Origin: a virus
Virus record (IMG/VR): IMGVR_UViG_3300044646_001815
Location: 1-28,660 of that record
Length of the DNA: 28,660 nt
Reading direction: 5' to 3' (one strand)
Part shown: positions 1 through 28,660 of the stretch, in pieces
Layout of the letters: every line of letters starts with the position of its first letter
Position numbering within the stretch: position 1 is the first letter of the stretch
Made by a program: the position numbers and the translations under genes
The notes under the pieces: generated by a model
Told to the model about the DNA's origin: nothing
Database searches by the model: none
Seen by the model: only the letters and a program-made list of their open reading frames with translations

Positions 1-368
1 CCCACCCGCCTACCTACCCAGCTACCCGGCAACCAAATCACCCTTGACTCTAAACGGTGACGCATCAGTTCATAAGGTGACGGCATCAGCGTCACCGTGG
101 AACATTTGTATGGGAAGCGTAGAACTTAAACAGTGACGGAGTGACGATCTAAAACCACCCTTTATCTCCAATTCTATACATAGAGACAGAAACGCCGCTT
201 GAATACTGAATGCCAACAAAGAGCACGTCACCGCGTCACCAAATGCGTTCCCCATTGTCATGTTAGACGTTCCACGGTGACGGAGTGACGTTTTAAAAGC
301 CGTCACCGCATCGTCACCAAGCCGCATTTCCAATCTTAGCGCCAATCGTGGGCGCAATTCATGCAGCA
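1..368. repeat. Non-coding region with GTGACG iterons, possible origin
   Basis: No convincing gene is seen here. The stretch carries about eleven copies of the heptamer (G/A)GTGACG or its complement CGTCAC(C): plus orientation near 56, 76, 132, 140, 276 and 284, minus orientation near 90, 226, 234, 301 and 312. Several come as close pairs 8 bp apart, as in GTGACGGAGTGACG (133-146 and 277-290) and its complement (226-240). A more AT-rich stretch at about 150-220 lies between the groups. It sits directly downstream of the helicase and primase genes. Iteron clusters with an AT-rich spacer next to replication genes are typical of origins, and such sites can also bind a ParB-like or regulatory protein. 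That function is inferred; the repeats are directly visible. Confidence 0.6.
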
Positions 369-1985
369 TCACTCGCTCGGTGGAGCGATGACCCAACCCT
401 TCCAGTGTTTTGTGTCCTTCTTATCCAACCGCGTGCCGCGGATCATATCATCGTCATGCAACCTGCCTAGCAGTGTGGCGCACTTGCTACTGTGTTGGAA
501 AAGTTTCTTGGCCATGGTTGCGACGTTGCAGACGTAGCCAGCTTCGCCTGTCAAAAGCATCTGCAGCGTTTCCGCGCGACCCCACCACACATTCAACCGC
601 TCACCCGTGCGCGGATTCGTCAGCTCCTTATCTCCTGGCAAATCCCACAGCACCGCGTTTGTCACACTCACCGACTGCTCATCGTCTGGCGACCACCCAC
701 CCTTCGTGGTAAAAGTCGCCATATCGATCAGCCTCAGCAGTTCCGCATGTGGCGTGTCATCGAACAGCCCCTCTTTAATCACCGGCGCATGATATTCCTT
801 GAAGCCAAAGCGGGTTGCACTCCGGCCATCCCCATACCTCAGCATCTCCTCAGGGATCGTGAACTCATTGAGTAGCCAGTGCAGATAATGCGGCAGTTCC
901 GCTGCCATCACCTCACGGAAGCGACGCTGACTCTCGATGCTATCCCGCTCGATGATCGGCAGCGCCACCTTACGGCAATGAAAAATCAGCACCTTATCGC
1001 CAAAATCGCCCGTGATGAGCGGCAGAGATCTCAGTTTATCCTTGTCATCGTTCACCGAAATCGTCAGCCTCCAGAAGGGCGACACCGTGCAGGGCTCGGT
1101 CCTCATCAAACGCATGCGCTGCGCCGGATTCGCCACGACCTGCTTGATCTTCTCCGCCAGGCTCGTGCGATCTACCGTGCGCTGACTCGGCATAGGGATC
1201 TCCGATAGCATCAAGTGCTCCGCCGCGAAAACATCCCCGTTAAACTCATCACTCTCAAACAAAAACTTCGCCGGATCGGCAAAGCGACCATAGCCACCCA
1301 GCAGCGGAGTAATGATCTGTTCTTGCAGTCGATTCTTCCCGCAACCCGCAGGCCCGGTCAAAATCAGCGCATGCCCCGCACGCCAATGCCCAGGTTCACC
1401 CTCACGGATCGCCTGCGCCGCCACCTTGCACCACGCGTGAAAATAAACACTCTGATCGATGCCACTGCCATCTTGCGTCCGGTCCAGCAGCCCCTCGATG
1501 AGTTGCCGCATGTGCGGCCACTCACCCGGAGTAGGCTCCACCATTTGCGGCTCATGCTTCACCAGCACCTTCTCGCCGCTATCGAGTTGATGGATGCCAC
1601 TCATATAGCCTGGCAGACTTGGCAGCACCCCATCCAGCGCCCGCTCACGGCGAGCATGCAGCAGCACTTGCTTGCTCTCACTCAGCATCTCATTCTCACG
1701 CGCCTTGATCGCGATCATCCGTCCTGGCAGCGCACGCATCGCATCCACCACCGCATCCTTCGTCCACTGCGCCCAGCGACCATCCGGCCCACGCATCACA
1801 AAGGCATCGCCCCGCTCATGATTCCAAAAAAGCGACAGCTCCTCACACACCGCCCCCGCATCGAAAACACGCGGAGCCACTGCGCCACCAGCCTCAAAGG
1901 ATGCCGGCACATCATCAGCATGCTTCTTCACGCGACCACGCCGCGGGTTGGGTTCTGAGTTTTTCTTCTTGGATCGGGTTGCCAC
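369..1985 (-). CDS. Phage P-loop helicase/primase-associated ATPase (DUF5906-like)
   Basis: This 538-aa protein starts at GTG 1985, preceded by a weak AAAGAG. The N-terminus is lysine/arginine rich. A Walker A loop GPAGCGKN lies at about residues 211-218; the Asn after the Lys replaces the usual Ser/Thr, as also occurs in this phage family. A Walker B-like segment LMLSEIP lies near 258-264, and a sensor-like TISVNDD near 308-314, followed by an Arg-containing stretch. This layout fits the superfamily 3-type helicases that accompany phage primases and unwind DNA at the replication fork. It lies downstream of the CHC2 primase gene (58-nt gap) and next to the iteron region, so it is probably the replicative helicase. 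Exact substrate and polarity cannot be read from the sequence. Confidence 0.8.
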   Translation of the reverse strand: MATRSKKKNSEPNPRRGRVKKHADDVPASFEAGGAVAPRVFDAGAVCEELSLFWNHERGDAFVMRGPDGRWAQWTKDAVVDAMRALPGRMIAIKARENEMLSESKQVLLHARRERALDGVLPSLPGYMSGIHQLDSGEKVLVKHEPQMVEPTPGEWPHMRQLIEGLLDRTQDGSGIDQSVYFHAWCKVAAQAIREGEPGHWRAGHALILTGPAGCGKNRLQEQIITPLLGGYGRFADPAKFLFESDEFNGDVFAAEHLMLSEIPMPSQRTVDRTSLAEKIKQVVANPAQRMRLMRTEPCTVSPFWRLTISVNDDKDKLRSLPLITGDFGDKVLIFHCRKVALPIIERDSIESQRRFREVMAAELPHYLHWLLNEFTIPEEMLRYGDGRSATRFGFKEYHAPVIKEGLFDDTPHAELLRLIDMATFTTKGGWSPDDEQSVSVTNAVLWDLPGDKELTNPRTGERLNVWWGRAETLQMLLTGEAGYVCNVATMAKKLFQHSSKCATLLGRLHDDDMIRGTRLDKKDTKHWKGWVIAPPSE

Positions 1986-2043
1986 AGTCTGTTTCTCTTT
2001 TTAAAAATTGCCTGTCGGGTTGCTCACTTACCCATCTGTCATT

Positions 2044-3348
2044 TTAAAAATCCCAACATCGAAACGCCTCGCTCACCGCGTCCGATTCCGTCACCTCCAG
2101 CCCGCACTTCGCCAGATCGTTCAGATCCTTCACCGGCGTTCCATCCGCCATGATCAGCCCAGGCGTCTCGATGCGCACCGCTGCGCCATCGATCTCCCGC
2201 CTGCCCCACCTCGCGATATCATCCGGCACATACACCGGCCCCACGCAAAACGTCTCCACCGCCGCCCCAGCCTCCGTCAGCTGCTCGGTCCATCGCACCG
2301 CTGCCTCCATCCCTGGCATCGATCGTTTTTTAAGGGGAGCGCGCACACTCGTATCCGCATCATTCACCGGCACCCCATCCTTGAGTGGATCCGCATCCAC
2401 CATGATCCTCACCCTCTTGCCACGGAAATACGGAAGTGAATCCTCATGCATCCGATTGCCAGCACCCAGCATGCACACCACCGTCACGCGATCCAGCATC
2501 CCGTGACGCGCGAGGAAATGATACCCAGCCAGCATATCCGGCCCACCCTCCACCAGCAGCACCGCGCATCGGTTCCCCATCGTCGATGCACCTAGCGGCC
2601 ACGACTTCCCCCGCGTGCTCCAGCTCTTGATCCCAGCCCCCTCACGCACCGGATACAGCGCATTGTCCAGCCTGCGAAACTCCGCCACGCGACGCGTCGC
2701 ATCGATCGCGCACCAGCTTCCAAACGTCTCCGCCGCCACGCAATTCGCATGCTCCACAGCGCACCCATTTTTCCCATGCACCTCACAGCGCGGCAGCCAT
2801 TTCCCATTAGTACGACGATACAGCGGCCACCCATTCACCGGCACCGCCACTCGACCATGCACACGCCCAGCCATCCACACCGCCTCAGCATCCAATGAGC
2901 GATGCAGCGCAATCATGGCAGCCTCTTCCTCTCGCAGGTGACGCAGTGGCGGCAGTTCCGGCAGCAGTGACGCCTCATCAAGCCGCCTTTCCGGCTGCCT
3001 CGCCACCGGTCGTTCCTTGCGCGGCCCCTGCGCAATCCCATCGCCCAGGCTCACACCCGCCTCACGCGCCAGCTCCTCCACCGCCTGCTTAAAGTCGCAA
3101 TGCCGCACCTCCATCCAAAACGCAATCACATCCCCCGTCCACCCGCAGCCAAAGCACTTAAACCGACTCCGAAAAGAACCGCCACCACCGATGTGGAAAC
3201 TCGCCGACTTCTCCGCATGAAACGGACACGGAGCAGTGAAGTGTCCCTCCTTCACCCGCTTCATACCTCCCACCTGGCACCACTCCGCGCACTGGATCGC
3301 ATCCACGCGATCCAGCACTTCGAGTTTAATGTCTTCGAGGTCTCTCAT
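2044..3348 (-). CDS. DNA primase with CHC2 zinc finger and TOPRIM domain
   Basis: This 434-aa protein makes RNA primers for phage DNA replication. A CHC2-type zinc finger is clear: CPFH at residues 41-44 and CFGC at 65-68, which together give the Cys-His-Cys-Cys ligands that bind template DNA. A TOPRIM fold follows, with the acidic motif LLVEGGPD (Glu267) and a DxD (Asp318, Asp320) in IMVDAD, the residues that coordinate metal for nucleotidyl transfer. It is shorter than DnaG and lacks an evident DnaB-interacting C-terminal domain; the separate helicase gene downstream supplies that function. It lies between the ParB-like and helicase genes on the same strand with short gaps (28 and 58 nt), so the three are probably cotranscribed as a replication operon. 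Confidence 0.9.
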   Translation of the reverse strand: MRDLEDIKLEVLDRVDAIQCAEWCQVGGMKRVKEGHFTAPCPFHAEKSASFHIGGGGSFRSRFKCFGCGWTGDVIAFWMEVRHCDFKQAVEELAREAGVSLGDGIAQGPRKERPVARQPERRLDEASLLPELPPLRHLREEEAAMIALHRSLDAEAVWMAGRVHGRVAVPVNGWPLYRRTNGKWLPRCEVHGKNGCAVEHANCVAAETFGSWCAIDATRRVAEFRRLDNALYPVREGAGIKSWSTRGKSWPLGASTMGNRCAVLLVEGGPDMLAGYHFLARHGMLDRVTVVCMLGAGNRMHEDSLPYFRGKRVRIMVDADPLKDGVPVNDADTSVRAPLKKRSMPGMEAAVRWTEQLTEAGAAVETFCVGPVYVPDDIARWGRREIDGAAVRIETPGLIMADGTPVKDLNDLAKCGLEVTESDAVSEAFRCWDF

Positions 3349-3376
3349 CGGTTCTCAGTTCTCAGTTTCCTGTAGA

Positions 3377-4765
3377 TCACTTTACCTGCACGCCCAGCGA
3401 CTCCTCCACCACATGCAAAGCATCCTCATCCGGTGGCTCGCACAGTGCCAGCGCCACACAGGCCAACAAACACCACCGCAGCCCCTTCCGCTTAACCTCA
3501 TCCCGGTTCAGCTCACCCATGATCGAGGCATACGCATCAGCCGGCAGACGATCCGCGATATCACGCCACACGATCTCCATCAGCGATTCCCACAGCGCAT
3601 TCTGCATCGCCGACTCAGGCCGCAGCATCAGCGCCCCGTGAATCTTCCGCCAGCGCACCTCATCGAATGCCACAGGCACCTCCGCAGACAATTCCAAATC
3701 GTCCACCTCAGGCACCTCCGCAGTTACCGTAGCATCCACACGCTCAGGCATCGCATCGCTCGGCTTAGCCAGCACTTTGCGTGTCTCACCTTTGCCACGC
3801 AGCACCCGCTCCGCGCTCGTCGAATCCGCATCCTTCACCGCGCTCAGCTTCACCAGGCACAGATGCTTCTCCACGCGTGCCGCAGCAGGGGCCAAATGCC
3901 ATGGCACACCCAAATCGTGAGCCAGTTTCCCCCACGTCATCGGCTCACCCGGATTCAGCATCAGTGCATCCTCGATGTATTCATCCCACATCATATAAGA
4001 TCCCACCGGCACCGCCTCACTCATCACGAATTGCTCACGATCCTCCCACGCCACCACATCGATGCGATCTGCCTCCCAACCCTGCCCAATCAGCTTACGC
4101 TTGATCTTCGGTGCCAGCACCACCCACTCCTTCCGCCAGCGCTCAGGCTTGAGAAACTGGTTCTCGATAAACACCCGCGCCTGCCCCTCCGTCATCGGCT
4201 CCTGCGTGATCGGATTGTTCAGCACCCCATCCATCGCCAGCTCCATTTGATCCTTCGAAAGCTGCCTCATTAGTCCCGCCGTCCCCAGCGCCAGCTTCCC
4301 CTTATACACCGCCTCCTGCACCCGATGCGGCAGCGTCCCCAGATCGAGGTAAAGCTGCACCGTCTCCTCACTCCGATGCATCACACCGATCCACGCCTCA
4401 CGCGTGATCCCCATCTGCATCGCCGTGCGTGAGGCCAGCGCCAATTCACGCGCATCAAAAGGATCGGAGCCATTCTGCAGCGTGATCAAATGCAGAAACG
4501 CCTCATTTTCATCAAAGCTCCACACCTTCGCCCACAGCGCCTCCACACCTAGCCGCTGCGCCGCCTCACGGCGTCGATGCCCCTGCATCAGCCGCAGCAC
4601 TCCCTGCGCATCACGGAACACATGCACATCCTCCCGGATGCCCTCCATGCGCAGTTGCTCGGTGAAAGCCTCCATATCACGGAGATCTCCGCCTCGTGGG
4701 TTCCGCGCCCAGGGCTCGATCAGCTTCAAAGAAATCAGTTCTCTCTTCGGTTCGTTTTTATTCAT
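3377..4765 (-). CDS. ParB-like N-terminal domain protein
   Basis: This 462-aa protein starts at ATG 4765; an upstream in-frame TTG at 4774 is less likely. Residues about 5-85 match the ParB/Spo0J N-terminal fold: a basic stretch ending in NPRGG, a predicted strand with VHVFRD, and the nucleotide-binding signature GHRRREAAQRLG (62-73, with GHRR at 62-65). In ParB proteins this region binds CTP; in other phage proteins it can be a nuclease or regulatory domain. A helical central region (about 95-180) is compatible with a DNA-binding middle domain. The C-terminal third is unassigned. There is no ParA gene nearby, so partition is doubtful. Lying in the replication operon beside the methyltransferase, it more likely acts in replication or regulation, possibly binding the repeats at 1-320. 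Confidence 0.75.
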   Translation of the reverse strand: MNKNEPKRELISLKLIEPWARNPRGGDLRDMEAFTEQLRMEGIREDVHVFRDAQGVLRLMQGHRRREAAQRLGVEALWAKVWSFDENEAFLHLITLQNGSDPFDARELALASRTAMQMGITREAWIGVMHRSEETVQLYLDLGTLPHRVQEAVYKGKLALGTAGLMRQLSKDQMELAMDGVLNNPITQEPMTEGQARVFIENQFLKPERWRKEWVVLAPKIKRKLIGQGWEADRIDVVAWEDREQFVMSEAVPVGSYMMWDEYIEDALMLNPGEPMTWGKLAHDLGVPWHLAPAAARVEKHLCLVKLSAVKDADSTSAERVLRGKGETRKVLAKPSDAMPERVDATVTAEVPEVDDLELSAEVPVAFDEVRWRKIHGALMLRPESAMQNALWESLMEIVWRDIADRLPADAYASIMGELNRDEVKRKGLRWCLLACVALALCEPPDEDALHVVEESLGVQVK

Positions 4766-4784
4766 AGGTTTCAAGTTTCACATT

Positions 4785-6002
4785 TTAGGTTTCAAGATTC
4801 AGTCCTGCAGCTCCGCGATGCGGCCCTGCGTTACTTGAATCGCTGTCTCTGTTTTCATGATATGGCTTCCTGGACCTGCACCAAGGCAACGCTGCCGAGA
4901 TTCTCGTCGAAAACGATGCCATCACTGGTGTCCGGACCTCTCTCGGCATGATGATTTGGTTAAAGGTTTGCCATGCGAGCCGCACCACTGCCGGAACCTG
5001 TCCATTCCCGAGGCACCGCAATCGGTCCACCCGAGCGGCCACCCCATCAGCCACTCGACCCACGTTGGGTTCAGCGCTCCACCAGCTATCGCATTCAACG
5101 GCAGCGTATTCCGCTCCATCTGCGACGGCCCCCGGTTGTTGCTCGCATCCTGCACCGTTGGCGTTGGCCAGAGCTTGTAATGGCTGTTGGGATTGCCCCT
5201 CACCGCTTGGATCAAATCGCCGCGTCCACCTCTCTCCCCGTCGCTGCTGCGCACCGTCGGCCACATCCCCTTCGCCGCCGCCTTCACTTGCATATTCAGG
5301 TCCGTCAAACTCACGCCCATGGAGTTCCCGCGTGCCACAGATCGCCGCTTCCGCTCCAGAAACGCCTCCGGCTCCCCATTCGCCATCTGCGCACAGGGCG
5401 TTGCCCACATCGCCACCTGCCCCAGCAAGCTCGCCCGCTTGGAGCCATCGCGTTGATTGTGGTGCGTGCGACCATTCGCATCCTGCGCCGTCGGCGTCTG
5501 CCACGTCTCTTCGCCATCCCATGATCCAGATTCGTTTCCTTCGGTGTGGAGCTCCGGCATCATCAGCTCCCAGCACTCCCCAGATCGCATCATACCCCAG
5601 CGCCACCAGGTCCCCGAGAACTCTTCCAAGCCCCCGAACAGTGAGCATTGGCGAGTTCTCCACGAGCACGTAGCGCGGTCCCACCTCACCGATGATCCGG
5701 GCCATCTCCACCCACATCCCGCTTCGCTCCCCGTCGATTCCGGCTCCTTTGCCAGCGCAGGAAATGTCTTGGCAGGGAAACCCGCCAGAAACCACGTCAA
5801 CACGGCCTCGCCATGCACCTCCGTCAAAGGTTCGCACGTCATCCCAGATGGGAAACGGCTCCAGGCAGCCGTCGTTTTGCCGTGCCACAAGCACGCTTGC
5901 GGCATAGGCATCCCACTCAACAGCGCACACGCAGCGCCATTTGAGGAGTTTGCCTCCAAGAATGCCACCACCAGCGCCCGCGAAAAGAGCCAGCTCATTC
6001 AC
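4785..6002 (-). CDS. DNA cytosine-5 methyltransferase (frame A)
   Basis: This 405-aa protein transfers a methyl group from S-adenosylmethionine to C5 of cytosine in DNA. Motif I is FAGAGGG (residues 7-13). The catalytic motif IV is PCQD, with the nucleophile Cys77. Motif VI is represented by EN (115-116, Glu115) and motif VIII by RRKR (154-157). The C-terminal motif X is LGNGQVP (331-337), preceded by the typical EPNVGRVADG. The region between about 163 and 300 is Gly/Ala rich and holds repeated VADADG-like segments where the target recognition region should be. The last 45 residues or so have no recognisable match. The start is GTG 6002, only 4 nt after the Shine-Dalgarno AGGAGG at 6007-6012. 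Likely roles are protection from host restriction or epigenetic control. No cognate restriction enzyme is seen. A second frame overlaps almost all of this gene. Confidence 0.85.
   Translation of the reverse strand: MNELALFAGAGGGILGGKLLKWRCVCAVEWDAYAASVLVARQNDGCLEPFPIWDDVRTFDGGAWRGRVDVVSGGFPCQDISCAGKGAGIDGERSGMWVEMARIIGEVGPRYVLVENSPMLTVRGLGRVLGDLVALGYDAIWGVLGADDAGAPHRRKRIWIMGWRRDVADADGAGCEWSHAPQSTRWLQAGELAGAGGDVGNALCADGEWGAGGVSGAEAAICGTRELHGREFDGPEYASEGGGEGDVADGAQQRRGERWTRRFDPSGEGQSQQPLQALANANGAGCEQQPGAVADGAEYAAVECDSWWSAEPNVGRVADGVAARVDRLRCLGNGQVPAVVRLAWQTFNQIIMPREVRTPVMASFSTRISAALPWCRSRKPYHENRDSDSSNAGPHRGAAGLNLET
4922..5998 (-). CDS. Overlapping 358-aa ORF inside the methyltransferase gene (frame B)
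   Basis: This open frame, shifted one base from the methyltransferase, runs for 358 codons within its gene. Its ATG (5998) overlaps the stop of the upstream gene as ATGA, the same junction used by many neighbouring genes, and lies 8 nt from the AGGAGG at 6007-6012. The product is Trp, Ser and Pro rich. It has four W-x-T-type repeats (WQTP 166, WATP 198, WPTV 246, WPTP 277) and ends with a Trp-rich block around LNPTWVEWLMGWPLGWTD (309-326) and a DRFRQW..SHGKP tail. From memory, not a search, both blocks recur in phage hypothetical proteins, which suggests selection on this frame. Function is unknown. It could instead be a chance open frame in GC-rich DNA or a product of methyltransferase decay. 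Confidence 0.5.
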   Translation of the reverse strand: MSWLFSRALVVAFLEANSSNGAACALLSGMPMPQACLWHGKTTAAWSRFPSGMTCEPLTEVHGEAVLTWFLAGFPAKTFPALAKEPESTGSEAGCGWRWPGSSVRWDRATCSWRTRQCSLFGGLEEFSGTWWRWGMMRSGECWELMMPELHTEGNESGSWDGEETWQTPTAQDANGRTHHNQRDGSKRASLLGQVAMWATPCAQMANGEPEAFLERKRRSVARGNSMGVSLTDLNMQVKAAAKGMWPTVRSSDGERGGRGDLIQAVRGNPNSHYKLWPTPTVQDASNNRGPSQMERNTLPLNAIAGGALNPTWVEWLMGWPLGWTDCGASGMDRFRQWCGSHGKPLTKSSCRERSGHQ

Positions 6003-6843
6003 GCCGCCTCCTTCCCATGCTCAGCGAGCCAGCGGCGGACCTGTGCTTTGTCACTGGCGACCATTTGCGGCCAGCCGGGCACGGCGCCCTCCCTTCCACC
6101 TTCACCGCGCTCGAAGGCCCCGCGGGCACTCCTGCCCGCTTTGGTGCATCCTTCTTCTTCCGATTCTGCTTCCCACGCATCGCCACGCTCAGCGCCTCCC
6201 GGCAGTGCGACCGCTTCATAAACCAAAACTCCCCCGTGCCCTTCCGCCCGCTCACCCGCTGCGCCCGATGCACCATCTCCAGCACGAGGCTCTGCATCGC
6301 CGCACTGATCGCACTGCGCTTATTCTGCGCCGTCAGTCCAATCGCCTCACCCATCGTCGAAAAACTCCGCGCAATCGGCGGCCTCACCGATTGATCTGGC
6401 ACAAACGCATACACCAGGCACAGCGCCCTTTTGCCCACCTCCCGCTCACTCCAGCCACGAGCCGTCAGCATCTCCACCAACAGCCGACCGCTCACACTCT
6501 CCCACTCAATCGCCTCGCAGCGGCTCATCGCCGCACGCACCCTCTGCCAATCGGCGCGGCCATGCCAGAGATCCTCCGCCAGCAAATCCGGCGCCAGATG
6601 CGCCACCACCACCGCCAAGCGATCGCGGATCTCCCGCACCGTCGTCACACCACTCGTGATGGCCATCACCAGCGTGATCAGGCACCGCGCCCGCTCCAAT
6701 CCATCCTGCCTCATTTCGCCGTCGGCAGTTTCTTCCGCCTCCATCAGCACCTCATCCGGTCCACGCACATGCAGCGCATCAAAGGCCATGTTAAAAGCCT
6801 CATGCTGCGCGATGTCGTGGTAGTCGTTTGTATAGGTATTCAT
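5995..6843 (-). CDS. Phage protein of unknown function, basic C-terminus
   Basis: This 282-aa protein is not recognised. The start at ATG 6843 is chosen because GAGGTGAT lies just upstream; an in-frame extension to 6936 would run into the preceding gene without support. The first 200 residues are helical and acidic to neutral. The C-terminal 80 residues change to a Lys/Arg/Pro-rich low-complexity tail ending GRRRRE. In the last 230 bp another frame (5999-6226) is also open and ends with an ordinary-looking helix (VASDKAQVRRWLAEHG) just before ATG 5998. The real C-terminus may therefore be in that frame, through a frameshift or sequencing error. The gene lies between small accessory genes and the methyltransferase in one operon. 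A DNA-associated role is only suggested by the basic tail. Confidence 0.6.
   Translation of the reverse strand: MNTYTNDYHDIAQHEAFNMAFDALHVRGPDEVLMEAEETADGEMRQDGLERARCLITLVMAITSGVTTVREIRDRLAVVVAHLAPDLLAEDLWHGRADWQRVRAAMSRCEAIEWESVSGRLLVEMLTARGWSEREVGKRALCLVYAFVPDQSVRPPIARSFSTMGEAIGLTAQNKRSAISAAMQSLVLEMVHRAQRVSGRKGTGEFWFMKRSHCREALSVAMRGKQNRKKKDAPKRAGVPAGPSSAVKVEGRAPCPAGRKWSPVTKHRSAAGSLSMGRRRRE
6007..6012 (-). promoter_or_regulatory. Shared Shine-Dalgarno for two overlapping starts
   Basis: AGGAGG on the minus strand lies 4 nt before the GTG at 6002 (methyltransferase frame) and 8 nt before the ATG at 5998 (overlapping frame). Both distances allow initiation, and the ATG spacing is the more usual one. 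One ribosome binding site could therefore feed two reading frames. Confidence 0.7.
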
Positions 6844-6853
6844 AGTTATCACC

Positions 6854-7147
6854 TCACAGCAGCCAGCCCCAGCGCTCTTCCAGCCGACGCGCCTGCTCAC
6901 GCATCCGCTCCTCACACGCCGTGATGATATTCGCACAGGCCTGCATACAGCTCCGTGCCGTCGCCAGCTCCAGCGCCACCGTCATCCGGTCCAGCTCCGT
7001 CAAAGAGCCGTGGCCCAGCAGCGCCTCCATCAGCGTCACCTGGTCAGCCCATTGCGCCATCTTCGCCCGTGCCGCCTCCATCTCATGCAGCGGATGATCC
7101 CGCACCGCCGAAAGGGCAGGGGCCTTATCTAAAGATGAAGCACTCAT
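6854..7147 (-). CDS. Small helical phage protein, unknown function
   Basis: The product has 97 aa and starts at ATG 7147, with GGAGG five bases upstream; the stop of the previous gene overlaps it as ATGA. The sequence is almost entirely predicted helix with heptad-like Leu/Met spacing (about residues 20-95) and is rich in Glu, Arg and Ala, so a coiled coil or helical bundle is likely. Two Cys (about 67 and 71) and one near 80 are not arranged as a zinc site. No family is recognised. It is translationally coupled to neighbours on both sides, which suggests shared expression early after the sigma-like gene. Confidence 0.65.
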   Translation of the reverse strand: MSASSLDKAPALSAVRDHPLHEMEAARAKMAQWADQVTLMEALLGHGSLTELDRMTVALELATARSCMQACANIITACEERMREQARRLEERWGWLL

Positions 7148-7443
7148 GCCGCCCTCCTTCTCTTCGAGGTGGCCGAGGCAAACGCCTCCGCCGCCAGCAC
7201 CGCTGGCCGCGCATACAGCGCATGCCAGCCCCGCGTGCCCTTCATCGGCTCTAGGCCCCACTCCCGGCACTTCCGCGCCAGATTAAACAGTCGATCTGCA
7301 GGCTCATCACCCGCCACCTGCCACCGTGTGCACAGTTGCACCGCCGTCAGCGGTGCCGTCGCATCCGCCTCGCGCTTCAGGTCACGCACCTCCCCCAGCA
7401 GCACATCCAGCACACCCCGCAGCTCATGCATACCCCGGCTCAT
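7144..7443 (-). CDS. Small protein with possible winged-helix DNA-binding segment
   Basis: The product has 99 aa and starts at ATG 7443 with AAAGGAGG upstream and an ATGA overlap with the previous stop. An N-terminal helix (1-25) is followed by LTAVQLCTRWQV (32-43), which could be a recognition helix unit like those of excisionase or AlpA-type proteins. A central part with EWGLEPMKGTRGWHALY could form a wing, and the end is basic (SKRRRAA). This makes a small DNA-binding regulator plausible, but the match is weak. It is embedded in a run of small coupled genes between the sigma-like factor and the methyltransferase. Confidence 0.6.
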   Translation of the reverse strand: MSRGMHELRGVLDVLLGEVRDLKREADATAPLTAVQLCTRWQVAGDEPADRLFNLARKCREWGLEPMKGTRGWHALYARPAVLAAEAFASATSKRRRAA

Positions 7444-7658
7444 ACTGTGCCCTCCTTTCCCATCTCAGCTTCACGCCGCCAGATCTCCAGTTGCCCTTCC
7501 ACGCGACCCGCCAGCACACTGGAAACCACCAGCAGCGCCTGCGCCTCCGCATCATCCATCGAAAGACTCTGCACATCGCGCAGCGTCGCATCCATCCGCA
7601 TCATCAGCACCACGCCCTTCGGCCCAGTGATCATCACCGTGTATTCAGTGCCACTCAT
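7440..7658 (-). CDS. Small phage protein, unknown function
   Basis: The product has 72 aa and starts at ATG 7658 with AAGGGGG upstream; the ORF could be read from 7736 but that would overlap the previous gene fully and has no ribosome site. The N-terminal half looks like a short beta sheet (TEYTVMITGPKGVVLMMRM), the C-terminal half a charged helix. No family is recognised. ATGA overlaps couple it to both neighbours. Confidence 0.6.
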   Translation of the reverse strand: MSGTEYTVMITGPKGVVLMMRMDATLRDVQSLSMDDAEAQALLVVSSVLAGRVEGQLEIWRREAEMGKEGTV

Positions 7659-7813
7659 GCGGCACCCCCTTCCACCAAAAGGTAAGCACCCCACAGCGCC
7701 AGCAGCAGGCACGTCATCGAGCTCAGCCGATCCCACAGCGTCTCATCCGTCACCATCCCTACCAGCGCATTCGTCGCATGGATTGCTACTAAAGTAGTCA
7801 CATAAAAAGTCAT
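7655..7813 (-). CDS. Small two-helix membrane protein
   Basis: The product has 52 aa, starts at ATG 7813, and has AAAGGAGG about 11 nt upstream. Two hydrophobic segments are visible, residues about 5-22 and 31-48, joined by a short polar loop with DETLWDR, which fits a membrane hairpin with both ends on the same side. It is coupled by ATGA overlaps to the membrane protein gene upstream and the small gene downstream. Function is unknown. Superinfection exclusion is possible for such a protein in this position, but nothing in the sequence proves it. Confidence 0.6.
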   Translation of the reverse strand: MTFYVTTLVAIHATNALVGMVTDETLWDRLSSMTCLLLALWGAYLLVEGGAA

Positions 7814-8397
7814 ACCCCTGCGCCCTCCTTTCCATCTGCCTTCGCGCAGATCGCCTGCACCTCCAGCAGCGTCGTCACAAACAAACGCAGCCCCACCTCC
7901 CGTCGCAGATACGCATCCAGCGCCACCAGATCCAGCCGATGCCGCGGCACGCACAACGCACGGATCTGTCGGCAGTGCAGCTCCGTAATCAAAGCCGAGC
8001 GCCGCGCAAACACCCCCATCAGCTCATGCATCCACGGCTCAGCCGAGCCACGCAGCTGCGTATTCATCTCACCCTCCACCGTCACCGGCAGACCATCCTC
8101 CTCATTCCAAGCCTCAGCAAAAATCGAGCGAGAAGCCAAAACACCCAGCGTCAGCAGCACTGAAGTGCCCAGCACACTCCACGCCACCCAATCCGGAAAA
8201 CCCGCACGAATCACAGGCATCACCGGCTGAGACACCGCAGCGCCAAAAGCACCATACTTCTGCAGCCACAGACCATACAGCCACAGGCTAATCACCAGCA
8301 GAATCACAAAAATCCACAGCGCCAAAGACGCTGGGCGTTTCCATTTCGGGCTCCGCCTGCGCGGCCCCATGTATTGAACATTAAAACGATTCATCAT
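7810..8397 (-). CDS. Membrane protein with two transmembrane helices, unknown function
   Basis: The product has 195 aa. The start is either ATG 8397 or the adjacent ATG 8394; no Shine-Dalgarno is seen. A basic N-terminus (RRRSPKWKR) precedes the first hydrophobic helix (about residues 25-45). A second helix lies at about 70-92. The remaining hundred residues are soluble and helical with a Cys/His/Arg-rich middle (LHCRQIRALCVPRHR). Positive residues before helix one suggest that both ends are cytoplasmic. It follows the sigma-like gene by only 6 nt and overlaps the next gene. Confidence 0.65.
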   Translation of the reverse strand: MMNRFNVQYMGPRRRSPKWKRPASLALWIFVILLVISLWLYGLWLQKYGAFGAAVSQPVMPVIRAGFPDWVAWSVLGTSVLLTLGVLASRSIFAEAWNEEDGLPVTVEGEMNTQLRGSAEPWMHELMGVFARRSALITELHCRQIRALCVPRHRLDLVALDAYLRREVGLRLFVTTLLEVQAICAKADGKEGAGV

Positions 8398-8403
8398 AAA
8401 AAA

Positions 8404-9195
8404 TCAGGGGTTAAAGGTTGAAACTTCCGTTTGAACAAAATGCCGACCATTCACCGTCAGCCGCGCTGGCATCGGATACCGGCCTCGTGAGATCCGCGCA
8501 TACAGCGCACCAGGACTGATACCGAGACCCGCCGCCTCACCCGTCAGCCACACCTTCAGCGGCACACACCCCGCTGGCACCGGCATCGGCGACCGCGACG
8601 CCTGCTTCATCTCCACAGGCACGCCCATCGCCAGTCGCAACTTCCGCAGCCCCTGATCCACCAGCTGCTGCACCCAGGTATGGCTGCATCCCATCTGCGC
8701 CGCCACGACACGCTGCAAACGGCCAGCCATCACGCATTGCGTGATCACATACTGCTCCGCCACCTTCAGACCACGCAGCGCCTCCATCACCCTCACGTGC
8801 CGATCATCCGCCTCCCACACATCCTGCTCCGGCAGCGGCAGAGATTCCGCCAGCGGCCTCTCTCCATCTTTTAAAGGAGCATCCAGCCACACAAACGACA
8901 CCGGCTTTCCCTCCGGAAAGCGGATCAAATGGCTCAGCCGAGCCACAAAGTTTCTCATCAAATTGTGCACCGCCTTGCCTCCAAAGGACAAAAACGACAC
9001 CCCGCGCTCGACATCGAAATGCGCCGCCGCCCATACAAGGCCCAGACGGCCCTCCTGCATGAGATCATCCTCATGCATTTTCAGGTGCGGCAGCTTCGAG
9101 ATCCACCGCTGCACCTGGCTGCGGAGAAAACGCTCATGCATCACCACCGACGTGGCCGCATCCAGTTGATCTTCTTTTTTGGTTGATAGACTCAT
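8404..9195 (-). CDS. Sigma-70 family RNA polymerase sigma factor with C-terminal HTH
   Basis: This 263-aa protein probably redirects host RNA polymerase to phage promoters. Region 2 is clear: EDDLMQEGRLGLVWAA followed by FDVERGVSFLSFGGKAV (residues 42-76), matching the core-binding and -10 recognition helices. Region 4 lies at about 138-187, with the HTH segment VVAAQMGCSHTWVQQLV and basic RKLR after it. Region 1 and most of region 3 are missing, as in small alternative sigma factors. An unusual C-terminal extension (about 205-263) with GEAAGLGISPGALYARISRG looks like an AlpA/excisionase-type winged HTH. The start at ATG 9195 follows a long GAAGAAGAAAAAGAAG tract. The gene heads the leftward operon, so it may be an early-to-late switch. 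An intrinsic terminator separates it from the regulator upstream. Confidence 0.8.
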   Translation of the reverse strand: MSLSTKKEDQLDAATSVVMHERFLRSQVQRWISKLPHLKMHEDDLMQEGRLGLVWAAAHFDVERGVSFLSFGGKAVHNLMRNFVARLSHLIRFPEGKPVSFVWLDAPLKDGERPLAESLPLPEQDVWEADDRHVRVMEALRGLKVAEQYVITQCVMAGRLQRVVAAQMGCSHTWVQQLVDQGLRKLRLAMGVPVEMKQASRSPMPVPAGCVPLKVWLTGEAAGLGISPGALYARISRGRYPMPARLTVNGRHFVQTEVSTFNP

Positions 9196-9229
9196 CTTCT
9201 TCTTCTTTTTCTTCTTCTTTGTTGGGGTT

Positions 9230-9296
9230 AAAAAACCCGCTCCGTTGGGGCTCCCCCGATGGGGAAATCGTCAACCCCAGAGCCCCAACGGGCGGG
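9230..9296 (-). terminator. Intrinsic terminator after the small regulator gene
   Basis: On the minus strand, arms of 12 bp (CCGTTGGGGCTC, plus coordinates 9242-9253 and 9280-9291), extended by CCCGC/GCGGG across a one-base bulge, form a long stem followed by six T. It lies just past the stop at 9303, so it ends transcription of the small gene before the sigma-like gene. Confidence 0.85.
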
Positions 9297-9302
9297 AAGG
9301 GG

Positions 9303-9494
9303 TTAAGCCGCTAGGCAATCGACGGCATGCGCAGTTGGCGGCTGCGGCAGCGGCATCACAGATCTGCGCAGTCGCAGCGCCTCGATGAGCACCGTCTCAA
9401 TCGGCACCTGCCGCGCTATCGTCTCTGCAAGCAGCTCGCGCTGCTCGACGAGACTAAGTTTGTCGCTGAAGTCTAAGGTCAATGTTGCTGTCAT
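9303..9494 (-). CDS. Small regulator-like protein, possible ribbon-helix-helix
   Basis: The product has 63 aa and starts at ATG 9494. A short beta strand (TATLTLDF) is followed by two helices, including PIETVLIEALRLRR; this resembles the strand-helix-helix of Arc/MetJ-type regulators but is not certain. The EALRL segment resembles EAIRLWL in the divergent XRE protein. A TTGACA -35 (9540-9545) with a weak -10 (9517-9522) lies upstream, with ACCCATTGGGT operator sites inside it. A Cro- or anti-repressor-like role is inferred from this position. Confidence 0.6.
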   Translation of the reverse strand: MTATLTLDFSDKLSLVEQRELLAETIARQVPIETVLIEALRLRRSVMPLPQPPTAHAVDCLAA

Positions 9495-9501
9495 ATGTCC
9501 A

Positions 9502-9538
9502 ATGGGTAACAAGGAATGAGTAAAAGAACCCAATGGGT
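9502..9538. promoter_or_regulatory. Operator half-sites ATGGGT within the leftward promoter
   Basis: ATGGGT occurs at 9502-9507 and 9533-9538; the second lies in the near-palindrome ACCCAATGGGT (9528-9538). On the minus strand this site sits in the 17-bp spacer between a TTGACA (9540-9545) and a weak TACTCA (9517-9522), and the first site falls close to the expected transcription start. Binding there would block the promoter of the gene that starts at 9494. Confidence 0.65.
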
Positions 9539-9545
9539 ATGTCAA
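9517..9545 (-). promoter_or_regulatory. Leftward promoter (TTGACA, 17 bp, TACTCA)
   Basis: A perfect -35 TTGACA (9545 to 9540) and a weak -10 TACTCA (9522 to 9517), spaced 17 bp, lie about 20 bp before ATG 9494. The transcript would have a leader of only about 15 nt. An operator lies in the spacer, which fits a repressed lytic promoter. Confidence 0.55.
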
Positions 9546-9570
9546 AAGAAAAGTTAGACATTGTATCAAA

Positions 9571-9592
9571 ATGGGTAAAAAATGTTACCCAT
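9571..9592. promoter_or_regulatory. 22-bp palindromic operator at the XRE start codon
   Basis: ATGGGTAA (9571-9578) and TTACCCAT (9585-9592) are perfect inverted arms around a 6-bp centre. The right arm includes the first two bases of ATG 9591. The same half-site recurs in the leftward promoter, so the XRE protein very likely binds here and regulates itself. Confidence 0.75.
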
Positions 9593-9968
9593 GAAACCAC
9601 AACAGCTCGAAACCCTTCGCAAATCACGCGGCTTGACGCGTGAAGAACTCGCCACCGAACTAGGAGGCTGCACCGCGCAGGCCATCGTCAAATGGGAACG
9701 CGGAGAACGCAGCATCCCCGCATGGGTCGAAGAAAAAATGATGCGTGCTATACCCGTCACGCTACCCCTCGATGAACTTCACTTGTTACTCACCGAAGCT
9801 CAGCGGTCCGGCCAAAGCGCCGAAAGCATCATCGCTGAAGCCATTCGTCTTTGGCTCAAAGCTCAGCGACCCGCCGAAAACATCGTGCCCATTCCCGCAG
9901 GTCAGGTGCAATACAAAACTAGCAAAGCACCCAGCAGCCAAGTCGCCGAAGATCCCCCCAAACCCTAA
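9591..9968 (+). CDS. XRE-family transcriptional regulator (repressor-like)
   Basis: The product has 125 aa and is read from ATG 9591; ATG 9582 in frame is also possible. The N-terminal helix-turn-helix (residues 6-45) with LTREELATELGGCTAQAIVKW is typical of the Cro/C1 fold, binding as a dimer. Residues 58-93 (LPLDELHLLL to EAIRLWLKAQR) look like a second, helix-rich region similar to the small protein on the other strand. A Pro/Ser-rich tail ends the protein. No Shine-Dalgarno is seen; the operator overlaps the start, and a weak TTAGAC/TAAAAA promoter (9554-9581) would give a leaderless transcript. It faces away from the lytic operon, as a lysogeny repressor would. There is no autoproteolytic domain, so induction would differ from lambda. 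Confidence 0.75.
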   Translation: MKPQQLETLRKSRGLTREELATELGGCTAQAIVKWERGERSIPAWVEEKMMRAIPVTLPLDELHLLLTEAQRSGQSAESIIAEAIRLWLKAQRPAENIVPIPAGQVQYKTSKAPSSQVAEDPPKP

Positions 9969-9982
9969 AAAAACCCAAACCC

Positions 9983-10363
9983 ATGCAACCCACCCCCACA
10001 CAACGTGCCTTCCGTCACATCCGCCACACCAAAACCGGCGGATCAGGCTGTGCCGCCTATCTCTTCGTCCTGCTCGCCTTCGTCGTCGGCTTTTTTTCCT
10101 TTGCCTCAGGCATCAACCTCATCGGCCTCATCCTCGCAGTGTTACTGTTAGGCATAGCCGCCGCTTGCGAGCCTAAATCCCACAAAACACACTTCTGCGG
10201 TCATTGCGGCAATGAAGTCGCCCCCACCAGCGTGCTATGCCCTCATTGCCATACAGCCCTCACACCCGCTCCAAAAAAGTTTCGCCTCAATCCCATCTTC
10301 ACCGCCGTCATCCTTTTCTCCATCCTAATTGGCCTCTTTTTCCTGTGGATCCATAACCGCTGA
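9983..10363 (+). CDS. Zinc-ribbon membrane protein
   Basis: The product has 126 aa. Two hydrophobic helices (about 23-41 and 43-61) are followed by a zinc ribbon with CGHC (Cys72, Cys75) and CPHC (Cys86, Cys89), and a third membrane helix at 104-123. It follows the XRE gene by 14 nt on the same strand, so the two are likely expressed together in the lysogen. Genes at this position often encode lysogenic conversion or superinfection exclusion functions. That role is inferred; the domain layout is visible. Confidence 0.75.
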   Translation: MQPTPTQRAFRHIRHTKTGGSGCAAYLFVLLAFVVGFFSFASGINLIGLILAVLLLGIAAACEPKSHKTHFCGHCGNEVAPTSVLCPHCHTALTPAPKKFRLNPIFTAVILFSILIGLFFLWIHNR

Positions 10364-10391
10364 TCATCACTCGATCCATTCTCCACCGATC

Positions 10392-10424
10392 AAAAAAAAG
10401 CCGCTCACATCGAGCGGCTTTTTT
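10392..10424. terminator. Bidirectional terminator between convergent genes
   Basis: AAAAAAAAGCCGCT and AGCGGCTTTTTT flank a short loop: the arms GCCGCT and AGCGGC form a GC-rich stem with A/T tracts on both sides. It lies between the stop of the plus-strand zinc-ribbon gene (10363) and the stop of the minus-strand integrase (10436), so it can end both transcripts. Confidence 0.95.
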
Positions 10425-10435
10425 CATGTCTAGGC

Positions 10436-11596
10436 TCAAGGCCTCAAAGCCCAAAAGCGCTCCGCCTCTTTCCGCGTTTTCAACGCACGGTAGTGACGAT
10501 GCAGCATCGCCGCGCTCTCGTGCCCCATCTGCGCCTGCAGTTTCGCCTCATCCTGGTGCATCGCATAGTGCATCGAAGCATACGTATGCCGCAGCGCATT
10601 GTGCGGCCACTCCCCATGCACCGGTTTCACTTTCATCTCCACCATGCCTTTTTCCCGCGATCCCACCGCCCATCCCAGCGATCGCCGAAACATCCGCCAC
10701 CGCGCATCCCAAAAGCTCCCGCAGATTGTGCTCGAAACCCCCGCCCGCACTCCAGCCCGTCTCAACCACGCCACCGCATTCTCGCCCAGATCCACCACCC
10801 GCCGCCGCCGCGTCTTTGCCTGCGCACCCGCCACGATCACCGTCCCCTCATCCAGATCCACCGCCGCCCATGTTAAGCGCTGAATCTCCGCTGGACGCAA
10901 TCCCCCGAACAACCCCAGCACAACAAAGCCCATCATCTCCGGCTTTTTCAATGCCCCACGCAGCAGCAGCTCACACTGCGCCACCGTCAGCGTCCCGATC
11001 TCCTCATCCCCCAGCCTAGCCTTCGCAATCTCCATCACTGGATGCTGAGTGCACAACCCCTCACGCATCGCCCACGAAAAAAACGCCCTCACATCGCCTA
11101 GGTAATTGTTGCGCGTTTTAGCACTCCAACCACTAGCCCGCAGCCAAGCCTCCACCTCATCGCGTTTCACCTCATGCACCAAACGCAGCGGCAACCACCG
11201 AGCCAGCGACCCCAAAGAAACCCCCAGCTGCCGATGATAACGCACACTGCAACCCGCATCCTCCTTCGCATCGCGAAAGCGCATCACCGCCGCAGGCAGC
11301 AGCATCGGCTCGCGCAAGCGCCGAGCATGCAGCAAAAAAAACTCCACCGCCTCCAGCAGAGTTGTCCCAGTAGTCATCAAGCGCTCCCGCAGCATCAAAA
11401 ACTCCCCCATTTCAGCAGGGGAAGCCATCACCCCCAGCATGCCCAAATGTTTTTTCGCCGCACGAGCCACCTGCAAAGCCTTTTCAGCCGCCTCACGCGA
11501 ATCGAACGAGATCATTTTTCGGCGACCCTCCACCAGCCCATAATCCAGCTGCCAAGCCACCGACCCTGAAGCATGCACACGTTTTCGAATAATCAT
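10436..11596 (-). CDS. int: Tyrosine recombinase integrase
   Basis: This 386-aa protein catalyses site-specific recombination between phage attP and host attB. The start is ATG 11596; an upstream in-frame TTG at 11605 is unlikely. An N-terminal arm-binding-type region (1-60) and a SAM-like core-binding domain (about 80-180, with KTRNNYLGDVRAFFSWA) precede the catalytic domain. The catalytic residues are visible: Arg234 in GGLRPAEIQRLTW, Lys261, the HNALRHTYAS segment with Arg336, His359 in QMGHES and the nucleophile Tyr369 in HRHYRAL. The attP-like core lies about 110-130 bp upstream of its start. A bidirectional terminator lies 12 bp after the stop. Confidence 0.95.
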   Translation of the reverse strand: MIIRKRVHASGSVAWQLDYGLVEGRRKMISFDSREAAEKALQVARAAKKHLGMLGVMASPAEMGEFLMLRERLMTTGTTLLEAVEFFLLHARRLREPMLLPAAVMRFRDAKEDAGCSVRYHRQLGVSLGSLARWLPLRLVHEVKRDEVEAWLRASGWSAKTRNNYLGDVRAFFSWAMREGLCTQHPVMEIAKARLGDEEIGTLTVAQCELLLRGALKKPEMMGFVVLGLFGGLRPAEIQRLTWAAVDLDEGTVIVAGAQAKTRRRRVVDLGENAVAWLRRAGVRAGVSSTICGSFWDARWRMFRRSLGWAVGSREKGMVEMKVKPVHGEWPHNALRHTYASMHYAMHQDEAKLQAQMGHESAAMLHRHYRALKTRKEAERFWALRP

Positions 11597-11613
11597 GCCC
11601 CACAAACGCCACC

Positions 11614-11783
11614 GTGTAACGTCGTGTTACGTCCAAAGTGCATTTTCGAGCATTTTTAAGCACATCCAAAACCTTTTCCCTCTACGTAAACCCATTTACA
11701 CACAGTGCCTGAGACAGGACTCGAACTGGTCTTGGGGCCTTTTAAAATGGGGCTTTGCGGCGTTGTGTTGCGTTTGTGTTACG
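11614..11783. other. attP-like site: tRNA 3'-end core with flanking arm repeats
   Basis: The core 11706-11726, read on the minus strand, is GTTCGAGTCCTGTCTCAGGCA: a T-loop, T-stem 3' strand and acceptor 3' strand of a tRNA whose 5' end would be GCCTGAG. The 5' side of the T-stem (ACCAG) does not pair with CCTGT, so this is not a tRNA gene but the piece an integrating phage carries. Two 8-mer pairs flank it in the same orientation: GTGTAACG 11614-11621 and GTGTTACG 11624-11631 on the left, GTGTTGCG 11765-11772 and GTGTTACG 11776-11783 on the right, spaced 10 and 11 bp. These fit integrase arm-type binding sites. The right pair reaches into the end of the endolysin gene. Confidence 0.75.
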
Positions 11784-12342
11784 CCGTGGCTTGGAAATGC
11801 ATGCCGTCACGGTGCCAAAAGGCTCCGGCGGGAAGCCAGCCTTCTTTGGCAAACTCTTCCATGACTTCGAGGGGCATGGTGGCGTGTGTTGGCCATGGTG
11901 TGTGGTTGGCATTGCTTTCTGGGTCGAGATCGATGGCAGCGGCACGTGCGTGCAGGCTGGGAAGCGTGCCTCCTCGCATGGGTCGATTGTTGAAGCAACC
12001 GGCGTATTTCTTCAAAATCTGGCGATGCGGGCCTTGACTGATGGCTGTGAGAATACGTTTGAGACTTGTGGCTATTTTAGCATGACAGCGGATGATTCGC
12101 ACAGGTTTACCGTCATACTCGATGCCTAACCCTTCGACGTTGAGTGCGGTCAGTTTGGATTCGTCACCAGGCTGGCCGTAAAATTGCGTGAGGCTTGGTT
12201 GATTGGTGGCAGGCCATGGTTTTTTGGCTGGCATGAGTTGCCTTAAATGCGCTTGGCACGCGGCGATGCTTTGAGGTCCCCAAAAACCATCGGGCTCAAC
12301 GCCGATCTTTTTCTGCATGGTTTGGATTTCTTGTTTGGTCAT
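11779..12342 (-). CDS. Endolysin: PG-binding plus M15 peptidase
   Basis: This 187-aa protein cleaves peptide bonds in peptidoglycan at lysis. The start is ATG 12342, 7 nt past the stop of the upstream 38-aa ORF; an in-frame TTG at 12387 overlaps that gene. Residues about 5-34 form a small peptidoglycan-binding helical unit with VEPDGFWGPQSIAA. The C-terminal domain (about 45-187) has the M15 zinc site: SLHARAAAIDLD (His131, Asp138) and FWHRDGMHFQ (Asp179, His182), as in VanY/L-Ala-D-Glu or D-Ala-D-Ala peptidases. No signal peptide is seen, so export depends on a holin. It is last in the lysis cassette, next to attP. Confidence 0.85.
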   Translation of the reverse strand: MTKQEIQTMQKKIGVEPDGFWGPQSIAACQAHLRQLMPAKKPWPATNQPSLTQFYGQPGDESKLTALNVEGLGIEYDGKPVRIIRCHAKIATSLKRILTAISQGPHRQILKKYAGCFNNRPMRGGTLPSLHARAAAIDLDPESNANHTPWPTHATMPLEVMEEFAKEGWLPAGAFWHRDGMHFQATA

Positions 12343-12349
12343 GGATGCT

Positions 12350-12466
12350 TCATGGGCGGAAAGTGTTGGCAAAGCAGCAGCAGGCAAAAATACCTATGGC
12401 GATGGCGAAGGCCAGAAAGCCCATAAACTCAGCAGGGCTCAATTCGGTGGCTTGTAGGGCGATCAT
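12350..12466 (-). CDS. 38-aa membrane peptide, possible holin or antiholin
   Basis: Read directly from the sequence; the ORF is short. The ATG (12466) overlaps the stop of the lipoprotein gene as ATGA, and the stop (12350-12352) lies 7 nt before the endolysin start. A hydrophobic stretch spans residues about 14-33 (FMGFLAFAIAIGIFACCCFA) and includes three consecutive Cys; the tail NTFRP is short and basic. It is a single-span membrane peptide in the lysis cassette. A holin-related, antiholin or regulatory role is inferred only from this context. Confidence 0.6.
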   Translation of the reverse strand: MIALQATELSPAEFMGFLAFAIAIGIFACCCFANTFRP

Positions 12467-12687
12467 GGCTGTAAGGCTTCTCGGACGCGTTTGAGATACA
12501 AATCGGCTGAATACCAGCGCTCATCCACCTGGGCGCGATACAGCCCTTGGCGGGTTTGGATTTGTGTGCCCGCTGGGATCTCCAGTGTGTCTGGACTGTA
12601 GAGCTGCATGGAGTTGGCGACGGTAGGCGTAGGCGATGCGCAATTCGTCAGCAGCAGCGCGATCATGAGGGGTGGCAGCAGCTTCAT
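12463..12687 (-). CDS. Small lipoprotein, o-spanin-like
   Basis: The product has 74 aa. A signal peptide with a hydrophobic core (LLPPLMIALLL) leads to a lipobox LTNC, so Cys16 would be the acylated residue; Asn at -1 is unusual. The mature part has a SPTPTVAN-type Pro/Ser/Thr stretch and a short soluble domain. The first half of the gene lies inside the next ORF in another frame (12521-12687), the same nested layout as Rz1 in Rz. The protein likely sits in the outer membrane and joins the inner-membrane partner to disrupt the envelope at the last step of lysis. Confidence 0.75.
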   Translation of the reverse strand: MKLLPPLMIALLLTNCASPTPTVANSMQLYSPDTLEIPAGTQIQTRQGLYRAQVDERWYSADLYLKRVREALQP

Positions 12688-12814
12688 GGGCGAGGATTTG
12701 CTTGGAGAGGGATTCGCATTCGCCGGTGATGCGCCATTGCAGCCAGAGAGGGAAAGCTCTCAGGGCAGCAGCAGCGGCTTCCAGAGCAGCCGTGAGCGCG
12801 GCGAGCAGCGTCAT
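12521..12814 (-). CDS. Rz-like i-spanin candidate overlapping the lipoprotein
   Basis: The product has 97 aa and starts at ATG 12814, 11 nt after the holin-like stop. The N-terminal residues 3-26 (LLAALTAALEAAAAALRAFPLWL) are hydrophobic except for one Glu, and the following part (28-75) is highly charged and helical with heptad spacing, which suits the inner-membrane spanin with a coiled coil in the periplasm. The tail is Pro/Gly/Arg-rich. Overlap in a different frame with the lipoprotein gene is a hallmark of Rz/Rz1 pairs. The weak transmembrane segment is the main doubt. Confidence 0.6.
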   Translation of the reverse strand: MTLLAALTAALEAAAAALRAFPLWLQWRITGECESLSKQILAHEAAATPHDRAAADELRIAYAYRRQLHAALQSRHTGDPSGHTNPNPPRAVSRPGG

Positions 12815-12825
12815 GAGCGGTCTTT

Positions 12826-13011
12826 TTAGACGCCGGTTTTATTGGCGTCTTTGGCGGCGAGGAGGCCGAGGCCGGTGAGGATGCCGATGACTTTGTTGAG
12901 CTCGTCAGCGTATTGAGGCAGCCAGGTCGAAATGATGGCGCTGGCGATGGCGACGATGCCGACGACAGACGTTTTCCAGTTTTTAAGGAGGGAGCGAAAG
13001 AAGTTTTTCAT
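12826..13011 (-). CDS. Holin-like small membrane protein
   Basis: The product has 61 aa. A short basic N-terminus (KNFFRSLLKNWK) precedes a hydrophobic helix (about 15-32, VVGIVAIASAIISTWL), a polar loop with ADELNK and a second hydrophobic helix (about 40-53, VIGILTGLGLLAA). The tail KDANKTGV is like that of a recurrent family of small phage membrane proteins found beside endolysins. It likely forms or controls the membrane lesions that release the endolysin. It lies at the head of the lysis cassette, 11 nt before the spanin-like gene. Confidence 0.7.
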   Translation of the reverse strand: MKNFFRSLLKNWKTSVVGIVAIASAIISTWLPQYADELNKVIGILTGLGLLAAKDANKTGV

Positions 13012-13061
13012 GACAGTGGAGTGGCACTGTCAATCCCTGCGCGGCACTTGAGTGCGGCGGA

Positions 13062-13541
13062 TTACTGCGGCGGATTGCCGCATTCTGCGGCATTTTGCGG
13101 CAGAATGCGGTAATTGGCGGCAATGCGATATTCGCGGCCTTCTTTGACGGGGCGCGGTGTGATTTCCCCACTGAGGATCATGTCTTGCACTTCGCGCACG
13201 GAGATTTTTTCGAGGTTAGCCACGTCGGTGGTGGTCAGATAGCTGCGGTGGCTTTTTTGCTCAACTGCCTGAGCACTGGCACCGGCCTCACCCGTGATGA
13301 CGCTGGTGTTTTGAGAAGGGGCTCCACCTGCAGGACGATTGATGACGAGATTGAGCAGACCAATGAGCACCGCCGTGATGAGCATCCAGGTGATTTTGTT
13401 GAGTGAGGCGTCGATCTTCGAAACGGTGGTCTCTGTCATGTGCATGCGTGAGGATAGCCCCTCGCTGCTATCGTCGTCTCCGAAGAGAGCACGTTCGCAG
13501 CGAGTGAGGCGGGTTTCGAGTTCGGCAGGATCATGACCCAT
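13062..13541 (-). CDS. Membrane protein with C-terminal HTH-like segment
   Basis: The product has 159 aa and starts at ATG 13541. A charged N-terminal helix (about 5-50) is followed by a hydrophobic helix near 51-67 (ITWMLITAVLIGLLNLV). The C-terminal third contains SYLTTTDVANLEKISVREVQ, a possible AlpA/excisionase-like helix-turn-helix, and the sequence VKEGREYRI after it. A DNA-binding fold downstream of a membrane helix is unusual. The end of the gene is made of a GC-rich inverted repeat (13078-13110) that is read as NAAECGN. Function is unknown. It lies just before the lysis cassette and could sense envelope state or anchor DNA, but this is conjecture. Confidence 0.6.
   Translation of the reverse strand: MGHDPAELETRLTRCERALFGDDDSSEGLSSRMHMTETTVSKIDASLNKITWMLITAVLIGLLNLVINRPAGGAPSQNTSVITGEAGASAQAVEQKSHRSYLTTTDVANLEKISVREVQDMILSGEITPRPVKEGREYRIAANYRILPQNAAECGNPPQ
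13078..13110. repeat. GC-rich inverted repeat at the gene end
   Basis: CCGCATTCTGC (13078-13088) and GCAGAATGCGG (13100-13110) are perfect 11-nt arms with an 11-nt loop; ATTGCCGC/GCGGCAAT outside extends the pairing. There is no T tract, so it is not a typical intrinsic terminator. It may be a regulatory hairpin in the mRNA between the two lysis genes. Confidence 0.6.
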
Positions 13542-13563
13542 ACAGAGTGGGTTAAGTCAAATG

Positions 13564-13719
13564 CTAGGGGTTGGGTGATTCTGTGGAAGGTGGGGGCTGC
13601 ACGGATAAGGCGAGGGTTTGCATGGCTTGCATAAAGCGCATCCACTCCGGTGGCGTGAGGGTCAGCTTGTGATTGGCAAGGATTTGATCAACGATGCCGA
13701 AGGCTTCTTTCGGAGTCAT
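13564..13719 (-). CDS. Small phage protein, unknown function
   Basis: The product has 51 aa and starts at ATG 13719; it ends at a TAG at 13564. The first 35 residues form a helix-rich segment (TPKEAFGIVDQILANHKL) followed by PPEWMRFMQAMQTLA; the tail is Pro/Ser rich. It sits between the tail fibre-associated protein and the lysis module on the same strand. No family is recognised, and no strong ribosome site precedes it, so it is only moderately supported. Confidence 0.5.
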   Translation of the reverse strand: MTPKEAFGIVDQILANHKLTLTPPEWMRFMQAMQTLALSVQPPPSTESPNP

Positions 13720-13741
13720 GGGAGTGAGGGCAGAGTTCGTT

Positions 13742-14062
13742 TTAAAGCAAAGTCATGGAGCCATCGTTGTTCCATTGGTAAGGCAGGGGCGGGGTGTAAT
13801 CCTCCGGCGAAAGCAAAGTGGGATCTCGCGCAAGCAAGAACTGCACCGTGGCCGCATGCGCATCAAAGACTGCGGCGGCATTGGTGCCGAGAGCCGTGGC
13901 GATTTGTTGCGGGGTGGCGCGGTCGTTTCGCCAAAACAAATCAAACGCGCGTTTGGTGCGAGAGGCGAGATCACGCAGCGCTTCGTGATTGAGCTGCTGC
14001 ATGCCGAGGAGGGTTTCTTGAGCGGGAGTCAAGGTGGGAAGGACGATGAGATTGAGTGACAT
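13742..14062 (-). CDS. Tail fibre-associated small protein
   Basis: The product has 106 aa, starts at ATG 14062 and follows the tail fibre gene by 6 nt. It is mainly helical with an acidic to neutral central part (about 20-75) and ends with a short aromatic segment (PPLPYQWNNDGSMTLL). No enzyme motif is seen. Genes just after tail fibres often encode fibre assembly chaperones or small virion proteins, which is the best guess here. Confidence 0.6.
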   Translation of the reverse strand: MSLNLIVLPTLTPAQETLLGMQQLNHEALRDLASRTKRAFDLFWRNDRATPQQIATALGTNAAAVFDAHAATVQFLLARDPTLLSPEDYTPPLPYQWNNDGSMTLL

Positions 14063-14068
14063 GATAGA

Positions 14069-17000
14069 TTAAGCATTAGCGATTGTGGTGACGGTGCCGG
14101 AGCTGCCGCGATATTTCAGTGCGCCAGCCTCGACATACAGGATGCCGCCGCCGGTGGGATTGGTGGTTGGGACGGTGGTTGCATTGCCGAGGAAAAGAAC
14201 GCCGCTGCCGCTGCCATAGCTGCCAGAAGAGGCCAACATGAAAGTATTGAAGTTTGTGGATTCAAAGCCCATACGGTCCACGCTGTCGGTGCCGAGCATG
14301 AGTTGGCGAGCAGTGCCACCGCCACTGCCTTTGATCGTGCGGATCTTGCCAATGTTGCTGTTGCCGACCCAGCCAATTTCCAGTTCTTCTTTGGACGTGA
14401 AGCTGGTGTAAGTGTTAGCGATGCTGAAAGTTTGCGCGGAGGTGCCATTGCGCTCAACCAAGCGCCCTGTTCCATCGTTGTTGCCAAAGAGTTGAGTGTT
14501 GCTGCCCCAATTCAGCGCGGATGATCCTAAACCTACTATTCCAGATTGGATAGTCGCATGAACGCTGCCGCCCACCCAAAAATCAACTCGATCTGATGCC
14601 ACACGCATACCATTTCCGGTGTTACCTACGGCAGTGAATTGAGGTGCAGAACCGCCTGTTACACCTTGGAAAGTGCCAGCGCTAGAGGTGACGATGAAAT
14701 TGGGAGCGCTTTGATCACCGCTAAAAACATTTGCAACGCCAAATGACGAACGCCATGCCGTCGTGCTGATCGCGCGGAACAGAATGGTGCCACCGACAGG
14801 CAAAGAAACCGCTGCATTGGCGGCGAGGGCATCGATCGTAGCACCGGTGGCGGGATAGACGTTGACGGGGTTGGCGGCGGCGTTGGTGATGTAGATGCAG
14901 CGGCCTACGGTGGCGGTGGGCAGTGTGACGCCGGATGGGTTGGCAGCGGCGGTGGTGACGAGGTTGTTGTCCGTCGTGAGGGCTCCTTGACCTTGAGCAT
15001 TGGTGCCAGCGGTGACAGCGGCGGTGGTGCTGAAGGTGATGGTGGGCGTGGTGATCGTGGGGCTGGTGCCAAAGACGAGGGAGCCGCTGCCGGTTTCGTC
15101 ACTCACGAGAGTGGCAAGGTTCGCACTCGTCGGTGTTGTGATAAAATTGGCTGCGGGTGTGCCAAGTGGAATGAACACATGGGAACGCCATGCAGGAGTG
15201 CCTCCTGGCGACCAAAAAAGATACGTCGCACCAACAGGCAGCAAAACTGGCGCATTGGCCGCGAGGGCATCGATCGTGGCACCTGAGTTTGGATAGACGT
15301 TGACGGGGTTGGCCGCGGCGTTGTGGATGATAATCCGACGGCCAGCAGTCACTGTGCTAGGTAGTGTCACGCCAGACGGGTTGGCCGTGGCGGTGGTAAT
15401 TGTCACATGATCTGTGGCATTGGTGATGACTGCTTGACCTTGTGCGTCAGTGCCAGCGGTGAAACCTGGAGTGACCCCAAAGAAAAGAAATGGTGAGGTG
15501 ATCGTGGGGCTGGTGCCGAAGACGAGAGAGCCGCTGCCGGTTTCGTCACTCACCAATGTAGCAAGGTTCGCACTGGTGGGGCTGGTGAGAAAGTTGGCTG
15601 CTGCAGTGCCTGCTTGCGGCACAAGAACGGTGCGCCAGGCGGTGGTGCTGATGGCTCGACAAATGAGCGTGAAGCCCACCGGCAAAGAAACCGCCGCGTT
15701 GGCGGCGAGGGCATCGAGGGCGGCCCCGGTGGCGGGATAGACGTTGACGGGGTTTGCCGCGGCGTTGGTGATGAAAATGCGGCGGCCGACGGTGGCGGTG
15801 GGCAGCGTGACGCCGGATGGGTTGGCAGCGGCGGTGGTGATGAGAGCATTGTCTGTCCCAAGGGCTCCTTGACCTTGGGCATTGGTGCCAGCGGTGACAG
15901 CGGCGGTGGTGCTAAAGGTGATGGTGGGCGTGGTGATCGTGGGGCTGGTGCCGAAGACGAGGGAGCCACTGCCGGTTTCGTTACTCACCAATGTAGCAAG
16001 GTTGGCACTCGTGGGGCTGGTGAGAAAGTTGGCTGCTGCAGTGCCTGCTTGCGGCACAAGAACGGTGCGCCAGGCGGTGGTGCTGATGGCTCGACAAATG
16101 AGCGTGAAGCCCACCGGCAAAGAAACCGCCGCGTTGGCGGCGAGGGCATCGAGGGCGGCCCCGGTGTCGGGATAGACGTTGACAGGGTTGGCGGCGGCGT
16201 TGGTGATGTAGATGAGGCGGCCGACGGTGGCGGTGGGGAGCGTGACGCCGGATGGGTTGGCAGCGGCGGTGGTGACGAGGTTGTAATCCGTCGTGAGCGC
16301 TCCTTGACCTTGAGCATTGGTGCCAGCGGTGACAGCGGCGGTGGTGCTGAAGGTGATGGTGGGCGTGGTGATCGTGGGGCTGGTGCCGAAGACGAGGGAG
16401 CCGCTGCCGGTTTCATTGGTGACGGCGCTGGCGAGATTGGCCGAGGAAGGAGTGGTGAGGAAACTGGCGATGCCAGTGCCAGGAGTGAGACTGGCTAGAT
16501 CTCCGAGGCCGAGGGTGCCGCGTGCGGTGGCCGCATCCGCATCGTCAAGGAACGTGCGACCAAAGCTCGACAAATCCGTGAGCGCAGCCGTGCCTGCGCC
16601 GGTGAAGTAGGAGAGTTTATCCGCGGCGCTGGTGAGGCCTGAGATGGCATTGAGATTGGCATTGGCAGTTTGATATACCCAACCGACGCGGATGAAGAGG
16701 GCACCATTGCTGCCATGCGCATGCACGACGGCGGCCACTTGCACGATCTGGCCGGTGGTGGGGGCGATGTTGGTGAGGCTGCCACTGGTGCTGCCGGCAT
16801 AGAGGATATCGCCATCGGCCCAGGTTTGAGAGTAATCGCTTCCATCGGTTTCGATGCCGCGCAGGAGGCCGAAAGCGATGACAAAACCCTCTTCACCATT
16901 GGCTAAAGGTTCGGCGGTGAGGCCCATGAAGTAGGTGCTGGGGCCGGTGCCATTCCAGAGCTGAATGAGGAGTTTGCCGCTGTTGCCAGTGGTGCCGGCA

Positions 17001-17404
17001 AACATGACTGGCACACCGGCGGCGATGGTGCTGCCGGTGGAGTTGCGCACATGAAACAGCACATGCTGGCCGATGTGCATGGCGAAGCCATTGAGCTGGA
17101 GATCGAGCGTTTCACTGCCGCTGTTCCACATCATTTCCCCTTGTGTGGCAAGCGTGCCGGTGGGGGTGGTATCAAAGGCCAAGCGATTGAGGTTGGCGAG
17201 ATCTCCTGCATCACTCTCTGTGATGGGTCCGGCTTGCACAAACTTGCCGGTGGTGCCATCGAAGCGAGCGAGGGCGTTGTCCGTAGCGGAGGCAGGGCCT
17301 ACGACATCCCCACCGGCTAGCGCGGAGACATCGACGGTGACCGCGCCTTGGGCATCGACGGTAACAGTGGGTGCGGCTGAAACAGTCAAATAGACGTCAC
17401 TCAT
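14069..17404 (-). CDS. Tail fibre protein with four large tandem repeats
   Basis: This 1111-aa protein starts at ATG 17404, within the ATGA overlap with the previous gene. It is rich in Thr, Ser, Gly, Ala and Asn. An N-terminal domain with VDVSALAGG and NALARFDGTTGKFVQ is followed by four repeats of about 145-149 residues (SANLAT, ETGSGSLVFGTSPTI, ANPSGVTLP and NAAANPVNVYP signatures) and a C-terminal domain of about 180 residues. Such repeats form beta-rich shafts of receptor-binding fibres. A final VEAGALKYRGSSGTVTTI stretch could be the tip. The unique C-terminal domain is where host specificity should lie. Confidence 0.8.
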   Translation of the reverse strand: MSDVYLTVSAAPTVTVDAQGAVTVDVSALAGGDVVGPASATDNALARFDGTTGKFVQAGPITESDAGDLANLNRLAFDTTPTGTLATQGEMMWNSGSETLDLQLNGFAMHIGQHVLFHVRNSTGSTIAAGVPVMFAGTTGNSGKLLIQLWNGTGPSTYFMGLTAEPLANGEEGFVIAFGLLRGIETDGSDYSQTWADGDILYAGSTSGSLTNIAPTTGQIVQVAAVVHAHGSNGALFIRVGWVYQTANANLNAISGLTSAADKLSYFTGAGTAALTDLSSFGRTFLDDADAATARGTLGLGDLASLTPGTGIASFLTTPSSANLASAVTNETGSGSLVFGTSPTITTPTITFSTTAAVTAGTNAQGQGALTTDYNLVTTAAANPSGVTLPTATVGRLIYITNAAANPVNVYPDTGAALDALAANAAVSLPVGFTLICRAISTTAWRTVLVPQAGTAAANFLTSPTSANLATLVSNETGSGSLVFGTSPTITTPTITFSTTAAVTAGTNAQGQGALGTDNALITTAAANPSGVTLPTATVGRRIFITNAAANPVNVYPATGAALDALAANAAVSLPVGFTLICRAISTTAWRTVLVPQAGTAAANFLTSPTSANLATLVSDETGSGSLVFGTSPTITSPFLFFGVTPGFTAGTDAQGQAVITNATDHVTITTATANPSGVTLPSTVTAGRRIIIHNAAANPVNVYPNSGATIDALAANAPVLLPVGATYLFWSPGGTPAWRSHVFIPLGTPAANFITTPTSANLATLVSDETGSGSLVFGTSPTITTPTITFSTTAAVTAGTNAQGQGALTTDNNLVTTAAANPSGVTLPTATVGRCIYITNAAANPVNVYPATGATIDALAANAAVSLPVGGTILFRAISTTAWRSSFGVANVFSGDQSAPNFIVTSSAGTFQGVTGGSAPQFTAVGNTGNGMRVASDRVDFWVGGSVHATIQSGIVGLGSSALNWGSNTQLFGNNDGTGRLVERNGTSAQTFSIANTYTSFTSKEELEIGWVGNSNIGKIRTIKGSGGGTARQLMLGTDSVDRMGFESTNFNTFMLASSGSYGSGSGVLFLGNATTVPTTNPTGGGILYVEAGALKYRGSSGTVTTIANA
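14740..16410. repeat. Tandem 435-447 bp repeats in the tail fibre gene
   Basis: The marker GAGCC[GA]CTGC recurs at 15081, 15528, 15963 and 16398, giving periods of 447, 435 and 435 bp. The repeats at 15528-16397 are nearly identical for long stretches, while the one at 15081-15527 is diverged; the first unit (to about 14740) is partial. This indicates recent internal duplication and makes recombination and assembly errors likely. Confidence 0.85.
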
Positions 17405-17760
17405 GGCGTGGTGGTGTAATCGTTGAGCACCTCCATGGTGCCTTGGGTGTAAGTGTGAACTGTGCCAGCAGCACTGGTGGTTTGGATCTGCCAATGCCAG
17501 ATGCCAGGGGTGAGAGTAATCGTTTGAGGTGGCACGCTAAAGGTCCACGTGGCGGCATTGATGATCGTGATCTGTGAGGCGGCAGAGGTGAGCTGGAGCG
17601 CAGGCGCTGTGGCGCTGGGATCGACCTTGAAAGCCATGATCACACTGGCGAGCGGACTGGCTGGCGCTGGCGTGACGGTGACGGAGGAGATGCCTGTCCA
17701 AGTGTCATTTTGGACGGTGGCGAGGAGTTCGTTCAGATCATCGGAGCTGCCGGGTTTCAC
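17401..17760 (-). CDS. Distal tail protein, beta-rich
   Basis: The product has 119 aa and starts at GTG 17760. The sequence is mainly beta strands rich in Thr, Ser and Val (SSVTVTPAPAS, ITIINAATWTF, GIWHWQIQTTSA) and may form an immunoglobulin-like sandwich such as baseplate BppU-type domains. It is overlapped by the tail fibre start. The exact role is unknown; it probably attaches the fibre to the tail tip. Confidence 0.6.
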   Translation of the reverse strand: MKPGSSDDLNELLATVQNDTWTGISSVTVTPAPASPLASVIMAFKVDPSATAPALQLTSAASQITIINAATWTFSVPPQTITLTPGIWHWQIQTTSAAGTVHTYTQGTMEVLNDYTTTP

Positions 17761-17775
17761 GCAGCAGGCGCGATG

Positions 17776-18399
17776 TCAATTCGTGAAGGGCAGGAGGCGA
17801 GTGAGTCTGACGTCGAGAAAGGTTTCACCGGCGGCGGGTTCGAGATCGTGCTCCCAACCATCCGCGACGCTGAAGAGCTGCTCTTGCAAGTCACTGATCA
17901 CACTGTTTCCATCTTCATCAAAGGTGCGGATGTAATAGGTGACTTTGAGCGGGATGAAATTGTGCTTTACCGCGACGCGTGTGTAAAATCCTTCATCGAC
18001 ACCTACTAAAATCATGGGATCTTCCAGCGCAAAAGCATCGGTGATGCGAACAAAAGAGGCACCTTCCTCATCACTGTAACGCCATTTTTGCTGGAACAAA
18101 GGATCCGGTTCTTCGCCACTAGCGCTAAAATCGATGTAAACGAGGGATCGCAAAGCGATGGGTGGATTGTTTTCACCATCGACCTCAATGGGCCAGGAAG
18201 GAGTGACAACGCGGGTGCGGGTGTAGTTTTGGCCGGGGATGTAGGCGATGGTTTGGCGGCCATCGTCAAAGGAGAGAAAGCTTGCGTTTTCTCCATCGGG
18301 ATTTCCAGGATAGACGTCACTGGTGGCGATGGGCCATCCACCGATGGGAGAATCATAGAGAGATGGGCTGCCTCCATTCGCCCAATCAGGCAGACTCAT
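17776..18399 (-). CDS. Minor tail protein, unknown function
   Basis: The product has 207 aa and starts at ATG 18399, an ATGA overlap with the previous gene. The sequence is beta-rich and acidic; it has no recognised enzymatic motif. It contains repeated aromatic residues and GxN or DGxN turns typical of structural phage proteins. It lies in the middle of the tail tip genes between tape measure and tail fibre, so a minor tail or baseplate component is likely. Confidence 0.6.
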   Translation of the reverse strand: MSLPDWANGGSPSLYDSPIGGWPIATSDVYPGNPDGENASFLSFDDGRQTIAYIPGQNYTRTRVVTPSWPIEVDGENNPPIALRSLVYIDFSASGEEPDPLFQQKWRYSDEEGASFVRITDAFALEDPMILVGVDEGFYTRVAVKHNFIPLKVTYYIRTFDEDGNSVISDLQEQLFSVADGWEHDLEPAAGETFLDVRLTRLLPFTN

Positions 18400-18998
18400 G
18401 TGGGATAGATGAACCAACGTGCGGTGCTGCTGCCACTGCCGTCATCGCGCGCTAGGGCGGAGACATTGAAGAAACGCCATTGGATGACGGGGTATTCCCG
18501 CTGCCAGATGAAAAGAGGGATGCGAAGCAGGCTGCTGGTGGAGTTCTGCTGGCTGGTGTATTGCTCAATGGTGGCTCCGGAAGCTGTAGCACCGGTGACA
18601 AAGCCTGAACTAAGATTGAGCGTGAAAGCGATTTCAAGATACACCCAACGGGCAGAGGATCCGGAGAGAGAGAGCTCAGGCCGATTGGTGTTGGTCATGG
18701 GTGCACCGCCGATGGTCGGGACAAAGACATCCGCATGGACGATGGCAAGGCCAGGCTCAAGGGTGACAAAATCCGTGTTAGACGTGCGGCGTTTGAGGGT
18801 GGGCTTAAAAGGGTGAATGGTTTTGGCCGAGCCACCGCCACTGTTGGTGGTATGAAAGGCCACGCCATTGGCGGTTTCCTGCACGCGCACGGTGGAGCTG
18901 GTCATCGGCCTGAGCCGACGCACGGCGGCGGAGAGCTTGCGGATGTGATCGGCGAGGATGGGCTCACCTGGAGAAGGAGTGGGGAGCTTGGTGCGCAT
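18396..18998 (-). CDS. Minor tail protein, unknown function
   Basis: The product has 200 aa and starts at ATG 18998, overlapping the upstream stop by one base. A helical N-terminus with HIRKLSAAVRRLRP (18-31) precedes a beta-rich body that ends with SSTARWFIYPT. The helix could attach it to a trimeric tail complex. It has no recognised domain; a structural role is inferred from its neighbours. Confidence 0.55.
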   Translation of the reverse strand: MRTKLPTPSPGEPILADHIRKLSAAVRRLRPMTSSTVRVQETANGVAFHTTNSGGGSAKTIHPFKPTLKRRTSNTDFVTLEPGLAIVHADVFVPTIGGAPMTNTNRPELSLSGSSARWVYLEIAFTLNLSSGFVTGATASGATIEQYTSQQNSTSSLLRIPLFIWQREYPVIQWRFFNVSALARDDGSGSSTARWFIYPT

Positions 18999-19759
18999 TA
19001 GCTGTAGAGATCACTATCCCAAACATCACCTGCGGGAGAGCTTTCCCAGATGTAGGTTGATTCGAAAGCACCACCGACCCAGCCATTGGCGCTGGCCCCC
19101 ATGAAAAGCCAGTTGGCATTGGCCAGAGACGGCGCAGGGCCGGGCGGATTGGATTTTTTTCCAAGCGGATAAGGATTGCTCCAAGAACCACCGAGTCGGC
19201 GATAGCGCCAAACATATTTGGGTGCGAGATAGGAGATGGTGCCAGACTCAATTTTATCCGCGCATTCTTCGGCAAGGCCGGAGCTGAGACTCTCCCGGCG
19301 GGCGGTGTTATCGGCATCCAGTGGGCCGAGCTGGATCATCATGCCGAGGACTTGGAGATCGGTGCTGGCCAGATTTTGATAACGCGGATGCCGGAGGATG
19401 CTGACGGATTCGAGGGTGGATTCGAGCTCGTAAAACTCCGTGACGGGTGTGCCGGTATTGCCCGGATAACCAGGGCTGTAGATGGGGGCGCTGGGATTGG
19501 AGTTTTCGATGGCGCTGCCGTAGCGATACTGCACTTCAGCGATGTCTCCCTCTTGAAAGCTAATGGAGTAACCGCGCAGGGTGAGGGTATTGCCGAGGAT
19601 CTGCAGCACTGCACCGAGGGCGGGATGAGTCGCCGGATCGAGTGCAGCAGAGGTCTTCATGGTACGCGGCACCACGTGAGTGATGCCGCCGGTGTCTGAG
19701 ACTTCGATGGTGCGGCCTGGGCTGGCGGTATTGATGAGACCGAGCTGGGTGGCGGCCAT
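18998..19759 (-). CDS. Minor tail protein, unknown function
   Basis: The product has 253 aa and starts at ATG 19759, 1 nt after the tape measure stop. An N-terminal beta region (TASPGRTIEVSDTGGITHVV) leads to a mixed fold with several Trp and Tyr near the end (KYVWRYRRLGGSWSNPYP). Its position directly after the tape measure suits a distal tail protein. No catalytic motif is seen. Confidence 0.6.
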   Translation of the reverse strand: MAATQLGLINTASPGRTIEVSDTGGITHVVPRTMKTSAALDPATHPALGAVLQILGNTLTLRGYSISFQEGDIAEVQYRYGSAIENSNPSAPIYSPGYPGNTGTPVTEFYELESTLESVSILRHPRYQNLASTDLQVLGMMIQLGPLDADNTARRESLSSGLAEECADKIESGTISYLAPKYVWRYRRLGGSWSNPYPLGKKSNPPGPAPSLANANWLFMGASANGWVGGAFESTYIWESSPAGDVWDSDLYS

Positions 19760-19760
19760 G

Positions 19761-20918
19761 TTATTGGTAGCTGAGGTTGAATTTTTTCACGGCTTTCTCG
19801 ATTTCGGAGAGGTAAGCATTACCTTTGTCCATGCTGCGTGCTTGCTGCTGCAGCACGGCGCTTTGTTTGACGAGCTCCGCGATCATGCGTGAGGCTCCAT
19901 TGTTGAGAGGATTGATGGACGTGCCGCGACCGTAGGAGGTATCCACGTCTCCTTTCATGCCACCAAAGGCCACGCTTTGCAGGGCGGAGGCTTGAGCGGA
20001 GAGCTTTCGGGATTGCTCATTGAGCTGAGATTGAATGACATCGGAGACGGGGCCTAGCACGTCCGGCATGATGCGGCGGAAACTGCCGATGACGTTTTCC
20101 AAGAGGTTACCTTGAGGGGTGCTGGGTGGGGCGTATTGGCGCTGGAGATTGCTGACGAGGCTTTGAGTGGTCGGGGCGCTAAGGCCGAGGTTTTGCACTT
20201 TGGCGATTTCTTGAGCCAGCTTGAGCTGGCGCTCCATTTCATCGGCCTCTTCTTTGCGCCCTGCGGCGCGTAGTTCAGCCAAGGTGGCCTGCTGTTGACT
20301 GAGCTGCACCAGGCGTGTCTCGATGGAGGCGATGGCCTGCTCTGCATCGGCACGGGTTTTGGCGCGTTGATCAAGGAGATCCTGCGCGGAAATATCCGGT
20401 GACATCGTGGCGAGCAAATCACTGGCGGCTTCCATCATCGACATGCCGCCATTGATGCGGCGATTGGTGTCTTCGATGACTTTGCTGAAGCCTTTCCATT
20501 CATCGACGAGCTGATCTGGGCTGGAAACCACCAAGAGGCTCATGAGTGTGGATTCGAATTGAGCGCTGGCTTTTTGTGCGGCTTCGAATGCTTCAATGGC
20601 TTGAGATCCCATCTGATAGGCAGCACCGCCGATGGCGATGAATCCGCCTGCAATGGCACCACCCGCGCCAAAAGCGGAAAGCATCTGCGAGCCTTGCTGA
20701 GCCATGACGGTGGTCCACTTCGTGCCCATCTGGAGCTGGACGACGACGTCTTGCACCTGCATGGCCATCTGCCCCATGGCGCGGTTTCCACTGCCAGCAG
20801 CTTTTTGCATGGCTCCTGCCATTTGACCGCTGGCGGCATTCATGCGGGCGGGTAGGCCATCCACGGCTTTTTGAAAGGCGGTGGCATCTGCTCCAATTTC
20901 GACGACGACGGCGGACAT
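19761..20918 (-). CDS. Tape measure protein (short)
   Basis: This 385-aa protein sets tail length. The N-terminus (VVVEIGADATAFQKAVDG) is the usual start of phage tape measures, followed by a hydrophobic, glycine-rich stretch (about 85-115, AFGAGGAIAGGFIAIGGAAY) that can form membrane-inserting helices, and long coiled-coil-prone helices rich in Gln, Ala and Leu (about 150-240 and 290-330). It is short for siphoviruses, which predicts a short tail of roughly 50-60 nm. It lies right after the frameshift chaperone, the standard position. Confidence 0.8.
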   Translation of the reverse strand: MSAVVVEIGADATAFQKAVDGLPARMNAASGQMAGAMQKAAGSGNRAMGQMAMQVQDVVVQLQMGTKWTTVMAQQGSQMLSAFGAGGAIAGGFIAIGGAAYQMGSQAIEAFEAAQKASAQFESTLMSLLVVSSPDQLVDEWKGFSKVIEDTNRRINGGMSMMEAASDLLATMSPDISAQDLLDQRAKTRADAEQAIASIETRLVQLSQQQATLAELRAAGRKEEADEMERQLKLAQEIAKVQNLGLSAPTTQSLVSNLQRQYAPPSTPQGNLLENVIGSFRRIMPDVLGPVSDVIQSQLNEQSRKLSAQASALQSVAFGGMKGDVDTSYGRGTSINPLNNGASRMIAELVKQSAVLQQQARSMDKGNAYLSEIEKAVKKFNLSYQ

Positions 20919-20936
20919 ATCGTGTGGCGGTGGATG

Positions 20937-21182
20937 TCAAAGCTGCGCGCTGGCCCAGGGGTCATCGAAATCAACGGCCGGCAGCGGTGCATCGGTGGCG
21001 ATGGCTTGCCAGGCGGAGGCTTTGTAGGTGCGCAGGCCTTGACGGCGGAGCTCGGCATGGATGAAGCCTAGAAGCTGCCACAGGGGCCAATGCCAGCCGA
21101 CTTGACGGGGATCATGCCCACAGCGGACGGCCTGCCAGATGAGGGCGATAGCGACGTCTGGCTCGTCGCTATCGTCTAGGCC
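20937..21182 (-). CDS. Tail assembly chaperone, frameshift extension (gpT-like)
   Basis: This 81-residue frame lies between the chaperone gene and the tape measure and has no usable start codon: no ATG, GTG or TTG follows the upstream in-frame stop until well inside it. It has a sensible composition (IWQAVRCGHDP, WHWPLWQLLGFIHAELRR) and ends with a TGA 18 nt before the tape measure start. It is reached by a -1 slip at CCCTTTG (21182-21188). The fusion would have about 189 aa. In lambda the G and GT proteins made this way chaperone tape measure folding in tail assembly. Confidence 0.8.
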   Translation of the reverse strand, partial: GLDDSDEPDVAIALIWQAVRCGHDPRQVGWHWPLWQLLGFIHAELRRQGLRTYKASAWQAIATDAPLPAVDFDDPWASAQL

Positions 21183-21505
21183 AAAGGGGAGGTGGCTCCG
21201 GCGGGAGGTTCGGCTTCAACGAAAGCGGCTTCCATGCGCTCGATGTCCCGCGTCATGCTTTTGAAGATGCTAGGGTAGAGGCTGAGATCGAGGCTGTATG
21301 CATGCCGTTTGGCAGCGGTGAGGATCTCCTCATCACTGGCGTTTTCGAGAGCGGTGATCTCTGCGGTGTGGAGGTAATGCCACAAGGTGGCCGCGTGCAG
21401 CTGCTGGGCCTGATCCGCAGCGGGGGCGGTGATCATGGGGCAGTTCAAACGCAGGAGCAGGGCATAGCTGGCAGCGGAGAGAGGGCGCATAGTAGTCAGT
21501 GACAT
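21176..21505 (-). CDS. Tail assembly chaperone (gpG-like), frameshift zero frame
   Basis: The product has 109 aa and starts at ATG 21505, overlapping the metalloprotease stop by 10 nt. It is helical and acidic (about residues 20-100). The last codons are CCT TTG GCC TAG, and the preceding C completes the slippery heptamer C CCT TTG. Most ribosomes would end here; a fraction would shift to the -1 frame and add the 81-residue extension. It precedes the tape measure as in other tailed phages. Confidence 0.8.
   Translation of the reverse strand: MSLTTMRPLSAASYALLLRLNCPMITAPAADQAQQLHAATLWHYLHTAEITALENASDEEILTAAKRHAYSLDLSLYPSIFKSMTRDIERMEAAFVEAEPPAGATSPLA
21182..21188 (-). promoter_or_regulatory. 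-1 frameshift slippery heptamer CCCTTTG
   Basis: In the chaperone frame the bases read C CCT TTG, matching X XXY YYZ. A -1 slip re-pairs the tRNAs on CCC and TTT and continues with GGC in the extension frame. The zero-frame stop TAG is two codons on, so normal termination is close by. No strong downstream hairpin was established by eye. Confidence 0.8.
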
Positions 21506-21966
21506 GAGGCGATGTGTTGTAGGAAAAAGCTGCGGTAAGCGGTTTTTTCGGCGGTGGTGAGTTTTCCGGTGCCACCGATTTCGGGGTGCATGACATCGGC
21601 TGGATCGGCACTGTGAGGCAGGGCGAACACGTGACCCAATTCATGCACGAGTGCGGTGAAGGTGTCTTCTCCGCGACCGAGTAGGCGATCCCAGAAACGA
21701 TCTTTTCGCCAGCGGAGGGTGGATTGCAGGCGGATCTGCCAATGATCGGTGTGCATGCGTTGGCATTCGGCGACGCGGGTAGGATGCTTTGCGGTGCGAA
21801 CATCGGGCGACCACATGACGCGGATGTTTCCCCATCCGCCGCTGATCTGTGGCTGCAGGATGATGAGGTCTTTCATGACGTCATTCCAAACGGCTACGGC
21901 ACGCTGTGTGAAACGTGCGAGATCCGGCGGGGTAGAGTAAGTCAAGACTTCTGGCATGACTGGCAT
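21496..21966 (-). CDS. Zincin metalloprotease (matrixin-like)
   Basis: The product has 156 aa; ATG 21966 or ATG 21957 may start it. The zinc-binding signature HELGHVFALPH (residues 108-118) gives three His ligands and catalytic Glu109, and Met126 in DPADVMHP provides the metzincin Met-turn. The N-terminal part (about 15-100) suits the small protease fold. The absence of a signal peptide or propeptide suggests the enzyme acts in the virion or cytoplasm. It lies within the tail genes just before the chaperone, so it may process a virion protein or degrade host surface proteins during infection. Such enzymes are uncommon here. Confidence 0.8.
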   Translation of the reverse strand: MPVMPEVLTYSTPPDLARFTQRAVAVWNDVMKDLIILQPQISGGWGNIRVMWSPDVRTAKHPTRVAECQRMHTDHWQIRLQSTLRWRKDRFWDRLLGRGEDTFTALVHELGHVFALPHSADPADVMHPEIGGTGKLTTAEKTAYRSFFLQHIASCH

Positions 21967-22352
21967 TGAGCTTCGAGGGCAGTGAGTCGTTGATCGATGC
22001 TGCGTTCCGTTTCGGAGGGGCGGCGCGGGCGCTGGACGGCTTCGACAAAACGATGATAGAGGGTGGCGATGCGATCGCTGCCATCGCTCCAGCCGATCTC
22101 GTAAATGGCAGTGAGCAGATCATTGAGGTCACCCGGTGGATCGAGGACGATGTGCAGGTGCGGATAATGGGTTTGCCTTAAAAAGCTGTGAGAGGTGGTG
22201 TGGTCCGCATGACGGACCTCACCGGCCTCACGAAAGCCACGGGCCTGTAAAAACTGGACCACTTCCAGTTTGAAACCCCTGGCAAGAAGATCGGCGGCCT
22301 CCGCCTCGGTCATGCGTTTTTCATCGGCGATGAGTTGGGAGACAGAGGACAT
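21942..22352 (-). CDS. Tail-region protein, unknown function
   Basis: The product has 136 aa and starts at ATG 22352, overlapping the stop of the upstream gene. The N-terminal helix (MTEAEAADLLARGFKLE) precedes a stretch with HADHTTSHSFLRQTHYPHLH, which is His-rich, and a C-terminal Arg/Glu-rich helix. The metal-binding potential is possible but no known motif is matched. It overlaps the protease gene by about 25 nt, so expression is linked. Confidence 0.6.
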   Translation of the reverse strand: MSSVSQLIADEKRMTEAEAADLLARGFKLEVVQFLQARGFREAGEVRHADHTTSHSFLRQTHYPHLHIVLDPPGDLNDLLTAIYEIGWSDGSDRIATLYHRFVEAVQRPRRPSETERSIDQRLTALEAQCQSCQKS

Positions 22353-22819
22353 TAGCGCTTGAGGGTTTTGAGGATGCTTTCACGGATGGCTCGGGGATCA
22401 TTGGGGCCGAGCAGGCCGATCTTTCCACCGCGCCCGCGGATGACGTGCATGTGATGCTGGCTGTCTTTGCAGTGATCGACGGCCACGCTCATGTTTTCGA
22501 AGGCGGCTTTGATGTAGGCGAGGGGATGCTCCGGATGGCCATCCAGCCAGGCTTTGGAATGCCAAGCGGTGATCATTTCTGCGGTGTTGTATTGACCGCA
22601 GAGGCTGGTGGGTGCCATGAACCAGGTCTGGCGCGGTTTGCCATCGGGCGTCTCTCCGGCGTAGATGGTGGGCCATTCCACCGGCTGAATGCCGAGGGCA
22701 GTGAGAGCAGCAAAAAGCCGCGTGTCCGTGATGGAATGCGGACGCGCGGCAGAGATGAATCGTTCAGATGGGGGCATATCTAGGAGAGGATGCGCAGGCG
22801 CAAGGCCTGCCTCAGTCAT
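22352..22819 (-). CDS. Tail-region protein, unknown function
   Basis: The product has 155 aa and starts at ATG 22819, which shares one base with the previous stop (TGATG). The protein mixes helices and strands, with HCKDSQHHMHVI near the end and a possible glycine-rich loop IRGRGGKIGLLGPND. It is not recognised. Its place between the tube candidate and the protease suggests a virion or assembly role. Confidence 0.55.
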   Translation of the reverse strand: MTEAGLAPAHPLLDMPPSERFISAARPHSITDTRLFAALTALGIQPVEWPTIYAGETPDGKPRQTWFMAPTSLCGQYNTAEMITAWHSKAWLDGHPEHPLAYIKAAFENMSVAVDHCKDSQHHMHVIRGRGGKIGLLGPNDPRAIRESILKTLKR

Positions 22820-23202
22820 CACGCGTCACTGTCCATGAATGGAGAGGCGACGAACTCAAGACTGAAGGTGTGGAAGTCTGCATTGGCACCACGCTGGCGA
22901 ACTCCCACGAGCACGGTATCACCGAAGCCTGTGCTGGGGGTGGCGCGGTAAAAGTCGGTAGGCGTGTTGGCAAGAGACACTTTGACGGCCATGCGTGTGC
23001 TGAAGGCGGAAGCCGCTGGCACGAGGGCTTCGAGGGTGACGTTTAGCTCATCCCCCCACAGGCAGATGCCGACTTTTTCACCTTGGGAATCGACGACGTA
23101 GCGGCGTTCGGTGGAGAAGCTGGCGTCCTGATTTTGCAGGATCATGCCGGTTTGGGCGGTTAAGCCTTGAACTGCATCGGTTCCGAGAAAGGTGGCGGCC
23201 AT
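22819..23202 (-). CDS. Major tail tube protein candidate
   Basis: The product has 127 aa. The sequence is dominated by beta strands with one helix (about 60-75), compatible with the small beta-sandwich of phage tail tube proteins (TFLGTDAVQ, ERRYVVDSQGEK, NVTLEALVPA, FHTFSLEFVASPF). Position supports this: it follows the tail terminator candidate and precedes the chaperone and tape measure. There is no sequence signature, so the assignment depends on synteny. Confidence 0.55.
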   Translation of the reverse strand: MAATFLGTDAVQGLTAQTGMILQNQDASFSTERRYVVDSQGEKVGICLWGDELNVTLEALVPAASAFSTRMAVKVSLANTPTDFYRATPSTGFGDTVLVGVRQRGANADFHTFSLEFVASPFMDSDA

Positions 23203-23254
23203 GGAAAGTGAAAAGGGGATGAGGTTGTGGGTGAAGCGGTGTCAAATCAGGCTC

Positions 23255-23710
23255 TTACATGCCTTTACCCTGTGCGCGGATGAGGAAGGTGAGGCGGGTG
23301 CAAAAGGTGCCTTCATCCGTTTCTTTTTCGAAGCGTTGGCTCATGAATTGATACCAGTAACAGTGCAAAGCATCCGTGGCGGTGAGGGCTGCTTTGACGA
23401 CGCTGAGATCGGCGAGCCAGGACATGAGCCGGCCTGCGTTGAGCTTGTGATTGGCGAGCGTGGTGGTGGTGTGCTGGGTGAGATACTCGATCTCGACGGT
23501 GCAATCCATGACGCCGGGGAGATCCGGATTGACGGCGGACATGGCATCACAGGAGATGACGCAGCGCGGGGATTCGAGGGCCTCTGTCTCGGTGTGAGAG
23601 GTGAGCACCTGCAGCCCGGTGAGGCTGGCGGAAGCGAGGATGCTATCGAGGTAAGTGGCAAGCGCGGTCTCCAGCTTGAGGTTGAGAGGTGTGTGATCGG
23701 TATTGGGCAT
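23255..23710 (-). CDS. Tail terminator/completion protein candidate
   Basis: The product has 151 aa and starts at ATG 23710. The N-terminal helix (NLKLETALATYLDSILAS) and the following mixed alpha/beta part with EIEYLTQHTTTTLANHK resemble phage tail terminator proteins of about this size, which cap the tube. It is located between the gp10-like protein and the tube candidate, the usual place. The identification is syntenic. Confidence 0.55.
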   Translation of the reverse strand: MPNTDHTPLNLKLETALATYLDSILASASLTGLQVLTSHTETEALESPRCVISCDAMSAVNPDLPGVMDCTVEIEYLTQHTTTTLANHKLNAGRLMSWLADLSVVKAALTATDALHCYWYQFMSQRFEKETDEGTFCTRLTFLIRAQGKGM

Positions 23711-23722
23711 GGCGGTGACGGT

Positions 23723-24535
23723 TTAAGTGCGAGCAAGCTGGGCTTTGAGCTTGGCGCGGATTTCTTCTTTGATGCGAATGCCGAGACGCTTGGCGCGTTT
23801 GTCCGAATCCAGGACGTGACGTGCGCGGCGCTCGACATCGGCATCGGTGGCATAAGCACGGGTATTGGTAAGGCGCAGCCGTAATGAAGCGGGGCCTTCG
23901 ATCGGCATGTAGGTGCCGGCGGCGTGGCGTTTGGCTATTTTGGGCACGCGGACTTTCAAGGCTTGAGCCGCAGCAGCCCAGCCACCGGCGAGTTTTCCCA
24001 CTTTGGCCAGCTGCTGACGCAGAAAAGCTTGATATACCGATTGCGGCACAACGGGTGCCTGCCAGATGTCCCATTTACCCTGCCGGATGCGTTTGATTTC
24101 ACGGCCACGCATGCGGCCACGTAGGAAGCGAGACTGGTGCAGGGCCTGCAAAGTTTCCAGTGTGGCCTGCGCCATGAAAAAAGGCCGTTGCACGCCGACG
24201 AGAGTGCCGTCTCCATCGATCCAAAGCAGCACGTTTTCCTGCTGAGTCATGCGCAGAGCCGCGCGCTGCATGATGGCATCCGTCATCGGCACTGCCATTT
24301 TTTTGAGGTCACGCTTGATGGCGGCTTCACCTGCAGCCACCGCTGCTTCACCTTTGCTGCCACTGACGAGCGGTTTCCCCTGATGCCCAGGCGGCGTGAT
24401 GGCGATGATGTCACGCACGAAGCCCATGGCATCGGTGCGCACGGTTTTATCGAGGATGGCTTTTTGATCGACGGCGCTGAAGCGTGCAAAAGCGGCTTTG
24501 AGACCCGCCGTGGAAATGCGGACGGTGGGTGTCAT
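23723..24535 (-). CDS. HK97 gp10-like head-tail/minor tail protein
   Basis: The product has 270 aa and starts at ATG 24535, 18 nt after the previous gene. The N-terminal part has an ISTAGLKAAFARFSAV helix and a typical DIIAITPPGHQGKPLVSG loop; the rest is basic with long helices and RRARHVLDSDKRAKR near the end. It is longer than the usual 120-150 aa of the HK97-gp10-like family. It likely bridges head and tail. The exact role is uncertain. Confidence 0.55.
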   Translation of the reverse strand: MTPTVRISTAGLKAAFARFSAVDQKAILDKTVRTDAMGFVRDIIAITPPGHQGKPLVSGSKGEAAVAAGEAAIKRDLKKMAVPMTDAIMQRAALRMTQQENVLLWIDGDGTLVGVQRPFFMAQATLETLQALHQSRFLRGRMRGREIKRIRQGKWDIWQAPVVPQSVYQAFLRQQLAKVGKLAGGWAAAAQALKVRVPKIAKRHAAGTYMPIEGPASLRLRLTNTRAYATDADVERRARHVLDSDKRAKRLGIRIKEEIRAKLKAQLART

Positions 24536-24553
24536 GGGCGCAAGGGGTGAAGG

Positions 24554-25186
24554 TCAACCTTTGATATCAAGCTGGAGGCGCAAGGCAGCGATGGCGGGGA
24601 TTACAGCCGTGGCGGTGGCGCTATCCGTGCAGGCGATGCTGACGCGGATATCGAGGGTATCACCTGCGAGCAGTCCTGTGGCCGTGAGATCGAAGGCTTT
24701 CTCCGAGAAGGTGAGGCTGTTCATGGTGACCGCTGCGGTGGTGACGAGATCGGCACCGGTGACATTGCCATCGTTGAGCACCTCAAAGGCTTCAAAATCG
24801 ATGGTGCAACTGGTGGAGGCCACGCTGGTGATCATGCCGGCAATGGCGGAGATGCGCACGCTTTCTGCGGCGACGTATTCAGGCGGCAGAGTGAACATGA
24901 AACGCGCACGGCGCGTGGTGGCTCCTGCGTTTTTGAGATCGCCCGCGGAGATGTAAGGGGCATTGGTGCCATATGTGCCACCGGTGCTGAGGCCTAGATC
25001 GTCCGCAGCAGCGGTGCCGATGGGCGTCTGAAACGCATCCCAGATGCGGAGATTGGAAAAGGGGATGCCATAGTTGGCAAAGTTATCCTGGGCGAGGAAG
25101 CTGCGAGACTGCGCGGGTAGGATCTGCCCATCCACTTGGAGGTTTCCGGAGACTTGAAGATTGCCGTCGATGCGATTGGTGGCCAT
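24554..25186 (-). CDS. Virion structural protein, beta-rich
   Basis: The product has 210 aa and starts at ATG 25186, as an upstream in-frame codon at 25195 lacks support. The N-terminal GNLQVSGNLQVDGQILP repeat resembles fibre or decoration proteins that start with a short repeated shaft. The body is beta-rich (FMFTLPPEYVAAESVRI, TLDIRVSIACT). A head decoration protein or head fibre is possible. It is not an HK97 capsid. Confidence 0.55.
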   Translation of the reverse strand: MATNRIDGNLQVSGNLQVDGQILPAQSRSFLAQDNFANYGIPFSNLRIWDAFQTPIGTAAADDLGLSTGGTYGTNAPYISAGDLKNAGATTRRARFMFTLPPEYVAAESVRISAIAGMITSVASTSCTIDFEAFEVLNDGNVTGADLVTTAAVTMNSLTFSEKAFDLTATGLLAGDTLDIRVSIACTDSATATAVIPAIAALRLQLDIKG

Positions 25187-25217
25187 GACCCGCATGGCAT
25201 GTCAAAAGCAGCCGAGA

Positions 25218-25559
25218 TCAGCTGACGGCTTCAGTGGCCTCAAGGGTCCAGAGGACGCGGTGACTATCGAGCGATGCGCGTTTGAGGCGGAAGGTGCGGC
25301 CGCGGAGGGTGAGATTCAGACGTTTTAAAACGCCGGTGGTGGCATCAAACAGAACGGATTCGGCGAGGCTGGTGCTAGGCGCGGTGATGAGCAAGGTGCG
25401 GCCCATGCGGAAACCGCCTTTGGCATCCTCGATCATGGTGGTACGCTCGATGGCGGCCACGTCGTAGCTTTTCCCGCCAAGGATGATGCTTTGCGGGTAA
25501 GCGGTGCTGAGGGCCTGCTGGTGGCGCTCATGCGCGGATCGAAGGGCGGCGGCGGTCAT
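25218..25559 (-). CDS. Head-tail connector-like protein
   Basis: The product has 113 aa and starts at ATG 25559. A helical N-terminus (1-20) leads to a beta-rich part with IILGGKSYDVAAI, GFRMGRTLLIT and GRTFRLKRASLDSH. The last resembles closure or stopper proteins of head-tail joins, which are small beta barrels. It is first in the structural operon after the terminator at 25577. The assignment is based on size and order. Confidence 0.5.
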   Translation of the reverse strand: MTAAALRSAHERHQQALSTAYPQSIILGGKSYDVAAIERTTMIEDAKGGFRMGRTLLITAPSTSLAESVLFDATTGVLKRLNLTLRGRTFRLKRASLDSHRVLWTLEATEAVS

Positions 25560-25576
25560 GCAGTGAGAGGTGAGTC

Positions 25577-25624
25577 AAAAGAAAAACCCGCCGCACCCCC
25601 AACCAAGAAAGGGTGCGACGGGTT
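25577..25624 (-). terminator. Intrinsic terminator after the glycosyltransferase gene
   Basis: The minus strand has CCCGTCGCACCC and GGGTGCGGCGGG (plus coordinates 25611-25622 and 25587-25598) with one G-T wobble, followed by TTTTTCTTTT. It ends the accessory operon before the structural genes begin at 25559. Confidence 0.9.
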
Positions 25625-25660
25625 GAGCAACCACAACGGAGAAGAAGAAACCGTGCGATG

Positions 25661-26275
25661 CTAGGCAGCAGCTGTCAAAGGCGCTGCCTCCGGTGCTAAG
25701 GTATGACGGGCATCGTGGCGGTAGGTGTGAAGCACGCGCGGGATGTGATGATCCTGGCTGACGTGGAGCCTGGCTTGTTTCACCCAGGCAGCGTCTTCGC
25801 CGTAATTGCAATCCAAGAACTGGCAATGCGCGATGCGCTCACGCCGCCAGGCACAAACGTGCCAAGGGCCACGAGTGAGCTTTTGATGGCTTGGATCATC
25901 GAGGATGAGGTTTTCATCACGCGCGCCGAGCTGGAAGATGACCTTGAAGGCTTTCCCATTGTAAAGGGCATCTTGCTCGAAGGTGATGACGTGGGCGTGT
26001 GGAGCCTCACGGATGGCCTGCAAGAGGCTAGGCACGTAATCGGCAGCGACGGTATCATCGTCGTCCACGAAGGCGATGTATTGGCCACGGGCGCTGTTGA
26101 GCAAGGCTTGACGCTTCAGGCCGACACTGCGGTGCCTGTTGTCATAGAGCACGAGGTGCTCGACATCGGCATGATGGGTGATCTGCGCGGCGATGTGCTG
26201 CACGAGCTCTTGGCATTGGGTCACACGTTCCCAGCAGGCGGGTGTGAGGATGGATAGAAGAGGAGGTGGTTTCAT
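25661..26275 (-). CDS. Glycosyltransferase family 2 (GT-A fold)
   Basis: The product has 204 aa and starts at ATG 26275, in an ATGA overlap. The GT-A nucleotide-binding strand LLSILTPAC begins it. The metal-binding motif is FVDDDD (Asp71-74), and the catalytic base motif GED lies near residues 159-161 (NYGEDAAW). It is shorter than most GT2 enzymes but has the full core. It could modify host surface sugars or phage DNA/virion proteins and so alter adsorption. It ends the accessory operon, followed by a strong terminator. Confidence 0.8.
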   Translation of the reverse strand: MKPPPLLSILTPACWERVTQCQELVQHIAAQITHHADVEHLVLYDNRHRSVGLKRQALLNSARGQYIAFVDDDDTVAADYVPSLLQAIREAPHAHVITFEQDALYNGKAFKVIFQLGARDENLILDDPSHQKLTRGPWHVCAWRRERIAHCQFLDCNYGEDAAWVKQARLHVSQDHHIPRVLHTYRHDARHTLAPEAAPLTAAA

Positions 26276-26315
26276 TTGGAGGTGGTGGTTTTTTGTGGGT
26301 GAGTTTGATTGTTCG
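26268..26315. repeat. Gene-junction repeat J1, copy A
   Basis: This 48-bp stretch matches 26629-26676 with two differences. It contains the last codons of one gene (NQTHPQKTTTSK) and the ATG start of the next. The same junction appears before the GT fragment, so both genes have been inserted into the same kind of boundary. Confidence 0.8.
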
Positions 26316-26508
26316 CCGCACGTTTTGCAGCGCGGCGTTGACGTTTGGCTTCCGCAGCAGCCATGGCTTCCTGATCGGCTTGTGTTTTTTCCCGATTTGG
26401 GTCATGGCGTGCGCGATATGCACTATGACTTCCTTTACCGAAAGCTATTGCCAATGACCTCGGCAGCGGAGGCAGTAACATAGCTGCAAGTTTTAGCCGC
26501 ATATTCAT
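26272..26508 (-). CDS. Small basic protein with signal-like N-terminus
   Basis: The product has 78 aa and starts at ATG 26508. The N-terminus (LKLAAMLLPPLPRSLAIAFG) is hydrophobic with a basic start and could be a signal or anchor. The rest is Lys/Arg/Ala-rich and helical, with a Gln/Glu-rich coiled-coil-like middle and a C-terminal NQTHPQKTTTSK tail shared with another gene in the cassette. The upstream 51 bp can be read in frame, but lie inside the repeat. Function is unknown. Confidence 0.55.
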   Translation of the reverse strand: MNMRLKLAAMLLPPLPRSLAIAFGKGSHSAYRARHDPNREKTQADQEAMAAAEAKRQRRAAKRAANNQTHPQKTTTSK

Positions 26509-26603
26509 GGCAGGAAGGGTTGGAGTTTGGTGAGTTCGACGTTGTGCCGATCTGCCCACGCCCGTTTCGAGGGCAAACAGAGTTCAGCGATGGGGGCGAT
26601 GTG
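26505..26603. repeat. 99-bp exact direct repeat J2, copy A
   Basis: The 99 bases are identical to the last 99 bases of the window (28562-28660). The preceding bases differ. The segment holds the C-terminal part of a 43-aa ORF and its overlap with the next ATG. Confidence 0.9.
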
Positions 26604-26636
26604 GCTGGTGTGGCCGGTGAGAATGATGGGTTTCAT
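26505..26636 (-). CDS. 43-aa ORF, N-terminal glycosyltransferase-like fragment
   Basis: The product has 43 aa, starts at ATG 26636 (ATGA overlap) and stops in an ATGA overlap with the next gene. The segment IAELCLPSKRAWADRH resembles the start of GT34-like glycosyltransferases (YAxRHG-type motif). It is probably a remnant or a truncated copy, and the C-terminus was replaced by the next gene. A second, partial copy at the window end is identical over 99 bp. Confidence 0.5.
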   Translation of the reverse strand: MKPIILTGHTSHIAPIAELCLPSKRAWADRHNVELTKLQPFLP

Positions 26637-26676
26637 TTGGAGATGGTGGTTTTTTGTGGGTGAGTTTCATTGTTCG
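26629..26676. repeat. Gene-junction repeat J1, copy B
   Basis: See copy A at 26268-26315: 46 of 48 bases match. It ends a gene with the tail NETHPQKTTISK and starts the 43-aa ORF. Confidence 0.8.
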
Positions 26677-26851
26677 GCAGAGGAATTGGGATCACTTGGA
26701 CTTGTCCGGCGGTGAATCCTTCGTGGTAGGCGAGAACCTTACGCAAGAATGATCCCACGGCAGCATCCTCACTATCGGCGTATTGGTATCCGAGAATCTG
26801 GCGAGTCGTGACAGTGGTTTTCCATCCATCGTTTACCGTTCTTTCGAGCAT
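26633..26851 (-). CDS. Small phage protein, unknown function
   Basis: The product has 72 aa from ATG 26851; a TTG start at 26884 with GGTGAG just before it is also possible and would add a hydrophobic segment. The protein has a mixed fold (TTVTTRQILGYQYADSED) and a C-terminal NETHPQKTTISK tail shared with another cassette gene. It is not recognised. It belongs to the accessory operon. Confidence 0.5.
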   Translation of the reverse strand: MLERTVNDGWKTTVTTRQILGYQYADSEDAAVGSFLRKVLAYHEGFTAGQVQVIPIPLPNNETHPQKTTISK

Positions 26852-26976
26852 GACCGTCAAGCCGAACAAGAAGCTGGACGACAACCACTCACCGCTGGAT
26901 TGTTCCGCGCTGTCTGGCTTCGATTATGGTTTTTGGTTTTGCATAGTCTTAGGGCTTCGTTTCGTGGTGTGTCAGC

Positions 26977-27168
26977 TCAGCGGTTCTCTGACTTGCGCTT
27001 ACCTCTCGGCCTGCGGAGCGACTGAATCGCTAGGACTGCCTCGTTGGTGATGGTCATGGTGCCGCTCTCCCGCTTCGCCACTGTCACGCGATTGACGCCC
27101 AACAACGAGGCAACCTCGGCTTGTGTGCCGAGGCGCTCGCGGATGGCCTTGTATTCAGTGGCGGTCAT
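26977..27168 (-). CDS. Small HTH (XRE-type) regulator
   Basis: The product has 63 aa and starts at ATG 27168, overlapping the previous stop. Residues about 13-36 (LGTQAEVASLLGVNRVTVAKRE) form a classic helix-turn-helix. A short C-terminal basic tail (RRPRGKRKS) may add DNA contacts. It is a second regulator, separate from the lysogeny switch, and may control this accessory cassette via the palindrome at 27650-27668. Confidence 0.8.
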   Translation of the reverse strand: MTATEYKAIRERLGTQAEVASLLGVNRVTVAKRESGTMTITNEAVLAIQSLRRPRGKRKSENR

Positions 27169-27446
27169 GGTGCTAGCATTCTCTCCGCTTCTATGAGTTT
27201 TTTGGCTTCATCCATCCGCGTTTGAAGATCGTCGTTGCTGTCGTTATCCATGCAGTGCTGATCCACCTCGTAGGATGCCACCAGCAGTTCGAGCATCTTT
27301 AGCCACCGCGCCGCGTTTGCCCGTTCTTTGCAGACTGCCGATTGATACGCGCCGAATGATCCGCACGCGCTTTGCGTTTTGCGGTCACATTCCAGACCTT
27401 GCCACGGTATTTCGCGGCTTCCACACCAGCGGCACCGTGCGCTCAT
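27165..27446 (-). CDS. Small Cys-rich protein, possible zinc finger
   Basis: The product has 93 aa and starts at ATG 27446. The N-terminus has CRWC (Cys5, Cys8), then Cys20 and Cys28, which could bind zinc. The rest is helical with an acidic, coiled-coil-like end (TRMDEAKKLIEAERML). No family is recognised. It is coupled to both neighbours by ATGA overlaps. Confidence 0.6.
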   Translation of the reverse strand: MSARCRWCGSREIPWQGLECDRKTQSACGSFGAYQSAVCKERANAARWLKMLELLVASYEVDQHCMDNDSNDDLQTRMDEAKKLIEAERMLAP

Positions 27447-27619
27447 TGCGCAACCTCCATTTTAAGCACGGCACGCACGCACCGCTTATTCATTGCCAGC
27501 CATTCTCCATTGGCAAGGCGGATGAGCCAAGCGAACGGTGCGCCACCAAAAGCGTTTTTGTAGCAGATAAGCCTAGCGTTGATCTTGCGGGAGATTTGGA
27601 TGTTGGAGCGTGTTGTCAT
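27443..27619 (-). CDS. Small phage protein, unknown function
   Basis: The product has 58 aa and starts at ATG 27619. It is basic with one short helix and a compact aromatic part (YKNAFGGAPFAWLIRLANG). It heads an operon of small genes, about 30 bp downstream of the palindrome at 27650-27668. No domain is recognised. Confidence 0.55.
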   Translation of the reverse strand: MTTRSNIQISRKINARLICYKNAFGGAPFAWLIRLANGEWLAMNKRCVRAVLKMEVAQ

Positions 27620-27649
27620 AGTGTTGTTTGGTTTGGTTACGTTCCTAGT

Positions 27650-27668
27650 GTGTAGCATAAAGCTACAC
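27650..27668. promoter_or_regulatory. Palindromic operator GTGTAGC-N5-GCTACAC
   Basis: The arms GTGTAGC (27650-27656) and GCTACAC (27662-27668) are perfect and separated by 5 bp. On the minus strand the palindrome lies in the leader of the operon beginning at 27619, near a TTGCAC. The small HTH protein encoded in this operon is the natural candidate to bind it. Confidence 0.7.
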
Positions 27669-27764
27669 TGTGCAAGTCCTTATTTGAAGATTTTTCACCA
27701 ACGTCAGAGAACACGGCGCTGCTGCCAATTCGCAGAGCCTCATGGCAGAGCTTGGTCTTAGTTC

Positions 27765-27803
27765 AGGGCACTCACGAGGATCATTTGGCCTGCGTGAGTG
27801 CCC
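27765..27803. repeat. Perfect 11-bp inverted repeat in an intergenic region
   Basis: GGGCACTCACG (27765-27775) and CGTGAGTGCCC (27793-27803) are exact complements with a 17-nt loop. It lies just after the stop at 27812 in the minus direction. There is no T tract after it, so it might be a factor-assisted terminator or a binding site. Confidence 0.7.
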
Positions 27804-27811
27804 CGATTCGG

Positions 27812-28111
27812 TCACGCTGCGTGTCCGACAAGTTTCCTGCCGCCATTTTCGTCATCAACGATCTTCACGCCGGGAACGTAGGTCAGAGCTTCAGCGCAGG
27901 CATAGGTGCCGTCGATGTTCCTCTGTTGAGTCGTGACTTGCACGACACACCCTCCCGGCACTTCCATCGCTTTTGTGCTTTTCATCCAGCCCTCATTTTG
28001 TGAGGACGCTTTGCAGAGCAGCCGGAAGGTATCCCCGTTGCCTACTACCTTGATGTCAGGCACGTTGATTTTTGCGCCGGACACATCTGAGTTATGCAGT
28101 GTTTTTTCCAT
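27812..28111 (-). CDS. Small phage protein, unknown function
   Basis: The product has 99 aa and starts at ATG 28111. It is compact and mixed alpha/beta, with strands such as GDTFRLLCKASS and GCVVQVTTQQRN. There is no signal peptide. The Cys residues are not paired in a motif. It may be an early accessory protein. It is followed by a strong inverted repeat. Confidence 0.6.
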   Translation of the reverse strand: MEKTLHNSDVSGAKINVPDIKVVGNGDTFRLLCKASSQNEGWMKSTKAMEVPGGCVVQVTTQQRNIDGTYACAEALTYVPGVKIVDDENGGRKLVGHAA

Positions 28112-28251
28112 GTTGTTTGTCGTTTGGTTTCTACTTCGGCAGTCTGGGGTGCCGTGCCCTGAACCATCGGCTGATGCCAACGGCTCGAAAATCGTCTGTC
28201 ATGTTTGCGGGCGTCTATCGCTCGCCGTCGGCATAGCCGGAGCGTTTTCAT
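28045..28251 (-). CDS. Basic 68-aa ORF, doubtful
   Basis: ATG 28251 overlaps the stop of the previous gene as ATGA, and the ORF is Arg/Lys-rich (LCRRRAIDARKHDRR). It overlaps the next gene's start by 67 nt in another frame, and composition is biased, so it may be a non-coding frame in the spacer. Included at low confidence because of the coupled start. Confidence 0.3.
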   Translation of the reverse strand: MKTLRLCRRRAIDARKHDRRFSSRWHQPMVQGTAPQTAEVETKRQTTWKKHCITQMCPAQKSTCLTSR

Positions 28252-28565
28252 GGCAGGATTCCTTTCGTTTTGAGGAATGCGATGCAGCGTTGGCGAGCGG
28301 TGGCGGAAAAACAATCTCTAGGCATAAATGTCATCTCCCAGATGTGTGCGCGATACGCGTCGTGTTCTGCGTCCGTCAGCGTCTTCTCAAACTCCGCGCA
28401 GGCGTTGCGGTCGTTGAGGTAGTCGGGGAGTCTTTCTGCGACATAGCAAAACTCATCATACGGAGATTCCCATCTTTGCGGGATCATGGACTTTCCGTTG
28501 TCCATAAATAGCTCTTTGTAGCCAACGCTTTCCGCAATCGCGATTCTCATTTGTTCGTCGGTCAT
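28248..28565 (-). CDS. Small phage accessory protein
   Basis: The product has 105 aa and starts at ATG 28565 within the J2 repeat. The sequence (MRIAIAESVGYKELF, LPDYLNDRNACAEFEKTL and TARQRCIAFLKTKGILP) resembles a recurrent family of small phage proteins of unknown function with a DYLNDLNA signature. It is acidic and helical. It begins an accessory gene cassette right at the window end. Confidence 0.65.
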   Translation of the reverse strand: MTDEQMRIAIAESVGYKELFMDNGKSMIPQRWESPYDEFCYVAERLPDYLNDRNACAEFEKTLTDAEHDAYRAHIWEMTFMPRDCFSATARQRCIAFLKTKGILP

Positions 28566-28660
28566 GGCAGGAAGGGTTGGAGTTTGGTGAGTTCGACGTT
28601 GTGCCGATCTGCCCACGCCCGTTTCGAGGGCAAACAGAGTTCAGCGATGGGGGCGATGTG
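28562..28660 (-). CDS. Partial second copy of the glycosyltransferase-like fragment
   Basis: The final 32 codons and stop of a copy of the 43-aa ORF at 26505-26636 run off the window end. They are identical over all 99 bases. The ATG of the next gene overlaps the stop as ATGA. This copy may continue outside the window as a complete gene or be a repeat artefact of assembly. Confidence 0.6.
   Translation of the reverse strand, partial: HIAPIAELCLPSKRAWADRHNVELTKLQPFLP

Follow-up and report, generated by a model that had tools for sequence, protein, structure and literature searches.

Introduction

In the C5-cytosine methyltransferase M.EcoHK31I, the β polypeptide is read from an alternative frame of the α gene, with a start inside α and a length of about 176 amino acids. 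As far as its published description goes, M.EcoHK31I is a two-polypeptide C5-methyltransferase (C5-MTase) for YGGCCR (PMC3404938), the large polypeptide of which carries motifs I–VIII, motif X and a predicted target-recognition domain (TRD), with the small one carrying only motif IX (PMC3404938 citing Lee, Kam and Shaw 1995). The same article describes M.AquI, for CYCGRG, as a further C5-MTase made of two polypeptides, with motifs I–VIII in one and motifs IX–X in the other (PMC3404938 citing Karreman and de Waard 1990). A nested two-frame arrangement in phages was not found described in our literature search.

Here we analyse the methyltransferase locus of a viral DNA stretch of 28,660 nucleotides, called the window below, in which both of two overlapping frames are coding and conserved, each frame has its share of the enzyme motifs, and selection moves from one frame to the other along the gene. 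We think it very likely that a single C5-cytosine methyltransferase is made here as two polypeptides, a catalytic A (α) and a B (β) carrying the TRD and motif IX.

Layout of the Locus and Shared Start Signals

The locus lies on the minus strand, where frame A runs from 6002 to 4785 (405 aa, GTG start) and frame B is nested inside it in the +1 frame, LANANGAGCEQQPG and WPTPTVQDASNNRG being identical DNA read in the two frames. The features of the locus are as follows:

4785..6002, minus strand: frame A, probable α subunit of the C5-cytosine methyltransferase, with motifs I–VIII and X and without motif IX (PF00145, phrog_363, AF2 model)
4922..5998, minus strand: frame B, probable β subunit, 358 aa, ATG start, with TRD and motif IX (phrog_1008, stop depletion, purifying selection in the TRD and motif IX)
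6007..6012, minus strand: AGGAGG ribosome-binding site common to both starts, 4 nt from the GTG of A and 8 nt from the ATG of B (sequence)
5769..5777, minus strand: motif IV of A, catalytic PCQ, residues 76–78 (invariant in 44 homologues)
5532..5546, minus strand: motif VIII of A, HRRKR, residues 153–157 (H153, R155 and R157 invariant in 44 homologues)
5046..5498, minus strand: predicted disordered linker of A through the TRD, residues 169–319 (low pLDDT; A synonymous/nonsynonymous 119/1300 in homologue pairs)
4992..5012, minus strand: motif X of A, LGNGQVP, residues 331–337 (selection on A, synonymous/nonsynonymous 347/145)
5075..5521, minus strand: target-recognition region of B with W-x-TP repeats, residues 160–308 (B synonymous/nonsynonymous 1155/231)
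5021..5074, minus strand: motif IX of B, LNPTWVEWLMGWPLGWTD, residues 309–326 (hhalign; suppressed synonymous variation in A; B synonymous/nonsynonymous 282/105)

The TGA of the upstream gene overlaps the ATG of B as ATGA, and this ATG lies 4 nt downstream of the A start codon. The sequence details given by the first-pass annotation of this DNA all proved correct, namely the GTG at 6002, the PCQD, EN, RRKR and LGNGQVP motifs, the ATG at 5998 in its ATGA junction, the 358 codons, and the AGGAGG at 8 nt.

In most members of the family, A opens with ATG, GTG or TTG followed by AAT-GAG, which places an ATG for B 4 nt past the A start. At codon 2 of A, homologues use AAT in 146 genes and AAC in 2, the reverse of the asparagine codons elsewhere in the same genes (1086 AAC and 601 AAT, or 36% AAT), a bias with a nominal p of 2e-62 that is uncorrected for kinship among the genes. 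An exchange of AAT for AAC at this codon is synonymous in A and abolishes the ATG of B, so that this codon usage marks the B start codon as protected by selection. The start codon of B is ATG in 152 of 183 genes and GTG in 9, with ATG serving as the start of A in only 92, and in homologues with a recognisable Shine–Dalgarno sequence the spacing is most often 4–5 nt to the A start and 8–9 nt to the B start.

Around the locus, a gene for a ParB-like protein (3377–4774, minus strand; phrog_1033, E 2e-10) follows directly downstream of the methyltransferase, and a sigma-70 region 2 protein that matches a family of phage sigma factors for RNA polymerase (phrog_351, E 1e-15; PF04542) is encoded at 8404–9195, also on the minus strand. 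At 4785–4950 (minus strand), frame A is about 50 residues longer at the C-terminus than is usual among its relatives, as though the normal stop had been lost.

Frame A, the Probable Catalytic Polypeptide

Frame A matches PF00145 with an E value of 6e-32, the match being confined to residues 4–167 (profile positions 4–165 of 324), and it also matches phrog_363. Motifs I, IV (PCQ), VI (ENV/ENS), VIII (QRR-like) and X (GN) are all present in one chain, as in a C5-MTase; the TRD and motif IX, which a C5-MTase has between motifs VIII and X of the same chain, are missing from A, and a pattern search found motif IX in frame A of none of 313 homologous genes. The AF2 model of A is confident at residues 1–168 and in C-terminal helices at about 320–351, and this confident part matches M.HaeIII and M.HhaI, with pLDDT falling to about 30–46 across most of residues 169–319 and the small domain missing.

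Frame B, the Nested Reading Frame

The search of frame B against protein databases that the first-pass annotation had proposed returned a match to phrog_1008 (E 5e-29) and no match in Pfam or NCBIfam. The PHROG families matching B are phrog_1008, phrog_26627 and phrog_35493, the first of which is labelled “DNA methyltransferase”, yet B is without any catalytic motif; the members of phrog_1008 are probably the nested frame itself. Against PDB sequences the B profile gave only chance-level matches (best E 0.09), and tblastn of B against plasmids hit Leptospira and Acinetobacter records only.

What identifies B is the segment LNPTWVEWLMGWP, which is motif IX; monomeric relatives from phages have this motif in their catalytic frame. 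The motif IX stretch of B, LNPTWVEWLMGWPLGWTD, corresponds to motif IX LTPRECARLMGFP of monomeric control C5-MTases; in hhalign, it aligned at the same position with motif IX of monomeric phage methyltransferases (probability 96, E 3e-9), and a pattern search found it in frame B of 226 homologues. In an AF2 model of B alone, built from an alignment without phage-record sequences, the mean pLDDT was 54 and the motif IX end was the sole confident part, a poor result that is expected for half an enzyme but is no proof that B is one. Residues 1 to about 100 of B are weakly constrained apart from being free of stops, and the N-terminal half is without a known relative.

Frame B Is Kept Open

The number of stops expected in frame B was obtained from synonymous-codon shuffles that preserve the A protein and the A codon usage. 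In 88 non-redundant homologues with GC between 0.47 and 0.68, frame B contained 15 stops against 396 ± 13 in the shuffles and was free of stops in 81 of the 88, against 1.1 expected, with the third frame of the same genes showing no depletion (1164 stops, 1070 expected). A set of 206 non-redundant homologues, counted from A codon 61 to n-45, had 5 stops against about 669 expected, which by region came to 1 vs. 176 (codons 61–105), 2 vs. 303 (codons 106–165) and 2 vs. 190 (TRD). The members of the clade are related, so that these stop counts and the selection counts given below are non-independent events whose nominal significance is inflated. The window gene itself, with 61% GC, has 3.2 expected stops and one in the tested range, which is the end of B.

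As a control we took 27 reference C5-MTase genes from 150 proteobacterial genomes, of which 26 are ordinary and one (L360) is of the nested type. In the control genes, frame B had 412 stops with 423.5 expected, and L360 had none; since the controls show no depletion, an open +1 frame is not a general property of C5-MTase genes. Among named phages, the +1 frame is open over most or all of the methyltransferase in Acinetobacter ABMM1, Salmonella S9-5, Pseudomonas phPA-G, Klebsiella BUCT711 and Microcystis Mel-JY01, and likewise in Pseudomonas PS-1 and a Vibrio phage, the third frame of these genes being rich in stops. Three loci of the nested type (L061, L142 and L279) have one mid-gene stop each in B, at B codons 88, 114 and 142, which may reflect a later B start, a sequencing error or decay. 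On these comparative counts, frame B is a real coding gene.

Selection Switches Frame along the Gene

Position 1 of an A codon is the third position of a B codon, and substitutions were counted in about 70–90 independent pairs per region. For the TRD, where aligning codons by way of the A protein blurred the signal, the counts come from ungapped DNA matches of TRDs that are similar to each other. Over the catalytic regions, differences per site at A positions 1, 2 and 3 were 0.118, 0.049 and 0.250, with synonymous/nonsynonymous counts in A of 1047/262 and 997/196. The pattern is reversed in the TRD (0.455, 0.159 and 0.131), where the counts are 1155/231 in B and 119/1300 in A. It is likewise B that is conserved at motif IX (282/105 in B, 99/314 in A), and at motif X conservation is seen in A (347/145). 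Synonymous variation in A is suppressed most strongly over codons 301–330, where it drops to 0.32–0.44 of that expected. Pairs that include the window gene itself give the same picture; for example, the window and its relative L016 differ at A positions 1, 2 and 3 by 22, 18 and 60 sites in codons 1–161 and by 19, 6 and 13 sites in codons 276–346.

Purifying selection is thus seen on A over the catalytic region and at motif X, and on B in the TRD and motif IX. This switch means that the TRD and motif IX belong to B, and that A is nearly free to vary across the TRD. The first-pass annotation had asked for purifying selection, and not stops or neutral change, in frame B of homologues, and this is what is seen in the TRD and motif IX; the first 100 or so residues of B go only part of the way, being free of stops and otherwise weakly constrained.

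Relatives, Alternative Layouts and Annotation

All 334 surveyed loci match the catalytic domain of A, including 160 that were retrieved with B as the query, and B without A was not seen among them. They come from viral contigs, from bacterial genomes (Pseudomonadota, Verrucomicrobiota, Planctomycetota and others) and from one archaeal MAG contig. Three layouts occur, with the enzyme in a single frame, split after motif VIII, or nested as in the window. Single-frame enzymes are found in phages (L349, L351, L352, L356 and L357), where PCQ, (L)LPTP repeats and an EWMMGWP-type motif IX share one frame and a GNGV segment resembling motif X follows motif IX; in proteobacterial genomes, full-length PF00145 matches, that is monomers, predominate. 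The split layout is that of the mycobacteriophage “DNA methylase” gene pairs of Rebeuca (gp80/gp79) and Gruunaga (90/89), at L171:1908-2901 and L172:1914-2910, in which A ends after motif VIII and motifs IX and X lie in a +1 ORF. These pairs have the appearance of a C5-MTase split past motif VIII, and they may be joined by frameshifting or may act as two subunits.

Annotation of the nested genes varies, with A alone listed in some of the phage records, B alone in others and both in a few. In three phage records (L005:2501-3229, L175:1942-2640 and L007:2219-3148) B is annotated as a “hypothetical protein” and the catalytic A is missed, in three others (L002, L003 and L004) A alone is annotated, and in Paenibacillus phage Tadhana (L001) both are annotated as overlapping genes. 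From the loci surveyed, the nested arrangement appears to be common to hundreds of viral and bacterial genes, usually half annotated, and the nested type is by this evidence widespread in phages and prophages.

Discussion

Three other explanations of the open frame deserve consideration. One is that B is open merely by chance of the codon usage or amino-acid composition of A, which the GC-richness of the window gene (61%) might suggest, given that a high GC content lowers the frequency of stops; 3.2 are expected in this gene, and the one present lies at the end of B. Such chance openness is refuted by the synonymous shuffles (15 stops vs. 396, across GC 0.47 to 0.68), by the monomeric controls, in which ordinary C5-MTases show no depletion, and by codon-position patterns that are those of purifying selection on B, and we give it practically no weight. 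A homing insertion of the ShiLan type with an HNH nuclease was also rejected, given that B extends over the entire gene without any HNH match and that its motif IX is the methyltransferase’s own. Programmed frameshifting into a single chain, starting in A, shifting to B after motif VIII and returning to A before motif X, would agree with the order of the parts along the DNA (I–VIII, TRD, IX, X) and with the mycobacteriophages (L171, L172 and L338–L348) in which A stops after motif VIII and a +1 ORF has motifs IX and X, where a single shift would be enough. The window, however, would need two shifts in opposite directions; B would not have to be open over A codons 5–160, yet stops are avoided there (1 vs. 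176 and 2 vs. 303), and it would not need a separate start, yet its own ATG is protected. A double frameshift is less likely than two polypeptides because it leaves the open B over the catalytic region and the protected B ATG unexplained, and we regard it as improbable.

No more probable is an independent role for B, for instance as an overprinted inhibitor, regulator or anti-restriction factor overlapping a complete methyltransferase, as might be thought from the lack of Pfam and NCBIfam matches and of a known relative of its N-terminal half. Against this, A is incomplete, having no motif IX and a TRD stretch that is neutral and predicted to be disordered; the motif IX and TRD-like repeats present in B sit in the catalytic frame of monomeric phage methyltransferases; and B was never seen without A in the 334 loci. 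B is best taken as the portion of the enzyme that A is missing, namely its target-recognition region and motif IX. The first-pass annotation had suggested an overprinted gene, possibly a partner or inhibitor of the methyltransferase. Both frames are indeed coding, by stops and by selection, but B is not a new protein laid over a complete methyltransferase; the idea of a partner gains support, given that B carries the TRD and motif IX that A lacks, and nothing points to an inhibitor, a main reading that we rejected because A has neither motif IX nor a constrained TRD.

Two polypeptides of one enzyme, A and B, most likely arise and work in the following way. Ribosomes at the shared Shine–Dalgarno sequence would start either at the GTG of A or at the ATG of B, 4 nt downstream. 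A would fold as the AdoMet-binding catalytic domain and contribute the motif X helix, with its long disordered linker taking the place of the target-recognition domain, and B would contribute the target-recognition region and motif IX, that is, the small DNA-recognising domain. Together the two would form the active enzyme, which would methylate cytosine in the DNA of the phage and most likely shield it from host restriction. From the sequences we infer this dual initiation at one Shine–Dalgarno sequence, the formation of a heterodimer, the methylation activity and the protection from restriction. The arrangement probably originated from a frame shift in the middle of a monomeric enzyme that was rescued by a second start.

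We lean, by a narrow measure, towards regarding the interleaved two-frame enzyme as a major and ancient gene organisation and not as a curiosity of one restriction–modification system, with full-length α and β ORFs, one ribosome-binding site and a division into catalysis and specificity, in which the specificity region would be swappable because only B constrains it, and in whose light the TRD assignment of M.EcoHK31I may need revision. If this holds, a second, nested protein that annotation has dropped would be present in several hundred genes of phages and prophages, or more, and such methyltransferases would not be correctly cloned or assayed from one annotated ORF. The family would also offer an unusually clear comparative record of overlapping frames alternating under selection in one gene, useful for testing methods of overlapping-gene detection and in work on the survival of frameshifted enzymes, and its nested, fast-varying recognition region suggests how phages may alter their methylation specificity.

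Comparison with Known Systems

Monomeric C5-MTases (PF00145; M.HhaI and M.HaeIII) share with A motifs I–VIII and X and the catalytic fold, but in them one frame also holds the TRD and motif IX (LTPRECARLMGFP), and stops in the +1 frame are not avoided. The ShiLan domain with its HNH endonuclease is like the locus of the window in that an out-of-frame ORF overlaps within a phage DNA methylase gene, but there the ORF is part of a homing insertion and codes for an HNH nuclease (PMC11855218). M.AquI, by its published description, resembles the window in having the enzyme in two polypeptides divided past motif VIII, but its β has motifs IX and X, whereas motif X of the window lies in A and is selected there; it is mycobacteriophage relatives such as Rebeuca gp80/gp79 and Gruunaga (L171 and L172) that resemble the M.AquI layout, unlike the window.

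By analogy, the closest known enzyme is M.EcoHK31I. As in the window, its α is described as having motifs I–VIII and X and its β motif IX. Its β also lies in an alternative frame inside the α gene, again as in the window. The two differ in that the TRD of M.EcoHK31I is assigned, by prediction in the published description, to the large polypeptide, whereas that of the window is constrained in B and not in A; and in that its β of about 176 aa starts inside α, whereas B of the window has 358 aa and starts 4 nt after A from the same Shine–Dalgarno sequence. Unlike M.EcoHK31I, the nested full-length type represented by the window appears to be common in phages.

Follow-up and report, generated by a model that had tools for sequence, protein, structure and literature searches.

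The question raised by this locus is whether an 83-codon reading frame that lies directly before a phage tape-measure gene, and that has no standard start codon of its own, could be reached by ribosomes slipping back one base from the short ORF that it overlaps. The DNA analyzed here (the window) is a 28,660-base virus record from an uncultured phage, with its tail genes encoded on the minus strand. Besides the tail genes, the window has integrase, cytosine methylase, primase-like and peptidase genes. The record is probably incomplete, for the window proteins scanned included none recognized as a terminase, portal or major capsid protein. Two minus-strand ORFs, at 26272-26559 and 28248-28616, start with the same stretch, MGRSAQRRTHQTPTLPAM, which indicates a repeated segment at that end of the window.

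Layout of the two frames

The features of the locus are as follows.

21176 to 21505, minus strand: 0-frame ORF of 109 codons, putative G-like tail assembly chaperone
21182 to 21188, minus strand: putative slippery heptamer C_CCT_TTG, in the X_XXY_YYZ phase that −1 slippage needs
21176 to 21178, minus strand: 0-frame stop TAG, within the spacer region ahead of the stem described below
20937 to 21188, minus strand: −1 frame extension, putative T-like domain, 83 codons from CCC TTT to the stop TGA at 20939-20937
19761 to 20918, minus strand: tail length tape measure protein, 385 aa (PHROG 1538, E 4.6e-11; Pfam TMP_2, E 1.4e-4, below the Pfam cut-off)

The 0-frame ORF (21505-21176) ends in ACC TCC CCT TTG GCC TAG, such that its stop is the second codon after TTG, as the preliminary description of this DNA had stated, and lies 3 nt past the heptamer. 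The −1 frame is open between TGA at 21218-21216 and TGA at 20939-20937, and the extension is 83 codons long when counted from CCC, or 81 codons when the two slippery codons are left out. The preliminary description had reported the 81-codon frame as lacking a usable start, and indeed neither ATG, GTG nor TTG occurs anywhere in the 83-codon frame of the window. The coordinates also bear out its spacing of 18 nt between the stop of the extension and the ATG (20918) of the tape-measure gene. For the 0-frame ORF, the ATG at 21490-21488 (MRPLS...) is the more likely start because relatives begin there. A short ORF overlapped by a −1 frame without a standard start codon of its own is the arrangement by which a lambda-type G/GT locus is recognized, and it is the arrangement found here.

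Between the tail genes and the putative chaperone, 21496-21966 (minus strand) encodes a 156-aa matrixin-like zinc metallopeptidase (Pfam PF00413, E 1.7e-8) with an HELGHVFALPH motif. No copy of the metallopeptidase was found by tblastn in the related loci searched, including that of contig L002, in which the adjacent DNA is approximately 88% identical.

The bare anatomy of such a site was defined as an in-phase heptamer at most 20 codons from a stop, together with a −1 frame that stays open over 50 codons or more. That anatomy occurs three times on the minus strand of the window, twice besides the site under study, and random strands of similar composition carry approximately 2.0 look-alikes each. 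Bare anatomy by itself is not significant, being within chance, and the case therefore rests on conservation and structure. We conclude from sequence comparison that the significance of the locus comes from conservation in relatives, a third-position bias in the −1 frame and a covarying hairpin.

Elsewhere on the minus strand, an in-phase GGGAAAG at 7461 lies near the end of a 98-aa frame (7440-7736), and the −1 frame there runs into the frame of the ORF at 7144-7443. That heptamer is probably a chance occurrence because the downstream ORF has its own ATG.

Conservation of the heptamer and the extension

Scans of viral contigs yielded 12 related contigs: L002 (also L004 and L011), L003 (also L010 and L015), L005, L006, L007, L008, L009 and L017 to L021. 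Approximately 10 of the 12 are distinct, as L005 and L006 are alike, and L017 and L018 are alike, across the stretch; the four contigs L017 to L020 were first retrieved with the 0-frame half alone as the query. CCCTTTG is identical, in the same phase and accompanied by a homologous −1 extension in all 12 contigs, and the tape-measure gene lies directly downstream in every one. Identity to the window falls to approximately 30% in the 0-frame half and ranges from 44 to 90% in the extension. The position of the 0-frame stop varies, being one codon past the heptamer in most contigs and 16 to 18 codons later in L003, L008 and L009, while the position of the extension stays constant. The preliminary description had proposed an alignment of related phages as a check and had named two outcomes that would count against a frameshift: an extension that is not conserved, or one with its own start codon and ribosome site in relatives. 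In the alignment, both the heptamer and the extension frame were conserved in 12 of 12 contigs, and the reading withstood that check.

The contigs also delimit where a shift could occur. In L008, a TGA closes the −1 frame 12 nt before the heptamer; taken with the 0-frame stop of the window, and assuming one site for all, this places the shift within approximately 22 nt. We conclude that the heptamer is the evident common element inside that interval, as judged from the aligned contigs.

A covarying hairpin downstream of the heptamer

A further feature, absent from the preliminary description, was found downstream of the heptamer.

21146 to 21174, minus strand: candidate stimulatory hairpin, indicated by synonymous shuffles and covariation

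The hairpin has a perfect 11-bp stem, CGATAGCGACG (21174-21164) paired with CGTCGCTATCG (21156-21146), closed by a 7-nt loop (21163-21157) and separated from the heptamer by a 7-nt spacer (21181-21175). When codons were redrawn synonymously such that the −1 protein was preserved, a stem this good appeared near the site in 0.02% of redraws (P about 2e-4). The folding energy of the hairpin alone is unremarkable (z −1.96; 304 of 5722 windows of the genome fold equally well), so the case for the hairpin rests on its position, the synonymous shuffles and covariation.

A stem at the same 7-nt spacer is present in the window and in nine relatives. The arms are CGACTCCG/CGGAGTCG in L005 to L007 and L021, CGACTCG/CGAGTCG in L017, L018 and L020, and CGACTCC/GGAGTCG in L019; the stem is also present in L002. 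The 3′ arm lies 2 nt farther along in L017 to L020 than in the group of the window, and the stem alignment therefore needs a 2-nt loop gap. In that alignment (A8, seven distinct sequences), all 56 of 56 cells were paired and 4 of the 8 pairs had changed on both sides. The covariation score was 0.548 versus 0.218 ± 0.057 for shuffled alignments, and slid controls scored at most 0.095. No comparable hairpin of note was detected in L008 or L009, and L003 has a weak one. A covarying stem 4 to 10 nt past the heptamer is a mark of bacterial −1 PRF, and the window has one at 7 nt.

Candidate stimulators beyond the hairpin

The same −1 frameshift might depend on a stimulator that exceeds a simple hairpin, namely, an H-type pseudoknot, an internal Shine-Dalgarno (SD)-like GGAG or both; we consider this possible but rather unlikely. 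One sequence is relevant in the window.

21196 to 21199, minus strand: possible upstream stimulator, unproven, absent in L017 to L020

The loop sequence GCCAGA is complementary to a UCUGGC located a few nucleotides past the stem in the window, L002, L005 to L007 and L021. The loop pairing is absent in L017 to L020, however, both sequences are also accounted for by conserved codons (GAG CCA GAC and ATC TGG CA), and in predicted folds UCUGGC can pair with the spacer instead. As for the SD-like sequence, GGAG or GAGG lies 8 nt upstream of the heptamer in the group of the window, and GGAG lies 6 nt upstream in L008 and L009, which lack the hairpin, but neither motif is present in L017 to L020 and the motif may merely reflect coding. 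Both the pseudoknot and the internal SD were set aside as clade-wide parts of the signal, being not conserved in all subclades and confounded by coding.

The distribution of these elements raises a tentative picture that we regard as speculative. One uncommon heptamer (CCCUUUG, with Leu-UUG in the A site) may have been fixed in the clade while the stimulators were swapped between subclades, giving stem plus SD-like, stem only, SD-like only and neither clearly, possibly with tuning to the host tRNA-Leu.

Selection on the extension and how it could be reached

Pairwise comparisons of the extension gave 58, 33 and 161 differences at −1 codon positions 1, 2 and 3, respectively, sums that include overlapping pairs and so are not counts of independent events. 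The third-position excess shows that the extension is read in the −1 frame and kept by selection. We conclude from the pattern of differences that the extension is under protein-level selection.

One way in which the extension could be translated is as a separate gene, either initiated independently or coupled translationally to the 0-frame ORF, for example, by re-initiation at a nonstandard start near TAG. The TAG of the window does overlap the extension frame, nonstandard starts such as ATC and CTG occur inside the extension, and GTG or TTG is present in the extension of some relatives. In the window, however, the extension lacks all three standard starts (ATG, GTG and TTG), and the first such codon in relatives falls at codons 12 to 28, downstream of an invariant PF..DDSD.P. 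The most conserved stretch of the extension, PFG.DDSD.P, begins at the heptamer and precedes every ATG, GTG or TTG in the frame, which makes independent initiation unlikely. Moreover, re-initiation would need a 0-frame stop at that position, and L003, L008 and L009 lack one. We consider two separate genes highly improbable. A frame break introduced by sequencing or assembly, or a single gene in decay, could mimic recoding where there is none. Both can be dismissed, for although an indel near a C/T run might occur in a lone metagenomic contig, the identical frame change occurs at the same heptamer in 12 contigs from different datasets whose N-terminal halves have diverged to approximately 30% identity, both frames are under purifying selection and no relative with one continuous frame was seen among the 12.

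Identity of the encoded proteins

Sequence searches of both halves of the putative chaperone against Pfam, PHROGs and the PDB yielded no credible match, named chaperone families included, and scans of genome contigs and phage records for a pointer to the host returned nothing convincing. The 0-frame half was predicted with good confidence to be all-helical (pLDDT 85); a fold search of the PDB gave no notable match (best Z, 3.1), and the best viral match, in BFVD, was only an uncharacterized phage protein. The model of the extension (pLDDT 69) was too uncertain for a fold search. Because no family or fold match names the protein, "tail assembly chaperone" is a name drawn from its location, its size and the frameshift layout. 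Akkermansia phage Moulinsart was considered and rejected as a host pointer, as the match was weak (E 0.05) and no separate gene is annotated between the matching gene and the tape measure.

The tape measure of L002 (L002:4573-5910) resembles that of the window (19761-20918) at its start and end, with 81% identity over the last 115 residues, and has an unrelated middle, which suggests exchange of the central part.

The heptamer in other phages and in E. coli

A wider set of 80 contigs with related tape measures was inspected upstream by an automated procedure, and the resulting list (L033 to L104) includes some chance or wrong-frame entries, such as L035 and L037 at 1899. In this list the layout of the window recurs upstream of the tape measure, with a heptamer in phase close to where a short ORF ends and with a −1 extension; the heptamers are AAAAAAC, AAATTTT, TTTTTTG or GGGAAAC. 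Those phages differ from the window in the heptamer, and their GGGAAAC-type chaperone proteins gave no detectable alignment with the protein of the window; they are thus positional counterparts rather than demonstrated homologues. Within the contigs inspected, CCCTTTG was confined to the clade of the window. The clade is one of phages without close described relatives that uses an uncommon putative slip sequence.

In the literature searched, a scope that excluded most subscription papers, no phage slippery site with the sequence CCCUUUG (CCCTTTG) was found. All four bases occur at each heptamer position in a survey of phage tail-chaperone sites (PMC10885494), so CCCTTTG is uncommon yet inside the known range. 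Of 64 heptamers assayed next to the IS3 pseudoknot in E. coli, 61 proved prone to frameshifting, and the three failures named do not include C_CC.U_UU.G (Sharma et al. 2014, PMC4066793). By implication, C_CCU_UUG would be frameshift-prone in E. coli, and the earlier suggestion that the locus is informative about frameshifting in the host of this phage survives only in weakened form for that reason. In the same assays, UUN codons were on average more shift-prone than CCN and GGN codons, and heterogeneous codons such as UUG shifted less than homogeneous ones, so that UUG in the A site would be expected to slip less than UUU or UUC (PMC4066793). The hairpin of the window fits the spacing and first-pair rules of that study and the spacing of GGAG fits its SD rule, although E. 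coli may not be the host of this phage (PMC4066793).

Discussion

The locus very probably encodes a tail assembly chaperone of the lambda G/GT type expressed by programmed −1 ribosomal frameshifting, the reading first proposed for it and now supported by the heptamer and extension in 12 of 12 contigs, the third-position bias and the covarying stem. The slippery heptamer of lambda is GGGAAAG. Like lambda gpG/gpGT (PMC5009743), the locus has a small ORF and an overlapping startless −1 ORF with X_XXY_YYZ at the junction, lies directly before the tape measure and is conserved in relatives. The window differs from lambda in its heptamer, CCCTTTG, in a strong covarying hairpin 7 nt downstream and in having a putative chaperone that no named family was found to match by sequence or fold. 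Points against the frameshift reading are the lack of a comparable hairpin in L008 and L009, its weakness in L003, the missing match to a named chaperone family and the heterogeneous A-site codon UUG.

Under −1 frameshifting, most ribosomes would read ...CCT TTG GCC and stop at TAG, yielding a short G-like protein. A minority would pause as they reach the hairpin, 7 nt past the heptamer, while CCU is occupied by Pro-tRNA and UUG by Leu-tRNA; both tRNAs would then re-pair one base back, from CCU to CCC and from UUG to UUU, and translation of the rest of the 83-codon −1 frame would produce a G-T fusion. If the products act as those of lambda do, the tape measure protein would be bound by the G part and the tail tube protein by the T part, and neither product would remain in the finished tail. 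The frequency of frameshifting is expected to be low to moderate, because UUN codons are shift-prone but the heterogeneous UUG shifts less (PMC4066793). The gpG/gpGT product ratio measured in lambda is approximately 30:1 (review, PMC5009743), and shifting at such a frequency would be fitting if the chaperone pair has a lambda-like ratio.

The arrangement is a known one, and the locus adds a further well-supported example with an uncommon heptamer, a covarying hairpin and a gene that has no match in the phage records searched. Our understanding of the frameshift mechanism is unchanged by it. The 83-codon T-like domain would escape standard gene callers, such that the frameshift reading amounts to a correction of the annotation, and the locus is a natural test case for slippage on CCCUUUG. 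If the heptamer is indeed fixed in the clade while its stimulators are swapped, then these phages would form a natural series showing how the parts of a −1 signal can change while the product ratio is kept.
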